DNA from: Gemmatimonadales bacterium
GTDB taxonomy: Bacteria; Gemmatimonadota; Gemmatimonadetes; Gemmatimonadales; GWC2-71-9
Assembly: GCA_036265815.1 (NCBI GenBank)
Contig: DATAOI010000090.1
Location: 1 to 64,000 of the forward strand
Direction of reading: 5' to 3'
DNA length: 64,000 nt
Shown: positions 1 to 64,000 of the stretch, piece by piece
Layout of the letters: each line of letters starts with the position of its first letter
How positions within the stretch are numbered: position 1 is the first letter of the stretch
Notes under the pieces: model-generated
Told to the model about the DNA's origin: nothing
The model's input: the letters and a program-made list of their open reading frames with translations, nothing else
Databases searched by the model: none
Translations under genes and position numbers: made by a program

Positions 1-22
1 TCTCGGCATTCCAGCCGAGCCG

Positions 23-871
23 GTGCCGACCTGGGACACGGCGCGCGGCCCGCTCGCGCTCGATCGGCCGGTCCTGGTCGGCATTCTCAATGTCACTCCC
101 GACAGTTTCAGCGACGGCGGCCGTTATGCCGGCCGGGACGCGGCCCTGGCGCACGCGGAGGAGCTGCTCGCGTCAGGCGCCACGGTACTCGACGTGGGTG
201 GAGAGTCCACCCGGCCGGGGCGGAGCGAATCGGTTCCGCAGGACGAGGAGCTCCGGCGGGTGGTGCCGGTGATCGAGGCGCTCGCCCGCAACGATCCCGG
301 ACTGGTGATCTCGGTCGACACGGTGAAGGCACCGGTGGCGCGCGCGGCGCTGGCGGCCGGGGCGGCCGTGGTGAACGACGTCTCCGCCTTCCGGCTGGAT
401 CCGGAGATGGCCGCAGTGGTCGCGGGCGCAGGTGCCGGCGCGATCCTGATGCACTCCCGCGGATCGGTCCTCGAGATCGCCTCCTACCAGCACGCCGACT
501 ACGCCGGCGACGTCGTCGGCCAGGTGATCGCCGAGCTCCGGGCCGCCATCGCCACGGCTGCCGAAGCCGGCGTCTCGCCGGGTGCAATCGTGCTGGATCC
601 CGGCTTCGGGTTCTCCAAGACGGTGGAACAGAACGTTCTCCTGTTCGACCAGTTGGAGGCGCTCCAGGCGCTCGGCCGCCCGGTGCTGGTGGGGCCATCG
701 CGCAAGCGCTTCCTCGGTAGCCTCGTCGGGCTGCCGCTGGAGGAGCGGGACCGCGCCACCGCGACCGCCTGCGCTCTCGCGTGGGAGCGGGGCGCGCGGC
801 TCTTTCGGGTCCACGCCGTCGCCGCCGCGCGGGAGGCGCTCGCCCTGGCCGTGGCGATGGAAGGCCCGTAG
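23..871 (+). CDS. folP: dihydropteroate synthase
   Basis: Condenses 6-hydroxymethyl-dihydropterin pyrophosphate with p-aminobenzoate to dihydropteroate in cytosolic folate synthesis. The family signatures are plain: ILNVTPDSFSDGG near residues 21-33, DVGGESTRPG near 57-66, and the TIM-barrel continuation to VGPSRKRFLG. Length (282 aa) is normal. The GTG at 23 is the first start visible, but the frame is open back to the window edge, so the real start may lie upstream. The stop overlaps the next gene's GTG (TAGTG), implying coupled translation. Confidence 0.96.
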   Translation: MPTWDTARGPLALDRPVLVGILNVTPDSFSDGGRYAGRDAALAHAEELLASGATVLDVGGESTRPGRSESVPQDEELRRVVPVIEALARNDPGLVISVDTVKAPVARAALAAGAAVVNDVSAFRLDPEMAAVVAGAGAGAILMHSRGSVLEIASYQHADYAGDVVGQVIAELRAAIATAAEAGVSPGAIVLDPGFGFSKTVEQNVLLFDQLEALQALGRPVLVGPSRKRFLGSLVGLPLEERDRATATACALAWERGARLFRVHAVAAAREALALAVAMEGP

Positions 872-3240
872 TGCCGCCGGGCGGCGACGACTCCGGGCCG
901 AACCGGGCCGCGCTCGTCTTCACCGCGCTGGTGCTCGCCGGTTATCTCCTGACGCTCGCTCCCACGGTCACCTTCTGGGACGCGGGCGAGTTCATCGCCG
1001 CCGCCAGGACCCTCGGCATCCCCCATCAGCCCGGCACCCCGATGTACGTGATGATTGCTCACGTGTGGGGGATGCTCGACCCACTGGGCGAGTACGCCGC
1101 GCGCATCAACCTGCTGAGCGCGCTGCTGAGCGCGGCGGGTGCCGGATGCCTCTTCCTGGTTCTCTACCAATCGCTGCGTGAATGGGCGGCTGACTTGCCC
1201 CCGTCTCGACGCTCCATGCTTCGCATCCTGGGTGCTGGATCGGGTGCGCTGCTGGGGGCGTTCAGCTTCACCAACTGGCAGAACTCCAACGAGACCGAGG
1301 TCTACGCGGTGGCCACCTGCAGCATCGCGGCCATGGTGTGGCTCGCGGTGGTGTGGCGCCGGCGGCGGGGAACTGCGGCAGCTCCTCGAGTGCTCCTGCT
1401 CATCATTTACCTGGCCGCACTCTCGATCGGCAATCACCTTCTCGCGCTGCTCGCAGGGCCTGCCCTCGTCGTCTTCCTGGCCGTCACGCTTCGCGATGCT
1501 CCCGCGGAAGATGCGGCGTCACGCCTGGCGGAGTCGGGCCAGGTGGCAATGCTGGCGGGCATGTGGGCGCTGCTGGTGGGCACCGGGCTCGGCAGCGTCA
1601 GCCTGGTGGTACTGGGGGCGGTCGCCGCGCTGGCAGCGTCCCTGTACGCGGCCCGGCGCGGGGCAGGGGTGTTCGCGCTGGCGAGCCTGGCCATCGCGCT
1701 GGTCGGCGTCACGCCTTACCTCTACCTCTATCTTCGCTCGGCCCAGCATCCGATCATCAATGAGGCGGCGCCCGCGACCTTCGACGCGCTCGTCGCCGTG
1801 GTCCGCCGGGCGCAGTATCCGCCGAGGACACCGCTGGACGATCCGACGGTCGTATCGGGAGTGCGCAATCCGGGCCGAACGCTGCTGCTGCTTGCCATTC
1901 AGCTGGGCGATTACCTGGTCTACTTCGATTGGCAGTGGGCGAGATCCCTCCGCGGCATGCTGGGGCCGCTGCCGTTGCGGACCCTGATCACGCTCGTCAT
2001 GGCGTCCCTCGGGATCCGGGGTGCCCTGGTGCTGCGCCGGTCGGACCGGGCGGTCTGGTGGCTTCTGCTCGTGCTCTTTCTGGTCACCGGGCTCGGGCTC
2101 GTCCTCTACATGAACTTCCGGCCCGGATTCGGACGCTGGTACGACATCTACCCCCGACCCCAGGATCACGAGGTGCGCGAGCGCGACTACTTCTTCGTCG
2201 TGAGCTTCATCGTCTGGGGCCTCTGGGCCGGCGTGGGTGCGGCATCGCTCGCGCGCGCCGCCTGGGCCAAGTCCGGCCAGGTGCGGCGCCTCGCGCCGCT
2301 GCTGCTGTTGCTACCGGTTCTCCCGCTGGTCCTCAACTGGAAGGCCGCATCCCGCCGGCAGGGTGCCGACGCGCGCCTGGCGGCCGACTTCGCGTACGAC
2401 CTGCTCAACAGCGCACCGCCGTACGGCATCCTCTTCACTTATGGCGATAACGACACCTTCCCGCTCTGGTGGGCGCAGGAGGTGGCCGGGATCCGCCAGG
2501 ACGTGAGCGTGGTCTGTCTGGCGCTGGCGAACACCGACTGGTACATGCGACAGCTCCGGGACAGACCGGCCCGGCCGCTGGATCTCGAGCGCCTTCCCCC
2601 GGTATGGCGACCGCGGGTCTCGCCCCGTCCCGATTGGCCGTTGCATACGATGACTGATTCGCTGATCAGGGTCGCGGGGTCGGGCTATCTGGTACGCGGC
2701 ACCCAGCGGGTGGCACTGGGGCCGGTCACCCGCACGCTGCGGGACGGCACCTTTCTCTATCCCAACGATCTCCTGACGCTGGAGGTGATCCGGCAGAATC
2801 TCGGGCGGCGCCCCATCGTCTGGGCCATGACCACCGGCCGCGAGTTCGCCGGGCTGAGTGACTACGTCATCCAGCGAGGCCTGGGCTTCGAGCTGCTCAC
2901 CGCGCGGCCGGATACCACCTCGCCGGCACTCGACCTCCACCGCTTCGGCGGCGTCCCGCTCGACCTCCCCACCACGGAACGGCTGGTGTGGGACACCTAT
3001 CGCTACGCTGGCTTGCTGGGGGGCAACCCAGATTCGTTGGAGACCAGCAGCGCCAGCGCCGCGGCCAGCCTGAGCCTTCCGTTCGCCCAACTGGTCTACG
3101 CCTATGCCTCCCGTGGCGAGCGGGAGCGGATGCTCCGCGCGGCCGATCGCGCCGGCCGCCTCTCACCCGACCCTGACGTTCGAGACGCGCTCCGGTCGGT
3201 GGCCGAGTCGGTGGCCGCCGTTCTCCGTGGGCCCAGGTAG
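871..3240 (+). CDS. DUF2723 / GT117-type multi-pass membrane protein
   Basis: A roughly 789-residue integral membrane protein. The N-terminal block has the DUF2723 hallmarks (FWDAGEFIAAA and then HQPGTPMY, with acidic residues in the first periplasmic loop), followed by many hydrophobic segments to about residue 500 and a soluble C-terminal part of about 280 residues. The family is grouped with GT117 and related to human TMEM260, a protein O-mannosyltransferase, so a lipid-linked sugar transferase acting at the outer face of the inner membrane is likely; the substrate is unknown. I placed the start at GTG 871, overlapping the folP stop. A longer frame from 781 would run through folP and begins with low-complexity arginine-rich sequence. 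Confidence 0.85.
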   Translation: MPPGGDDSGPNRAALVFTALVLAGYLLTLAPTVTFWDAGEFIAAARTLGIPHQPGTPMYVMIAHVWGMLDPLGEYAARINLLSALLSAAGAGCLFLVLYQSLREWAADLPPSRRSMLRILGAGSGALLGAFSFTNWQNSNETEVYAVATCSIAAMVWLAVVWRRRRGTAAAPRVLLLIIYLAALSIGNHLLALLAGPALVVFLAVTLRDAPAEDAASRLAESGQVAMLAGMWALLVGTGLGSVSLVVLGAVAALAASLYAARRGAGVFALASLAIALVGVTPYLYLYLRSAQHPIINEAAPATFDALVAVVRRAQYPPRTPLDDPTVVSGVRNPGRTLLLLAIQLGDYLVYFDWQWARSLRGMLGPLPLRTLITLVMASLGIRGALVLRRSDRAVWWLLLVLFLVTGLGLVLYMNFRPGFGRWYDIYPRPQDHEVRERDYFFVVSFIVWGLWAGVGAASLARAAWAKSGQVRRLAPLLLLLPVLPLVLNWKAASRRQGADARLAADFAYDLLNSAPPYGILFTYGDNDTFPLWWAQEVAGIRQDVSVVCLALANTDWYMRQLRDRPARPLDLERLPPVWRPRVSPRPDWPLHTMTDSLIRVAGSGYLVRGTQRVALGPVTRTLRDGTFLYPNDLLTLEVIRQNLGRRPIVWAMTTGREFAGLSDYVIQRGLGFELLTARPDTTSPALDLHRFGGVPLDLPTTERLVWDTYRYAGLLGGNPDSLETSSASAAASLSLPFAQLVYAYASRGERERMLRAADRAGRLSPDPDVRDALRSVAESVAAVLRGPR

Positions 3241-3284
3241 TCTCCCCTGCAACATCGACCCAACCTGAAGTAAATTGGAAGGCT

Positions 3285-3971
3285 ATGGACTTCCGGGACC
3301 TCCCCGATCACCTCGCCCAAGTCGGTGAGGCCGTGGCTCGGCACCAGTCCATCGGGGGATGGACCCATCCGGTCCGGATCGTGGCGGTGACCAAGACACA
3401 TGGTCCGGAGGCCGTCCGCGCCGCCGTTGCCGCGGGGTTGACGGATATCGGGGAAAATCGGGTGCAGGAGGCCCTGGCAAAGCAGGCGCTCCTGGCCGAT
3501 CTCCCCGTTGCATGGCACCTGATCGGCACTCTTCAGCGGAACAAGGCCCGGCAGGCGGTAGGGAGATTCGCCCTGATTCATTCCGTCGACCGTGGCGACC
3601 TGTCGGCCGAGCTGGACCGGCGCGCACCGTCCGGCATCCGGCAGCAGGTCCTGGTGCAGGTCAACTGCTCGGACGAGCCGCAGAAGGGCGGGGCGGAGCC
3701 CGGGGAGTTGCCAGGTCTGCTCCAGACACTCGCCGCGTTGGAGCATCTCGAGGTCCGGGGCCTGATGACCATGAGCGCGCTCACCGAGGATCGGGCCGAG
3801 CAGCGGCGCGCCTTCCGCCGGCTCCGCGAGCTGCGGGACCAGGCGGAGCAATCGGGTTTCCGGCTGCCCGAGCTGTCGATGGGCATGTCGGGCGATTTCC
3901 CCATCGCGGTGGAGGAGGGAGCCACCATGATCCGGCTGGGCACCGTGCTCTTCGGCGAGCGCGAGCCATGA
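3285..3971 (+). CDS. yggS: YggS/PLPBP family pyridoxal-phosphate homeostasis protein
   Basis: A 228-residue single-domain PLP-binding protein of the alanine-racemase N-terminal fold. The PLP lysine is K37 in IVAVTKTHG. Further family marks are GENRVQEA, WHLIGTLQRNKAR, the SVD motif, and LSMGMSGDF..A near the C terminus, which binds the phosphate. It buffers PLP and has no known catalytic turnover. It overlaps divIVA by 4 nt (ATGA), a pairing common in many bacteria. The ATG follows a 44-nt gap after the DUF2723 gene. Confidence 0.95.
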   Translation: MDFRDLPDHLAQVGEAVARHQSIGGWTHPVRIVAVTKTHGPEAVRAAVAAGLTDIGENRVQEALAKQALLADLPVAWHLIGTLQRNKARQAVGRFALIHSVDRGDLSAELDRRAPSGIRQQVLVQVNCSDEPQKGGAEPGELPGLLQTLAALEHLEVRGLMTMSALTEDRAEQRRAFRRLRELRDQAEQSGFRLPELSMGMSGDFPIAVEEGATMIRLGTVLFGEREP

Positions 3972-4477
3972 GCGACGACGCGTTCCGGCTCACCCCGCTG
4001 GACGTCCGGACCCAACAGTTCGCTCGGCGCCTGCGCGGGTACGATCCCCCGCAGGTCGACGAGTTCATGCTCCGGATCTCGGAGGAGCTCGACCGGCTGC
4101 TCCGGGAGAACGGCCAGCACGAAGAGCGGCTCAGAAGCGCGCAGGAACAGCTCCGCGTCTACCGCGACCGCGAGCGCGCGATGAACGAGGCGCTGGTGGC
4201 GGCCCAGCAACTTCGGGCCGAGACGCGCGATCAGGCCGAGCGAGAGGCCGAGCAAGTCCTGCGGGACGCGCGGGCGGAAGCCGAGCGGGTCGTGGCGCGG
4301 GCGCGGCTGGACGAGCAGATGGTGCGGGAGCGGTCTGACAGTGCGGTGCGGCAGTTCACCGCTTACGTCGCGAGCTTCCGCGCCCTGCTGGAGCGGCATC
4401 TGGGCGAGGTCGACGGATTGGCACTGCCCGCCAGAATGGACCCGCCACAAGGTGAGAGGCACGAGGTGAGGGAATGA
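3968..4477 (+). CDS. divIVA: DivIVA domain coiled-coil protein
   Basis: 169 residues. Residues 6-45 form the membrane-curvature-binding DivIVA head (LTPLDVRTQQFARRLRGYDP followed by VDEFM), and residues 45-140 are a continuous charged coiled coil rich in E, R, A and Q. The family marks poles and septa by sensing negative membrane curvature. The ATG start at 3968 overlaps the yggS stop. A longer frame begins far upstream inside yggS and is not credible. DivIVA and the dcw cluster 26 kb away could act together at the division site. Confidence 0.9.
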   Translation: MSDDAFRLTPLDVRTQQFARRLRGYDPPQVDEFMLRISEELDRLLRENGQHEERLRSAQEQLRVYRDRERAMNEALVAAQQLRAETRDQAEREAEQVLRDARAEAERVVARARLDEQMVRERSDSAVRQFTAYVASFRALLERHLGEVDGLALPARMDPPQGERHEVRE

Positions 4478-4493
4478 CTGGAGGCGGCAGCAC

Positions 4494-5327
4494 ATGATCG
4501 CGGCGGCATCGCTCTTCGATCGGATTCAAGCGGCGGCGGCCGTCGTCCGCGGGCGGACCACGCTCGTCCCCGAGGTCGGAATCGTGCTCGGCACCGGGCT
4601 CGGCGGACTGGCGCGGGAGATCGCGGTCGAGCGCGAGGTGCCGTACGAGTCGATCCCGGGATTTCCGCTGTCGACCGTGGAGAGCCACGCCGGCCGGCTG
4701 CTGCTCGGCCGCCTCGGCGGGCGTGCGGTGGTGGCGATGCAGGGCAGGTTCCACCGGTACGAGGGGTACGACCTACAGCAGGTCACCTTCCCGATCCGGG
4801 TGATGCACGCGCTGGGCGCGCGGACCCTGATGGTATCGAACGCCTGCGGCGGGATGAACCCGCTCTGGGCCCCCGGAGACCTGGTGCTGCTCAGCGATCA
4901 TATCAACCTGCTGGGCGACAATCCCCTGGTCGGCGAGAACGATGAGCGTCTGGGCGAGCGGTTCCCCGACATGTCGGCGCCCTACGATCCGGCCTTGCGC
5001 TCGCTGGCGCGGAAGCTCGCCCTCGAGCTCGGCATCACCCTGCGCGAGGGAGTCTACGTGGCGGTATCGGGACCCAATCTGGAGACCCGCGCCGAGTACC
5101 GGATGCTGCGCGCCATGGGGGCGGACGTCGTCGGCATGTCCACGGTTCCCGAAGTGATCGTGGCGCGGCACCAGGGCATGCGGACCTTGGGCATCTCGAT
5201 CATCACCGACCAGTGCCTGCCCGACGCGCTGGAGCCGGCCGACATTGGCCGCATCATCGAGACCGCCGGCCGTGCCGAGCCGCAACTGACCCGATTGACC
5301 ACGCACCTGGTGGAGCGCCTGTCCTGA
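4494..5327 (+). CDS. punA: purine nucleoside phosphorylase (class I, trimeric type)
   Basis: Phosphorolysis of inosine and guanosine to base plus ribose-1-phosphate. Family marks are the phosphate loop GTGLGGLA near residues 32-39, NACGGMNP for base and phosphate binding, GPNLETRAEYRML, and MSTVPEVIVARH. At 277 aa it matches the trimeric family rather than the shorter hexameric DeoD. The product ribose-1-phosphate could be handled by the deoB product encoded at 59.0 kb. The stop overlaps ileS by one base (TGATG). Confidence 0.93.
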   Translation: MIAAASLFDRIQAAAAVVRGRTTLVPEVGIVLGTGLGGLAREIAVEREVPYESIPGFPLSTVESHAGRLLLGRLGGRAVVAMQGRFHRYEGYDLQQVTFPIRVMHALGARTLMVSNACGGMNPLWAPGDLVLLSDHINLLGDNPLVGENDERLGERFPDMSAPYDPALRSLARKLALELGITLREGVYVAVSGPNLETRAEYRMLRAMGADVVGMSTVPEVIVARHQGMRTLGISIITDQCLPDALEPADIGRIIETAGRAEPQLTRLTTHLVERLS

Positions 5328-8300
5328 TGGCCTTTCCGTCCTGGCCCAAGCTGACCCCAGACAAGCTGGAGCAGGAGCAGCTCGCGCTGTGGAAGGCCGA
5401 AGGCCTGTTCCAGCGGACGCTGGAGGCCAACCGCGCCGGGCGTCCCTACGTCTTCTTCGAGGGGCCACCGACCGCCAACGGCCGGCCCGGCATCCATCAC
5501 GTCTTTGCCCGGACCATCAAAGACCTGGTCTGCCGCTTCCACGCAATGCAGGGCGAATCGGTCACCCGCATCGCCGGGTGGGACACCCACGGTCTCCCGG
5601 TGGAGATCGAGGTCGAAAAGGAGCTCAAGCTCAGCGGAAAGAAGGATATCGAGCGGTTCGGCGTGGCCGAGTTCAACGCCCGCGCGCGGAAGAGCGTGTT
5701 CAAGTATCAGTCCGAGTGGGAGAACCTCTCCGACCGGATCGGCTATTGGCTGGACTACGAGCATCCCTATATCACCTGCAGCAACGACTACATCGAGACG
5801 GTGTGGTGGCTGCTGCACCGGCTGCACCAGCGGGAGCTGCTCTACCGGGGGCACCGGGTGCTGCCCTATTGCCCCCGCTGCGGCACGGTGCTCTCCAGCC
5901 ATGAGCTGGCGCAGGGCTACGAGCAGGTTACCACCAACTCCATCTACGTCACCTTCCCGCTGGCCGATGACCCTGCCCGGCAGCTCCTCGTCTGGACCAC
6001 CACGCCGTGGACCCTGCTCTCCAACGTCGCGGTGGCGGTGCACCCCGACCAGGAGTATGGCGAGTACCAGGTGGGTGACCGCCGGCTGATCCTGGCCACC
6101 GCGCGTGCCTCGCTGCCGAGTAGCTCGCAGAAGGGTGCGCCGAGCTTCGCCGACCTGGGCGCGCGCCGGACGTTCCCGGGCCGCGAGCTGGTCGGTCTCC
6201 GGTATTCCCGCCCGCTCGAGGTCGTGCCGCTTCCGGAGGACAAGGCCGCTCGGCTGATCGTCCCGGGCGACTTCGTCACCGCCGAGGACGGGTCGGGCCT
6301 GGTGCACCTGGCCCCGGCGTTCGGCGCGGACGACTACCAGGCCGGTGTGGAGCACGACCTGGCGCTGGCCCGGCCGGTGGCCGCCGACGGCACCTTCGTC
6401 GGAACCTCCTGGCCGGAAATCGAAGGGCGTCTGGTGACCGCGCGGGAAACCAACGATCTCATCATTCAGCGGCTCAAGCAGGAGGGTCGCTGGCATCTCA
6501 CCCAGCCGTACGAGCATACCTACCCGCACTGCTGGCGCTGCGATAGTCCGCTGATCTACTACGCCCGGGACTCCTGGTTCATCCGCACCTCCGCGGTCAA
6601 GGACCGGATGCTGGAGATCAACCGGACGGTGGACTGGCATCCGCCCGAGGTTGGAGCCGGCCGGTTCGGCGAGTGGCTGGAGAACAACGTGGACTGGGCG
6701 CTCTCCCGCGATCGCTACTGGGGCACGCCGCTGCCGGTGTGGGTCTGCGATCGGGAGCCCAGTCACATCGAGGTGATCGGCAGCTACGCCGCGCTCGCCG
6801 AGCGATGGGGCAAGCCGCTGCCGGCGGCGTTCGACCCGCACAAGCCGGAGATCGACGGCTACGTCTGGACCTGCGACTGCGGCGGCAGCATGCGGCGGAC
6901 ACCGGAGGTGATCGACACCTGGTTCGACTCCGGCGCCATGCCGTACGCCCAGTGGCACTATCCGTTCGAGCACCAAGAGGAGTTCGCCGCCCACTTCCCG
7001 GCCGATTTCATCTGCGAAGGAGTCGATCAGACCCGCGGCTGGTTCTACTCGCTGCTGGCCATCGCGACGACGGCGTTCGACAGCCTGGCCTACCGGCACG
7101 TCATCGTCAACGAGCTGGTCCTCGACCCCGAGGGCCAGAAGATGTCCAAGAGCAAGGGCAATGTGGTCGACCCGTGGCAGGCGATCGCCGAGTTCGGCGC
7201 CGACACCATCCGGCTCTACCTGCTGGCTTCGAGCCAGGTCTGGCTCCCCAAGCGGTTCGACCGCCGCACCATTCCGGATGTCGCCGGGAAGTTCTTCAAC
7301 GCCCTGGAGAACAGCTACGAGTTCCTCGCGCGCTACGCCGGGGAGTTGCGCCCGGGCGCCGCGCCTCCCCTGGCGGAGCGCCCGCTGGTGGACCGATGGC
7401 TGCTCAGCCGATTGGACAGCACCATCGAGGCGGTCACCGCAGCCTGGACCGAGTACGACGCGACCGCGGGCGTCCGCGCCGTGATGGATTTCGTGATCGA
7501 AGATCTCTCCAAATGGTACGTGCGAGTCAATCGGGGCCGCTTCTGGGCCGTCGACAGCGTGGCCGATCCGGCGGCGGTGGCCACGCTCCACGAGGCGCTC
7601 ACGGCCGTAAGCCGCCTGCTCGCCCCGGCCGCCCCCTTCGTGAGCGATTGGATCCACCGTGCCCTGCAGGGAACTTCCGTCCACCTTGCCGGGTTTCCCG
7701 TTGCTGCCGGCAGACGGGACGAGGCGCTGGAAGCCGCGATGGACGCCGTCCGCCGGCTCGCCTCGCTGGCGCGTGCCGTGCGAAACGAGCGCCGCCTTCC
7801 GGTCCGGCAGCCGCTGGCCCGGATGCAGGTGGCAGTGCCGGCGGCGGTGCGCGGGCCAGGCTTCGACCGACTCCTGAGCCTGCTCCAGCTCGAGGTCAAC
7901 GTGAGAGGGGTCGAGGTGGTCGCCTCGGACGGAGAGCTGGTGCGGCTCCGTCCCAAGCCCAACTTCCGTTCCCTGGGCAAGCGTTACGGCAAGCGGACGC
8001 CGGCTGTCGCGGCCGCGGCAGCCGGACTCGCGCCGGAGCAGCTCCGGGGACTGGAGCAGGGGGTCGCGGCCACACTGGAAGTGGACGGCGAGGCGGCCAC
8101 CTATCTGCCCGAAGACGTCGTGGTGGAACGCGAGGTGGCCAGCGATTGGGTGGTGGCCAGCGAGGGCGCCTTCGTCGTGGCCCTCGATCCGCGGCTCACC
8201 TCCGAGCTCAGGCTGGAGGGCACGGCGCGGGAGGTGGTGAACCGGGTGCAGCGGCTTCGGAAGGAGGCCGGCTACGTGTTCACCGATCGGATCGCCTTGT

Positions 8301-8518
8301 GGATCGACGGGGATGATGGGGTGCTTGACGCGGTGCGCGCCCACGCCGAGTTCATTCGGGGCGAGACGCTCACCCGTCGGCTGGAGCTGGGGACGCGTGC
8401 CCCGGCGCCGGATCTGGAGCACCAGGTGGACATCGATGGTCGCGGTATGGTGCTCGGAGTGCAACGTCACGCGGACGGCCGGGGTGGCGCCGGCCCAGAA
8501 CCCAGGGATCGGGAATGA
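5327..8518 (+). CDS. ileS: isoleucyl-tRNA synthetase
   Basis: A 1063-residue class I synthetase. The HIGH-equivalent is GPPTANG..GIHH with H57/H58, the KMSKS loop is residues 605-609, and the tryptophan-rich editing domain (WTTTPWTL) lies between them. DTWFDSG and VDWALSRDRYWGTPLP are typical. The motif set and the lack of the C-terminal zinc finger seen in type 1 enzymes point to the eukaryote-like clade (IleS2). That clade is often less sensitive to mupirocin, which cannot be read from sequence here. Start ATG 5327 overlaps the preceding stop; the longer frame from 5213 lies inside the nucleoside phosphorylase gene. Confidence 0.96.
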   Translation: MAFPSWPKLTPDKLEQEQLALWKAEGLFQRTLEANRAGRPYVFFEGPPTANGRPGIHHVFARTIKDLVCRFHAMQGESVTRIAGWDTHGLPVEIEVEKELKLSGKKDIERFGVAEFNARARKSVFKYQSEWENLSDRIGYWLDYEHPYITCSNDYIETVWWLLHRLHQRELLYRGHRVLPYCPRCGTVLSSHELAQGYEQVTTNSIYVTFPLADDPARQLLVWTTTPWTLLSNVAVAVHPDQEYGEYQVGDRRLILATARASLPSSSQKGAPSFADLGARRTFPGRELVGLRYSRPLEVVPLPEDKAARLIVPGDFVTAEDGSGLVHLAPAFGADDYQAGVEHDLALARPVAADGTFVGTSWPEIEGRLVTARETNDLIIQRLKQEGRWHLTQPYEHTYPHCWRCDSPLIYYARDSWFIRTSAVKDRMLEINRTVDWHPPEVGAGRFGEWLENNVDWALSRDRYWGTPLPVWVCDREPSHIEVIGSYAALAERWGKPLPAAFDPHKPEIDGYVWTCDCGGSMRRTPEVIDTWFDSGAMPYAQWHYPFEHQEEFAAHFPADFICEGVDQTRGWFYSLLAIATTAFDSLAYRHVIVNELVLDPEGQKMSKSKGNVVDPWQAIAEFGADTIRLYLLASSQVWLPKRFDRRTIPDVAGKFFNALENSYEFLARYAGELRPGAAPPLAERPLVDRWLLSRLDSTIEAVTAAWTEYDATAGVRAVMDFVIEDLSKWYVRVNRGRFWAVDSVADPAAVATLHEALTAVSRLLAPAAPFVSDWIHRALQGTSVHLAGFPVAAGRRDEALEAAMDAVRRLASLARAVRNERRLPVRQPLARMQVAVPAAVRGPGFDRLLSLLQLEVNVRGVEVVASDGELVRLRPKPNFRSLGKRYGKRTPAVAAAAAGLAPEQLRGLEQGVAATLEVDGEAATYLPEDVVVEREVASDWVVASEGAFVVALDPRLTSELRLEGTAREVVNRVQRLRKEAGYVFTDRIALWIDGDDGVLDAVRAHAEFIRGETLTRRLELGTRAPAPDLEHQVDIDGRGMVLGVQRHADGRGGAGPEPRDRE

Positions 8519-8898
8519 ACAAGAAACAGCTTACGCACCTGGAGAAGCGTCTCCTGGAAGAGCGGGCCCGCGTGATGAAGGAGCTCGGGTACTACGACGA
8601 GTCCTTCAACGCGACCCTGCAGTCTTCCGACGGTGATCTTTCGTCCTACTCGTTCCACATGGCGGACCAGGGCACCGACGCCATGGAACGGGAAAAGCAG
8701 TTCCTCTTCGCCTCGCAGGAGGGGCGATATCTCTGGCATGTGAACGAGGCGCTCCGCCGGCTCTACGGCACCCCGGACAAGTTCGGGCATTGCCATACCT
8801 GCGGCCAGGAGATCAACTTCGAGCGGCTCGACGCGCTTCCCCACGCGCGGCTCTGCATCACCTGCAAAGAGAAAGAGGAAGATGGCAAGCGTCGTTGA
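8515..8898 (+). CDS. TraR/DksA family C4 zinc-finger protein
   Basis: 127 residues with an N-terminal helical hairpin region and a C-terminal C4 zinc finger formed by C93, C96, C114 and C117. It resembles general-stress DksA/YteA-like proteins more than canonical DksA, because I do not see the acidic DxxDxA tip motif clearly. A role in RNA-polymerase modulation is inferred from the family. It starts with an ATGA overlap with ileS and overlaps lspA by 17 nt, so all three genes are likely co-translated. Confidence 0.88.
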   Translation: MNKKQLTHLEKRLLEERARVMKELGYYDESFNATLQSSDGDLSSYSFHMADQGTDAMEREKQFLFASQEGRYLWHVNEALRRLYGTPDKFGHCHTCGQEINFERLDALPHARLCITCKEKEEDGKRR

Positions 8899-9412
8899 CG
8901 CTCCCGATCTCGGCAGCGAGCGCCGGGTGTTCTGGGCCGCCGCCATCGCCACGGTGGGGCTGGACCTGATCACCAAGCTCATCGCCGAGGCGACCCTGCT
9001 CCGGACGCCCGGCGTGTCGGTCTTCGGGGACTGGTTTCAGCTTCGCCTGGTGTACAACCAGGGCGCCGCGTTCGGGCTGCACGTCGGCCCCTATTCGCGG
9101 TGGATCTTCTTTTCGGTCGCCCTGGTGGCCGTATTCGTGCTCGCGCGGATGTCGCGCAGCGGGCCGGCCGGCGACCGCTTCCGCCAACTCGCCCTCGGGC
9201 TGGTGGCCGGTGGGGCGGGGGGCAACCTGCTGGACCGGATCCGCAGCTCCCGCGGCGTGGTCGATTTCCTCGACGTCGGGATCGGCGCCCTTCGCTGGCC
9301 GACGTTCAACGTCGCCGACATCGCCGTGAGCTGCGGCGCGATCGCGCTGGCCATCTCCCTCTGGCGGGAGGACGCCCGCCGTCCCGAGACAGAGTCCGCT
9401 TCGGCTGCCTGA
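8882..9412 (+). CDS. lspA: lipoprotein signal peptidase
   Basis: Aspartic protease of the inner membrane that cleaves prolipoprotein signal peptides after diacylglyceryl transfer. 176 residues with four hydrophobic segments. The catalytic aspartates are D118 in NLLDR and D146 in FNVAD, and the N-terminal side has VYNQGAAFG. The start lies inside the end of the DksA-like gene. Substrates in this window may include the lipoprotein-like product at 60.55 kb. Confidence 0.96.
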   Translation: MASVVDAPDLGSERRVFWAAAIATVGLDLITKLIAEATLLRTPGVSVFGDWFQLRLVYNQGAAFGLHVGPYSRWIFFSVALVAVFVLARMSRSGPAGDRFRQLALGLVAGGAGGNLLDRIRSSRGVVDFLDVGIGALRWPTFNVADIAVSCGAIALAISLWREDARRPETESASAA

Positions 9413-9425
9413 GCTGAGCTTCACG

Positions 9426-10409
9426 GTGGCCGTCCCGGCCACCGAGCGGTTGGACCGATTCCTGGCCGACCAGCTGGGACTCTCTCGAACCCAGGCGGCG
9501 CGCCTGGTTGCCGACCGCGCCGTCGAGGTCGACGGCAAGCCGGCCCGCGCCTCCCGGGTGCTGGTCCGGGGCGAGCGAGTCACCATCCACTTTCCCGAGC
9601 ACGAGCCCCCCCGTACTCTCCAACCTGCGTCGATCCCCCTCACCGTCGTGTTCGAGGACGAGCATCTGGCGGTGATCGACAAGCCTGCCGGCCTGGTGGT
9701 ACATCCGGCGCCGGGCCACTGGGACGACACCCTGGTGAACGCGCTGGTGGCCCGGGGCACTACGCTGTCCGGGGGCGCCGAAGGACGTCCCGGCATCGTG
9801 CACCGACTGGATCGCGACACCTCCGGCCTCATGGTGGTGGCCAAGACCGACCTGGCGCATCGCCGGCTGGGCGCCGCGATCGCGGCTCGGCGGGTCCGCC
9901 GGACCTACGCGGCCCTCGCGTGGGGGCATCTCGATGCCAGCCCCACGGTGATCGAGGCCCCGCTCGCCCGGCACCCGCAGGACCGGAAGCGAATGGCGGT
10001 TCTTCCGACGGGTCGGCTGGCGCGCACCGATGCGTCGGTCGTGGCCCGCTTCGGGGTGGCGGATCTCCTCCGCCTGGAGCTGCATTCCGGCCGGACCCAT
10101 CAGATCCGGGTGCACCTGGCGCATCTGGGTCACCCCGTGGTCGGGGATCCGGTGTACGGCGGCGGTGGCAGCCGGCGGATCTCCGGTCCTCCGCGCCGGA
10201 CTGCCGAGGCGCTCGAGCGGGCCACTCCCCGCCAGGCGCTACACGCGGCCGCTCTGGCATTCCGCCACCCCGCTACCTCCGAACCACTCGAATTCCGCTC
10301 GGAGTGGCCCTCGGATCTGCGGCCCGCCCTGGTTGCAGTGGGTGGCGAAGATCTGGTTGCCCGACCGGACCCCCTTGGCTATCTTGTTTTCTTCAATAGA
10401 GATGGCTGA
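9426..10409 (+). CDS. rluD: RluA/RluD family pseudouridine synthase
   Basis: 327 residues: an S4 RNA-binding domain at residues 1-65, then the RluA-type catalytic domain with active-site aspartate D129 in HRLDRDTSG. The family modifies uridines in 23S rRNA. I name rluD from the S4-plus-RluA layout and the lspA neighbourhood; the exact target is not provable here. The first standard start is GTG 9426. The last 8 bases overlap the following cheW, physically joining the housekeeping run to the chemosensory run. Confidence 0.92.
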   Translation: MAVPATERLDRFLADQLGLSRTQAARLVADRAVEVDGKPARASRVLVRGERVTIHFPEHEPPRTLQPASIPLTVVFEDEHLAVIDKPAGLVVHPAPGHWDDTLVNALVARGTTLSGGAEGRPGIVHRLDRDTSGLMVVAKTDLAHRRLGAAIAARRVRRTYAALAWGHLDASPTVIEAPLARHPQDRKRMAVLPTGRLARTDASVVARFGVADLLRLELHSGRTHQIRVHLAHLGHPVVGDPVYGGGGSRRISGPPRRTAEALERATPRQALHAAALAFRHPATSEPLEFRSEWPSDLRPALVAVGGEDLVARPDPLGYLVFFNRDG

Positions 10410-10839
10410 CTCCACTACGCTGCACGCCGTCGTTTTTCGGATCGGTGCGCTAATTTGCGCGGCTCCGGCAGGGATCGTGCGGGAGATCCTGCCGCGCCTC
10501 CCGGCCACCCGGATCCCGGGCGTCGCACAAGCGATCGAAGGACTGGTCAACGTCCGGGGCACCCTCCTCACCGTTCTCGACGGCCACGTCCTCCTCCAGC
10601 AGGCTCGGCGGGAGGAGGACGAAGGCGCGATTGTGGTCCTGGAGGTCGCGGGCAAGCGCTACGGACTCGGGGTGGGGCAGGTGCTCGACTTCCTCGAGGT
10701 GCCGGAGCGCTCGGTGTCCCCGCGCGCCGACCTCCCGGGAGTCGATCCCCGGCTGGTGCGCGCGGTCGGCCTGCAGGACGGCCGGCATTTCATTTTGCTC
10801 GACGTGGATGCGCTGTTCGCGCCGATCATCGGCAGCTAA
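10402..10839 (+). CDS. cheW: CheW-like coupling protein 1
   Basis: 145 residues forming a single CheW (SH3-like double barrel) domain. It has the typical GLVNVRG..LTVLD and LGVGQVLDFLEVP patterns. CheW scaffolds receptors to CheA. The ATG at 10402 lies inside the end of rluD; the in-frame sequence upstream is rluD shadow. It is followed by a 33-nt gap and cheY. This is one of three separate CheW genes in the locus. Confidence 0.88.
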   Translation: MADSTTLHAVVFRIGALICAAPAGIVREILPRLPATRIPGVAQAIEGLVNVRGTLLTVLDGHVLLQQARREEDEGAIVVLEVAGKRYGLGVGQVLDFLEVPERSVSPRADLPGVDPRLVRAVGLQDGRHFILLDVDALFAPIIGS

Positions 10840-10872
10840 GCACGACGACCCTGGAGTTGCACGGAGGAATCT

Positions 10873-11235
10873 GTGAGCCATACGGTGCTCGTCTGCGATG
10901 ACGCCATCTTCATGCGCACGATGATCAGCGACATTCTGAGCCAGGCCGGGTTTGAGGTCGTCGGGGAGGCGGAGTCGGGCAGTCAGGCCGTCGCCAAGTA
11001 CCGGCAGCTCAAGCCCGACCTGGTCACCATGGACATCGTGATGCCGGACATGGGCGGGATCGAGGCCGTGCGGGAGATCTGCAAGACGGACCCCGAGGCC
11101 AAGATCCTCATGTGCAGCGCTATGGGACAACAGGCGCTGGTGGTCGAGGCCATCCAGGCGGGCGCCAAGGATTTCGTGGTCAAGCCATTCCAACCTTCCC
11201 GCGTTCTCGAGGCGGTGCAGCGCGTCCTGGGCTGA
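10873..11235 (+). CDS. cheY: CheY-type single-domain response regulator
   Basis: 120 residues, receiver domain only. Acidic pocket D9/D10, phosphoacceptor D54 in VTMDIVMPD, the switch Ser in MCSAMG, and the conserved lysine in VVKPF. It resembles the Bacillus/Thermotoga CheY type, in keeping with the cheC and cheD genes nearby. GTG start preceded by a clear GGAGG at about 10861-10865. It is the likely phosphorylated output of CheA and substrate of CheC. Confidence 0.95.
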   Translation: MSHTVLVCDDAIFMRTMISDILSQAGFEVVGEAESGSQAVAKYRQLKPDLVTMDIVMPDMGGIEAVREICKTDPEAKILMCSAMGQQALVVEAIQAGAKDFVVKPFQPSRVLEAVQRVLG

Positions 11236-11238
11236 TCC

Positions 11239-13077
11239 GTGGACGTCTCGAAGTATGCCGCCCTGTTTCTGGACGAGAGCCGCGAGCATCTGAGCGGCTG
11301 CAACCAGCTGCTGCTCGAGTGGGAGCGGGAGCCGGCCGCGAGCGAGCCCGTCGGCGGGTTGTTCCGCTCGATCCACACGATCAAGGGAATGGCGGCGACG
11401 ATGGGCTACGCCGGTGTGGCCCAGCTGGCCCACCGGATGGAGAATCTGCTCGACCTGCTCCGCCAGGCGAAGCTGCCCGCCGGACCCGGAATATTTCAGC
11501 TCCTGTTCCGCGCGGTGGATGCGCTCGGGCGGGCGGTGGAGGATGCGGCCGCGGGGAAGGACAGCTCGGCCGAGGAGCTCGAGGCCGAGCTTGACGCCGC
11601 GGCTGGAGGCGAGCCCTCGGCCGCGGTGTCGCTGGCCGCGCCGGCGCCGGCCGCCCGTCCGGTCCGGGTCGCGCTCCGGGCCGACGCCCTGATGCGGGGC
11701 GCCCGCGCCACCCTGGTGGTGCGGCGGGCCGAGGCGCTGGGCCGGGTCACCGCGGTTCGTCCTCCGCTGGCCCACTTCGACCGGGATGACTTCGACGGGC
11801 GGTTCTCCTTCCGTCTCCTGACGAGCGCCACCGAAACCGAGATCGCTGCGGCCCTGCGCACCGCCGGTGATGTCGATCAGGTGCGGTTCGACGAAGGACC
11901 GGCCGAAGCCGCGATGGTCACTCGGGCCCGCCAGATCCGAGTCGACCTGCGCCGGCTGGACGCGCTGATGAAGCAGGTCGGAGAGCTGGTGGTGGCGAAG
12001 AACCGGCTCGCCGTCTTCGCCAGCGCCAGCGGGGACGAGAGCCTGGTCGTTCTGGGTGACCGGATCTCCAAGCTGGTGTCCGGCATGCAGGCCGAGGTGA
12101 TCGCCGCGCGGATGACTCCGGTGGGCGACGTGTTCGAACGCTTCCCCCGGCTGGTCCGCGATCTGGCCCGCGACCTGGGCAAGCGCATCCGGTTCGAGAT
12201 GGAGGGCGAGGAGATCGAGCTCGACCGCTCCATCCTGGACGAGGTCGGTGATCCGCTGCTTCACCTGATCCGCAACGCTGCCGATCATGGAATCGAGCCG
12301 CCCGCCGAACGGGTCGCGGCCGGGAAGCCGCCCGAGGGCCGGATCCTGCTCTCGGCCAGCCGCGAGCGAAACAGCGTGGCGCTCAGGATCACCGACGACG
12401 GGCGGGGTGTCGATCGCGCTGCGATCGCCGCCAAGGCGCGAGACGAGGGCGTGGCCGGTGTCGTCTCGGCGGCCGATGGAGAGGGGCTCACCGACGACCT
12501 GCTGCTTCGGCTCCTCGCCCGGCCCGGCTTCAGCACCGCGCAGACCGTGAGCGGCGTGTCCGGCCGGGGCGTCGGCGTCGATGTCGCCATGACCCGGGTG
12601 CGCGCGCTGGGCGGGACCCTCGAGGTGAAGACCGAGGTCGGGCGCGGGACCACCTTCGTCATCCGGGTGCCGCTCACGCTGGCCATCGTCCGCGCGCTCC
12701 TGGCCGACGCCGCGGGCGAGCGGTACGCCGTTCCGCTCGCCTATGTAGCCGAGACGGTGGAGTTCGATCCGCGATCGGTCACCGCGGTGCGGAATCGCGA
12801 GGCGCTGGTGGTGCGGGAGCAGGTGATCCCGACGGTCCATCTCAGCCAGCTGGTGCGGCCCGGCGCCGATCGCGCCTCGTCCCCCCGGCGACCGACCCTG
12901 ATCCTCGAGGTGGGCGAGCGCCGCACCGCGCTGGTGGTGGACCGGCTGCTGGGACAGCAGGACATCGTGGTCGAGCCGTTCGACGCCCCCCGTGGGATGC
13001 CGCCGTTCGTCGGTGGCGCGACCATCCTGGCCGACGGCGCCCCGGCGCTGATCCTCGACGCCGCAGCGCTGCTGTAG
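11239..13077 (+). CDS. cheA: chemotaxis histidine kinase CheA
   Basis: 612 residues. P1/Hpt domain with phospho-acceptor H46 in SIHTIKG; an Ala/Pro-rich linker near 115-135; a short P2-like region to about 220; P3 dimerization helices (MKQVGELVVAKNRL); P4 ATPase with the N box LIRNAADHGIE; and a C-terminal P5 CheW-like domain. All elements expected for autophosphorylation are present. GTG start three bases after the cheY stop. It should phosphorylate CheY (10873) and the receiver of CheB (24533). Confidence 0.96.
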   Translation: MDVSKYAALFLDESREHLSGCNQLLLEWEREPAASEPVGGLFRSIHTIKGMAATMGYAGVAQLAHRMENLLDLLRQAKLPAGPGIFQLLFRAVDALGRAVEDAAAGKDSSAEELEAELDAAAGGEPSAAVSLAAPAPAARPVRVALRADALMRGARATLVVRRAEALGRVTAVRPPLAHFDRDDFDGRFSFRLLTSATETEIAAALRTAGDVDQVRFDEGPAEAAMVTRARQIRVDLRRLDALMKQVGELVVAKNRLAVFASASGDESLVVLGDRISKLVSGMQAEVIAARMTPVGDVFERFPRLVRDLARDLGKRIRFEMEGEEIELDRSILDEVGDPLLHLIRNAADHGIEPPAERVAAGKPPEGRILLSASRERNSVALRITDDGRGVDRAAIAAKARDEGVAGVVSAADGEGLTDDLLLRLLARPGFSTAQTVSGVSGRGVGVDVAMTRVRALGGTLEVKTEVGRGTTFVIRVPLTLAIVRALLADAAGERYAVPLAYVAETVEFDPRSVTAVRNREALVVREQVIPTVHLSQLVRPGADRASSPRRPTLILEVGERRTALVVDRLLGQQDIVVEPFDAPRGMPPFVGGATILADGAPALILDAAALL

Positions 13078-13089
13078 GAAGGGGAGAGC

Positions 13090-13710
13090 ATGGAAGACGT
13101 GCGGGACCTCAAAGCACTGCAGCTCGACGCCCTCCGCGAGGTGGCCAACATCGGCGGTGGGCATGCTGCCACCGCGCTATCCCAGATGACCAACCGCACG
13201 ATCATGATCGCCGTGCCGGAGGTCAATGTGCGGGCGCTGGAGGAGGTGGCCGATCTGGTCGGGCGACCCGACGAGGTCATCGCGGCCGTGCTGATGCACA
13301 TGATGGGCGACCTCACCGGCCGGACCCTGGTGCTTTTCCCCGAAGGATCGGCCCGAACTCTCTGTGATATACTGATGCGGAGACCGCCCGGGACCACCCG
13401 GGAGTTCGGCGCGATGGAACAGTCGGGGCTCAAGGAGGCGGGCAACATCCTCGCCAGCGCCTACCTCAACGCGCTGAGCGATTTTATGGGCATGATGCTG
13501 GTGCCCTCGGTGCCCAGCCTGGTGGTCGACCTGAGCGCGGCGGTGCTCACCACCACCTACCTCAACTTCGGCCACGACCGGGATTTCGTCTTCTGCGTGG
13601 AGACCTCCTTCCAGGTCGCCGGGGCGATCGAGCCCCTGCGCGGTCATTTCCTGCTCCTGCCCGACATGCCGTCCCTCCGGGCGATCTTCGACGCCATCCG
13701 ACTGCCCTGA
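13090..13710 (+). CDS. cheC: CheC-type CheY-P phosphatase
   Basis: 206 residues with the two pseudo-symmetric CheC phosphatase motifs (E-x2-N): EVANIGGGHAATAL near residues 18-31 and EAGNILASAYLNAL near 115-128. Length and duplication fit CheC rather than CheX or FliY. A strong purine-rich site (AGGAAGGGGAGAG) precedes the ATG. CheC usually pairs with CheD, encoded at 24064 in the same run, so a CheC-CheD feedback loop is expected. Confidence 0.93.
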   Translation: MEDVRDLKALQLDALREVANIGGGHAATALSQMTNRTIMIAVPEVNVRALEEVADLVGRPDEVIAAVLMHMMGDLTGRTLVLFPEGSARTLCDILMRRPPGTTREFGAMEQSGLKEAGNILASAYLNALSDFMGMMLVPSVPSLVVDLSAAVLTTTYLNFGHDRDFVFCVETSFQVAGAIEPLRGHFLLLPDMPSLRAIFDAIRLP

Positions 13711-13714
13711 TCCG

Positions 13715-16384
13715 ATGCCCGGCCCCGTGCTGTCGGAGCGCGATCTCGCCGTTCTGCGCTCCTTTGCCCGCCGGATCGATCCCTCCGATGCCGGGGCCCA
13801 CAATAACCTGGGCGTCCTGTACTACCAGAAGGGATTGATCGAGGAGGCGATCGCCGAATTTGTCAGGGCGCTGGAGCTGGACTCCCGGATGCAGGTGGCC
13901 CAGGCGAACCTCGACATCGCCTACCGGGACAGCGGTCACTACGATCGCCGGATCACCGCCCTGCTGGAGCGGGTTGGCCAGCAGCCCGAAGACCGGGACG
14001 CGCGATGGGAGTTGGGCCGCGCCTTTGCCGCGCTGGGCCGCCACCCGGAAGCCATCGCCCAGTTCGAGGCGCTCCTCACCTGGCACCGGCACGACGTCCC
14101 CGCCATGCTCCAGCTCGGTCTGGCCGAGAAGGCTCGCGGCAACCTCGACGCGGCGAGCGAATGGCTGAGCCGCGCGTGCCGGGAAGACCCCGGCAGCGCG
14201 GTCGCTCACTTCTACGCCGGCGAGGTGTTCTACAATCGCGGGCTCAACGAGCCGGCGCTCGCCGCCTTGCGCGAGGCCATCGAGCGGAGCCCCGAATACG
14301 CCGAAGCGCATTATCTGCTCGCCTTCGTCTACGGTGATATGGGCCAGCACGAGGCGGCCCGCGAAGCCACCCGGCAGGCCATCAAACTCAACCCGACACT
14401 GGCGCGGGCTCAGGCCAACCTCGCCCTCGAGCGATACGGCGGGGAGCGCGAGAAGACCCACGCGCGACCGCAGATCGTCGAGGGCCGCGCGCTGGCCCAC
14501 TGCAACCTCGGGCTTGCCCTCCGACAGAAGGGGTATCACGAGGAGGCGATGCGCGAGTACCACCTCGCGCTGGAGGCCGGCGAGGACCCGCGGCTCTGCC
14601 GCCAGGCGCTGGCCGAGCTCCACATCCTGCGCCGGGACCTGGTCGCGGCCCTGGCCCTCTACGAGGAGCTGGTCCGCGACTACCCCGATTCTCCCAAAGT
14701 GTGGAACGAGCGCGGGGTCTGCCTCCATCAGTCGGGCCGCCGGGAAGAGGCCGTCGCTTCGTACGAGCAGGCGGTCGCGATCGATGGCAGCTATCAGCTG
14801 GCCTGGAACAATCTCGGCGTGGTGCGCGCCCACGAGTCGGGCAGCGACGGGGCCATCATTGCCTTCGGGCGGGCGCTCGCGGGCGAGCGCCCGTTGCTGG
14901 CGGCCCGGCTCAATCTCGGGCTCCTGCTGTTCCAGCGGCGCCAGCTCAAGTCGGCGCTGGAGGAGTACCAGCGGGCGCTGGCCGAGCAGAGTGGCAGCGC
15001 CGTGGCGTGGAACGGCGTCGGCCTGGTGCTGATGGAGCTTCGCCGGTTCGAGGATGCCCGGAATGCCTTTGGCCGCGCGGTCGACGCCGACCCGGCGTTT
15101 GCCGGCGCGCACTATAACCTGAGCTTCGTGCTGAGCCAGCTGGGCGACTTCGATGGCGCGCTGCGGGAGACCCGGCGCGCGCTCGAGCTGGAGCCGCTCT
15201 ACGTCCCCCAGAAATTTTCCCTCACCATCGATCTGCAGTACGAGGACCCGACCATCGCCATCGCGCCCGAGCTCGCGGCGGACGTGGGAGGGGAGGAGCT
15301 GGCGGGAGAGTTCGCCTTCGAGCCGCCGGCGCTCGACCAGCTCTTCGCCGAGCTCGCGCCGGCCACGTCCGCCGTGGGCAACGGGCACGCCGGCGACGCT
15401 CTGGCGCTGGCGCGCGACTACATCGGCAAAGGGCTGCTCGATCTCGCCTCGGCCGAGCTGAGCCGGGCCTCCGCACGGGGGGCGCCGATCGGTCCCACGG
15501 CGGTGCTTCTGGGTGACATCTTCGCCAAGCGGGGACTCTACGGCGAGGCGCTCGAGCGCTACCGCGCCGCCCGAGCCGCGAACCCCGACGACCCCGACGC
15601 CACCCTGGGTGAGATCAGGGCGCTGCTCGCCCTCGGCTGGCCGGGAGACGCGGTGGAGCTGGCCGATGCCCTGGCGACGCGCGTGCGGGGCGACGTCGAG
15701 GTGCTGGTGGCCCGGGCCCGCGTGCGCCTCGCGGTGGGCGACGCGCTCGGCGCCCTCGACTGCATCCGCGAGGCCCAGACCACGGCGCCGGGGCGGTCCG
15801 ATCTCTTCCACCTGCAGGCGCAAGTGTCCGCCCTCCTGGGCGACCGGCCGGCCGCGCTCGCGGCATTCAACGCGGCGCTGCAGCTCGATCCCACGCTGGT
15901 GGGCGTCTGGTACGAGCTCGGTGGACTGGAGGAGGAGCGGGGCAACGTCGCCTCGGCTCGCGCCGCCTACGAGCGCGCGCTGGACCTGCTGCCGACCTAC
16001 GGGGCCGCGGCCCGCGCGCTGGCGGATCTCCTCCGTCGGACCGAGTCCGCCCGCGCCGCCGTGGCCGTGCTGGTCGGTCTGCTCGAGGCGGATCCGTACG
16101 AGCTGGAGGCGCTGACGGCGTTGGGACGCGCCCTCCTGGAGGACGGCCGGACCACGCAGGCGCTGGAGGCGTTCGAGCGGGTGCTGCGGTTCGATCCGGA
16201 GCACGCCGCCGCGCTCTACAACCAGGGAGCCGCGCTCGCCCGGCAACGACAGTTCGAGCTGGCCGTGCAGGCCTGGGAGCGGGTAGTCCAGATCGATCCG
16301 GCCGGCCCCTATGCGTCACAGGCCCGGAGCCGGGCGCGTTCGGCCCGCGATCTCCAGCACATCTTCGCTGCCTCGGCGGGGTGA
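13715..16384 (+). CDS. large TPR scaffold-like protein
   Basis: 889 residues made almost entirely of tetratricopeptide repeats, in two blocks: about residues 25-495 and 555-885, split by a non-repeat acidic linker of about 60 residues (IAPELAADVGGEELAGEF). No signal peptide or membrane helix, so cytosolic. It starts 4 nt after cheC and is followed within 3 nt by a DUF4388 gene. The repeats resemble generic TPRs and give no family name. From position it is probably a protein-protein scaffold for the chemosensory/GTPase machinery; that role is inference. Confidence 0.8.
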   Translation: MPGPVLSERDLAVLRSFARRIDPSDAGAHNNLGVLYYQKGLIEEAIAEFVRALELDSRMQVAQANLDIAYRDSGHYDRRITALLERVGQQPEDRDARWELGRAFAALGRHPEAIAQFEALLTWHRHDVPAMLQLGLAEKARGNLDAASEWLSRACREDPGSAVAHFYAGEVFYNRGLNEPALAALREAIERSPEYAEAHYLLAFVYGDMGQHEAAREATRQAIKLNPTLARAQANLALERYGGEREKTHARPQIVEGRALAHCNLGLALRQKGYHEEAMREYHLALEAGEDPRLCRQALAELHILRRDLVAALALYEELVRDYPDSPKVWNERGVCLHQSGRREEAVASYEQAVAIDGSYQLAWNNLGVVRAHESGSDGAIIAFGRALAGERPLLAARLNLGLLLFQRRQLKSALEEYQRALAEQSGSAVAWNGVGLVLMELRRFEDARNAFGRAVDADPAFAGAHYNLSFVLSQLGDFDGALRETRRALELEPLYVPQKFSLTIDLQYEDPTIAIAPELAADVGGEELAGEFAFEPPALDQLFAELAPATSAVGNGHAGDALALARDYIGKGLLDLASAELSRASARGAPIGPTAVLLGDIFAKRGLYGEALERYRAARAANPDDPDATLGEIRALLALGWPGDAVELADALATRVRGDVEVLVARARVRLAVGDALGALDCIREAQTTAPGRSDLFHLQAQVSALLGDRPAALAAFNAALQLDPTLVGVWYELGGLEEERGNVASARAAYERALDLLPTYGAAARALADLLRRTESARAAVAVLVGLLEADPYELEALTALGRALLEDGRTTQALEAFERVLRFDPEHAAALYNQGAALARQRQFELAVQAWERVVQIDPAGPYASQARSRARSARDLQHIFAASAG

Positions 16385-16387
16385 CCG

Positions 16388-17437
16388 GTGGCGCTCGAGG
16401 GTCCACTCAAAGAGCTGCACATCCAGGACGTCTTCCAGCTGCTCGACCTGGGTCGGAAGAGCGGCGTGCTGCGGGTCACCTCCGACCTGCGCCAGACGGC
16501 GGGTACCGTCTGCTTCGACCGGGGCGGGGTGGTGGCGGCGGCCGTGGGCAGCGATGCGCAGCCGATCGGCGCCCGGCTGGTGCGCTCGGGCAAGATCACC
16601 GCCGCCGATCTGGACCGCGCGCGCGCCGCGCAGAACGCGGGCGACGGCCGACGTCTGGGGGACATCCTGGTCCAGCTGGCCGTCATCTCCCGGCGGGAGC
16701 TCGACCGCCAGCTGAAGGCGCAGATCGAGGAGGCCGTTTTCGACCTCCTGCGCTGGTCGGAGGGCTACTTCGTCTTCGAGGAGGGGAGCCCTTGCCACGC
16801 CGCGGTCGAAGCCCCGGTACGGTTTCCCACCGAGGCGCTGCTGATGGAAGCCGCGCGGCGGATCGACGAGTGGTCGCGGATCGGGTCCAAGGTGTCGCAC
16901 CTGCGATTGGTCCCCCGGCTGCCGCCGCCGGAGCAGCAGGGGAGCGAGCTGCTCGATCTGGTCCCCTTCGAGTGGGAGGTGCTCGCCGCCGTCGATGGCC
17001 AGCGGGACCTGCACTCGCTGGCCGAGGTCCTGGGGCGCTCGGAGTTCGAGATCGCTCGCACCGTGTACGGACTCACCAACGCCGGCGTAGTGGTGCTGGA
17101 CGATCCCGCGCGCCCCGGCGAGGAGCCGGAGCCCGGCCGCGATCTCGCCGCCCTGCTGGTGCCTGCGCGCGAGGCGCTGGGACAGGGGGAGTACGACCTG
17201 GCGGCAGGGGCACTGGAAGAATTGCTGGAGCACGATCCCGAAATGCCGGAGGCCCGTCGGCTGCTCGGTCTCTGCTATGCCGCCAAAGGTCACTTCCCCG
17301 AGGCGCTGACCTGCTGGGCCCAGTGGACTCACCTCGCCAGCCGCACGCCGGGCGAGGAGTCGGAGGCGTCCGCGGTGGAGCGTCTGCGTCAAGGCGTGGA
17401 CCATCTCATGAAGGAGCTGGCGCGCTACCGTGAGTGA
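16388..17437 (+). CDS. DUF4388 (PATAN) protein with MshEN-like motifs
   Basis: 349 residues. Residues 4-57 and the surrounding strand pattern match DUF4388/PATAN (LKELHIQDVFQLLDLGRKSGVL, FDRGGVVAAAV). Two 24-residue repeats follow at 59-82 and 89-112 that look like the MshEN c-di-GMP motif pair. The first has PIG instead of RLG and the second has Ala for the central Gly, so binding may be lost. Residues 215-255 look like a winged helix, and the end is TPR-like. It is a clear paralog of the protein at 21633. GTG start. Confidence 0.75.
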   Translation: MALEGPLKELHIQDVFQLLDLGRKSGVLRVTSDLRQTAGTVCFDRGGVVAAAVGSDAQPIGARLVRSGKITAADLDRARAAQNAGDGRRLGDILVQLAVISRRELDRQLKAQIEEAVFDLLRWSEGYFVFEEGSPCHAAVEAPVRFPTEALLMEAARRIDEWSRIGSKVSHLRLVPRLPPPEQQGSELLDLVPFEWEVLAAVDGQRDLHSLAEVLGRSEFEIARTVYGLTNAGVVVLDDPARPGEEPEPGRDLAALLVPAREALGQGEYDLAAGALEELLEHDPEMPEARRLLGLCYAAKGHFPEALTCWAQWTHLASRTPGEESEASAVERLRQGVDHLMKELARYRE

Positions 17438-18248
17438 CGACATCAGGAGTCTGACCGATCGCCTGGCCGCCGAGCCGTCCAGCCTCGCCTTCCTCGAGCT
17501 GGGCGAAGCCTTGCGGCGTCGGGGACAGCTGGAGGCCGCGTACAAGGTGGCGCGCGGTGGAGCGAGCCGGTATCCGGGTCTGGCGGATGCGCACGACCTG
17601 ATGGCGCGGATCCTGAGCGATCAGGCGGACCTGGCCGGCGCGTTCGACGCCTGGTCCTCCGCGCTGCAGCTCGATCCGATGCGGGTCTCGGCGCTCAAGG
17701 GGATCGCGTTTCTCTATTTTCGCGCGGGGGACACGGTGGCCGCGGTGGATCACCTGCAGCGCGCCGCCGAGGTCGATCCGGACGATCCGTCGATCATCCA
17801 GGCCCTCGATCGGGTGCGCCGGGACGTGACCAGCGCCGGTCCACCCGCCCCGGTCGACACTCCGTCGCCGACCCCGCCTGCGCCGCCGACAGCGATGGCG
17901 TTCGAGGGCGTCGACGGCGGGGAGCAGGGCCAGCTGCTGGTGGACGGGAACGGACTCCGCCTCGCCGGCAAGCTCGCGCTGTCGGATGGGAGCGATGCCA
18001 GCGACCAGGTCGCGGCTCGGCTCGCCGGAGCCTCCCGGGAAGCGGCGCGGGCGACTCGCTTGCTCGGGCTCGGCGGATGGCACTCGATCGCGCTGGAATG
18101 TCCCGATGGCCACATCGTGCTCTCCTCGCCCACGGTGGACACGGTGCTGCTCACCGTACGCGATCGATCGCTGCCGATGGCGCGGGTCGGACTGCTCGCC
18201 GAACGGGCGGCCCGGAGCGCGCGAACCTGGCTGGAGCGCCTGGGATGA
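17430..18248 (+). CDS. TPR protein with C-terminal roadblock/LC7-like domain
   Basis: 272 residues: TPR-like helices at about 5-130 (LELGEALRRRGQLEAAYKVA, with two to three more repeats), a Pro/Thr-rich linker at 135-155, then a C-terminal domain of about 110 residues with the alternating pattern of roadblock/LC7 proteins (LLVDGNGLRLAG ... LECPDGHIVLSSP ... MARVGLLAERAARS). The domain call is my reading, not a search result. The ATG lies inside the end of the preceding gene, and the stop overlaps the next ATG. It probably tethers a regulator of the MglA-like GTPase through TPR contacts. Confidence 0.65.
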   Translation: MSDDIRSLTDRLAAEPSSLAFLELGEALRRRGQLEAAYKVARGGASRYPGLADAHDLMARILSDQADLAGAFDAWSSALQLDPMRVSALKGIAFLYFRAGDTVAAVDHLQRAAEVDPDDPSIIQALDRVRRDVTSAGPPAPVDTPSPTPPAPPTAMAFEGVDGGEQGQLLVDGNGLRLAGKLALSDGSDASDQVAARLAGASREAARATRLLGLGGWHSIALECPDGHIVLSSPTVDTVLLTVRDRSLPMARVGLLAERAARSARTWLERLG

Positions 18249-18592
18249 GCCCGACCGACGCGGCACTCGATCGTGTGACCCGGGTCCCGGGTGTCCGGGG
18301 GGCGCTGCTCGTGGCCGGCAGCGATGGCCTGGTCGTGGCCGAGCAGCTCATGGATGGAGTGGACGGCCGGGCGGCCGCGGCGCTCACGGCCAGCCTGGTC
18401 GGCCGCCTGTCGCGCGCGGCGGAGTGCGCCGGCATGCAGCCGCCCGCGTTCGTGCACCTCAAGGGCGAGGCGGGCTCGGTGCTCGCGGCGCCGGCCGCCG
18501 CGGACCTGGTGCTGGTAGCGGTGGTGGGCCCCGACGCCAACGTCGGACTGGCGCGGCTGGAGATGCTCGACGCGGTGGGCCGGCTGGACTGA
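18245..18592 (+). CDS. roadblock/LC7 domain protein 1
   Basis: 115 residues, a single roadblock/LC7 domain: VPGVRGALLVAGSDGLVVAEQL at the start, FVHLKGEAGSVLAAPA in the middle and NVGLARLEML at the end. Such proteins (MglB class) dimerize and act as GTPase activators for MglA; an MglA gene follows at 19058. ATGA overlap with the preceding gene and TGATG with the next support co-translation. Confidence 0.82.
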   Translation: MSPTDAALDRVTRVPGVRGALLVAGSDGLVVAEQLMDGVDGRAAAALTASLVGRLSRAAECAGMQPPAFVHLKGEAGSVLAAPAAADLVLVAVVGPDANVGLARLEMLDAVGRLD

Positions 18593-19053
18593 TGCGCGCC
18601 CTCGAGCCCTGGGTAGTGGATCCGCTGCAGAGCTTCCTGACGGAATCGTCGGCCCGGCTCACCCTGCTGATGACCACCTCTGGACAGGTGGTGGCACAGC
18701 ATGGCTTCAGCCGCTCGCTCGACGTGATGACGGCCGCCGCGCTGGGCGCCGGCATCGTGGCCTCGACCGAGGAGCTCGCCCGGCTGATGGGGGCGTCGCG
18801 GTTCGGTGCCCTGGTGCATCACGGGGTGCGGCAGAGCTGTCTGCTCTCCGCCTTCGCGACGCCGCGGGGGCGCTGGATCGGACTGGTAGTGTTCGGGCCG
18901 GAGACCTCGGTCGGTATCGTGCAGCTCTTCTTCGATCAGATGGTGCAGCAGCTGATGACCGCGGCACCCCGCGAGCAGGCCCACGCGGCGACGCTGGCGG
19001 AGAATTTCGAATCCGAGCTCAACGCGAGCCTCAAAGCGCTCTTCGGACGGTAA
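18592..19053 (+). CDS. roadblock/LC7 domain protein 2
   Basis: 153 residues. Residues 20-120 follow the roadblock pattern (LTLLMTTSGQVVAQHGF, an alanine-rich helix, LVHHGVRQSCLLSAF, GLVVFGPETSVGIVQLFF), with a C-terminal helical extension of about 30 residues. It is diverged from the roadblock protein just upstream, so the two could form a heterodimer. It sits 4 nt before the GTPase gene. The start at 18592 overlaps the previous stop by one base. Confidence 0.8.
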   Translation: MRALEPWVVDPLQSFLTESSARLTLLMTTSGQVVAQHGFSRSLDVMTAAALGAGIVASTEELARLMGASRFGALVHHGVRQSCLLSAFATPRGRWIGLVVFGPETSVGIVQLFFDQMVQQLMTAAPREQAHAATLAENFESELNASLKALFGR

Positions 19054-19057
19054 CGAA

Positions 19058-19660
19058 ATGTCTCTGGTCAACTTCACGGCGCGCGAGATCACCTGCAAGA
19101 TCGTGTATTACGGACCGGGCCGGTCCGGCAAGACCACGAACTTGCAGTACGTCTATGGCCGGGTGCCGGAGAGCCGGCGCGGCCGGATGGTCTCGCTCGC
19201 CACGCAGACCGACCGGACCCTGTTCTTCGATTTCCTGCCCCTGGAGCTCGGCACCATCTCCGGGTTCACCACCAAGTTCCAGCTCTACACCGTTCCGGGG
19301 CAGAGCTACTACAACGCCACCCGGAAGCTGGTGCTGCAGGGCGCCGACGGCGTGGTATTCGTGGCCGACAGCCAGGCCCGCCGCTTCGACGACAACCTGG
19401 AGAGCCTGCAGAACCTGCAGGACAATCTGCTGGGCCAGGGCGTCGATGTCCGCCACCTGCCGGTCGTCTTCCAGTACAACAAGCAGGACCTCCCCACCGA
19501 TCTCATCCTTTCCCACGAGGAGATGGACGATGCGCTGAACTTCCGGGCGGTGCTGAGCTTCGGGGCCGACGCGCTGCACGGAAGCGGCGTGTTCGAGACC
19601 CTGCGCGGTATCTCCGAGATCGTCCTCAAGCGGCTGGCCGCCGGGAGCCCGGTCGCGTGA
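19058..19660 (+). CDS. mglA: MglA-type Ras-like small GTPase
   Basis: 200 residues. P-loop GPGRSGKT at 19-26, PGQ switch motif at 80-82, NKQD base motif at 141-144. The arginine R53 and glutamine Q82 sit at exactly the numbers described as the intrinsic arginine finger and catalytic Gln in characterized MglA proteins. MglA sets cell polarity and drives type IV pilus or gliding motility in Myxococcus. Two to three roadblock genes precede it, matching the MglB-MglA logic. The last 4 bases overlap the tandem ATPase gene. Confidence 0.93.
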   Translation: MSLVNFTAREITCKIVYYGPGRSGKTTNLQYVYGRVPESRRGRMVSLATQTDRTLFFDFLPLELGTISGFTTKFQLYTVPGQSYYNATRKLVLQGADGVVFVADSQARRFDDNLESLQNLQDNLLGQGVDVRHLPVVFQYNKQDLPTDLILSHEEMDDALNFRAVLSFGADALHGSGVFETLRGISEIVLKRLAAGSPVA

Positions 19661-21633
19661 CCGTCACCCTCAATCCCCTCTACCGCTTCGACACCATGGT
19701 GGTCGGCGCGGCCAACCGCCTGGCGGTTACCGCGTCGAAGGCGGTGGCCGAGTCGCCGGGGACGGTGTATAACCCGCTCTTCATCTATGCCCGCCCGGGC
19801 CTGGGGAAGACCCACCTGCTGATGGGCATCGGCCACGCGGCCCGGGCGATCAACCCGCGGCTTTCCGTCGAGTATCTCACCCTGGACGAGTTCGTGGAGG
19901 CGTTCCATGCCGCCATCGCCGCCGGCCACGGCGAGGCGTACCGCAAGCGTTTCCTCGACGTCGATCTGCTCCTGGTGGACGACGTGCAGTTCCTCACCCA
20001 CCGGCGGGAGATGCAGGCTGAGCTGCTGCGGCTCACCGACGCGCTGCAGCAGGCCAACCGTCAGATCGTGCTCACCAGTGATCGGCCGCCTGCGGAAATC
20101 GAAGCGCTCGACGAGCGCCTGATCCGTCGTTTCGCCGGGGGTCTGGTGATCGATATCTCCGCCCCGGACTACGAAACTCGGGTCGCGATTCTCCGGCGCA
20201 AGGCGGAGGAGCGGCGCGCCGGGTTCGCCGATGGAGTGCTCGAGGCGGTAGCGTCGCTGGGAATCGACAACGTGCGTGAGTTGCTGGGCGCGCTCAACCG
20301 TTTGATTGCCTTCCAGGCGGTGAGCGACACGCCGCTCGGCCCGGCGGAGGCGCGCTCGCTGATCGGGGGCCCTGGGGCGCCCGATGCGGATGACGCGCCG
20401 GGCGCGTCGGTGCCGGCGGACGCGGCGGCCGAGTCGCGCGACGAGTTCGGCGAATTCCTGAGCGAGATCTCCGCCACCGTGGCCCAGCAGGTCGACGCGT
20501 GGCGGACCAAGGTCAGCGCGGCCCTCCTCCGTTGGCAGGGCGAGGGGTTCGTCATCACCCGGCTCCAGGCGCTGCTGGATCAGGAGATGGTGAGCGATCC
20601 CGCGCGGGCCATCGGCGAGTTCGAGGCGGACGTCGAGCGGCTCCAGGCCATGCGGAGGGAGGCCGCGGAGCTCGCTCCCGAGCTGGCCGGCTCGCCGGCG
20701 TTCCACGATCCGGCGGATCTCGCTGCCGCCGAGGCCGCGCTCGCCCGCGCGCGGGCGGGCGCGGTGCCTCCGCCCGCGCCGTCGCCACTCTGGCGCCTTG
20801 GGGAGCTGGCCGAGTCCACCGGCAACCGCCTCGCGCTCGAGTCGGCCCGTCTGGTGGCCGCCGAGCCCGGCACCGGGTACAACCCGCTGGTCATCGTGGG
20901 TGCCGGCGGGACCGGGAAGACCCACCTCCTCCACGCCATCGGCAACGAGCTCGCGGGACGGGGTGGACCGGTCGCCTGCCTCAGTGCTCCGGAGCTGACC
21001 GGCGAGCTGATCGAAGCGATCGACCGAGACGCCGTGGCCGGCTGGCGCGCGCGCTACCGCCGGATATCGGCGTTCCTGCTGGACGACGTGCACCTGATCG
21101 CCGACAAGGACCGCAGCCAGGATGAGCTGTTCGTGCTCTTCAACCTGCTGCTGGAGTCGGGACGGCAGATGGTGTTCACCTCGGCGGTGCCGCTGGCGGG
21201 ACTGCCTGGGGTGGAGGCCCGACTCCGAACCCGGCTGGAAGGCGGTCTGGTGGTCGAGCTGCCTCCGCCGGACGAGGACATCCGCGGGCGGGTGATCGCC
21301 CGCGCGCTGGGCGAGAAGCTGGGCCGGGCGGACGCCGCACTGGTGTCGTACCTGGCCGCCCGCCCGGTGGAATCGGTGCGTGCGGTGCAGGGGCTGGTTC
21401 AGCGGGTGATCGAGGCCGCGGAGGCTCGCGGGATGGCGCCGACGGCCGGGCTCGCCCGCGAAGTGCTCGAGGGACCCGTCGCTCCAGTGCCGTCGCGGAG
21501 CGAGGCCGAGCGGCCCCGGCCGCCCCGCTCGAGCGGCATCGTCGCGCCCACGGCCGGAGGCGCGCGCAGCCGGGAGAAGATGGTCTGGGAGTGGCCCGAC
21601 GTCAGCGAGCGCGTGCTGGAGGAGTGGCGCTGA
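19657..21633 (+). CDS. tandem DnaA-type AAA+ ATPase without DNA-binding domain
   Basis: 658 residues. Module 1 (about 5-230) is very close to DnaA domain III: LNPLYRFDTMVVGAANRLA, Walker A at 48-53 with K51, Walker B D108/D109, LTSDRPPAEIEALDERL, RLIRRF box VII with candidate arginine finger, and NVRELLGALNRL. A helical charged linker spans about 260-380. Module 2 (about 385-600) repeats the entry sequence, with Walker A K421 and Walker B D476/D477 but RLRTRLEGG instead of the RRF box. The DnaA domain IV helix-turn-helix is absent. It is therefore not a replication initiator but probably an oligomerizing switch ATPase, encoded between MglA and a DUF4388 protein. Confidence 0.85.
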   Translation: MTVTLNPLYRFDTMVVGAANRLAVTASKAVAESPGTVYNPLFIYARPGLGKTHLLMGIGHAARAINPRLSVEYLTLDEFVEAFHAAIAAGHGEAYRKRFLDVDLLLVDDVQFLTHRREMQAELLRLTDALQQANRQIVLTSDRPPAEIEALDERLIRRFAGGLVIDISAPDYETRVAILRRKAEERRAGFADGVLEAVASLGIDNVRELLGALNRLIAFQAVSDTPLGPAEARSLIGGPGAPDADDAPGASVPADAAAESRDEFGEFLSEISATVAQQVDAWRTKVSAALLRWQGEGFVITRLQALLDQEMVSDPARAIGEFEADVERLQAMRREAAELAPELAGSPAFHDPADLAAAEAALARARAGAVPPPAPSPLWRLGELAESTGNRLALESARLVAAEPGTGYNPLVIVGAGGTGKTHLLHAIGNELAGRGGPVACLSAPELTGELIEAIDRDAVAGWRARYRRISAFLLDDVHLIADKDRSQDELFVLFNLLLESGRQMVFTSAVPLAGLPGVEARLRTRLEGGLVVELPPPDEDIRGRVIARALGEKLGRADAALVSYLAARPVESVRAVQGLVQRVIEAAEARGMAPTAGLAREVLEGPVAPVPSRSEAERPRPPRSSGIVAPTAGGARSREKMVWEWPDVSERVLEEWR

Positions 21634-23249
21634 TGGCGATCAAAGGCAGTCTCAAGGAGGCCAGTCTCCCCGATGTGATCCAGCTGCTGTTCCTGGGACG
21701 CCGCACCGGCTGCCTGGCGCTGGCCGACCGCCACAACTTCGGCACCATCTACTTCGAGGAAGGCCACATTGTCTACGCGGCGATCGTGAACCGCCGCGAT
21801 CGTCTGGGAGACATCCTGCTCCGCAGCGGGCGGATCACCGCGGAGCAGCTGCAGAGCGCCGTCGATCAGCAGGTGGGAGACCGGGAGCACAAGCTGGGCG
21901 AGATCATCGTCCAGCTCGGCGCGCTCACCCGGGAGGAGCTGGAGAGCTACATGCGGCTTCAGATCGAGGAGGCGGTCTACTACCTGTTCACCTGGGTCTC
22001 CGGCACCTTCAACTTCGAGGCGGGCGTGCGCCCGGAGCGGGAGGACTTCCTGGTCCGGATCAACCCCGAGTTCCTCCTGCTGGAGGGTGCCCGCCGAGTG
22101 GACGAGTGGAGCCTGATCGAGAAGAAGATCCCCTCGTTCGACCTCATCTTCGCGGTGGACCGGAGCCACATCGGCGAGTCGGCGCCGGACCTGTCGCGCG
22201 AGCAACAGCAGCTGCTTCCGCTGCTCGACGGGACCCGGGACGTCCAGCACCTCATCGACCAGTCCGGGATGGTCGAATTCGAGGTGGGGAAGGCGCTCTT
22301 CGGCTTGATCACGGCGGGGTTCGCCCGCCGGGTCGGCACCTCCACGGCGGCGGCCCCCAAGGTGAACGACGGACGGGTGGACGAGCACCGGAACCTGGGG
22401 GTGGCCTTCTACAAGGCTGCCATGCTCGACGAGGCGCTGCGGGAGTTCCGCCGGGTGGCCGAGCTCCGGCCGGAGGATGCGAGCGCGCCGTTCTATCTCG
22501 GGCTCATCGCGCTGAGGCAGGCGCGCTGGGAGGAGGGAGCCGACGCGTTCCGCCAGGCCGCATCGGGGCCGGCCGCGCGGCCGGCGGCGCTCCACAACCT
22601 GGGGTTCGCCCTGGAGCGGCTGGGGCGTCTGGACGAGGCGGAGGCCGCGTACGGCGATGCGGCCGGGCGGTCGCGCGAGGATCCCCGCATCATGCTGGCC
22701 TGGGGGGTGGTGGCCCTCAAGCGCGGGGAGCATCAGGTGGCGCAGGGCCGGCTGGCCCGCACCATCGAGCTGCTGGGTCCCAAGCCCGCGCCCGCGCTCT
22801 GGTACTGGGCGGCGACGCTGGCCAGCGCCGGGCTCAACGATCAGGCCGGCGCGCTCAGCGCCGCCAAGGCCGGAGCCGCGGCCTATCCCGCCAGCGCGGT
22901 GCTGCAGAACAATCTCGCGGTGCTTCTGGAGTTGGCGGGAGATCTGCCGGGCGCCGAAGCGCTGCTCCGGACGGCGCTGGCGGAGGAGCCCTCGCTGCCC
23001 CAGATCTCCAAGAACCTGGCCGACATTCTGTACCGCAACGGCCGCTACGACGAGGCGCGCGAGGCCTACGAGCGGGCGGCCAAGCTCGCGCCCGATCTGG
23101 GAGACGACCTCTACTTCAAGCTGGGGAACATCGCCTACAAGCGGCGGGACACCACCCGCGCGCGGGAGAGCTGGAGCCAGGCCACCAGCCTGAATCCGGG
23201 GCATGAGCTCGCTCGCGCCAACCTCGAGATGCTGGACCTGGCCAAGTGA
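21633..23249 (+). CDS. DUF4388 (PATAN) protein with MshEN-like motifs and TPRs
   Basis: 538 residues. N-terminal DUF4388 (IKGSLKEASLPDVIQLLFLG), then two intact-looking 24-residue MshEN-like repeats at 57-80 and 87-110 (RLGDILLRSGRIT... and KLGEIIVQLGALT...), a winged-helix-like region to about 235, and a TPR array at about 250-535. It is paralogous over its first 230 residues to the protein at 16388 but keeps the key Leu-Gly and Gly positions. The start ATG 21633 overlaps the previous stop; an in-frame ATG at 21591 would lie inside the ATPase gene. Overlaps cheR by 4 nt. Confidence 0.8.
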   Translation: MAIKGSLKEASLPDVIQLLFLGRRTGCLALADRHNFGTIYFEEGHIVYAAIVNRRDRLGDILLRSGRITAEQLQSAVDQQVGDREHKLGEIIVQLGALTREELESYMRLQIEEAVYYLFTWVSGTFNFEAGVRPEREDFLVRINPEFLLLEGARRVDEWSLIEKKIPSFDLIFAVDRSHIGESAPDLSREQQQLLPLLDGTRDVQHLIDQSGMVEFEVGKALFGLITAGFARRVGTSTAAAPKVNDGRVDEHRNLGVAFYKAAMLDEALREFRRVAELRPEDASAPFYLGLIALRQARWEEGADAFRQAASGPAARPAALHNLGFALERLGRLDEAEAAYGDAAGRSREDPRIMLAWGVVALKRGEHQVAQGRLARTIELLGPKPAPALWYWAATLASAGLNDQAGALSAAKAGAAAYPASAVLQNNLAVLLELAGDLPGAEALLRTALAEEPSLPQISKNLADILYRNGRYDEAREAYERAAKLAPDLGDDLYFKLGNIAYKRRDTTRARESWSQATSLNPGHELARANLEMLDLAK

Positions 23250-24067
23250 CCCCCCCCGACGACCTCGCGTTCGCCAGGCTCGCGCAGGTGATCGCGCAGG
23301 GCTCCGGCTTCACGGTGGAGGCCTACAAGGAGAAGTGCGTCCGCCGCCGGATCGCCGTGCGGATGCGGGCCTGCGGGGTCCACACCTACCAGGACTATCA
23401 GACGCTGCTGGAGCGGACGCCCGCGGAATACGAGCTGCTGCGCGACGCGCTGACGATCAACGTCACCCGTTTCTACCGGAACGCCGAGACCTGGAACCGG
23501 CTCCGTCGGGACCTGGTGCCGCAACTCTGTGCCGAGCCGATGACTCGGCTGACGGCCTGGAGCGCAGGCTGCTCCTCGGGAGAGGAGCCCTATACTCTCG
23601 CCGCCCTCATTGCCGACGCGCTGGACCGGAGCGGCCGGGCCGACCAGCTCGACCGGGTGACCATCGACGCGACCGACGTCGATCGGGGCAGCCTGGAGCG
23701 TGCGGCGGGCGGCCGCTACAGCACCGAGGCGCTGAGTGAGATGCCGCCGGAGCTGGTGCGCGCCTACTTCGAGGCCGACGGGGCGGAGCACCGGGTGATC
23801 GAGCGGCTGCGCCGCCGGGTCCACGTCCGGCGGCTGGATCTGAACCAGGAGCCGCCGGTCCGGCGAGCCTATCATCTCATCCTCTGTCGCAATGTGGTCA
23901 TCTACTTCGACCGGCTGATGCAGGAGCAGCTGTTTCAGACCTTCGCCACCGCGCTTGCCCCCGGCGGCTACCTGGTGCTGGGCAAGGTCGAGACCCTGTT
24001 CGGCCCCGCGCGCGACCTGCTGCAGCTCATCGATCCGCGGGAACGGATCTACCGGCGACCTGGATGA
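23246..24067 (+). CDS. cheR: chemoreceptor methyltransferase CheR
   Basis: 273 residues. N-terminal helical domain (EKCVRRRIAVRMRACG), then the SAM-binding Rossmann fold with AWSAGCSSGEEPYTLA, TDVDRGSLERA and CRNVVIYFD. It methylates glutamates of chemoreceptors for adaptation. GTGA start overlap with the DUF4388 gene and ATGA-type overlap with cheD. Its presence implies that methyl-accepting receptors exist elsewhere in the genome, since none is encoded here. Confidence 0.95.
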   Translation: MTPPDDLAFARLAQVIAQGSGFTVEAYKEKCVRRRIAVRMRACGVHTYQDYQTLLERTPAEYELLRDALTINVTRFYRNAETWNRLRRDLVPQLCAEPMTRLTAWSAGCSSGEEPYTLAALIADALDRSGRADQLDRVTIDATDVDRGSLERAAGGRYSTEALSEMPPELVRAYFEADGAEHRVIERLRRRVHVRRLDLNQEPPVRRAYHLILCRNVVIYFDRLMQEQLFQTFATALAPGGYLVLGKVETLFGPARDLLQLIDPRERIYRRPG

Positions 24068-24552
24068 CCGGCCGAGAGATTCTGGTGCGCGTGGCCGACC
24101 TCCGGGTCGGCTGCCGGGAGGACGTGCTGATCACCATCGGCTTGGGGAGCTGCGTGGCGATCATGCTACACGATCCGATGGCCCAGGTGGGTGGGCTGGC
24201 CCATGTGCTCCTGCCCTCGCCCGGGCTGGGAAGAAAGGACGCGAACGCGGCCAAGTTCCCCCAGACGGCGGTGCCGATGCTGATCGAGCTGATGGCCGCC
24301 CAGGGCGCCAGCGTCCGCCGGATGGTGGCGCGGCTGGCGGGCGGGGCCAGCATGTTCGCCTCGCTGGCCCCGAGCGGCACCATTCAGATGGGCGAGCGCA
24401 ACGTGGTGGCCTCCCGTCAGGTGCTCAACCAGATCGGCATCGCCCTGGTGGGCGAAGCGGTGGGCGGGGACTACGGCCGGACTGTCCGGCTCCGGGTGGC
24501 CGATGGGCAGGTCGAGGTCTCCTCCGTGGCGCATGGTATCCACACGCTCTGA
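24064..24552 (+). CDS. cheD: chemoreceptor glutamine deamidase CheD
   Basis: 162 residues. The catalytic triad matches the Thermotoga enzyme: T24, C30 in GLGSCVA and H47 in [15 protein letters not shown] is also conserved. CheD deamidates receptor glutamines and stimulates CheC, encoded upstream at 13090. It overlaps cheB by 20 nt. Confidence 0.95.
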
Positions 24553-25609
24553 CCAGCCCACGGTCCTCGTGGTCGACGACAGCCCCTTCTTCCGCCGGCT
24601 CCTGACCGAGGTGGTGGACGGGACCGGTGAGTTCCGCGTCGTCGCGACCGCGAGAAACGGACTGGACGCGCTGCGGAAAGTGCACGACCACGTGCCCGAC
24701 ATGGTCCTGATGGACCTGGAGATGCCGGAGCTCGACGGGCTGGGCGCGATCGGCTACATCATGTCCGAATCGCCCCGGCCGATCGTGGTAGTGAGCTCCT
24801 ATGCCGGGCCCGGCACGGCGGCCGCCATCCGCGCGCTCGAGCTCGGCGCGGTCGACCTGGTAGCCAAGGAAGACGAGCGCTCGGAGCGCTCGACGGCGCG
24901 CTTCGCCGAGCGGCTGATCGGAGTGCTGCGGGCGGCGCGGAGTGCCGACATCGGCCGGCTCCCGGTCCTCGCCCGGCCCGCGCGCGGTGTACCGGATCAG
25001 GCGCTCTTCGCGCTCCCCGGCCGCGCGCGCTACTGCGTCGCCGTGGCCGCCTCGACCGGTGGACCGCGCGCGCTGGCGGAGCTGGTGCCTCGCCTGGTCA
25101 CCGGCCAGGGGGCCGCGGTGCTCATCGTGCAGCACATGCCGCCCCGCTTCACCCAGAGCCTCGCCGAGCGGCTCGCGTCCCAGAGTCGGTTCAACGTGGT
25201 CGAGGCGCGGCACCAGACGCCGATGCTCGCCGAGACCGCGTACATCGCGCCGGGAGACTACCACATGCGGGTCGAGGCGGCCCCGGATGGTCCCCGTCTG
25301 ACGCTGGACCAGGAGCCGTCGGTCTGGGGCGTCCGCCCGGCCGCCGACCCGCTCTTCCGGAGTGTGGCCCAGCGATTCGGCGAGCGCGCCATCGGCGTGG
25401 TGCTCACCGGGCTGGGCCGCGATGGCGCGGAGGGGCTCCGGCTGATCCACGACGCCGGCGGGATCGGGATCGCCCAGGACCGCGAAAGCGCCACCATCTA
25501 TGGCATGCCCAACGCCGCGCTGCAGGCGGGCGGGGCCGATCATGTCCTTCCGGTCGGCGCCATGGCCGACCGGATTCGCCTCGAGCTGTCCCGCATGGAG
25601 CGACGATGA
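24533..25609 (+). CDS. cheB: protein-glutamate methylesterase CheB
   Basis: 358 residues. Receiver domain at about 8-125 with D15/D16 and phosphoacceptor D61 in VLMDLEMPE, a linker, then the methylesterase domain with catalytic Ser in ASTGG, His in IVQHMP and Asp in GLGRDGAEG. Demethylates receptors when activated by CheA. I chose ATG 24533 because residues upstream of it are shadow of cheD and the receiver begins soon after. Confidence 0.95.
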
Positions 25610-26037
25610 TCCCGAAAGGCGAGGGATATCTGCTGGTGCGCGCCGCGGGCCGGCGAGTGGGGCTCGCCTTGGCGCAGGTGGTCGAAGTGCTCGACCCCGG
25701 CCCAACGTATCCGGTCCCGGCGGTCGAGCCCGCGGTGCGGGGCGTGACCACCGTTCGCGGCCGCATCGTCCCGGTCATTCACCTGGGTGCGCTGCTCGAG
25801 GGAACCGCCTGTCCCGACGCCCGCGGCGATGTGGCTATCGTGGTGGAGCTCGCCGGCCGCACGCTCTGCCTCGAGGTGGAGGAGGCGGAGACAGTGCTCC
25901 GGGAGCCCGGGTTCGCGGTACCGCCGGGCGCGGCGCTGGCATGGGCCGTCGCCGTGGCCCGGACCGACGAGGGGCTCGTCCCGCTGCTCGATCTGACCGC
26001 GCTCGGCGCGCGCATCAAGGAGGACCCAGCCGCATGA
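25606..26037 (+). CDS. cheW: CheW-like coupling protein 2 (divergent)
   Basis: 143 residues of CheW fold ([19 protein letters not shown] is diagnostic). It diverges from the other two in this locus, with a short last region. Overlaps cheB and the next cheW by 4 nt each. It may couple a different receptor class or cap the array; no direct evidence. Confidence 0.85.
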
Positions 26038-26498
26038 ACACCGTCGACGACGTGCAGATGGTGACCTTCCGGGTCGGCAGCCAGGAGTTCGCCTTCGACA
26101 TCCTCCAGGTGGAGCGGATCCTGCGCTACTCGGCGCCCTCGCCGCTTCCCAAGGCGCCGGAGTTCCTCGAAGGCGTGGTGGCGTACGAGGGGAGCGCCGT
26201 GCCGGTGGTCGACCTGCGGAAGCGATTCGACCTCGAGGCCCCGATCCGGGAGGAGACCCGCCTCATGGTGGTGGATCTGGGCGAGCAGCGCGTCGGCGTG
26301 CTGGTGGACGAGGTCCGGGAGGTCATCCGAGTCGACAGCACCACCATCACGGCGCCGGGTCCGATGGTGAGCGGGCTGGCCGCGTCCTACATCGCGGGCA
26401 TCATCACCCGGCCGGGGCGGACCATCATCATTCTCAACGCGCGGAAGCTGCTCTCGTCGAGCGAACGGCACGCGCTCACGGGCATCGGGAGCGGATGA
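26034..26498 (+). CDS. cheW: CheW-like coupling protein 3
   Basis: 154 residues, the most canonical CheW of the three: VTFRVGSQEFAFDILQVERIL, LEGVVAYEGSAVPVVDLRKRF, VGVLVDEVREVI. The start is ATG 26034 in an ATGA overlap; the longer in-frame sequence upstream is shadow of the neighbouring genes. The next TPR gene starts one base after its stop. Confidence 0.92.
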   Translation: MNTVDDVQMVTFRVGSQEFAFDILQVERILRYSAPSPLPKAPEFLEGVVAYEGSAVPVVDLRKRFDLEAPIREETRLMVVDLGEQRVGVLVDEVREVIRVDSTTITAPGPMVSGLAASYIAGIITRPGRTIIILNARKLLSSSERHALTGIGSG

Positions 26499-26499
26499 G

Positions 26500-27372
26500 A
26501 TGAGTGAGCCGTGGCTCGCGACACTGCGGGCACAGTTTCAGGAGATCGAGGGCCGGCTGGGCGCGGTGGGGCAACCCGCCGAGCGGGACGCGGTGAAGCG
26601 CGACATCATCGCCCTGTTCAAGCGGGTCGATGCGACCCTCACCGATCTCGGCCAGATGAAGGAGGACATCCGCGGCCTGGTCGACCGCTACAAGCAGGCG
26701 AGCGGCGCGGCCAGCGCGGCGGCCGCCCCCCAGTTCACCGGTGCCAGGCCGGCGGTGCATGCGGACCATCTGGGCGCTTCGACCTTCATCGAGAAGGGCT
26801 GGAGCCTCATCTCCCTGGGTGATTACGTCGGCGCGATTCAGGCGCTGGAGAAGGCGCTTGCGCTCTCTCCCGGGGCAGTGCAGGCGCAATCCCTGCTGGG
26901 CTGGGCCCAGATGCTGCACGAGGACTACGACGATGCGCTGGGGACGTTTTCCAAGGTGCTCATGAAGGAGCCCGCCAACGCTCTGGCCCGGATCAACGTC
27001 GGGTACATCTGCCTGAAGAAGCGGATCTTCGGCGAGGCGATCGAGCATCTCTCCAAGGCCATCCGGCTGGACAACGACCGCAAGGCGACGCTCTACGCCC
27101 ATTATTACCTGGGACTGGTGTACCTTGAACGGGAGATGTTCGAGGATGCCCAGACGTTCTTCCGGAAGACCCTCACGCTGGGGCCCAACCTGATCGAGGC
27201 CTATTTCGAGCTGGGCCGCGCGCTCTGGTTTGCCGGACAGAAGGACGAGGCGCTGCAGAGCTGGACCGATGGCCACAAGGCCAACAGGTTCAATCCGTGG
27301 GCCAAGCGCTGTAAGGAGATGCTCGACCTGGCCGCCGCTGGAGGTGAAGTCCCGCGCCACCTGCTCTCGTAG
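26500..27372 (+). CDS. TPR protein closing the chemosensory run
   Basis: 290 residues: an N-terminal helical region with coiled-coil character (1-70, AERDAVKRDIIALFKRVDATL), an Ala-rich linker, then about five TPR-like repeats at 90-275. No signal peptide, so cytosolic. It is the last gene of the continuous che run. The function is unknown; a scaffold or localization role next to CheW is inferred from context. Confidence 0.78.
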   Translation: MSEPWLATLRAQFQEIEGRLGAVGQPAERDAVKRDIIALFKRVDATLTDLGQMKEDIRGLVDRYKQASGAASAAAAPQFTGARPAVHADHLGASTFIEKGWSLISLGDYVGAIQALEKALALSPGAVQAQSLLGWAQMLHEDYDDALGTFSKVLMKEPANALARINVGYICLKKRIFGEAIEHLSKAIRLDNDRKATLYAHYYLGLVYLEREMFEDAQTFFRKTLTLGPNLIEAYFELGRALWFAGQKDEALQSWTDGHKANRFNPWAKRCKEMLDLAAAGGEVPRHLLS

Positions 27373-27425
27373 TTCTCGCGCTGCTCGGGGCGGCCGCGCT
27401 CCAGACGGAGCCGTCGGCCATTCAG

Positions 27426-28259
27426 GTGGGGCAGGTGACCGCCGTCGCATGGCCGGCCCAGTCGCGCCTCGCGGCCGACCTCGCCAGAGAGGCGGGACGT
27501 CCCGCCGACTGGCCGGGGCTCGGCCGGCGGATTCCCGGGCCGCTTCGGCTGATCGTGGTGCCGGATGCACGTCGTCTCGACTCCCTCACTTCCGGTCGCG
27601 CCCCGCATTGGGGCGCCGCCATCGCCCTGCCGGACACCCGCACCATTCTCCTCCGCGCCGATGGGGAAGACCTCTCCCGCACCCTGCGCCACGAGCTGGC
27701 CCACCTCGCCCTCCACGAGGCTGTTGCCGTCCGTGTGCCACTCTGGTTCGACGAGGGATACGCCGGGTGGGCGGCCGGCGAGTGGGACCGCTTCGGCTCG
27801 CTGGAGCTCAACCTCGCCGTTGTGCGGGGCGCCATTCCCGACCTCGGCTCGCTCGATGGCGCACTCCGCGGCTCGGCCTCGACCGCCGATGCCGCCTACG
27901 CGCTGGCGGTCTCCGCCGTGGCCGAGCTCGCCCGGCGGAACCCGAGCGGCACGCTTCAACCCTTATTGTCCCGGCTGGAAGCGGGAACCGATTTCGAGGC
28001 CGCGGTCCGCGCCACGACCGGACTTTCCCTGGGTCGGTTCGAGGAGCAGTGGCAGCGGACGACCCGCCAGCGCTACAGCGTCGGCACCTGGCTCATCGCG
28101 GGCGGCGGGTGGCTGGTATTGGCGCTGGTCATCCTGGGACTCCGCCAGGTGCGGCGACGGGCCGACCGGGTCCGCCGGGCGGCCCTCGACGTCGGCTGGG
28201 ATGTGGGGCCGGAAGATGCGCCAGGGCCTGAACTTGACCCGACCCAAGAACGGTGGTAG
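27426..28259 (+). CDS. peptidase MA-like zinc metalloprotease, C-terminally anchored
   Basis: At least 277 residues. The HELAH zinc motif is near residue 90, followed by the downstream glutamate in WFDEGYAGW. This matches the peptidase MA (gluzincin) family. A hydrophobic helix near residues 220-240 followed by basic residues should anchor the C terminus in the membrane with the protease outside. The first standard start is GTG 27426, but the frame is open from 27348 and encodes a signal-peptide-like stretch (VVLALLGAAALQ) with no ATG, GTG or TTG in frame. The real N terminus is uncertain. Confidence 0.75.
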   Translation: MGQVTAVAWPAQSRLAADLAREAGRPADWPGLGRRIPGPLRLIVVPDARRLDSLTSGRAPHWGAAIALPDTRTILLRADGEDLSRTLRHELAHLALHEAVAVRVPLWFDEGYAGWAAGEWDRFGSLELNLAVVRGAIPDLGSLDGALRGSASTADAAYALAVSAVAELARRNPSGTLQPLLSRLEAGTDFEAAVRATTGLSLGRFEEQWQRTTRQRYSVGTWLIAGGGWLVLALVILGLRQVRRRADRVRRAALDVGWDVGPEDAPGPELDPTQERW

Positions 28260-28270
28260 CCTCATCCCCT

Positions 28271-28507
28271 ATGTCCACTTCTCGCCCACCGGGTGTCTCG
28301 CCACCACGCACTCCCCGGGGTGCTGCCGCCGCATCCGCGCCCGTGCGACGGCACTTTCTGGCTCGACGGAACCTGCTGATCCTGGCCGCCGCGCTCGCGG
28401 TCCTGGTGCTGGGGTACGTCACCCTCTCCGCCGGGCACGCCAGCGTGGCGGCGGCAATCTTGGTGGTCGGGTACTGCGTCCTCTTTCCGCTGGGTATCGC
28501 GTTATAG
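28271..28507 (+). CDS. small two-helix membrane protein, DUF3098-like
   Basis: 78 residues: a Pro/Ala-rich N-terminal tail of about 30 residues, then two hydrophobic helices (NLLILAAALAVLVLGYVTL and AAAILVVGYCVLFPLGIAL). The pattern resembles the small DUF3098 proteins of Bacteroidota and Gemmatimonadota. The function is unknown. ATG 28271 is preferred over GTG 28253, which overlaps the peptidase stop. Confidence 0.65.
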   Translation: MSTSRPPGVSPPRTPRGAAAASAPVRRHFLARRNLLILAAALAVLVLGYVTLSAGHASVAAAILVVGYCVLFPLGIAL

Positions 28508-28527
28508 GAAAGTGCTGCTCGTCACGG

Positions 28528-28571
28528 CACGGAGCCTGCAAAGGGAGGTAACTCCTCTGGTCAGGTCCGTG
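28528..28571 (+). terminator. compound stem-loop between che run and tRNA-Val
   Basis: CACGGA (28528-28533) and CCTG (28535-28538) pair with CAGG (28562-28565) and TCCGTG (28566-28571), with an inner GGAG/CTCC hairpin. There is no T tract, so factor-independent termination is only possible; it may instead be an RNA processing structure ahead of the tRNA. Confidence 0.4.
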
Positions 28572-28580
28572 TGAGGCAAC

Positions 28581-28655
28581 GGGCGAATAGCTCAGCTGGT
28601 TCAGAGCGCCTGCCTTACACGCAGGATGTCGGGGGTTCGAATCCCTCTTCGCCCA
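28581..28655 (+). tRNA. tRNA-Val(UAC)
   Basis: Complete cloverleaf. Acceptor GGGCGAA pairs with TTCGCCC, D arm GCTC/GAGC, anticodon stem CCTGC/GCAGG with loop CTTACAC (anticodon TAC), T loop TTCGAAT. Discriminator A; CCA is not encoded. It lies 74 nt after the small membrane protein and 65 nt before the secreted TPR gene. Confidence 0.96.
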
Positions 28656-28720
28656 TTCGTTTTCTCGTCCAGCGCGGCCAATGCTGGCTCTGTGGGCTGA
28701 TCCTTCGCGGAGGACTTGGA

Positions 28721-30439
28721 ATGTACCTGTTCCGTCTCGTCGGTCTGGCCCTTCTGGGTGGGGCGATCGCATCGCCACTCGCCGCCCAGGGAATTCCGCG
28801 CAACGCTCGCACCTCCACCATCGCCAGCGCGGCACCGCGCTTCATGGTGGCCAATCCGTTCGCCTTCGCCCCGGCGGATTCGGGGCCCGCGGTCCAGATC
28901 GGCTCGGGCATGCGGGAGGAAATGAAGGATGTGGTGGGCAGGGACTTCCAGGTCATCGAGCAGACCCAGATGAACGACGCGCTCAAGCAGTATGGCTATC
29001 CGGTGGATGCCATTCTGACTCCGGCGCTCGCCACCACGCTGGCCAAGAACATCCAGGCGCGCTTCGTCGTGAACTCCACGATGGCCAAGGGCGACGGGGG
29101 CCGCTACGCGGTCACCGCCCGGCTGGTCGGCGTGAGCGACGATGCCGGCAATGTGGTGACCGTGACCCAAAACGCCGGGGAGTCGGCCCAGGCGTTCGGC
29201 AAGCGGCTGGCCGCGGCGCTTCAGCCTGCCGTCAAGTCGCTGCCCGACGCCAAGGCGTGCATCGATCAGCGCACCACCAAGCCCGACAAGGCGGCCGACG
29301 CGGCAGCCAAGGCGATCAAGGCGCTCCCCAACCATGGCCTCGCCGAATACTGCCTGGCGCTCCTGGCCATGGACAAGAAGGCGCCGAGGGCAGAGGTGGT
29401 GAAGCACCTCCAGGCCTCCACCAAGGGCGATCCGTTGAGCCTCCCGGTCTGGACGGCGCTCGCCTCTCAGTTTCAGGCGGCGAACGATACGGCCAACACG
29501 CTGGTGGCCTTCAAGGAGATGCTTCGGGTGGCGCCGACCAACCAGAAGCTGCGGCAGGAGCTGTTCAAGTACTTCCTCCAGTCCGGCCATCCGGAGACGG
29601 CGCTCGAGGTCGCGGACCAGGGCCTCAAGATCGACCCCTACAACGCCGATCTCTACGACCTCAAGAGCAACGCCTGCCTCTTCCTGAGCAACTTCAAGTG
29701 CGCGGTGGACGCCCTGGAAACGATGTACGCCACCGATTCGACCAAGGCGGACACTCTATTCTTCACCAAGATTTCCGCCGCGGCCGCGGAGGGCGAGAAG
29801 CCGGACACGGCGCGCCTGGTCAAGTGGGCCCAGCTCGGGGTCCGGAAGTATCCCGACAATCCGACCCTGCTGGGCTATCTCAACAAAGCGTATTCCCTGA
29901 CCGGGCAGACGGACAGCGTTATCTCCGTCACCAACCGGATCATGGCCAAGGACACCACGGCCATCGTGCCGGCGCTTTCCGCCGCCAAGTCGCTGATCGA
30001 CGCGAAGCGGCCGAAGGATGCGGTGCCGTTCCTCGATTACGCCATCAAGCACGGTGATCCACAGGCCAAGGAAAACGCGGCCGCCCTGCTGTACACCGGC
30101 GCCGCGCCGCTGTTGCAGCAGCCGCAGGACCTGCAGGGCGCGTCCCAGTTGCTGCAGATGGCTGTCTCGTCCGCCAATCCAAGCGGCAAGGTGTTTCCGG
30201 CAGCCAACTATCTGCTCGGCCTGGCGACCCTGTTCCAGGTTCCTCAGATCGACCCCCAGGCGGAGAAGCAGAAGTCGTGCGACCTGGTGCACCAGGAGGA
30301 CTCGCTGCTCACCATTTCGGACTCGGCCCTGACCCTCGGGCGCGCGGTCAACCCCGAAGCGGTCGACAAGAATCTCGGCATCATCAAGCAGTACAAGCCG
30401 CGGATCGCGTCGATGCGCAAAGCGTACAAGTGTGGCTAG
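28721..30439 (+). CDS. secreted TPR-containing protein
   Basis: 572 residues. Signal peptide at 1-22 (MYLFRLVGLALLGGAIASPLAAQ, Ala-x-Ala cleavage region). Residues 45-190 look like a periplasmic FlgO/CsgG-like alpha/beta region (FQVIEQTQMNDALKQYGY). The remainder is TPR-like helices with an unusually high Lys/Asp content. Start ATG 28721 has GGAGG 8 nt upstream, which rules out the longer frame starting before the tRNA. It stands alone between two tRNA genes. The function is not recognised. Confidence 0.78.
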   Translation: MYLFRLVGLALLGGAIASPLAAQGIPRNARTSTIASAAPRFMVANPFAFAPADSGPAVQIGSGMREEMKDVVGRDFQVIEQTQMNDALKQYGYPVDAILTPALATTLAKNIQARFVVNSTMAKGDGGRYAVTARLVGVSDDAGNVVTVTQNAGESAQAFGKRLAAALQPAVKSLPDAKACIDQRTTKPDKAADAAAKAIKALPNHGLAEYCLALLAMDKKAPRAEVVKHLQASTKGDPLSLPVWTALASQFQAANDTANTLVAFKEMLRVAPTNQKLRQELFKYFLQSGHPETALEVADQGLKIDPYNADLYDLKSNACLFLSNFKCAVDALETMYATDSTKADTLFFTKISAAAAEGEKPDTARLVKWAQLGVRKYPDNPTLLGYLNKAYSLTGQTDSVISVTNRIMAKDTTAIVPALSAAKSLIDAKRPKDAVPFLDYAIKHGDPQAKENAAALLYTGAAPLLQQPQDLQGASQLLQMAVSSANPSGKVFPAANYLLGLATLFQVPQIDPQAEKQKSCDLVHQEDSLLTISDSALTLGRAVNPEAVDKNLGIIKQYKPRIASMRKAYKCG

Positions 30440-30483
30440 CGGACGCGGGTGATTCGGCACTTCCTCCGCCCTCGCAGTCCGTC

Positions 30484-30489
30484 TATATT
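30484..30489 (+). promoter_or_regulatory. candidate -10 box for tRNA-Asp
   Basis: TATATT, 16 nt before the mature tRNA, in an otherwise GC-rich gap. I see no good -35 element, so support is weak. Confidence 0.3.
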
Positions 30490-30505
30490 CACCCGGCTGT
30501 CTGAG

Positions 30506-30580
30506 GGGGCTGTAGCTCAGCTTGGTTAGAGTGCCGCACTGTCACTGCGGAGGTCGCGGGTTCGAGCCCCGTCAGCCCCG
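30506..30580 (+). tRNA. tRNA-Asp(GUC)
   Basis: Acceptor GGGGCTG pairs with CAGCCCC, anticodon stem CCGCA/TGCGG with loop CTGTCAC (anticodon GTC), T loop TTCGAGC. Discriminator G, as expected for tRNA-Asp; no encoded CCA. Confidence 0.97.
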
Positions 30581-30602
30581 CTGGTTTCCCTGTCAGACAC
30601 GC

Positions 30603-30625
30603 CACCCCGTCCAGCGGACGGGGTG
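30603..30625 (+). terminator. strong hairpin terminator after tRNA-Asp
   Basis: A perfect 10-bp stem (CACCCCGTCC / GGACGGGGTG) with an AGC loop, followed by TTGCGTTTCC, a weak T-rich tail. It separates tRNA-Asp from rsmH, whose ATG is 26 nt further on. The dcw promoter would then have to lie between hairpin and rsmH or be read through. Confidence 0.65.
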
Positions 30626-30651
30626 TTGCGTTTCCTCCCCTCGACACCGAC

Positions 30652-31572
30652 ATGGCCGATCTGATCACTCCGGTACACCAGCCGGTGCTGCTCGCGCCGG
30701 TGCTCGCGGCGGCCGCGGGCGCGCGCCGCGTGGTGGACGCCACCCTGGGCGACGGCGGCCACGCCGAGGCGCTGCGCCGGGATGGCGTGGAGCTCCTGGG
30801 GATCGACCGTGACCCCGCCGCTCTCGCGGTGAGTCGGCGCCGCCTCGGCGAGCAGGGAATCCGGTACCTTGAGGCGACCTACAGTGACCCCGCCGCTCTC
30901 GCGGCGGTGGCGGCCTTCCGTCCCGACTTCGTGTTGCTCGACCTGGGGGTGTCCTCCAGGCAACTGGACGAGGCGGAGCGCGGCTTTACCTTCCGTCCGG
31001 GCGCGCCGCTGGACATGCGGATGGGCTCGGCCGGCCTGACGGCCGCGGACTTCCTCACCCGCTCCCCCGAATCGGAGCTGGAGCGGGTCTTCGCGGAGTA
31101 CGGCGATGAGCGTCAGAGCCGCCGGCTGGCCCGGGAGATCGTCCGGCGCCGGGCCCACCGTCCGTTTACCATCAGTGACGATCTGGTCAACGCGATTCGC
31201 GCGGCGCTCGGTGCTCGGTCCGGACCGGGTGAGTTCGCCCGGCTGTTCCAGGCCGTCCGGATCGCCGTCAACGACGAACTGACCGGATTGGAGCGGGCCC
31301 TCCCGGCGATGCGGGACGCGCTGGTGTCCGGGGGACGGCTGGCGGTGATCACCTATCACTCGGGCGAGGACCGGCTGGTGAAGCTGGCGTTCCGGGAGTG
31401 GGCCAGCGCCTGTATCTGCCCGCCCCGGCAACCCGTCTGTACCTGCCGAGGGCACCCGCTGGGGCGGGTCGACCCACGGAAGCCGATTCTCCCCGATCCG
31501 GCGGAGCTGGCGGCCAACCCCCGTGCCCGGAGCGCGAAGCTCCGGATCTTCCAGGTGGCTGATGCGGCTTAA
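30652..31572 (+). CDS. rsmH: 16S rRNA C1402 N4-methyltransferase
   Basis: 306 residues, MraW/RsmH family: HQPVLLAPVL, the SAM loop VDATLGDGGHAEAL, LLDLGVSSRQLD, and the C-terminal ITYHSGEDRLVK. It opens the dcw cluster as in most bacteria, but no mraZ precedes it. The last 11 nt overlap ftsL. Confidence 0.96.
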   Translation: MADLITPVHQPVLLAPVLAAAAGARRVVDATLGDGGHAEALRRDGVELLGIDRDPAALAVSRRRLGEQGIRYLEATYSDPAALAAVAAFRPDFVLLDLGVSSRQLDEAERGFTFRPGAPLDMRMGSAGLTAADFLTRSPESELERVFAEYGDERQSRRLAREIVRRRAHRPFTISDDLVNAIRAALGARSGPGEFARLFQAVRIAVNDELTGLERALPAMRDALVSGGRLAVITYHSGEDRLVKLAFREWASACICPPRQPVCTCRGHPLGRVDPRKPILPDPAELAANPRARSAKLRIFQVADAA

Positions 31573-31849
31573 GGGACGGCACTGGCTGATGCTCTGGCTG
31601 CTGATCTTCCTCTGCGCGCTGCTGGCCATCACCACCCGGCAGACGGCCGGCTTCCGCACCGCGCGGCAACTGAGGGAGCTGCGCGACCAGCGGCTGGCGC
31701 TCGAGGCTCAGCGGGGCGAGCTGGAGCGGCGCATTCGCCTGGGCGCCAGCCGGCAGGTGCTGATCCCCACCGCCCGCGGGCTCGGGCTGCACGAGCCGGC
31801 GGACTCGGAGTTCGTCCTCTTCGCCGTGCCCGCGTCGGACAAGCGCTGA
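31562..31849 (+). CDS. ftsL: FtsL-like division protein
   Basis: 95 residues: a short basic N terminus, one membrane helix at about 8-25 (LMLWLLIFLCALLAI), then a coiled-coil stretch (TARQLRELRDQRLALEAQRGELERRI). Sequence identity in this family is low; position between rsmH and ftsI and topology make the call. Start ATG 31562 is inside rsmH. Partner of FtsB and FtsQ in activating FtsWI. Confidence 0.82.
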   Translation: MRLKGRHWLMLWLLIFLCALLAITTRQTAGFRTARQLRELRDQRLALEAQRGELERRIRLGASRQVLIPTARGLGLHEPADSEFVLFAVPASDKR

Positions 31850-33819
31850 TGGCCAAGCCGACGGCACGGATCGCCGCCATCCAGTTCGGGTTCGCGCTCG
31901 GCATCGCGGCCGTGCTGGGCCGTGCGGCGCAGCTGCAGATCGTCGAGCGGGAGTACTGGAGCCTGGAAGCCAGCAGTCAGCGCACCGAGCGGGCGGTGCT
32001 CCCCGCGAGGCGGGGGGCACTCTATGACCGGAATGGGGTGCCGCTGGCGATCACCCAGGAGTTCTATCACATCGGCGTCGCGCCCAACGAGCTCACCGAC
32101 GTGCGCACTGTGTTCGTGCTGCTGGTGCGGGGTCTTGGGGTATCGGCGGCGGCACTCAATCGGGAGTTCCAGGCGCGGAAGCGGTGGATCTATCTCCACG
32201 GGCCGTTCAACGCGACGCAGGTGCAGGCGCTGCGTGGGGTCAAGGGCGTTCACCTCACGGGTGAGTACCAGCGGTTCTATCCTTCGCGCGACCTGGCCCG
32301 TCCGATCATCGGTAGCCTGGCGCCCGACCGCACCTTCGGTGGCGACGGCCTGGAGTTGTCGCTCGACTCCATCCTGACCGGACGGCCCGGGGCCGCGGTC
32401 CTGCTCAAGGACCGGGCGGGCAGGCGCTACGACTCGCCCGGCCGGCTGGTGCGTGATCCGGTGGCCGGCAACGACGTGATCCTCAGCCTGGACGCCGAGC
32501 TGCAGGAGATCGCCGAGCGGGGGCTGGACGACGCGCTCGACGCGATGCGCGCCCAGGGTGGTGATGTGGTCTTCCTGGACCCCACCAGCGGCGAGCTGCT
32601 GGCGCTCGCCTCCCGGGAAGGTGGCGGCGGCGGAACGCCGACCGCCTCCACGTTCACCAGCCCGTTCGAGCCCGGCTCGACGGCCAAGCTCTTTACCGCG
32701 GCGGCGCTGTTGACCCTCGGCCGGGTCGGCAGCAGCGACGTGGTCGCCGGCGAGAACGGCGCGTGGGAGATGCCGGTGACCTCGTCCGGCCGGACCCGCC
32801 GGATCACCGACGCCCACGCGACTCGCGGGACACTCACCCTGGCGCAGGCGATCCAGGTGTCCAGCAACATCGCGATGGCCAAGTTCTCCTCCCGGCTTCG
32901 GCCCGAAGAGCAGTTCGAGATGCTGCGCGACTTCGGCTTCGGGACCCCGACCGGCGGAGAGTTCCCCACCGAGTCGCGAGGCACGCTGGCCCGGCCGGAC
33001 CGGTGGCAGCCGATGTATACCCGCGCCAGCATGGCCATGGGCTACGAATTCAACGTCACCCCGGTGCAGCTCGCGGCCGCGTACGGGGCGATCGCCAACA
33101 ACGGGGTGCTGCTCGAACCGACGCTGGTGCGGGAGATTCGTGATCCCAGCGGAGCGGTCCTCTATCGTCATCGTCCCGAACCGGTGCGCCGGGTGATCAG
33201 CTCCGCGGTCGCGGCGCGTCTCCGGGAATTTCTCCGGGGCGCGGTCGGGGAAGGGGGCACCGGCAAGGAGGCCCAGCTGGTCAACTACTCCCTGGTCGGG
33301 AAGACCGGGACGGCCGTGCGATTCGAGAACGGCCGCTATGTGCAGGGCACCTATACCGCATCGTTCGCGGCGCTGTTTCCGGCCGAGCATCCGCAACTGG
33401 TGGTGATCGTCAAGATCGACAACCCGAAGGGGAGCTATTACGGCGGACTCACGGCGGCGCCGGTGACCCGCACCATGCTGGAGCAGGCGCTCGCCTCCCG
33501 CCGGGTGGCGATCGATCGCGGGCGGCTCGCCGCTCGTGACACCGCGCCGCCGGACTCGCCAAAGCCGTCGGCGACACCGATGGGGCTGCGCACGGTGATT
33601 CTCCCATGGCCCTACCGGCCCGATCCGCCGGACGCGACGGCCCGGCCGGTGCCGGACGTGGTAGGGCGTTCGGCCCGAGAAGCCGCGCTTGCGCTCCATC
33701 GGCGGGGGTTCCGGGTGAGCCTGCGGGGGTTCGGCCGGGTGAGTCGCACCCTCCCGGCAGCGGGCGAGAACGCACGACCCGGTGGTACCGTCACCGTGTG
33801 GGCCCAGGAGGCAGAATGA
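31849..33819 (+). CDS. ftsI: septal peptidoglycan transpeptidase with PASTA domain
   Basis: 656 residues. N-terminal membrane helix, class B PBP dimerization region, then the transpeptidase domain with S277-x2-K280, S338-S-N340 and K485-T-G487. A single C-terminal PASTA domain (about 590-653, VPDVVGRSAREAALALHRRG). It cross-links septal peptidoglycan with the FtsW product encoded downstream. PASTA on an FtsI-type PBP is familiar in Gram-positives and less usual in diderms. TGATG overlap with ftsL, ATGA with murE. Confidence 0.95.
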   Translation: MAKPTARIAAIQFGFALGIAAVLGRAAQLQIVEREYWSLEASSQRTERAVLPARRGALYDRNGVPLAITQEFYHIGVAPNELTDVRTVFVLLVRGLGVSAAALNREFQARKRWIYLHGPFNATQVQALRGVKGVHLTGEYQRFYPSRDLARPIIGSLAPDRTFGGDGLELSLDSILTGRPGAAVLLKDRAGRRYDSPGRLVRDPVAGNDVILSLDAELQEIAERGLDDALDAMRAQGGDVVFLDPTSGELLALASREGGGGGTPTASTFTSPFEPGSTAKLFTAAALLTLGRVGSSDVVAGENGAWEMPVTSSGRTRRITDAHATRGTLTLAQAIQVSSNIAMAKFSSRLRPEEQFEMLRDFGFGTPTGGEFPTESRGTLARPDRWQPMYTRASMAMGYEFNVTPVQLAAAYGAIANNGVLLEPTLVREIRDPSGAVLYRHRPEPVRRVISSAVAARLREFLRGAVGEGGTGKEAQLVNYSLVGKTGTAVRFENGRYVQGTYTASFAALFPAEHPQLVVIVKIDNPKGSYYGGLTAAPVTRTMLEQALASRRVAIDRGRLAARDTAPPDSPKPSATPMGLRTVILPWPYRPDPPDATARPVPDVVGRSAREAALALHRRGFRVSLRGFGRVSRTLPAAGENARPGGTVTVWAQEAE

Positions 33820-35276
33820 CGCTGAGCTGGCAGGCCTTGCTCGACGAGCTGCGGCGCGCCGACCTGCTGGTGAGCGCGCCCGCTGTCGGGCCGGCACCGA
33901 CCGGCGTGAGCATGGATAGCCGGACCGTGGAACCGGGCACGGTGTATGTCGCGGTGAGGGGCTCTCAGGCCGACGGTCATCGGTTCGTGCCCGACGCGGT
34001 GCGGCGGGGAGCCGCGGCGGCCGTGGTCGAGACCGCGCAGGGTTCCACGGTGCCAGAGGTGATCGTCCGCGACGGCCGGCGGGCGGCACTCGTGCTCGGT
34101 GCCGCGTGGTACGGGCATCCCGGCCGCCGGCTCACTCTGCTCGGGGTGACCGGCACCAACGGGAAGACGACGACGACGGGGCTTCTCCGCCACCTTTTCA
34201 ATGCCGAAGGCACCGCGGGCAGCATCGGCACGCTGGGCGCGTTCGATGGCGCGGGCGCACCGGTCGATTCCACCGCCGGTACCCTGACGACCCCCGGGCC
34301 GATCGACCTGCAGGCCACCCTGGCTGAGCTGGTGGAGCGGGGGACGAGCTCGGTCACGATGGAGGCCTCGTCCCACAGTCTCGACCAGGGACGGCTCGAT
34401 GGTCTGAGCTTCGCCGCTGGCGTGTTCACCAATCTCACGCGCGATCATCTCGATTACCACGGCACGATGGAGGCGTACCTCGCCGCGAAGCTCAAGCTGA
34501 GCGCGCTGCTGAGTCTGCATGGAGTAGAAGTGGTGAATCTGGACGACCTGGCCTGGGAGAAGATGCCGGTCCGCTCACCCCGGGTGACGTTCGGCCTCCA
34601 CCCGGCCGCCGACGTGCGGGCCACTGGCGTGGTGCTCGACGCCATGGGGAGCCGCTTCGCGCTGTGCGGCCGGTTCGGCTCCGCCGAAGCGTCGCTTCCG
34701 TTGCTGGGCGACTTCAATGTGGCCAACGCGCTTGCCGCCGTCGCCTGCGCGCTCGGCCTCGGCCAACCGCTGGCCCAGGTAGTGAGCCGCCTCGCCTCAT
34801 CTCCCCAGGTGCCGGGGCGGATGGAGCGCATCTCCGACCTGCCGTGCGTCGTCCTGCGGGACTACGCCCACACTCCGGACGCGCTGGAGCGCGCCCTCGC
34901 GACGCTGCGGCCACTCACCCGCGGGCGGTTGATCGTAGTCTTCGGCTGCGGCGGCGACCGCGACAAAGGCAAGCGTCCGCTCATGGGGCGGATCGCGGCG
35001 GAGGGCAGCGATGTGGCGGTGGCGACATCGGACAATCCCCGGACCGAGGACCCCGTGGCGATCATCGACGATATCGAGCAGGGCATGGGCGGCGTGCCGC
35101 ACCTCCGGATCACCGATCGGCTCGCGGCGATCCACGCGGCGCTGACCGAGGCACGCCCGGGCGACACCCTGCTCCTGGCCGGGAAGGGGCACGAAACCTA
35201 CCAAGTGCTCGGCACCGAGAAGGTCCCGTTCGACGAGAGGGAGATCGTGCGGCGCGCCGTGGGCGCCGCACGATGA
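33816..35276 (+). CDS. murE: UDP-MurNAc-tripeptide ligase, DAP-type
   Basis: 486 residues. ATP loop GVTGTNGKTTTT, central substrate domain, and the meso-diaminopimelate recognition motif DNPR at 406-409, so the peptidoglycan should be DAP-type. Start ATG 33816 (ATGA overlap with ftsI); a longer frame back to 33606 is shadow. Confidence 0.95.
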   Translation: MTLSWQALLDELRRADLLVSAPAVGPAPTGVSMDSRTVEPGTVYVAVRGSQADGHRFVPDAVRRGAAAAVVETAQGSTVPEVIVRDGRRAALVLGAAWYGHPGRRLTLLGVTGTNGKTTTTGLLRHLFNAEGTAGSIGTLGAFDGAGAPVDSTAGTLTTPGPIDLQATLAELVERGTSSVTMEASSHSLDQGRLDGLSFAAGVFTNLTRDHLDYHGTMEAYLAAKLKLSALLSLHGVEVVNLDDLAWEKMPVRSPRVTFGLHPAADVRATGVVLDAMGSRFALCGRFGSAEASLPLLGDFNVANALAAVACALGLGQPLAQVVSRLASSPQVPGRMERISDLPCVVLRDYAHTPDALERALATLRPLTRGRLIVVFGCGGDRDKGKRPLMGRIAAEGSDVAVATSDNPRTEDPVAIIDDIEQGMGGVPHLRITDRLAAIHAALTEARPGDTLLLAGKGHETYQVLGTEKVPFDEREIVRRAVGAAR

Positions 35277-36619
35277 GCGGCTGGACCGAGGTCCGGGTTT
35301 GCGAGGCGTTGGATCTTCCCCCGGGCGCGGACCAGCGTCGCTTCAGCCTGGTTTCCACCGACACGCGCGCGCTCGGACCCGGCGCCCTCTTCGTGGCCCT
35401 CGCCGGTGAGCGGTTCGACGGGCACGACTACCTGCCGGCCGCCGCGGCGGCCGGTGCCACCGGCGCGGTGGTGCGCCGGGGGACGCCGCCCATCGAGGGG
35501 CTGATACTCTACCAGGTGCCCGATACGCTGGTGGCCTATGGCCGGCTGGCGCGCGCGCGGCGCCGCGAGATCTCGGGACCGGTGATCGCCGTGACGGGCA
35601 CCAACGGGAAGACCAGCACCAAGGAGATGCTCGCGGCCGTCCTCGCCACCCGCTACGTAGTCCACGCGACCCGGGCCAACAACAACAATCTGGTGGGTGT
35701 GCCGCTCACCATCCTCGAGGCCCCCGCAGGCACCGAAGCCCTGGTGGTGGAAGCCGGAGCGAATCTGCCCGGCGAGATTGCACGCTACCGGGAGATCATC
35801 GAGCCATCGATCACGGTCGTCACCAACACGGTGTCCGGCCACCTGGAGGGGTTCGGGAGTCTCTCCGGCGTGGTGAAGGAGAAGCTCGCGCTCACGGAGG
35901 GTGTCCCGCTCGCCATCGTGGGCACCGACCCGCCCGCGTTGGCCGAAGGCGCCGAGCGGCTGGCGCGGCGGGTGCTCACGGCGGGACTCCAGGGCGCGGC
36001 CCTCGTGCCGGAGCGAGTCGAGCTCGACCAGGAGGCGCGCCCGGTCATCACGATCGGCGGCGAAGTCTTCACCCTCGCCGCCCGCGGGCTGCACCAGGCC
36101 GACAATGCGATCCGGGTGTGGGCCGTCGTCGAGGAGCTCGGCCTGGATCGAGCGGCGGCGGCGCGCGCGCTCGAGCAGTTCACCATCCCCGGCGGTCGGG
36201 GCGAGCTGCTGCAGGTCGGGAAGCTTACGATCCTCAACGACTGCTACAACGCCAACCCGCAATCGTTCCTGGCGGCCGTGGCCACGGCGACGGCGCTTCG
36301 GCGCGGCCGACGGCTGGTGTTCGTGGCGGGGACGATGCGGGAGCTGGGGGAGTCTTCGGCCGCGCTGCATCGGGACGTGGCGGAGGCGCTGATGAAGCTC
36401 GATCCCGAGGTGCTCGCGGTGGTCGGCGAGTTCGTGGCGGCACTGGCGCCGCACGCCGCGCGATTGGGTGAGCGCCTGGTCACCGCGGCGGACCCGGTCG
36501 AGCTCGCGCCCCTGCTGGCGGCACGGCTTCGAGGGGATGAGGTGGTCGTGCTCAAGGCGTCGCGGGGGGTCGCGCTCGAGCGCGTGCTCCCCGTGCTCCG
36601 CTCCGCCGCAAAGAGATAG
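35273..36619 (+). CDS. murF: UDP-MurNAc-pentapeptide ligase
   Basis: 448 residues. Adds D-Ala-D-Ala to the UDP-MurNAc-tripeptide. ATP loop AVTGTNGKTSTKEM, VEAGANLPGEI, LNDCYNANPQSF. ATGA overlap with murE. A 77-nt gap follows before mraY, the largest inside the mur block. Confidence 0.95.
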   Translation: MSGWTEVRVCEALDLPPGADQRRFSLVSTDTRALGPGALFVALAGERFDGHDYLPAAAAAGATGAVVRRGTPPIEGLILYQVPDTLVAYGRLARARRREISGPVIAVTGTNGKTSTKEMLAAVLATRYVVHATRANNNNLVGVPLTILEAPAGTEALVVEAGANLPGEIARYREIIEPSITVVTNTVSGHLEGFGSLSGVVKEKLALTEGVPLAIVGTDPPALAEGAERLARRVLTAGLQGAALVPERVELDQEARPVITIGGEVFTLAARGLHQADNAIRVWAVVEELGLDRAAAARALEQFTIPGGRGELLQVGKLTILNDCYNANPQSFLAAVATATALRRGRRLVFVAGTMRELGESSAALHRDVAEALMKLDPEVLAVVGEFVAALAPHAARLGERLVTAADPVELAPLLAARLRGDEVVVLKASRGVALERVLPVLRSAAKR

Positions 36620-36647
36620 CGGCTCTACCTTCATACCGGGTTGAACG

Positions 36648-36653
36648 TATACT
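36648..36653 (+). promoter_or_regulatory. candidate internal -10 box upstream of mraY
   Basis: TATACT sits in the murF-mraY gap, 43 nt before the mraY ATG. No convincing -35 hexamer is visible at the right spacing. It could provide extra transcription of mraY onward. Confidence 0.3.
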
Positions 36654-36696
36654 TCCACCGCTCGCAGCCCGCGCGAACCCCCCACGCTGAGGACCG

Positions 36697-37824
36697 ATGT
36701 TCTATCACTGGCTCGCGCCGCTCGGCAAGACGTACATCATCTTCAACCTTTTCAACTACATCAGTTTTCGAGCGGCGGGCGCGACGGTGACGGCGTTGCT
36801 GCTGGCGTTCGTGGTGGGGCCGCCGGTCATCAACCGGCTGCGCGCGCGGAAAGTGGGGCAGGTGATACGGGCCGACGGCCCGGCCACCCATCAGTCCAAG
36901 CGCGGGACCCCCACCATGGGTGGCCTCGTCATCATCCTCGCCACCGTGGTGCCCACCTTGCTCTGGGCCCCGCTTACCAATCGCTTCGTCGTCGTCGCGA
37001 TGCTGTCGATCCTCTGGATGGGATGCATCGGGTTCCTGGACGACTACCTCAAGATCGTGCAGGGAAAGTCGCGCGGCCTGGTGGCCCGGTGGAAGCTGGC
37101 GGGGCAGGTGAGCTTCGGCCTCCTGCTCGGACTGTTCCTGGTGTTCTTCCCCGTGGTTCCCAGGGACACCATCCCGGCGACCGCCACCTCGTTGCCGTTT
37201 TTCAAGTACCTGGTCGTCAACTTCGCTCCCTGGCTCTATGTCGTCTTCGTCACCCTGGTCATCACCGGCAGCAGCAACGCGGTCAACCTGACCGATGGAC
37301 TCGATGGTCTCGCGACCGGCCTGGCCGGCATCGCCGCGGCGGCGTTCGCCACGTTCGCCTATTTGTTCGGGCGGGTGGATGTGACGAGCTACCTCAACCT
37401 GTTCTACCTGCCGGGCGCGGGAGAGCTCGCCGTATTCTGCGCGGCGCTGATGGGTGCCACCATCGGATTCCTCTGGTTCAACGCGCATCCGGCGCAGGTC
37501 TTTATGGGCGATACCGGCAGCCTCGCCATCGGTGGCGCGCTCGGCACGGTTGCGATCCTGCTGAAGGCGGAGTTTCTCCTGCTGCTCATCGGCGGCGTCT
37601 TCGCCGCGGAGGCGATCTCCGTGATTGTCCAGACCGGCACCTACAAGTGGCACAAGCGCACCCGGGGCAGGGAATACGCGGACGGCCACCGGGTCTTCCG
37701 GATGGCCCCGATTCACCACCACTTCGAGAAGCTCGGCTGGGCCGAGACGACGGTGGTCACCCGGTTCTATATCCTCGGGCTGCTCTGCGCGCTGGTGGCG
37801 CTCTCGACACTCAAGGTGCGCTGA
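36697..37824 (+). CDS. mraY: phospho-MurNAc-pentapeptide translocase
   Basis: 375 residues, about ten membrane helices. Active-site marks: GTPTMGGL, the FLDDYLK aspartates, NAVNLTDGLDGLA, and the HHHFEKLGW histidine cluster near the end. It attaches the muropeptide to undecaprenyl phosphate to make lipid I. Confidence 0.97.
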   Translation: MFYHWLAPLGKTYIIFNLFNYISFRAAGATVTALLLAFVVGPPVINRLRARKVGQVIRADGPATHQSKRGTPTMGGLVIILATVVPTLLWAPLTNRFVVVAMLSILWMGCIGFLDDYLKIVQGKSRGLVARWKLAGQVSFGLLLGLFLVFFPVVPRDTIPATATSLPFFKYLVVNFAPWLYVVFVTLVITGSSNAVNLTDGLDGLATGLAGIAAAAFATFAYLFGRVDVTSYLNLFYLPGAGELAVFCAALMGATIGFLWFNAHPAQVFMGDTGSLAIGGALGTVAILLKAEFLLLLIGGVFAAEAISVIVQTGTYKWHKRTRGREYADGHRVFRMAPIHHHFEKLGWAETTVVTRFYILGLLCALVALSTLKVR

Positions 37825-37826
37825 CC

Positions 37827-39191
37827 GTGCCGACGGCCGATCTGTTCACCCAATGGCAAGCCGCCGGCCGCGAGATCGCGGTGGTCGGGCTGGGCAAGAG
37901 CGGCGTCGCGGCAACCCTCCTCCTCCGGCGCCGGGAGATCCCAGTCTACGCTTCCGACAGCGGGCGCGGCCCGGTGTTCGACGAGTGGGCCACCCGGCTG
38001 CGCGAGACTGGCGCCGCTGTCGACCTCGGTGGCCACGATCTCGACCGGATCGGCCGCGCGTCGGCCGTGGTGGTGTCGCCCGGGGTTCCGCCCGACGTGC
38101 CGGCGCTCGAGGCGGCGCGCCGCAACGGACGGGAGATCTATGCGGAAGTCGACATCGGCTTCCTCGCCCTGGGAGGCTCGCGCTGCATCGGAATCACCGG
38201 CACCAACGGCAAGACCACCACCACCTCGCTCATCTCCCACATCCTGGTGGCGGGCGGGATCCGGGCGGAGACGGCCGGGAACATCGGCCGGCCGCTCTCC
38301 GAGGTGGCCCTGGTGAGCGATCCCCCGGAATGGCTGGCGCTCGAGCTCAGCTCGTTTCAACTGCACGACGCCCCGCACCTCGCGCCGGCCATCGGAGTGT
38401 TGACCAACCTCGCGCCCAACCACCTCGATCGCTACCACTCGCTGGAGGAGTACTACGGGGACAAGGCGCTGCTCTTCCGGAACGCCGGCCCGGAGTCGGT
38501 CTGGATCACCAACGCCGACGATGCCGCCGTGGAGACGATGGCCGCTGGAGTGGCCGGGCGGCATCTCCGGTTCTCCATCGAGCGAAGGGCCGAGGGCTGG
38601 TTCGACCGGACCGGCGCCCGCCTCATGCTGGGCGACGAGCCGCTGCTCCGCCGCGCCGAGCTGCCGCTCCTGGGGGACCACAACGTGGCGAACGCCCTCA
38701 CGGCGGCGCTGGTGGCCGACACGCTCGGCTGTCCGCGTGAGCGAATCGCGGTGGGCCTCCGGAGCTTCCGAGCGATACCGCACCGGGTGGAGCCGGTTCG
38801 CGAGGTGGATGGGGTGCTATGGATCAACGATTCGAAATCCACCAATGTCACCTCGACCGAGGTGGCCATCGCGGCGATCGACCGGCCGTTCGTGCTCCTG
38901 CTCGGCGGCCGCCACAAAGGCGAGCCCTACACCCGCCTGGCGGAGCGGATGGGGACCCGCTGCCGCGCCGTGGTGGCGTACGGCGAGGCGGGGCCCATCG
39001 TGCGACAGGATCTCGCCGGCCTGGTCGAGGTGGTTCCCGCCGGCGACTTCGATGACGTGCTGGCGAGCGCGCGACGTCTCGCCCGGCCGGGCGACGCGGT
39101 GCTGCTCTCTCCCGCCTGCTCCAGCTACGACATGTTCCGGAACTACGAGGAGCGGGGCGCGCGGTTCCGCGCGGCGGTGGAGGCGATGTGA
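37827..39191 (+). CDS. murD: UDP-MurNAc-L-alanine D-glutamate ligase
   Basis: 454 residues. Rossmann entry VVGLGKSGVA, ATP loop GITGTNGKTTTT, LELSSFQL, NDSKSTN. Start GTG 37827, two bases after the mraY stop; longer in-frame sequence upstream is shadow of mraY. Overlaps ftsW by 4 nt. Confidence 0.95.
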   Translation: MPTADLFTQWQAAGREIAVVGLGKSGVAATLLLRRREIPVYASDSGRGPVFDEWATRLRETGAAVDLGGHDLDRIGRASAVVVSPGVPPDVPALEAARRNGREIYAEVDIGFLALGGSRCIGITGTNGKTTTTSLISHILVAGGIRAETAGNIGRPLSEVALVSDPPEWLALELSSFQLHDAPHLAPAIGVLTNLAPNHLDRYHSLEEYYGDKALLFRNAGPESVWITNADDAAVETMAAGVAGRHLRFSIERRAEGWFDRTGARLMLGDEPLLRRAELPLLGDHNVANALTAALVADTLGCPRERIAVGLRSFRAIPHRVEPVREVDGVLWINDSKSTNVTSTEVAIAAIDRPFVLLLGGRHKGEPYTRLAERMGTRCRAVVAYGEAGPIVRQDLAGLVEVVPAGDFDDVLASARRLARPGDAVLLSPACSSYDMFRNYEERGARFRAAVEAM

Positions 39192-40432
39192 TCGACCGTG
39201 CGGTTCGGCATCCTGGTGAGCTTCGGTGGGAGACCAGGCTTCTCGGCGTGGTCACCGTCGTGCTGCTCGCCTTCGGTGTGGCCGCCACCTACGGCGCCGC
39301 CAGCCTGGTGACGATGAAAGGGCAGAGCGTCGGCGTGGGATTCGCCGCCCGGCAGCTCAGTGGTGCCGCCATCGGCGGGATCCTGCTGCTCCTTGCCTCC
39401 CGGCAAGACTACTATCGCTGGCGGCAGCTCGCCTGGCCCCTGCTCCTGATGACGGTCGCCTTGCTGCTGATCCCCCTCCTGCCATTCACCCGCTCCATCG
39501 CGCCCTCGATCAACGGCGCCCGCCGGTGGATCGACCTGGGGCCGGTCAACTTTCAGCCGTCCGAGCTGGCCCGGCTGGTCGTGGTGATCTGGTGCGCCAT
39601 GCTGGCATCCAAGAAGGGCGTGCAGGTCCGCGAGTTCCGCAAGGGCGTGGTGCCGTTCATCGTGGTGCTCGGCATCGTGTCGCTGCTGATCCTGCTGGAG
39701 CCGAACCTCTCGATGGCCACGCTGGTGGCGCTGCTCGGCGGATTGGTGCTCTTCACTTCTGGCGCCAAGATCGGCCACTTCATCCTGCTGGGCGGCGTCG
39801 GCGTCATCCTGGTCTTCCATCAGATCCGCGACGCCCAATACCGATTGGCGCGGCTGCTCACCTTCCTGAATCCGGGCGACGCCACCACCGAAGCGGGATT
39901 CCAGATCCATCAGTCGCTGGTCGGCATCGGCTCCGGCGGAGTGTTCGGCACCGGGTTCGGGATGGGACAGCAGAAACTGGGCTATCTACCGTATGCGTAC
40001 TCCGATTTCCTTTTCAGCACCATCGGCGAGGAATGGGGCTTTGCCGGCGTGTGCCTGGTGGTCTTCCTGTTCACCCTCTTCTGCTGGCTGGGATTTCGGA
40101 TCGCCAAGACCGCGGCGGACCCGTTCGGGCAGTATCTCGCGGTCGGACTCACCGCCACGATCGGGCTCACCGCGTTCATGCACATGGCGGTCTCACTGGG
40201 ACTGATGCCGACGACGGGCCTGACCTTGCCGTTCATGTCCTACGGCAGGTCGAGCCAGGTCATCTCGCTGCTCGGCACCGGCATCCTCATCAACATCGGT
40301 CGGCTCAGGGGACGGCCCGCGCCGGGTAAACGGGACACCCGCGAGGCCGGAGACGCACGGGAGGGCCGGGACGCGCGGGACAGCCGGGAGGAGCGGGCCC
40401 GCTCCGACTCGAGGCGAAAGCCAGACCGATGA
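39188..40432 (+). CDS. ftsW: SEDS glycosyltransferase FtsW
   Basis: 414 residues, about ten membrane helices. SEDS marks: NGARRWIDLG, QPSELARL, the essential Asp-region loop, TGLTLPFMSYGRSS. It polymerizes lipid II at the septum with the FtsI product. The last ~40 residues form an unusual highly charged tail rich in Arg, Asp, Glu and Ala. GTGA overlap with murD. Confidence 0.95.
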   Translation: MIDRAVRHPGELRWETRLLGVVTVVLLAFGVAATYGAASLVTMKGQSVGVGFAARQLSGAAIGGILLLLASRQDYYRWRQLAWPLLLMTVALLLIPLLPFTRSIAPSINGARRWIDLGPVNFQPSELARLVVVIWCAMLASKKGVQVREFRKGVVPFIVVLGIVSLLILLEPNLSMATLVALLGGLVLFTSGAKIGHFILLGGVGVILVFHQIRDAQYRLARLLTFLNPGDATTEAGFQIHQSLVGIGSGGVFGTGFGMGQQKLGYLPYAYSDFLFSTIGEEWGFAGVCLVVFLFTLFCWLGFRIAKTAADPFGQYLAVGLTATIGLTAFMHMAVSLGLMPTTGLTLPFMSYGRSSQVISLLGTGILINIGRLRGRPAPGKRDTREAGDAREGRDARDSREERARSDSRRKPDR

Positions 40433-41550
40433 TCGAACGGCTCGATGACGAGCGGACTGCCGCCAAGCGGGTCCTGATCGCCGGCGGTGGCACCGGCGGT
40501 CACCTCATGCCCGCGCTCGCGATCGCGGCCGCCATCCGCGACCGGCTCCCTCAGATCGAGCCGGTGCTGGTGGGAGCCGTCCGCGGGGTCGAAGCCCGGA
40601 TCCTTCCCACCCGCGAATTTCGCTACCACCTGCTGCCTGCCGAGCCGATCTACCGGAACGCCTGGTGGCGCAACGCGCGCTGGCCGCTCATCGCGGGCCG
40701 TCTGCTGCGGGAGGTGTCCTGGGTCTTCGAGGAGGAGCGGCCGGTCGGGGTGCTGGGCACCGGCGGCTACGCCTCCGGCCCGGTGGTCTGGTGGGCCGCG
40801 CGGCACGACACACCGGCCGCGATCCAGGAACAGAACGCCTATCCCGGACTCGCCACCCGCTGGCTGAGCCGCCGGGTGCGCCACGTCTACCTGGGCCTGC
40901 CCGAGGCGCGCCGGCTGCTCCGCTTCGGCCGCCGCACGACCGTGTTCGACACCGGCAACCCGATCACGCCGCCCGTCCCTGCCCGCCGGGCCGGTGCGCT
41001 GGGCCGATTCGGACTCGGTTCCGGCCGGCGCGTGGTGTTGATCACCGGTGGCAGCCAGGGCGCGTTGCCGATCAACCGTGCCGTCGCCGGCTGGCTCGAA
41101 GCCGGCGGCGCGCGAGATATCACGGTGCTGTGGGTGACCGGTCGCGCGACGCACGAGGAGTTTGCCCGCTTTCACCAGCCGCCGGCCGTGCAGGTCATCG
41201 ACTTTCTGGATCCGATGGCCGATGGCTACGCGGTGGCGGATCTGGTGGTGTCGCGGGCGGGGATGATCACCGTGGCCGAGCTCTGCGCCTGGGGGCTCCC
41301 GAGCATCCTGGTGCCGCTCCCGACCGCGGCGGCCGATCACCAGACCTACAACGCCCGGGTCCTGGCCTCGGCAGGCGCGGCATTGCAACTGTCCCAGAAG
41401 GACCTGACCCCGGCCACGCTGGGCGCGCAGGTCGACCGGTTATTGGGCGATCCCGACGCCCGGTCGGCGATGGCGGCGGGTGCGCTCGCCCGCGGGAAGC
41501 CGGCGGCCGCTGACGATATAGTGTCCAATTTCTCGACACTGTTCCGCTGA
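40429..41550 (+). CDS. murG: UDP-GlcNAc transferase making lipid II
   Basis: 373 residues, GT28. Nucleotide and lipid I sites: GGGTGGHLMPALAIA, GTGGYASGPVVW, QEQNAYPGL, TGGSQGALPIN. Peripheral on the inner membrane. ATGA overlap with ftsW; a 50-nt gap follows. Confidence 0.96.
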   Translation: MIERLDDERTAAKRVLIAGGGTGGHLMPALAIAAAIRDRLPQIEPVLVGAVRGVEARILPTREFRYHLLPAEPIYRNAWWRNARWPLIAGRLLREVSWVFEEERPVGVLGTGGYASGPVVWWAARHDTPAAIQEQNAYPGLATRWLSRRVRHVYLGLPEARRLLRFGRRTTVFDTGNPITPPVPARRAGALGRFGLGSGRRVVLITGGSQGALPINRAVAGWLEAGGARDITVLWVTGRATHEEFARFHQPPAVQVIDFLDPMADGYAVADLVVSRAGMITVAELCAWGLPSILVPLPTAAADHQTYNARVLASAGAALQLSQKDLTPATLGAQVDRLLGDPDARSAMAAGALARGKPAAADDIVSNFSTLFR

Positions 41551-41600
41551 GCGACGGACTTTCAGAACCCGCAGCAACTACTTACATTAGCTGATCCATC

Positions 41601-42971
41601 ATGAACTTGTTCAACCCCGCGGATAGCCGTCCTGTTCACTTTGTCGGAATCGGCGGCGCCGGCATGAGTGCGCTTGCGCTGATCGCCGTCCGCCGCGGGA
41701 TTGCCGTGAGCGGGTGCGACGCCGACCCGAGCGGCGCCGCCGATCTGGCCGCGATGGGCGTGCCCATCTTCCAGGGGCACGATCCTGCCCACCTCGAAGG
41801 AGTGCGTGCGGTGGTCGTCACGGCCGCGGTGGTGGCCGGCCATCCCGAGCTGGAGCGCGCGCACGCGCTCGGCCTCCCGGTGGTCCCGCGGAAGGAGGCG
41901 CTCGCCGCACTCATCGGACGGGCACGCTCGGTGGCGGTCGCGGGAACGCATGGAAAGACCACGACTACGGTGATGACCACGGAAGCGCTGACGGCCGCGG
42001 GCCTGGCGCCGACCGGCATCGCCGGCGGACGGGTGAGCGCCTGGGGTGGCAACGCGCGGCTGGCCAGCGACGAGCTGTTCGTGGTCGAGGCGGACGAGTT
42101 CGACAAGGCGTTCCTCACGCTTCACCCGACGGTGGCCGTGGTGAACAACGTCGAGCCCGATCATCTGGAGTGCTACGGCTCGCTGGCCGCTCTGGAGGAC
42201 GCCTTCGTGGAGTTCGCCGGGCGAGCTGCCACCGCCATCGTGAGCGCGGACGATCCCGGGGCTCGCCGGATAGCGGGAAGGCTCCGGACCGGGGCCCGGA
42301 AGTTCGGTTTCGCGGCGGACGCGGAGGTGCGGATCTCCGATGTGGTGCAGCGGGCCGACCGCACCGAGGCGCGGGTCACCTTCCAGGGGCGTGGGGCCGT
42401 GCCGCTCCGGCTCAAGGTGCCGGGAGTGCACAACCTGCGGAACGCCGTGGCCGCGCTGGCGGCGGTCGAGGCGCTGGGCGGAAACCTCTCGGCGGCCGCG
42501 GAGGCGCTGGGCGCGTTCGAGGGGGTCGGCCGCCGATTCGAGCGCCTGGGCGAGCATGGCGGGGTGGCGGTGGTCGATGACTACGCGCACCACCCCTCGG
42601 AGCTCTCGGCGACGCTGTCCGCCGCCCGGCAGGCGTTTCCCAGCCGGCGGCTGGTCGCGGTCTTTCAGCCGCATCTCTACTCCCGCACCGAGGCGCACGG
42701 GGAGGCCATGGGGGCGGCGCTGGCGGAGGCCGATCTGGTCTTCGTCACCGAAGTCTACGCGGCGCGGGAGCAGCCGATCGCGGGCGTGAGCGGCCGGCAG
42801 GTTGCCGATGCGGCGCGCCGGGCCGGCGCCGATGCGCGATTCGAGCCCGCCAGGGCGGCGGTCGGCCGGCAGGTGTTCGAGTCGCTGCAGCCAGGCGACG
42901 TGGTCCTCACGCTCGGAGCGGGTGACATCACCCGCGTCGGCCCCGAGCTGGTGCAGTGGCTGGGCGCCTGA
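41601..42971 (+). CDS. murC: UDP-MurNAc L-alanine ligase
   Basis: 456 residues. FVGIGGAGMSALA at the start, ATP loop VAGTHGKTTTT, VEADEFDKAFL, DDYAHHPSE. First step of the peptide stem. No murB or ddl follows, unlike many dcw clusters. Its end overlaps the ftsQ start by 16 nt. Confidence 0.96.
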   Translation: MNLFNPADSRPVHFVGIGGAGMSALALIAVRRGIAVSGCDADPSGAADLAAMGVPIFQGHDPAHLEGVRAVVVTAAVVAGHPELERAHALGLPVVPRKEALAALIGRARSVAVAGTHGKTTTTVMTTEALTAAGLAPTGIAGGRVSAWGGNARLASDELFVVEADEFDKAFLTLHPTVAVVNNVEPDHLECYGSLAALEDAFVEFAGRAATAIVSADDPGARRIAGRLRTGARKFGFAADAEVRISDVVQRADRTEARVTFQGRGAVPLRLKVPGVHNLRNAVAALAAVEALGGNLSAAAEALGAFEGVGRRFERLGEHGGVAVVDDYAHHPSELSATLSAARQAFPSRRLVAVFQPHLYSRTEAHGEAMGAALAEADLVFVTEVYAAREQPIAGVSGRQVADAARRAGADARFEPARAAVGRQVFESLQPGDVVLTLGAGDITRVGPELVQWLGA

Positions 42972-43642
42972 GGCCATTAGGGAAGCTGCTCGGCGCCGCC
43001 GGACTCTGCGCGGCCGTCTGGCTCGGTGCACCTCCGCTCCTCCGCGAGCTCGAGTTCTTTCGCGTGAGGCGGGTGGAGATCAGCGGATTGCAGTATCTTG
43101 AACCGTCCAAGGTGATCGCCGCCTTGCGCCTTTCGTCCAAGGCGAGCGTGTTCGACGATCCGGCGCCGCTCGCCCGCCGGGTGCTCGCGCTGCCGGGTGT
43201 CACCGCCGCCGAGGTCGGACGCCACGTGCCGGGCACCTTGCTGGTCGAGGTGAGCGAGGCGGTGCCGGTGGCACTCGCTCCTCGTGGCGACGGCCTCGCA
43301 ATGGTGGACGCGGGCGGCCGGGTGCTCCCGTTCGATCCGGCGGCCGCGGCGCCGGATCTCCCGCTGGCGGGCTCGGCGGACCCGGTCCTGGCCGGCGTGC
43401 TCGCGACGGTGCGCGACTCCGATCTCGACCTGTTCGGGCGCATCGATGCCGCCTGGCGAGTTGGTCCGGATGTGGTGCTGGAGGTGGATGGGCGGCGCCT
43501 CTGGTTCGGGGCGCGGGTTTCCGCGGAGGACATTCGAGCGGTGATGGCGGTGGCGCAGGCGCTGGCCCGGCAAGGGCGCGCATACCAGGAACTCGACGGG
43601 CGCGTCGCCGGCCAGGTGATCGTGCGGGGCGCGCGGGCGTGA
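42956..43642 (+). CDS. ftsQ: FtsQ/DivIB-type POTRA protein
   Basis: 228 residues: short cytosolic end, a membrane helix at about 8-25, a POTRA domain (FFRVRRVEISGLQYLEPSKVIAAL), then a beta domain. Low sequence conservation is usual; gene order between murC and ftsA supports it. GTG start at 42956. Confidence 0.88.
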   Translation: MAGRLRPLGKLLGAAGLCAAVWLGAPPLLRELEFFRVRRVEISGLQYLEPSKVIAALRLSSKASVFDDPAPLARRVLALPGVTAAEVGRHVPGTLLVEVSEAVPVALAPRGDGLAMVDAGGRVLPFDPAAAAPDLPLAGSADPVLAGVLATVRDSDLDLFGRIDAAWRVGPDVVLEVDGRRLWFGARVSAEDIRAVMAVAQALARQGRAYQELDGRVAGQVIVRGARA

Positions 43643-44892
43643 GCGCGCAGCCCCAGCGGCTGGTGGCCGCGCTCGACCTCGGATCGACCAAAGTGGTGGC
43701 CCTCATCGCCGAAGTGACCGGCAGCCCGCGCGACGTGGGGGCCCGGATCCTGGGCGTCGGAGTGGAGCGGAGCAACGGCAGCCGCCGGGGCGTGGTGCGG
43801 GACATCGAGGAGACCACCCGCGCCATCGACAAGGCGATGAAGGGCGCCCAGCGGATGGCTGGGGTCGAGGTGGGCTCGACCTATTGCGGCATCGCGGGCG
43901 AGCACGTGGCGGGCAGGAGCTCCCACGGGATGGTGTCGGTCACCGGCGACGAGATCCGCACCAGCGACGTCGCCCGGGTGAACGACATGGCGAGCAACAT
44001 CAGCTTCGGGCGGGACCACGAGCTGCTGCACGCCATCCCCCAGGACTACCTGATCGATCAGCAGGGCGGGATCAACGAGCCGATCGGCATGACCGGCTCC
44101 CGGCTCGAGGCCGAGGTCTATCTCGTCACCGTGCTGTCGAGCGTGCTGCAGAACCTGAGGAAGTGCGTGGAGCGGGCGGGCTATCACGTCGCCGAGTTCG
44201 TGCTGGAGCCCCTGGCCGCCTCACTCGCCGTGCTGACCCCGGACGAGATCGAGCTGGGCTGCGCCATCGTGGAGCTGGGCGGCGGCAGCACCAACGTTTC
44301 GATCTTTCACAACGGGAAGATCCGGCACACCGGATCGCTGCTCTGCGCCGGCGGACACGTCACCGCGGACATCGTGCATGGGCTCCAGGTCACCCAGCTC
44401 GACGCGGAGCGGCTGAAGGAGCGATTCGGCGCCGGATTCGAGCCGCTGGTGCCCGAGAGCGATGTCTTCGATCTGCCGAGCACGCCCGGACAGGGCCCGC
44501 GCAACGCGCAGCGACGGGTGCTCGCGCACATCATGCACATGCGGTTGCAGGAAGTGCTGGAGTACGCGCTCGACGAGATGACGCGCGCAGGCTATCATCA
44601 GCGCTTACCCGCTGGAGTGATCCTCACCGGAGGTGGCGCACTGACCCCGGGCATCGTCGAGCTCGCCCGCGAGGTCTTCGCGCTCCCGGCCCGTTGTGGA
44701 ATCCCCGGGCAGCGGCTGCGTGGGTTGGCGGACAGCGTTGAATCACCGCGGATGGCCGTACCGGCTGGCCTGGTCCTCTATGGCGCGCGGCAGGTCGCGC
44801 TGAGCGGCGGGCTGGGGACCGGCGGCCGGAAATCGCCCGCGGTCGAGAAGGTGCTCGCTCCGGTGAAACGGTGGCTCCAGGACTTCTTCTGA
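43639..44892 (+). CDS. ftsA: actin-like division protein FtsA
   Basis: 417 residues. Actin-fold phosphate loop ALDLGSTKVVALI, 1C-domain region GMTGSRLEAEVY, VELGGGSTNVSIF, and ILTGGGALTPGI. A C-terminal amphipathic segment (VKRWLQDFF) should bind membrane and tether FtsZ. GTGA overlap with ftsQ. Confidence 0.96.
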   Translation: MSAQPQRLVAALDLGSTKVVALIAEVTGSPRDVGARILGVGVERSNGSRRGVVRDIEETTRAIDKAMKGAQRMAGVEVGSTYCGIAGEHVAGRSSHGMVSVTGDEIRTSDVARVNDMASNISFGRDHELLHAIPQDYLIDQQGGINEPIGMTGSRLEAEVYLVTVLSSVLQNLRKCVERAGYHVAEFVLEPLAASLAVLTPDEIELGCAIVELGGGSTNVSIFHNGKIRHTGSLLCAGGHVTADIVHGLQVTQLDAERLKERFGAGFEPLVPESDVFDLPSTPGQGPRNAQRRVLAHIMHMRLQEVLEYALDEMTRAGYHQRLPAGVILTGGGALTPGIVELAREVFALPARCGIPGQRLRGLADSVESPRMAVPAGLVLYGARQVALSGGLGTGGRKSPAVEKVLAPVKRWLQDFF

Positions 44893-44913
44893 GTCGGGCC
44901 GAGGAAACAAACC

Positions 44914-46098
44914 ATGATCTTTGAGCTGGAAGAGAGCGGGGTCCAGACCGCCCGGATGAAGGTGATCGGGGTGGGTGGCGGCGGCGGCAACGCCGTCAAT
45001 CGCATGATCGAGGACCAGCTGGGCGGAGTCGAGTTCATCTCGGTGAACACCGACGCGCAGGCGCTGGCGATGTCGAAATCGGACATCAAGATCCAGATCG
45101 GCCGAAAGCTCACCCGCGGGCTGGGGGCGGGCGCGCGGCCCGAGATCGGCCGCCAGGCGATCGAGGAGACGCGCGACGAGGTCTGTCAGTCGGTCCAGGG
45201 CGCGGACATGGTCTTCGTGACCTGCGGCATGGGCGGCGGGACCGGTACCGGGGCGGCACCGGTGGTGGCCCAGATGGCCCGAGAATCCGGGGCGCTCACC
45301 GTGGGCATCGTCACCAAGCCGTTCCTCTTCGAGGGGCGGCGGCGGATGAAGCAGGCCGAGCTGGGCATCGCGGAGCTCAGGAAGCACGTGGACACCATGA
45401 TCGTGGTGCCCAACGAACGACTCCTCGCTGTCGTGGGCAAAGGGATCCCCTTCCAGGACGCGCTCAAGAAGGCCGACGAGGTCCTGCTTCACGCCACTCA
45501 GGGCATCGCCAGCCTCATCACCAGCACCGGCATCATCAATGTGGACTTCGCCGACGTCCGCACCGTCATGCAGAACGGCGGCGCCGCGCTGATGGGCACC
45601 GGCATCGGGCGGGGCGAGAGCCGGGCGCTGGAGGCGGCCCAGCAGGCGATCTCCAGCCCGCTGCTCGACAACGTCTCCATCGCCGGGGCCACCGGCGTGC
45701 TGATCAACATCATCGGCGGGGATGACCTCACGCTGGGCGAAACCACCCAGATCAACGACATCATTCACGACGCGGTGGGCGACGAGGCCGAGATCATCTT
45801 CGGCGCCGGGAACGACGCGGCGATGCACGGCGAGGTGCGGGTGACCGTCATCGCCACTGGCTTCGACCGCGCGGTGGCCAGCGACCCGCCGCTCAGCCGC
45901 GCCTCCGGCGCCGCGGGCGTCCTCAACTTCCCGGCCCAGCGCCCGCCGCGTCCCTCGGCGCCTGCCATGCCCGCGCCGCAGACCGCGGCCAATCCGACGC
46001 CCCGCGCGGCTCCGCGGATGCCGCACAGCCCGCCGTCCGGCACGACCGACGTGCCCGAGATGGAGATCCCCACCTTCATCCGACGGCAGATGGACTGA
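44914..46098 (+). CDS. ftsZ: tubulin-like division protein FtsZ
   Basis: 394 residues. GTP signature GGGTGTG at 107-113, T7-loop region NVDFADV, an Ala/Pro-rich linker at about 320-375, and a canonical C-terminal peptide ([11 protein letters not shown]) for binding FtsA and other partners. A GAGGAAAC site precedes the ATG. Stop overlaps the next ATG (TGATG). Confidence 0.98.
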
Positions 46099-47369
46099 TG
46101 TCGTTCGGGCGTTTCTCCGGCGGCCCCCGGCGTATCCTGGGGGCCGTCCTGTCGGTCGGCATCATCGCGGCCGCGCTCGCCGGCGCGGCGCGATTCTCCC
46201 GAGCGCGCCAGACGCCGGTCAGCCGGCCGGCCGTGGCACCGGCGGCCGTGGATCTCTCGGCCGAAACGGTCGATACCCTCCATCGAGGCGAGACGATCTC
46301 CGACGTGTTCGCGCGCCACGGTGTGGTGGATCTCGATCTCTCCCGCATCGACCCCGCGCTCGCGCTGGACCCGCGGCGGCTCCGCCCCGGCCTGGTGCTG
46401 AGCTTCCGCCAGGGGCCGGCCGATTCGTTCCCCAACCGCATTACGGTCCGGAGCGCGCCGGAGCACCGGGTCAGCTTCCAGCGGGTGGCCGATCACTGGG
46501 ACTCCGCCGTCGAGCCGATCCAGTGGCGGCCGGAACAGGTGCGCATCGAAGGCGCCATCGACAACTCGCTGTACGAGGCACTGGACGCGCAGGTCGGCGA
46601 CGACCAGCTCGACGCGGCCGACCGGCAGCGGCTGGCCTGGGACCTGGCCGACGTCTACGCCTGGCAGGTCGACTTCACCCGTGACATTCAGGCGGGCGAC
46701 CGGTTCCAGGTGCTGTTCGAGCGGCTCATCTCCGAGGATGGCGAGGTGCGCTTCGGCCGGGTGCTCGCGAGCGACCTCACCATGTCGGGGAAGAGCCTCA
46801 CCGCCTTCCGCTACGAGGGTGAGGGCCGTCCCGCGTTCTACGACGCGAATGGCAACTCCCTCCGCCGCGCCTTCCTCCGTGCACCGGTGCAGTTCCGCCG
46901 CATCTCATCCGGGTTCGCCCGGTCGCGATTTCACCCGATTCTCGGCTTGACCCGGCGCCACGAGGGCACCGACTACGCCGCCGCACCGGGTACGCCGGTC
47001 ATGGCCGCCGGCGATGGGGTGGTGCTGCGTGCCGGGTGGGCCGGTGGCTACGGCAACCTGATCGAGATTCGCCATCGCAGTGGCATCACCACGCGCTACG
47101 GTCATCTCCGCGGCTTTGCCCGGGGAGTTCGGGGCGGCGCTTGGGTGCAGCAGGGGCAGATCATCGGGTACGTCGGATCCACCGGCCTGGCCAGCGGCCC
47201 GCACCTGCACTACGAGTTTCGGGTGAACGGAGTGGCCAAGGACTCCCGCCGGGTCGAGCTCGGCAACGGCGCGCCGATCAGCCCTGGCCAGCGGCCGGCG
47301 TTCGAGCTGGAGCGGGACCGCCTGCTGCTGCTGCTGCATCCCCGATCGACCGTCGCGATCGGCTCCTAA
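46098..47369 (+). CDS. M23 family peptidoglycan endopeptidase or activator
   Basis: 423 residues. N-terminal membrane helix (ILGAVLSVGIIAAALAGAA), a LysM/OapA-like region at about 50-120 (LHRGETISDVFARHGV), a middle domain, then the LytM fold with zinc ligands H288, D292 and the H369-L-H371 pair. All metal ligands are present, so it is probably an active endopeptidase rather than a degenerate EnvC/NlpD-type activator. Co-translation with ftsZ suggests a role in daughter cell separation. Confidence 0.88.
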   Translation: MSFGRFSGGPRRILGAVLSVGIIAAALAGAARFSRARQTPVSRPAVAPAAVDLSAETVDTLHRGETISDVFARHGVVDLDLSRIDPALALDPRRLRPGLVLSFRQGPADSFPNRITVRSAPEHRVSFQRVADHWDSAVEPIQWRPEQVRIEGAIDNSLYEALDAQVGDDQLDAADRQRLAWDLADVYAWQVDFTRDIQAGDRFQVLFERLISEDGEVRFGRVLASDLTMSGKSLTAFRYEGEGRPAFYDANGNSLRRAFLRAPVQFRRISSGFARSRFHPILGLTRRHEGTDYAAAPGTPVMAAGDGVVLRAGWAGGYGNLIEIRHRSGITTRYGHLRGFARGVRGGAWVQQGQIIGYVGSTGLASGPHLHYEFRVNGVAKDSRRVELGNGAPISPGQRPAFELERDRLLLLLHPRSTVAIGS

Positions 47370-47379
47370 CCGCGGGCAC

Positions 47380-48141
47380 GTGGCGCCGGGCCCGCCGCCT
47401 CCCTTGGACCTCTTCCCAGCCATCGACATTCGGAGCGGTCGGGTCGTCCGCCTGAGCCAGGGCGAGACGGCGCGGGAAACCGTCTATGGGCACGACCCGG
47501 TCGCGGTCGCGGCGCGGTTCGCCGAGCAGGGCACGCCCTGGATCCACCTGGTGGACCTCGATCGGGCGTTCGGGGATGGGGAGAACGACGCGGTGGTCCG
47601 CCGGGTGGTGGACGCGGTCAGCGCCAGCGTGCGGGTCCAGCTGGGCGGCGGCTTTCGCTCGCTCGACCGGATCCGGCAGGCGCGCGACCTGGCGGTCGCG
47701 CGCGTCGTGGTCGGCACCAGCGCGGCGATCGATCCGGAGTTCGTGCCGGCGGCGTCCGAGATCCTCGGTCCGGCGCGGATGGCGGTGGGGATCGATGCGC
47801 GGGACGGCTGGGTGGCGCTGCGCGGCTGGACCGAGACCTCCACGCTTCGCCCAGAGGAGCTCGCCCGAAGGGTGGTTGGGCAGGGAGTCACCACGTTGAT
47901 CTATACCGACGTGGCGCGCGACGGTCTGCTGGGCGGGCCCGACATCCCGGGAGCGGTGAGTCTGCAGCAGACGGGTGGCGGCCACGTGATCGCGAGCGGC
48001 GGCGTGGCCAGCCTCGATGATATCCGAGCCGTGAGACGGGCCGGCCTGGCGGGTGTCGTGGTGGGTCGGGCGCTCTATGAAGGGACGCTCGGCCTGGCCG
48101 ATGCGCTCGAGGCCGCGGGATGCGCGTCGCGCTCGTCATAG
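47380..48141 (+). CDS. hisA: ProFAR isomerase (histidine biosynthesis)
   Basis: 253 residues, TIM barrel. Catalytic aspartates D16 in FPAIDIRSG and D177 in IYTDVARDG. No other his genes lie nearby. The Pro-rich first eight residues suggest that TTG 47404 may be the true start. Its end overlaps the next gene by 22 nt. TrpF or dual HisA/TrpF activity (PriA) cannot be excluded from sequence alone. Confidence 0.9.
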   Translation: MAPGPPPPLDLFPAIDIRSGRVVRLSQGETARETVYGHDPVAVAARFAEQGTPWIHLVDLDRAFGDGENDAVVRRVVDAVSASVRVQLGGGFRSLDRIRQARDLAVARVVVGTSAAIDPEFVPAASEILGPARMAVGIDARDGWVALRGWTETSTLRPEELARRVVGQGVTTLIYTDVARDGLLGGPDIPGAVSLQQTGGGHVIASGGVASLDDIRAVRRAGLAGVVVGRALYEGTLGLADALEAAGCASRSS

Positions 48142-49916
48142 CACTGGCGCTGGCGCTGGCCGCGTTCACCTACCTGCGGCTGGAGCGGACCGGCGCGCGC
48201 GGCTGGGTGCCGCTCGCCTGCCGCGCGCTCGCCTGGTCGGCACTCGGGCTGCTGCTGCTCAACGTGAGCTGCCCCGTGGCGGCCGCTCCACGCCGGCCGC
48301 TGGTGCTACTCGACGCCTCGCTGAGCATGGGTGGTCCCGGGGGCAGGTGGGCGGAGGCCCGCGACTCGGCCTATCGCCGGGGCGACGTGCGCCGCTTCGG
48401 CGACGAGCGGCCGGGCGACGACTCGGCGGCATCGCGTGGGCGCTCGCTCCTGGCACCGGCCCTCATCGCGGCGTCCGCCTCCGACCGGCCCGTGATCGTG
48501 GTGACCGACGGCGAGATCGAGGATGCCGGCGATCTGCCGCCGGATCTGCTCGCCAGGGCTGGAGTCCGGCTCTTTCCCCGCGCGGCCCGACCCGACGTCG
48601 CGATCACCCGAGTGACTGGGCCGGCGCGGGTGACCGCCGGGGACTCGATCCCGCTGGACGTCGAAGTGTCCGCCGTCGGAGGCGGGGCGCCCGACAGCGT
48701 GGTGGTGCAGGCGATGGCGGGAAAGACCCGGCTCGCCAGCCGCATCGTGCGGCTCCATGCCGGGGGCGGCCGGATCCATCTCACCCTCGGCTCGGCGGCG
48801 ATCGGCACCGGCGAGCAGGTGCTGCGGATCTCGCTGGCCCATTGGAGCGACGCCGAGCCGCGCACCGATACCCGGCTCCATCTCGTCACCATCGCCCCGA
48901 CGCCGGGCGTGGTGCTGCTGGCCGGCTCGGCAGACTGGGATGCGCGCTTTCTGTACCGCACCTTGCGCGAAGTCGCCCAGCTTCCGGTGCGCGGGTTCGT
49001 GCGGCTCGACCCCGACCGCTGGCGCTCGATGGCGGATCTGTCGGTGGTGCCGGCGGCGCAGGTTCGCCAGGCGGCCCGCCGCGCGGACCTGCTCATCCAG
49101 AAGGGCGGCGTTGGCCGGCTGGCGGAAGGGACGGCGGCGCGTGGCATCTGGAGCTGGCCCGCCGGCCAGGAACGTCAGACCCAGATCGCCGGCGACTGGT
49201 ACCTGGTCCCTGCCGAAGGATCACCCGTTTCCGGCGCCTTTCTCGGCCAGCCCGTGGATTCCTTCCCACCCGCGATTCAGCTCAGCACGCTCGAGACCGC
49301 GCCCGGCGACTGGATCGCCCTCAACGCCCAGCTCGGCCGCCGGGGTGCGCAGCGGCCGGCGGTATTCGGACGGCAGGAGGGGCGGGTCCGCCGGGTGTTC
49401 GTCGCGGTCGACGGCCTCTGGCGGTGGGCGTTCCGCGGCGGCTCGAGCGAGCAGAGCTATCGGGCATGGGTGGCATCCACCGCGAGCTGGCTGTTGGGCG
49501 GGGCCGACTCGGCCCGCGGGGCCGCGAGGCCGGTGCGAGCGGTGGTCAGCAACGGGAGGCCCGTCATTTTCGAGTGGGTCGCCACCGGCACCCCGGAGCC
49601 GCTCGGCATTGGCTGGAGCGGTAACGGGGCGGCGCGGACCGATACGCTCCGGTTCGACGGCGCCGGCACAGCCACGGTCTGGCTTGCCCCGGGCGAGTAT
49701 CAGTACCGGCTGGCCACGGGGGGCAACGGCACCGTGGCGGTGGAGGAGTATTCCGACGAGCTGCTGCCACGGCCGGCGACGCTTGCGGCGCACCAGGCGC
49801 GTGCCGGACGCGCCACCGGTCGGAGTGCTGCCCGGGACTGGATCTGGCTTTTCGGCCTCTGCGTCCTCGGGCTGGCCGGCGAGTGGCTCGGGCGGAGAAG
49901 ACTGGGGCTGCGCTAG
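48120..49916 (+). CDS. membrane protein with VWA-like domain
   Basis: 598 residues. Two membrane helices at the N terminus (about 1-18 and 33-55), a VWA-like region with a MIDAS-type DASLS near residue 65 and IIVVTDGEIEDAG, extracytoplasmic beta-rich regions to about 560, and a final helix (WIWLFGLCVLGLAGEWLG) near the C terminus. No specific family name. The layout resembles membrane proteins that sit beside MoxR/BatA-type genes, but none is adjacent. Confidence 0.7.
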   Translation: MRVALVIALALALAAFTYLRLERTGARGWVPLACRALAWSALGLLLLNVSCPVAAAPRRPLVLLDASLSMGGPGGRWAEARDSAYRRGDVRRFGDERPGDDSAASRGRSLLAPALIAASASDRPVIVVTDGEIEDAGDLPPDLLARAGVRLFPRAARPDVAITRVTGPARVTAGDSIPLDVEVSAVGGGAPDSVVVQAMAGKTRLASRIVRLHAGGGRIHLTLGSAAIGTGEQVLRISLAHWSDAEPRTDTRLHLVTIAPTPGVVLLAGSADWDARFLYRTLREVAQLPVRGFVRLDPDRWRSMADLSVVPAAQVRQAARRADLLIQKGGVGRLAEGTAARGIWSWPAGQERQTQIAGDWYLVPAEGSPVSGAFLGQPVDSFPPAIQLSTLETAPGDWIALNAQLGRRGAQRPAVFGRQEGRVRRVFVAVDGLWRWAFRGGSSEQSYRAWVASTASWLLGGADSARGAARPVRAVVSNGRPVIFEWVATGTPEPLGIGWSGNGAARTDTLRFDGAGTATVWLAPGEYQYRLATGGNGTVAVEEYSDELLPRPATLAAHQARAGRATGRSAARDWIWLFGLCVLGLAGEWLGRRRLGLR

Positions 49917-49935
49917 GAGGGGTGTAAGTTTGGGC

Positions 49936-50874
49936 ATGGCAAACGGTAGACTGATCGACAGGAAAGACAGCCTCTGGTCGCGCATCAAACGCGTCGCGCT
50001 CACCGATGTCGGGGCCCTCATGCGGGGTCTCAACGCCGACGACATCGAGAACCTGGAGCGGGTGCTGATCGAGGCCGATTTCGGGGTCACCGCCACGGTG
50101 GAGCTCACTCAGGCGCTGGAGGACGAGGTGCGCCGGGGCAAGCTCAAGACCGAGGCCGACCTCCGGCGCTCGCTGGAAGGGCGGCTCGCGGGCATGCTGC
50201 AGGCCGAGGGGCAGCCGGGCGTCATCGCCCGCGCGGAAAGCGGGCTTACGGTCATTCTGGTCGTGGGTGTGAACGGCACCGGCAAAACCACCAGCGTGGC
50301 CAAGCTCGCCCGGCGGCTGCAGCGCGAAGGGCGCAAGGTGCTCCTTGCCGCGGCCGACACCTACCGCGCCGGCGCCATCAGCCAGCTCCAGGTCTGGGCC
50401 GAGCGGCTGGGTGCCGCCTCCGTGGCGGGCGCGCCAGGTGGGGATCCCGCGGCCGTGGCGTTCGACGCCATCGATGCAGCGGCGTCCCGCGGCCTCGACA
50501 CCGTGATCATCGATACCGCGGGCCGGCTGCACACCCAGGAAGGCCTCATGGACGAGCTGCGGAAGGTGGTCCGCGTGGTATCGCGCAGGCTGCCGGGCGC
50601 GCCTCACGAAACGCTGCTGGTGCTGGACGGCACCGTGGGCCAGAACGCCGTGCAGCAGGGGCGGCTCTTCGCGGAGGCGGTCAAGCCCACTGGGGTCATC
50701 GTCACCAAGCTCGATGGAAGCGCCCGGGGTGGGGCGGTGGCCGCGTTGCGACGTGAGCTCGGCCTGCCCATCCGCTTTCTCGGCGTGGGCGAGGAGCTGG
50801 ACGATCTCCAGCCGTTCGAGCCGCAGCGATTCGCCCAACACCTGTTGTCCGAGGCTCCCGCCGGAGCCCGCTGA
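49936..50874 (+). CDS. ftsY: signal recognition particle receptor FtsY
   Basis: 312 residues, NG domain only, with no long acidic A domain. GTPase loop GVNGTGKTT with K117, DTAGR, TKLDGSARGG. AGGAGGGG overlaps the upstream stop; spacing is 13 nt to ATG 49936 and about 8 nt to the in-frame TTG 49930, so the latter may be used. It receives ribosome-SRP complexes at the inner membrane. Confidence 0.95.
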   Translation: MANGRLIDRKDSLWSRIKRVALTDVGALMRGLNADDIENLERVLIEADFGVTATVELTQALEDEVRRGKLKTEADLRRSLEGRLAGMLQAEGQPGVIARAESGLTVILVVGVNGTGKTTSVAKLARRLQREGRKVLLAAADTYRAGAISQLQVWAERLGAASVAGAPGGDPAAVAFDAIDAAASRGLDTVIIDTAGRLHTQEGLMDELRKVVRVVSRRLPGAPHETLLVLDGTVGQNAVQQGRLFAEAVKPTGVIVTKLDGSARGGAVAALRRELGLPIRFLGVGEELDDLQPFEPQRFAQHLLSEAPAGAR

Positions 50875-50888
50875 CCGGGCCTGCCCCG

Positions 50889-52988
50889 ATGCCGCCCAGA
50901 GCCACCCGGGAAGGTCAGTCGCTCAGGCTGGATACGCCGGTCAAGTTCCTCAAGGGCATCGGCGAGCGCCGCGCCGAGCAGCTCGAGCGGCTGGACATCC
51001 GCACCGCACGCGATCTCCTGTGGCACCTTCCCCATCGCTACATCGACGCATCCACCGTCACTCCCCTGGTCCGTGCCGAGGTGGGGCAGGAGGTAGCCTG
51101 CGTCGGCCGGGTGATGGCCAAGGGCGTGGTGCCGACCCGGCGCGGGCTTCGGATCTTTCATGCGGTGCTGCGGGACGATAGCGGCGTGCTGGAGTGCGTC
51201 TGGCCAGGACAGGCGTTTCTCGACCGGACGATCGCGGTGGGACAGACGCTGCTGGTATCCGGGCCGGTGCGCTTCTATCACGGCCGGCAGATGGCGCCCC
51301 GCGAGTTCGTCATTCTGTCGGATGCCGACTCGGAGGAAGAATCAGAGCCGCTGGCCGCCGGCAAGGTGCTGCCGGTCTACCCGGCCACCGAGGGCTTGAG
51401 CCACAAGGTGCTCCGTGGGCTGATCGAGCGGCACCTGGATGGGTTGATCGCCCTATCCGAGGATGTCCTGCCAGAGCAGCTCCGCCGGTCGCTCGAGCTG
51501 CCCACGCTGGCGGACGCGCTCCGCGCCGTCCATCGTCCGGCCACGGCCGCCGAAGCAGAGCTGGGCCGCCGTCGGCTCGCCTTCGACGAGCTCCTCGACC
51601 TGCAGCTGATGCTGATCCGCGCGCGCACCGTGGCCAAACGTCATCGGACCGGCGTCGCGTTCACCGTGAAGCGAGACCTCACCACTCGGCTCAAGACCAG
51701 CCTCCCCTGGGAGCTCACCGCGGATCAGCAGCAGGCGCTCCGGGAGATCACTGCCGACATGACCTCGCCAGACCGGATGCACCGGCTCCTGATGGGCGAC
51801 GTGGGCACCGGGAAGACGGTGGTGGCGCTCTTCGCCATGCTGCTGGCGTTGGAGAACGATTATCAGGCCGCGCTGATGGCACCGACCGAGCTGCTGGCCG
51901 AGCAACACGCGGATACGCTGGAACGGCTGCTTGCGCCGGTATCGATTCGCCCGGAGCTCCTGCTGGGGCGGCAGACGGCGGCGGAGAAGACCGCGGTGCG
52001 CGCGCGCCTGGCATCGGGGCAGGCACGGCTCGCCATCGGCACCCACGCGCTCATGCAGGAGAGCGTCTCGTTCCGCGGGCTGGGCCTGGTGGTGATCGAC
52101 GAACAGCACCGGTTCGGGGTGGAGCAGCGGGCGGCGCTGATCGGCAAGGGAGCGGCACCCGACGTACTGCTGCTCACCGCCACGCCGATCCCCCGTTCGC
52201 TCGCGCTCACGCTCTACGGCGATCTGGACGTGTCCACCATTCGGCATCGGCCGCCCGGCCGCGGCCACGTCCGCAGCGCACTGCGCACCGGCGGGCAGCG
52301 CGAGCGGGTGCTGGAGTTCGTGCGTGGAGAGTGCAGCAAGGGGCGGCAGGCCTACGTGGTGCTGCCGGTCATCGAGGAGTCCGAGCGGGCCGACGTGCGT
52401 GCCGCCAGCACCATGGCCCAGACCCTCGCGGCCCGCTGGCCCGAGCTCCGGGTCGGACTGGTGCATGGGCGGCTCAAGGCCGAAGAGCGGGACGGGGTGA
52501 TGCGCGGGTTTCGCGCGGGCGAGTTGGACGTGCTGGTGGCCACGACGGTGATCGAGGTGGGGATCGACGTCCCCAACGCCACGATCATGCTGGTCGAGCA
52601 TCCCGAGCGCTTCGGGCTGGCACAGCTGCATCAGCTGCGCGGCCGGATCGGGCGCGGCCAGGATGAAAGCTTCTGTATCCTGCTCTCCGAGGGCCCGGCG
52701 CCGGAGCGGCTGCACGCGTTCGCGGCCACCCAGGACGGCTTCCGGATCGCCGAGCTGGACTTGGAGGAGCGGGGGATGGGCGACCTGATCGGCGCGCGTC
52801 AGTCGGGTGGGTTCGAGCTCCGCCACGCCCGGCTGCCGGCGGACGACGACCTGCTGACCCGGGCCCGCGCGCTCGCCGTCCGACTCATCGACGCCGACCC
52901 GGCGCTGCAGCGGGTGGAGAACCAGCGGCTCCGGGAGCGCGCGGTGGGGCGGTATCCGCGGGCGGTGGAGCTGTTCCGGGTGGGGTAG
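50889..52988 (+). CDS. recG: ATP-dependent DNA helicase RecG
   Basis: 699 residues. Wedge/OB domain at about 50-190, helicase lobe 1 with Walker A MGDVGTGKT (K309) and VIDEQHRFGVEQR, lobe 2 with ATTVIEVGIDVPNA and QLRGRIGRG. It reverses stalled replication forks. Starts 14 nt after ftsY. After its stop the coding strand switches. Confidence 0.96.
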   Translation: MPPRATREGQSLRLDTPVKFLKGIGERRAEQLERLDIRTARDLLWHLPHRYIDASTVTPLVRAEVGQEVACVGRVMAKGVVPTRRGLRIFHAVLRDDSGVLECVWPGQAFLDRTIAVGQTLLVSGPVRFYHGRQMAPREFVILSDADSEEESEPLAAGKVLPVYPATEGLSHKVLRGLIERHLDGLIALSEDVLPEQLRRSLELPTLADALRAVHRPATAAEAELGRRRLAFDELLDLQLMLIRARTVAKRHRTGVAFTVKRDLTTRLKTSLPWELTADQQQALREITADMTSPDRMHRLLMGDVGTGKTVVALFAMLLALENDYQAALMAPTELLAEQHADTLERLLAPVSIRPELLLGRQTAAEKTAVRARLASGQARLAIGTHALMQESVSFRGLGLVVIDEQHRFGVEQRAALIGKGAAPDVLLLTATPIPRSLALTLYGDLDVSTIRHRPPGRGHVRSALRTGGQRERVLEFVRGECSKGRQAYVVLPVIEESERADVRAASTMAQTLAARWPELRVGLVHGRLKAEERDGVMRGFRAGELDVLVATTVIEVGIDVPNATIMLVEHPERFGLAQLHQLRGRIGRGQDESFCILLSEGPAPERLHAFAATQDGFRIAELDLEERGMGDLIGARQSGGFELRHARLPADDDLLTRARALAVRLIDADPALQRVENQRLRERAVGRYPRAVELFRVG

Positions 52989-53038
52989 GGGTGCGGGTCG
53001 GTCATCATCAGCGGCGGGGCCGTGCGCGGACATCCTCT

Positions 53039-53340
53039 TTAGCCCAGGTTCTCCTGAATGAACCGGGGGCTGAGATGCACATCGAGCTGCACCAGCGGCC
53101 CGTCGCTATGCAGCGGAAACCGTGGACCTCTCCGGCCTTGATGACACAATGTCACCGGCACCGCCTCGGATGCACCGCCGATCAGCAGGGCGGAGCCGAC
53201 TTTGGATGCTCCGAGCTTCACATTCGGCCTGCCCTCGGGGCTCATCAATCGCAACAGCACCGTTTGCGGTGGAGCGACTGGTAGCCGAGGGCGCCTACGT
53301 TCACCGCCGTGAGGGCGACGAGCAGTGTCTGAGTGTGCAT
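53039..53340 (-). pseudogene. decayed small secreted-protein gene
   Basis: On the minus strand, ATG 53340 opens a signal-anchor-like peptide (MHTQTLLVALTAVNVGALG) that stops after 31 codons at 53245. The next frame continues with VLLRLMSPEGRPNVKLGAS and SALLIGGASEAV to 53039. The second part resembles the C-terminal repeats of small secreted proteins (LRL...GRP.VK.GAS..G..L) seen in related bacteria, and the middle of such a protein is missing. Best read as a frameshifted, internally deleted remnant; two genuine tiny genes remain possible. The rest of the 52989-53349 gap shows nothing else. Confidence 0.45.
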
Positions 53341-53349
53341 GATCTTCCC

Positions 53350-53979
53350 CTACGATATGGTCGGAGCGTCGATGCCGCAGGGGCCACCGCCTCGTGACCT
53401 CAACCGGTGCTCCAGGTGCTGGCGGACATCGGGCCACTCGGTCGCCAGAATGCTGTACATGACGGTGTCGCGGACCGTGCCGTTCGGACGAGCGTGGTGA
53501 TGCCGGAGCACGCCGTCTTTCTTCGCGCCGAGCGCCTCGATGGCACGCTGGGAGCGAAAGTTGAAATTGTCGGTTCGGAGGCCCACCACCTGGCACCCGA
53601 GCGTGTCGAATGCGTGAGACAGCAACAGCAGCTTACAGGCCGTGTTGATGTGACTCCGGTGCCGGCTGGCGGCGTACCAGGTGTAGCCGATCTCGACCCG
53701 ATCGATCTTGGGCATGATATCGTGATAGCGGGTCGAGCCTACGATCGCATTGCTCGGAAGATCCCGGACCGCCCACGGCAGCATGACACCCTGTTGCTGG
53801 CCCGCGAGCGCGTCCGCGATGTACGCCGCGGTTTGGTCGGGGGATGGGACGGAGGTGAACCACAGCTCCCAGAGGCGGCCGTCCGAGGCGGCCGCGATGA
53901 GGCCCTCAAGGTGAGCGGTATCGAGTGGCTCGAGGCGCACACCGTGACCCTCGAGGGTAACGGCTCCGGGTGTGATCAC
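53350..53979 (-). CDS. GNAT family N-acetyltransferase (RimJ/RimL type)
   Basis: 209 residues. Begins GVRLEPLDTAHLEGL, then IVGSTRYHDI, the EIGYTWY strand, a helix before RTDNFNFRSQRAIEALGA, all typical of the RimJ/RimL acetyltransferases. The usual Q/RxxGxG/A acetyl-CoA loop is weak here (ASRHRSHINTAC), as in the subfamily that modifies small molecules or protein N termini. GTG start one base after the upstream stop, so it is coupled to the preceding minus-strand gene. Confidence 0.85.
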   Translation of the reverse strand: MITPGAVTLEGHGVRLEPLDTAHLEGLIAAASDGRLWELWFTSVPSPDQTAAYIADALAGQQQGVMLPWAVRDLPSNAIVGSTRYHDIMPKIDRVEIGYTWYAASRHRSHINTACKLLLLSHAFDTLGCQVVGLRTDNFNFRSQRAIEALGAKKDGVLRHHHARPNGTVRDTVMYSILATEWPDVRQHLEHRLRSRGGGPCGIDAPTIS

Positions 53980-53980
53980 C

Positions 53981-54433
53981 CTAAAACCCCACGCTAATCC
54001 CCACCCCCGTCGCCTCCCGCAGTTTCCGCACTTCCGGCTTGAACGGCACGATATCCGGACGATGGGTCTTCCGGGTCAGCTCCCAGACGAACATCGCCGC
54101 CGCGCCGAGCAGCGCGGTCTCGCCGCCGAAGAGCAGGCGCCGCGCCTGCCGGTCGTAGCGGAGCGACTCCTGATAGAAGAGCTCCGAGCTGGCATCCGAG
54201 TAGCGGCCCGACACGTTGAGATCGCAGGCCCGCTCGTTGGAGAAGCAGCGCTGCTCCAGTGCGTCGAAGTTGTCCTCCGCCCGATTGTGCGCCTTGGCGG
54301 CGAGCAGGTTCATCCCCAGCGCTCCCGCCGCGAGCGCCCATTTGCCGTACTTCACCAGAGGCCCGACACCCTGCGCCTGCGCCGGACTGGCCAGGAGGAT
54401 GAGGGCGAGGAGCGAGCCGAGTCGTCGGTTCAT
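53981..54433 (-). CDS. small secreted or membrane protein, unknown
   Basis: 150 residues. Signal peptide at 1-20 (RRLGSLLALILLASPAQAQ). Contains two cysteines likely to pair (CFSNERACDL), a hydrophobic helix (LLFGGETALLGAAAMFVWELT), and a C-terminal GVGISVGF strand like the end of outer-membrane proteins. ATGA overlap with the propeller gene. No family recognised. Confidence 0.65.
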   Translation of the reverse strand: MNRRLGSLLALILLASPAQAQGVGPLVKYGKWALAAGALGMNLLAAKAHNRAEDNFDALEQRCFSNERACDLNVSGRYSDASSELFYQESLRYDRQARRLLFGGETALLGAAAMFVWELTRKTHRPDIVPFKPEVRKLREATGVGISVGF

Positions 54434-55482
54434 TGGCGGTACCGATGGATGTCGCCGTTGCCCCCGATGGCGAGCATGCCGTCGGCCAGCCGGGCCGGAC
54501 TCAGCTCGATCGGCCCGAGGAGCCGAAGGCGCCAGAGCTCCCGCCCATTCTCGGGCCGGAAGGCGCGGAGGGTTCCGTCCGCGCCGCCCAGCAGGATCGC
54601 GCCGCCGAGCAGGGTGACGGGGGCGGTCACCGGCCAGGAGAGGGTGACGATCGGCTGCGCCGCAGTCGCGGAGTCGCCGGTGATCCGGTAGAGCGTGCCC
54701 CGGCGAGAGACCGCAAACACCGTGTCGCCGCTGACCGCCGGCGCGCCGACCACCGGGGCGTCCACCCTTACCCGCCACGCCGGCCGGAGGTCGGCAAGCC
54801 GGATCGACACCACCAGGGAGTCGGTGGTCCCCGCGACCAGTCTGCCGCCGACCCGTATCCAGGGGGAGAGGATCACGCCGGGCGACGGCGCCCTGTGCAG
54901 CACCTTGCCGCCGGCACCAAGCCGGAAGAGCGAGTCGGTCGTAGCCACGATGAATGCGCCGCTATCCACCGGGAGCGCCGGAATCCGGGAGGCGCCAAGC
55001 CGCCGGCGCCAACGGACGTCGCCGCTCGCTGGATCGAGTCCGACCACCTGGCCTTCCTGGGTCTCGGCGACGAGGGTGCCGCCGATCAGACTGAGTGGGG
55101 CACCGACGATGTCCAGCCTGGTCCGCCAGAATCGCTTGCCCGTGGCCCGTGCCATGGCGTAGACCGCGCCTTGCGGGCGGCTGGTGGCGGCGTAGACGGT
55201 ATCTCCAGCGAGGACCACCCCTCCGGCGATCAGCCCCGAGAGCCGGGCCGACCAGATGGTGTTGCCACGAGTCAGGTCCACGGCATAGACCTTCCGGTTG
55301 ACTCCGGCGCCGAACAGGGTGTCGCCCCTGATCACGAAGGGCCCGGTCCACCTCCGGCCGGCCTTCGCTGACCAGACCGTCGCCGGTCCTCCGGAGGCCT
55401 CGGCCGGCGCCACCGCCGAAGAATGGTGCGAAACCACGGCGCACGCCGCGTTGACGGCCCCCAGGAGGAGGACTAGACTCAA
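54430..55482 (-). CDS. PQQ-like beta-propeller repeat protein
   Basis: About 350 residues. A hydrophobic leader (SLVLLLGAVNAACA) with a cysteine that could serve as an imperfect lipobox, then repeated WSA/YAVD..G...W blades of a PQQ/BamB-like beta-propeller. It probably sits in the periplasm as a scaffold or lipoprotein. The start is uncertain: TTG 55482 gives a leader without a positive end, while an upstream GTG overlapping asnS would supply KSR residues. Confidence 0.72.
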   Translation of the reverse strand: MSLVLLLGAVNAACAVVSHHSSAVAPAEASGGPATVWSAKAGRRWTGPFVIRGDTLFGAGVNRKVYAVDLTRGNTIWSARLSGLIAGGVVLAGDTVYAATSRPQGAVYAMARATGKRFWRTRLDIVGAPLSLIGGTLVAETQEGQVVGLDPASGDVRWRRRLGASRIPALPVDSGAFIVATTDSLFRLGAGGKVLHRAPSPGVILSPWIRVGGRLVAGTTDSLVVSIRLADLRPAWRVRVDAPVVGAPAVSGDTVFAVSRRGTLYRITGDSATAAQPIVTLSWPVTAPVTLLGGAILLGGADGTLRAFRPENGRELWRLRLLGPIELSPARLADGMLAIGGNGDIHRYRQ

Positions 55483-55521
55483 CGCTCCGCGTGATTTCCC
55501 CGTCTCGACAATGGATGACGC

Positions 55522-56817
55522 ATGGCCACGATCCGGATCAGCGATCTGCGCACGCACGTGGGGGAGACGGTTACCCTGCGCGGCTGGGTCGTGACCACCC
55601 GGTCGAGCGGGAAGATCGCGTTCGTGGTCATCCGGGATGGCTCGGGAACGGTGCAAGGTGTCCTGTCCAAGAAGGAGGTTCCGGAGTCGGCCTGGGCGGC
55701 GTTTGCCGGGTTGACCCAGGAGACCAGTGTGGCGCTGACCGGCGTAGTACGGGAGGAGGCCCGCTCGCCCGGGGGACACGAGATGTCGGTGACCGGCCTC
55801 GAGGTGCTCGGTCCCAGCGTGGACTACCCGATCACCCCCAAAGAGCATGGGACGACGTTCCTCTTCGAGCATAGACACCTGTGGCTCCGCAGCCGGCGCC
55901 AGGTGGCCGTCGCCCGGGTGCGCCACGAGGTGGTCCAGGCCATCCGGGACTACTTCTACCAGGAGGGGTTCACCCTGGTGGACACGCCGATCCTGACGGG
56001 CGCGATCGGTGAAGAGGCCGGGAATCTCTTTGCCACCGAGTACTTCGATCTGGGCAAGGCCTACCTGGCCCAGACCGGCCAGCTCTACGTGGAAGCGGCG
56101 GCCGCGGCGCTGGGCAGGGTGTACTGCTTCGGACCCACCTTTCGCGCGGAGAAGTCGAAGACCCGGCGGCACCTGACCGAGTTCTGGATGGTCGAGCCCG
56201 AAGTCGCGTTCAACGACTCCGATGCCAACATGGAGCTGCAGGAGTCGTTCGTGAGCTACATCGTGGCACGGGCGCTCGAGCGGCGCAAGGAGGAGTTGAA
56301 GGAGCTGGAGCGGGACACGGCGCCGCTGGAGCGGGTGCGGGCGCCGTTCGCCCGGATCTCCTACACCGACGCGGTGGACCGGCTCAATCAGCTTGGCTCC
56401 GACATGCAGTGGGGCGGGGACCTGGGCGGCGACGACGAGACCTTGCTGGCCAAGGAGTACGACCGTCCGCTCTTCGTCTACAACTACCCGAAGCAGGTGA
56501 AGGCCTTCTACATGAAGGAGAACCCGGCCGACCCGCGGACGGTGCTGAACAACGATTGCCTGGCGCCCGAAGGCTACGGCGAGATCATCGGCGGATCTCA
56601 GCGGGAGGACGATTACGAGCTCCTCCTGGCCCGGATCGAGCAGCAGGGGCTCGACCCGGACGCCTACCGCTGGTATCTCGACCTCCGAAGGTACGGGACG
56701 TTCGTGCATTCGGGCTTCGGCCTGGGAATCGAGCGCACCGTGGCTTGGATCTGTGGCATCCCCCATATCCGCGAAGCCATCGCGTTTCCCCGCCAGATCC
56801 ACCGGCTCTATCCCTGA
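55522..56817 (+). CDS. asnS: asparaginyl-tRNA synthetase
   Basis: 431 residues, class II. OB-fold anticodon domain at 1-105 (LRGWVVTTRSSGKIAFVVIRDG), motif 2 FGPTFRAEKSKTRRHLTEFWMVEPE, motif 3 FGLGIERTVAWICG. The presence of AsnS suggests direct tRNA-Asn charging. Divergent from the propeller gene across 39 nt and convergent with mazG, whose stop overlaps it by 10 nt. Confidence 0.96.
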   Translation: MATIRISDLRTHVGETVTLRGWVVTTRSSGKIAFVVIRDGSGTVQGVLSKKEVPESAWAAFAGLTQETSVALTGVVREEARSPGGHEMSVTGLEVLGPSVDYPITPKEHGTTFLFEHRHLWLRSRRQVAVARVRHEVVQAIRDYFYQEGFTLVDTPILTGAIGEEAGNLFATEYFDLGKAYLAQTGQLYVEAAAAALGRVYCFGPTFRAEKSKTRRHLTEFWMVEPEVAFNDSDANMELQESFVSYIVARALERRKEELKELERDTAPLERVRAPFARISYTDAVDRLNQLGSDMQWGGDLGGDDETLLAKEYDRPLFVYNYPKQVKAFYMKENPADPRTVLNNDCLAPEGYGEIIGGSQREDDYELLLARIEQQGLDPDAYRWYLDLRRYGTFVHSGFGLGIERTVAWICGIPHIREAIAFPRQIHRLYP

Positions 56818-57629
56818 GCGTTGGCCCTCGGCGGTTCGGCACCCTGCAGCTTCACTTCGTCCCAGAGCAGATCGAGCTCCGCCAGGCCCGCCTCGGTCAT
56901 CTCGATGCCGCGCTCGGCCGCGAGGCGCTCCATCGCGTCGAACCGGTTTCGGAATTTCCGATTGGCCCGCTCCAGGGCGAGTCCTGGGTCCACACCGGCT
57001 TTCCGCGCCAGATTGACGGCGGCGAAGAAGAGATCGCCGACCTCGTTGGTCAGCGCGTCGGTGGCCGGGGCTAAAGCGTTCGGATCGGCGGCCGTGGCGC
57101 GGGACCGTCCGCCGCTCCGCCGCAGCTCCTCCTCCACCTCGGTCAGCTCCTCTCGCACCTTCTCAGCCGGCCCCTGCACGTCGGGCCAGTCGAACCCGAC
57201 CGATGCCGCTCGCTCCTGCAGCCGAAATGCCTTGAGCAGCGGTGGAAGGGTGGGGACAATGCCCGCCAGCGTGCGGCCCCGCCGTTCCCTCCGCTTGATT
57301 CGCTCCCACGGCTCCGCCTCGCCCAAGTCGAACAGGTGGGGATGGCGGCGCTTCATCTTGGCCTCGAGATCGTCGGCCACCGCGGCCGCGGTGAACTCCT
57401 CCCGCTCCTCCGCGATCACCAGCTGGAAGGCGAGGTGAAGCAGCAGATCGCTCAGCTCACCCCTGATGGCATCGGGCTCGCCTTCACCCAGCGCGTGGTC
57501 CAGCTCCAGCACCTCTTCGATTAGATACGGCCGCAGCGTTTCCCGGGTCTGCGCCCGGTCCCAGGCGCAGCGGGCCCGGAGGTCGCGCACCATTGCGAGG
57601 GCACGCCCAAGCGCTGAATTCTCTTGCAT
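56808..57629 (-). CDS. mazG: nucleoside triphosphate pyrophosphohydrolase MazG
   Basis: 273 residues with two all-helical MazG domains. Domain 1 has CAWDRAQTRETLRPYLIEEVLEL and the metal ligands in EEVLELDHAL; domain 2 has VGDLFFAAVNLARKAGVD. It hydrolyses non-canonical or excess NTPs. The 3' end overlaps asnS on the opposite strand. The 37-nt gap to alr is shared and divergent. Confidence 0.94.
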   Translation of the reverse strand: MQENSALGRALAMVRDLRARCAWDRAQTRETLRPYLIEEVLELDHALGEGEPDAIRGELSDLLLHLAFQLVIAEEREEFTAAAVADDLEAKMKRRHPHLFDLGEAEPWERIKRRERRGRTLAGIVPTLPPLLKAFRLQERAASVGFDWPDVQGPAEKVREELTEVEEELRRSGGRSRATAADPNALAPATDALTNEVGDLFFAAVNLARKAGVDPGLALERANRKFRNRFDAMERLAAERGIEMTEAGLAELDLLWDEVKLQGAEPPRANAQG

Positions 57630-57666
57630 TTATCCCTCGTGACAGATAAGATACCGCCGCCCTAAT

Positions 57667-58764
57667 ATGATCTTGTCTCCCGATACGGCCCGGGCCTGGG
57701 TGGATGTCGATCTGGGCGCGCTGGTGGCCAACGCGCGCGCGCTGGCGTCGGTCACCGGCAGTCGGCTGCTGCCGATGGTCAAAGCTAACGGCTACGGTCT
57801 AGGGGCGGCTGAGGTCGCGGGGGCGTTGGAGTCGATCGATCCCTGGGGATACGGCGTCGCAACGGTCGAGGAGGGAGCGGAGCTTCGCCGGGCCGGCATC
57901 GCCCGGCCGATCCTGGTGGCCAGCCCCATGCTTCCGGAGGCGAGCGAACCCTACCTGGCCCACGACCTCCGACCAGCCATCGGAGATCCCGAGGCCCTGG
58001 CCGCGTGGTGCCGGCGTAGCTCCCGACCGTTCCATCTCGAGCTCGACACCGGAATGCATCGCGCCGGCATCCCTTGGGACGATGCGGCAGGGTTGGCGGC
58101 AGTCGGCGCGCTGCTGGCCGACGCCCCCGGGTTCGAAGGCGTCTTCACCCACTTCCACTCGGCCGACTCGGATCCTGCATCGACCGAGGTCCAGTGGGCA
58201 CGATTCGAGGGACTCCTCGCCGCGCTTCCCCGCCGACCCCCGCTGGTCCACGCGGCCAACAGCGCCGCCGCTCTCCGGGGTCGCCGCTACGCTGGCGATC
58301 TGATCCGACCGGGCATCTTCCTTTACGGGGGCGCGGCCGGCGGGCTCGAACCGGCCGCGGTGGCGGCCTTTCGCGCCCGGGTGCTCGCAGTGCGCACCGT
58401 CGCTCCCGGGGAGACGGTGAGCTACGGCGCCACATGGCGGGCCGGGACGCCGACCCGCGTGGCGACGATCGCCGCCGGATACGCCGACGGCTTCCCTCGG
58501 GCAACTCGCGATTGCGAGCCGGGCGCCCGACCGCCGCGAGTGATCGAGATCGGCGGGCGCGCGGCGCCGGTGCTGGGGCGGGTCACCATGGACATGACGA
58601 TGGTCGCCGTGGAGGGCGACGCGGTAGCCGCCGGCGATGTGGCGACTCTCTATGGCGGACTCGTCTCCCTCGACCAGCAGGCCCGGGCCGCGGGGACGAT
58701 CTCCTACGAGCTCCTCACTGGAATCGGGTCGCGAGTCCCGCGCCGCTATCGGAGAGCATCATGA
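57667..58764 (+). CDS. alr: alanine racemase
   Basis: 365 residues, fold III PLP enzyme. PLP lysine K39 in MVKANGYGLG, catalytic tyrosine in TVSYGATW. It makes D-alanine for the pentapeptide used by the MurF product. The stop overlaps the next ATG. Confidence 0.95.
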   Translation: MILSPDTARAWVDVDLGALVANARALASVTGSRLLPMVKANGYGLGAAEVAGALESIDPWGYGVATVEEGAELRRAGIARPILVASPMLPEASEPYLAHDLRPAIGDPEALAAWCRRSSRPFHLELDTGMHRAGIPWDDAAGLAAVGALLADAPGFEGVFTHFHSADSDPASTEVQWARFEGLLAALPRRPPLVHAANSAAALRGRRYAGDLIRPGIFLYGGAAGGLEPAAVAAFRARVLAVRTVAPGETVSYGATWRAGTPTRVATIAAGYADGFPRATRDCEPGARPPRVIEIGGRAAPVLGRVTMDMTMVAVEGDAVAAGDVATLYGGLVSLDQQARAAGTISYELLTGIGSRVPRRYRRAS

Positions 58765-59009
58765 ATCCCCATTTCGCCTCCCTGGTGCTGGGGCTGGCGC
58801 ACCAGGCCGAAGCCGCGCTCCAGGGCCAGCTCCCACCGGAGACCGGTGATGCGACCGACGCACGAAAGGTGGCCCAGGCGCTGATCGACACGCTCGGGAT
58901 GCTGGCGGAAAAGACGGCCGGACGTCTGGACGCTGACGAGCAGCAACTGCTCGATCAGGCACTGACGGCCCTCCGCTTCCACTTTGTCCAGACCATGCCC
59001 AAGGCGTGA
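58761..59009 (+). CDS. DUF1844 family small protein
   Basis: 82 residues, DUF1844-like: FASLVLGLAHQAEAALQG, then ARKVAQALIDTLGMLAEKTAG with an amphipathic helical end. Function unknown across the family. ATG 58761 overlaps alr by 4 nt; the stop overlaps deoB. Confidence 0.8.
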   Translation: MNPHFASLVLGLAHQAEAALQGQLPPETGDATDARKVAQALIDTLGMLAEKTAGRLDADEQQLLDQALTALRFHFVQTMPKA

Positions 59010-60175
59010 TGCGCCGCGCGGCGATCATCGTCCTCGATGGCCTGGGCATCGGGCCGGCCCACGATACCGCGGAGTACGGCGATAGCGGGAGCGATACCCT
59101 GGGCAACCTGGCGCGTAAGGTCGGCGGCCTCGACCTGCCCAATCTCGGCGAGCTCGGCCTCGGCAGGTGCGCGCCTTTGGCGGGAGTCGCGGCCGTAGGC
59201 GCGCCGCGCGCGGCGTTCGGGGTCTGCGAGCCGAAGAGCCCTGGCAAGGACAGCACCACGGGACACTGGGAGCTCTGCGGGCTGATCCTTCCTGCGCCGT
59301 TTCCCACCTATCCGGCTGGCTTCCCGTCGGAGGTGATCGAGGAGTTCTCCCGCCGGACCGGGCGCGGCGTGCTGGGCAACAAGGCCGCGTCGGGTACCCT
59401 GATTCTGGACGAGTTCGGCGCCGAGCATCGGCGCACCGGGAGCTGGATCGTGTACACGTCGGCCGACAGCGTCTTCCAGGTGGCCGCGCACGAGAGCACG
59501 GTTCCGTTGCAGGAGCTGTATGCCGCCTGCGCCGCCGCCCGTGAGATGCTGCAGGGCGAGCACGGGGTCTCCCGAGTCATCGCCCGACCCTTCAGCGGCG
59601 AGCCCGGCGCCTGGACTCGAACCCCGCGCCGAAAGGATTTCAGTCTGCCTCCACCGGGGCCGACGCTGCTCGACCGGCTGGCGCAGCACCACGTGCCACG
59701 CCTGGGCGTCGGCAAGGTGGACGATCTGTTCGCCGGTCGCGGCATCTCCAGCATCCATACGGCCACCAACGCCGAAGCGTACAGTCTGATCGCGAGCGCG
59801 CTGATGTCGATGCATCGCGGGCTGCTGCTCGCCAACGTCATCGAGTTCGACCAGAGCTGGGGTCACCGGAACGACGTGGCGGGTTTCCATACCGGGCTGC
59901 TCGCCCTGGATCGGGTGCTGCCGCAACTGCTCGATCGGATGCGGGAAGAGGACCTCGTTATCTTTACCGCCGATCACGGCAACGACCCGACCACGCCATC
60001 CACCGATCACTCGCGCGAGGTCGTCCCACTGCTGGTCGTCGGCCCCCGGGTGCGGCCGGTTCCGCTCGGCCGGCGCCCCACGTTCGCCGACGTCGGCCAG
60101 ACCGTGGCCGATTTCCTAGACGTGCCGCCGCTGCCGGCGGGCACGTCGTTTCTGCCTGAGGTCTGGATTGACTGA
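59006..60175 (+). CDS. deoB: phosphopentomutase
   Basis: 389 residues, alkaline-phosphatase superfamily. Metal sites IVLDGLGIG and TADHGNDPTTPSTDHSRE; active Thr in KDSTTGHWE. It interconverts (deoxy)ribose 1- and 5-phosphates from nucleoside breakdown. GTG 59006 or the adjacent ATG 59009 are both usable. Its end overlaps the cdd TTG by 8 nt. Confidence 0.95.
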   Translation: MMRRAAIIVLDGLGIGPAHDTAEYGDSGSDTLGNLARKVGGLDLPNLGELGLGRCAPLAGVAAVGAPRAAFGVCEPKSPGKDSTTGHWELCGLILPAPFPTYPAGFPSEVIEEFSRRTGRGVLGNKAASGTLILDEFGAEHRRTGSWIVYTSADSVFQVAAHESTVPLQELYAACAAAREMLQGEHGVSRVIARPFSGEPGAWTRTPRRKDFSLPPPGPTLLDRLAQHHVPRLGVGKVDDLFAGRGISSIHTATNAEAYSLIASALMSMHRGLLLANVIEFDQSWGHRNDVAGFHTGLLALDRVLPQLLDRMREEDLVIFTADHGNDPTTPSTDHSREVVPLLVVGPRVRPVPLGRRPTFADVGQTVADFLDVPPLPAGTSFLPEVWID

Positions 60176-60554
60176 TCCCCTGATGGCCGCGGCGCGGGCC
60201 GTGCAGCAGAGGGCCTACGCACCCTATTCGAAATTCCGGGTGGGCTGCGCCCTGGAGGCGGAGGACGGGACGATCGTCGTCGGCTGCAACGTGGAGAACG
60301 CCTCCTACGGACTGACCATCTGCGCGGAGCGCGCGGCTATCTGTGCGGCGGTGAGCGCCGGTCTGCACCGCTTCCGCCGCGCGATCGTGGTCTCCGATGC
60401 CGACCCGCCTGCCGCTCCCTGCGGCGCGTGCCGCCAGGTGCTGGCGGAGTTCGGGCTGCAGCTTCAGGTGGAGGCGGTCGGCCCGGCCGGGGGGATGACC
60501 TGGACCCTCGCCGAGCTCCTTCCGGCGGCGTTCGGGAAGGAACAGCTCACGTGA
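60168..60554 (+). CDS. cdd: cytidine deaminase
   Basis: 128 residues. Zinc ligands from ICAERAA and PCGACRQ, and the substrate loop NVENASYG. Converts cytidine to uridine. TTG 60168 inside deoB gives the coupled start; ATG 60183 would shorten it by five residues. Confidence 0.93.
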   Translation: MTDPLMAAARAVQQRAYAPYSKFRVGCALEAEDGTIVVGCNVENASYGLTICAERAAICAAVSAGLHRFRRAIVVSDADPPAAPCGACRQVLAEFGLQLQVEAVGPAGGMTWTLAELLPAAFGKEQLT

Positions 60555-61771
60555 GGCGTGCCCTCATCGGGCTCGGCACCGTAATCGGACTGGCGGGGGT
60601 GCTCACCGCGTGTCAGGAGAAGCTGACCTCGCCGGCCGAGTGCCCGGGTCTCTGTCCCGGCGGCCCGCAGACGCTCTCCGAGTCGGTGCTGGCCCCGCTG
60701 GCCGGGTTGGACAGCAGCTTCCACACCTATGTGGCGCCCGGGCAGGGTGTGGCGCTGCTGGCCTCCAGCGGGCTCGCCATCTCGGAGGACCGCGCGGTCT
60801 ACCGCTTCGTCAGCCTGCAGGACTCCATCGCCGTCCGGGACACCGCGCGGGCCTACGTGGTGGACTCGGTGCTGATCACGCTCAACCTCGTTGCCCGAGA
60901 CACGCTGGTGAGCGGGCTCAAGCTGCTGCTCTACCGGCTGACGTCCGCGGTGGACAGCACTGCGACCTTCGCGAGCGTCGATCCCCAGACGGTGAGCGCC
61001 AACCTCATCGACACCATCGCGGTCCCGGATTCGGTCCACACCGGTGCAATCACCACGATGCTCCGGGGCAGCGAGGTGAGCCGGGTGGCGATCCCGAAGG
61101 GGACCGGCGGCGTGCTGGGCATGGGCATTCGTCTTACCGCCGCCGCGCCGACCGGTGTCCGGCTGGGCTCGCTGGCGGGCGGTAACGGCGCCACCTATGT
61201 CGCGTATCTGACTGTGGACGTGCCCGACACCACCCAGTCCGTCAAGCACCAGTTCCTGAGTCGCGCCACCACGTTCAACACCTTCGTCACCCAGAATCGC
61301 CCGGCTCCCGACCCGACGCTGCTCACGGTAGGTGGCGACTCGTCGTCCCGCTCGATCGTCCGGTTCTCCTTGCCGCCCCAGCTCAGGGACTCGGCCACCA
61401 TCGTTCGCGCCACGCTGGAGCTGATTCCTGCCCATCCACTGCTCGGTTTGCCGGGGGACCGGGCTACCATCGACGCTCGCGCCGTGCTCGCCGATCTGGG
61501 GGCCAAGTCGCCGGTCACGACCGACGCCAGATTCATCGTGACCGACACGCTGCCCCAGGGCTCGAGCGACACCCTGCGGCTCGAGGTGACCCGTCTGGTG
61601 AGGCTGTGGCAGTCGGCCACCGACCGGCCGCCGGCCATCTTTCTGATCCTCCATCCGGAGGCGGCGACGTTCACGCGGCCCACGTTCGGATCGACGCACG
61701 CCGGGTCCCCAGTGGGGCCTCCCCGACTGCTGATCACGTACCAGCTCCCATTCCCCTTCGAGATTCCCTAG
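60551..61771 (+). CDS. putative lipoprotein with DNRLRE-like beta domain
   Basis: 406 residues. Lipoprotein signal peptide with lipobox LTAC (Cys about residue 21), then beta-rich Ser/Thr/Asp/Val sequence. The middle (SIVRFSLP...DSATIVRATLELIP) resembles DNRLRE-type adhesion domains. Likely anchored to a membrane and exposed. GTG start overlaps cdd; the stop overlaps the next GTG. Confidence 0.72.
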   Translation: MRRALIGLGTVIGLAGVLTACQEKLTSPAECPGLCPGGPQTLSESVLAPLAGLDSSFHTYVAPGQGVALLASSGLAISEDRAVYRFVSLQDSIAVRDTARAYVVDSVLITLNLVARDTLVSGLKLLLYRLTSAVDSTATFASVDPQTVSANLIDTIAVPDSVHTGAITTMLRGSEVSRVAIPKGTGGVLGMGIRLTAAAPTGVRLGSLAGGNGATYVAYLTVDVPDTTQSVKHQFLSRATTFNTFVTQNRPAPDPTLLTVGGDSSSRSIVRFSLPPQLRDSATIVRATLELIPAHPLLGLPGDRATIDARAVLADLGAKSPVTTDARFIVTDTLPQGSSDTLRLEVTRLVRLWQSATDRPPAIFLILHPEAATFTRPTFGSTHAGSPVGPPRLLITYQLPFPFEIP

Positions 61772-62907
61772 TGCGCCGAGTCCTCCTGCTGGTGCTGCTT
61801 GCGGGGGCGCCGGCCGCCGCCACCGGGCAATCGTCTCAATTCGGGGTCCGCGGCCTCGGGCTTCCTGGCCGGTCGCTCTCGGTGCACGCGCTCGGGGCGG
61901 GCGGCGCCTTCGGGCTGTTCGATCCGGAATCGAGTCTCAACCCGGCGGCGCTCGCCGGGTCTTCGGCGCTGACGGCGACGTTCAGCGGGATGGAGGATTT
62001 CCGCCACGTGGAGAACCCTGCAGGGACCGCGTCGCTTCGCGAGAGCCGCTTCCCTCAGATGACCGTGGGCGGCCCGCTCCGGCGGTATCCCGTCTCGGTC
62101 GGCCTCGGCTTCTCCAACTACACTAGCCGCGACTTCACCCTAGCCACGGCGGACACTATCCTGCTTCGCGACGTCCTGGTGCCGGTGAGCGATACCGTCA
62201 CCTCGCGTGGCGGCCTCAGCGACCTGAGCATCGCCGGGGCGTACCGGCTCCAGGAACACTGGTCGGTGGGCGGGTCGTTTCACGTGCTCACTGGAACCAA
62301 TCGGGTAACGGCCCGCCGGGCCTTTGCCGACACGGTGTACCAGGAGTCCAGCCAGAACTCGGAGATCTCGTTCGCCGGGGTCGGGGTCGAGCTCGGATTG
62401 ATGGGCAGCTTCAGCCCGAGCTTCGCGGTCGCGGCGATCGTGCGATCGGACGGGCGCGCCCGGATCGACCGGGATTCCGCCGATGTCTCGCGGGTCGACT
62501 TGCCGTACACCTTCGGACTGGGGTTGCGTTGGCAGGTGCGTCCCAGGCTCGCACTCGCCGGCCAGGGGCTGTTCCGCACCTGGTCCGGCGCGAACAGCGA
62601 TCTGCTCGAGCAGGGGGGCACCGGCGCCGACAACACCATCGACCTCGCGTTCGGTGGGGAGTACACCCCGGACCCGAAGCGGCCGTCCCGCCGGCCGCTC
62701 CGCCTCGGCATCCACTATGGCTCCCTCCCGTTTCCGATCCTGGTCGGCGAGCAGCCGCACGAGCTCGGCGTCTCGATCGGCTCCGGCCTTCGCTTTGCCC
62801 AGGAGCGAGCCGGCATCGATCTCGGGTTGGAGCACGTTTGGCGCTCGGCGGGGGCGTATTCCGAGCGCGCATTCCTCGTATCCGTGGGTGTGACGGTCCG
62901 ACCCTGA
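61771..62907 (+). CDS. outer-membrane beta-barrel-like protein
   Basis: 378 residues. Signal peptide at 1-20 ending ATGQ, then repeated alternating strands with Gly/aromatic girdles (SVGLGFSNYTS, LGLRWQVRPRLALAG) and a final FLVSVGVTVRP strand typical for barrels. It resembles PorV/FadL-like proteins only in outline. TAGTG overlap with the lipoprotein gene suggests a paired export or adhesion function. Confidence 0.7.
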   Translation: MRRVLLLVLLAGAPAAATGQSSQFGVRGLGLPGRSLSVHALGAGGAFGLFDPESSLNPAALAGSSALTATFSGMEDFRHVENPAGTASLRESRFPQMTVGGPLRRYPVSVGLGFSNYTSRDFTLATADTILLRDVLVPVSDTVTSRGGLSDLSIAGAYRLQEHWSVGGSFHVLTGTNRVTARRAFADTVYQESSQNSEISFAGVGVELGLMGSFSPSFAVAAIVRSDGRARIDRDSADVSRVDLPYTFGLGLRWQVRPRLALAGQGLFRTWSGANSDLLEQGGTGADNTIDLAFGGEYTPDPKRPSRRPLRLGIHYGSLPFPILVGEQPHELGVSIGSGLRFAQERAGIDLGLEHVWRSAGAYSERAFLVSVGVTVRP

Positions 62908-62927
62908 CGGGGTATCTTTCGCCGCGT

Positions 62928-64000
<1,073 letters not shown>

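Follow-up and report, generated by a model that had tools for sequence, protein, structure and literature searches.

In a Gemmatimonadota contig (DATAOI010000090.1), the gene for the Ras-like GTPase MglA lies at the centre of a chemosensory operon and is preceded by three different roadblock genes. The window, by which we mean the whole 64,000-nt stretch of DNA analysed, carries these genes head to tail at positions 17430–19053, directly 5′ of mglA and on the same (+) strand. RBt, a TPR–roadblock fusion (17430–18248; 272 aa, GTG start), overlaps the preceding PATAN gene by 8 bases and the stand-alone roadblock RB1 (18245–18592; 115 aa) through an ATGA; RB1 in turn shares a TGATG with RB2, an MglB-type roadblock with a C-terminal (Ct-) helix (18592–19053; 153 aa). 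The mglA gene itself (19058–19660, +) encodes a Group 1 enzyme of 200 aa. An earlier note, made from the letters of the sequence, had described three consecutive, mutually diverged roadblock-type genes ahead of MglA, joined by translational overlaps. The coordinates and the overlaps are as described, profile searches on all three proteins together with predicted folds for RBt and RB2 bore out the roadblock assignment, and the divergence was confirmed by HHalign and by the finding that the three proteins form distinct families across the class.

The mgl module is the centre of a chemosensory cluster that spans positions 10030–26037 on a single strand (+), in the order cheW-Y-A-C … R-D-B-W. The upstream part comprises a CheW-like gene (10030–10839), a CheY-like receiver (10873–11235), cheA (11239–13077) and cheC (13090–13710), the last two identified with Pfam. 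These are followed by an open reading frame for a large TPR protein of 889 aa (13715–16384), a candidate effector or adaptor whose repeats were read off the sequence, and by a PATAN/DUF4388–TPR protein (16388–17437; Pfam 7.5e-31). Downstream of mglA lie a protein with two tandem DnaA-type AAA+ domains (19657–21633; Pfam Bac_DnaA matched twice), in which the Pfam scan found no DnaA C-terminal DNA-binding domain, a second PATAN/DUF4388–TPR protein (21591–23249; Pfam, NCBIfam), cheR (23246–24067), cheD (24064–24552), cheB with a receiver domain (24503–25609) and cheW (25606–26037). Both PATAN proteins matched the MshE-related c-di-GMP-binding motif NF053729 of NCBIfam, at 42.1 and 41.3 bits, respectively (cut-off 38).

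All three proteins belong to the Roadblock/LC7 superfamily, with differing strength. Against the Pfam Robl_LC7 cut-off of 23 bits, RB1 scored 45.9 bits (4.6e-12) and RBt 29.2 bits, with an additional Pfam TPR match, and RB2 fell under the cut-off at 16.9 bits. RB2 was, in turn, matched by the NCBIfam MglB model (8.3e-9), and its family profile retrieved only MglB structures from the PDB (best 2.4e-16). The RB1 family profile retrieved archaeal roadblocks (2.2e-14), MglB more weakly and LAMTOR2 only weakly (E about 0.005), and the RBt family profile matched roadblocks and MglB at about 1e-5 to 1e-4 (2.5e-5 to 6e-5). RB1 is assigned by sequence; the predicted roadblock fold, one of the points on which the earlier note wanted its idea judged, is present in both chains that were folded. 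The AlphaFold2 model of RBt (pLDDT 92) has TPR helices at residues 2–135, a linker and a roadblock domain at about 155–272, in which the roadblock strands and helices occupy 168–271 and the first helix is missing. A fold search with this model was uninformative on the roadblock half, since the matches listed were of TPR type only. The RB2 model (pLDDT 89) shows a full roadblock and a separate helix at 139–151, and its best Foldseek match in the PDB is Myxococcus MglB (6hjm).

By profile, fold and Ct-helix, RB2 is the MglB of the module, and it is the only one of the three that looks like this known regulator. The predicted helix at 139–151, which follows a linker of low confidence, corresponds to the element through which MglB touches MglA allosterically (PMC6785124). 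Within the RB2 family, F139, E140, L143 and L147 are invariant, and the C-terminal pattern FE..L...L...F is conserved. In a joint alignment, the position of Myxococcus MglB Ala64 is Ala in 64/71 RB2 sequences, and the position of Gly68 is Glu in 63/71. With Ala at position 64 and a Ct-helix, RB2 is likely a GAP; given the conserved Glu at the Gly68 position, its MglA-facing surface nevertheless differs from that of known MglB. The module MglA matched Myxococcus MglA at 7e-71 (phmmer), and the motif DRTLFFDF with the intrinsic Arg, as well as TVPGQ, could be read in its sequence. Group 1 MglA is defined by TVPGQ in G3 and an intrinsic Arg in the switch 1 region (PMC4316618), and the module MglA is therefore a Group 1 protein. 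Compared with Thermus thermophilus and Myxococcus xanthus, the RB2 fold, the Ct-helix, the position of mglB directly 5′ of mglA, and the intrinsic Arg and TVPGQ of MglA are all alike, whereas the two extra diverged roadblocks 5′ of mglB and the Glu of RB2 at the Gly68 position are different.

RBt and RB1, on the other hand, do not look like MglB-type GAPs, judged by the small residues at 64/68 and the Ct-helix, which they lack. At the Gly68 position of the joint alignment, Arg is found in 58/58 RBt and 48/79 RB1 sequences, and at the Ala64 position RBt has mostly Arg or Gln and RB1 mixed residues. The alpha-2 substitutions A64R G68R of Myxococcus MglB correspond to A68R A72R of T. thermophilus MglB, which lowered GAP activity (PMC7519303). 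Nothing like a Ct-helix follows the last roadblock helix of RBt, and the RB1 chain stops at that helix. The two proteins resemble each other more than either resembles RB2: HHalign probability was 95 for RBt–RB1, 66 for RB1–RB2 and 12 for RBt–RB2.

The arrangement is conserved across Gemmatimonadota. An RB2-family scan of the genome-contig collection yielded 80 loci, labelled as Gemmatimonadota under various names save for one labelled only Bacterium HR33; the order PATAN-RBt-RB1-RB2-MglA-DnaA-like-PATAN was kept in 80/80 fetched loci, up to where contigs end. For 298 genomes from the phylum, orthologs were counted by hand from tables with a cut between two clear score tiers, giving 135 genomes with RB1, 132 with RB2 and 130 with both, and the arrangement thus occurs in about 45% of these genomes; in one of the five RB1-only genomes (G105) the locus runs into a contig end. 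The stop/start overlap was kept between RBt and RB1 in 136/138 and between RB1 and RB2 in 125/136 loci, but between RB2 and MglA in only 6/138 (138 loci fetched, 111 non-redundant at 97%). Together, the conserved gene order and the kept overlaps indicate that the arrangement is not due to chance. Where enough flanking sequence was available, cheA was found upstream in 43/51 loci, cheC in 46/51 and the large TPR gene of the 889-aa type in 45/51, and cheR, cheD and cheB were found downstream in 45–46 of 58. The fixed arrangement is thus common to much of the class and usually lies within a che cluster.

Lineages with a trimmed module show which parts travel together. RB2 has been lost in G039 and G089, which keep RBt, RB1 and MglA. 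In G134 and G281 (L158, L163), RB2 and the module mglA have both been lost, and PATAN, RBt, RB1 and the DnaA-like gene are still there. Five g31 genomes (G008, G015, G093, G136 and G276) have an RBt without its TPR half, reduced to the roadblock by itself; in two of them, G015 and G276, the three roadblocks are retained and the module MglA is absent. In G051 (L164:3093-4773), a TPR arm is fused directly to an MglB-type RB2 followed by mglA, with neither the RBt roadblock nor RB1, and G246 keeps only part of RB2, RBt and RB1 both being gone. The RBt roadblock and RB1 therefore share one fate in every trimmed lineage seen, few as these lineages are, and RB2 and MglA can be lost separately. In a PATAN tree, the G089 row nested among RB2-bearing lineages, with the G134/G281 pair separate. 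This suggests two independent losses of RB2, a count that is not firm, since the branches of G134/G281 and of G051 are long and the G039 row probably represents the wrong, downstream PATAN.

Three indirect lines of evidence, the joint retention and loss, the frequency of the gene overlaps and the closer match of the two profiles, lead us to prefer a paired RBt–RB1 unit. Of the conceivable heteromers, one of RBt and RB1 is the most probable, and it would act beside an RB2 homodimer. The earlier note had proposed heteromeric GAP or GEF complexes instead of a simple homodimer; that there is more than an MglB homodimer appears likely, but three equal GAP/GEF subunits do not fit, as only RB2 is MglB-like. 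We propose that this is an MglA polarity module which has been expanded and lies within a chemosensory operon. In this model, the alpha-2 face of the RB2 homodimer would set MglA's own catalytic residues and its Ct-helix would contact the far side of MglA, with GAP activity, and possibly exchange activity, as the outcome. Neither RBt nor RB1 would be a GAP; instead, the two would pair with each other, most probably as a heterodimer, and dock on the RB2–MglA complex, and the TPR arm of RBt would tether this complex to the PATAN/TPR and Che proteins. The pair may thereby couple chemosensory, perhaps c-di-GMP, input to MglA as an accessory or scaffold like MglC, RomY or Ragulator; its role might be that of a GEF, a GAP co-factor or a scaffold. 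As a whole, we give this model an even chance of being correct. A stronger form, in which RBt–RB1 is an obligate heterodimer, a bacterial counterpart of Ragulator, and serves as an exchange factor or scaffold that plugs MglA into the CheA array, is more speculative and probably goes too far. Mean-field coupling analysis (DCA) of 111 concatenated RBt-RB1-RB2-MglA sets gave no inter-protein signal above noise; inter-protein scores were the same as intra-protein scores, also for the RB2–MglA control.

The three proteins might instead form three separate homodimers, with RB2 as the GAP, RB1 as an MglC-like adaptor between MglB dimers and RBt as a self-dimerising TPR scaffold. There is a precedent in Myxococcus, where an MglC homodimer binds two MglB homodimers (2:4; PMC7949163), and the closest solved relatives of RB1 include 9jue, an archaeal roadblock whose solved structure is a homodimer. 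We regard this organisation as possible, though it would explain neither why the fates of RBt and RB1 coincide in every trimmed lineage seen nor their near-universal overlap, which couples translation. The charges at Myxococcus position 65 in alpha-2 are opposite, with Glu in 52/58 RBt and Arg or Lys in 77/79 RB1 sequences, and would also speak against it if the two residues face each other. That all three proteins are redundant MglB copies, each a GAP homodimer, is very improbable: they have the fold in common, but they form distinct families across the class, RBt and most RB1 sequences have Arg at the alpha-2 position critical for GAP activity, and the first helix is missing from RBt and the Ct-helix from RB1.

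The trimmed lineages also bear on the target of the RBt–RB1 pair. With G134 and G281 retaining RBt, RB1, the DnaA-like gene and PATAN after loss of RB2 and the module MglA, and G015 and G276 holding three roadblocks without the module MglA, this target need not be the module MglA. G134, G281 and G015 each have one other MglA in the genome, so RBt and RB1 could serve a second MglA, the chemosensory array or the DnaA-like ATPase and merely share the operon. We consider this unlikely, because the three roadblock genes and mglA are adjacent in the great majority of genomes. Nor can the DnaA-like protein be the sole partner: its gene adjoins mglA in the other loci read, but the modules of the g31 lineage lack it.

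In the preferred model, with RB2 as GAP and RBt–RB1 as its accessory pair, the likely output of the MglA module is type IV pilus polarity. The genome itself encodes four PilT-family ATPases above the cut-off, and FliG was found neither in it nor in the nine same-genus relatives searched, which makes type IV pili a more likely output than flagella. In Myxococcus, MglA-GTP promotes pili via the TPR protein SgmX (PMC7519303), and TPR proteins would accordingly be expected as MglA partners here.

The earlier note took one MglB per MglA as the rule, which is slightly off: 1:2 MglA:MglB systems with PATAN genes nearby are known (PMC4316618), and Myxococcus has the extra regulators MglC and RomY. The 1:2 systems described by Wuichet and Sogaard-Andersen resemble the present one in having more than one roadblock gene per mglA and PATAN nearby, and, as a further likeness, in that only one of their roadblock copies coevolves with Group 1 MglA (PMC4316618). 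That survey reports 1:1 and 1:2 systems only, whereas here three roadblocks, one of them TPR-fused, occur in fixed order across the class and within a che cluster. MglC and RomY are likewise extra roadblock or accessory proteins, which bind MglB and regulate the module (PMC7949163, PMC9481161). They differ in that MglC is a homodimer and the TPR fusion is absent there. Their genes are not known to lie in one operon with mglA. Ragulator (LAMTOR2/3 and 4/5) likewise uses paired non-identical roadblocks as a GTPase scaffold (PMC5680233), but it is eukaryotic and the likeness is one of resemblance only. Actinobacterial conservons (CvnA-D) also place a roadblock, an MglA-like GTPase and a sensory kinase in one operon; they have a Group 2 GTPase, one roadblock and a single histidine kinase, in contrast to the CheA and adaptation enzymes here. 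We found no description, among open-licence papers, of three roadblocks with MglA or of linkage to a che cluster. The kinds of component are known; the 1:3 MglA:roadblock composition and the che linkage are new relative to these papers.

The mglA gene of Myxococcus lies apart from those of its signalling partners (PMC4316618), which is why the connections among Frz, MglA and its accessory regulators were worked out one gene at a time. In the present case, MglB, MglA and the two additional roadblocks share one conserved cluster with CheA, adaptation enzymes and c-di-GMP-type sensors, so that a single operon allows one to test how a chemosensory array drives a Ras-like switch in bacteria. Should RBt and RB1 indeed pair, they would be a bacterial heterodimeric roadblock, with a bearing on the origin of Ragulator-like complexes.

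Roadblock genes were also present elsewhere in the same genome. A second, ordinary mglB-mglA pair with one roadblock (L031:5081-6511) adjoins cinA, a CDP-alcohol phosphatidyltransferase gene and dnaX. The three-roadblock set is thus an addition to a canonical system and not its replacement. On another contig, where the MglA search of the genome found no mglA, a lone RB1-like roadblock gene (L032:3367-3717) is followed by sugar-nucleotide transferase genes.
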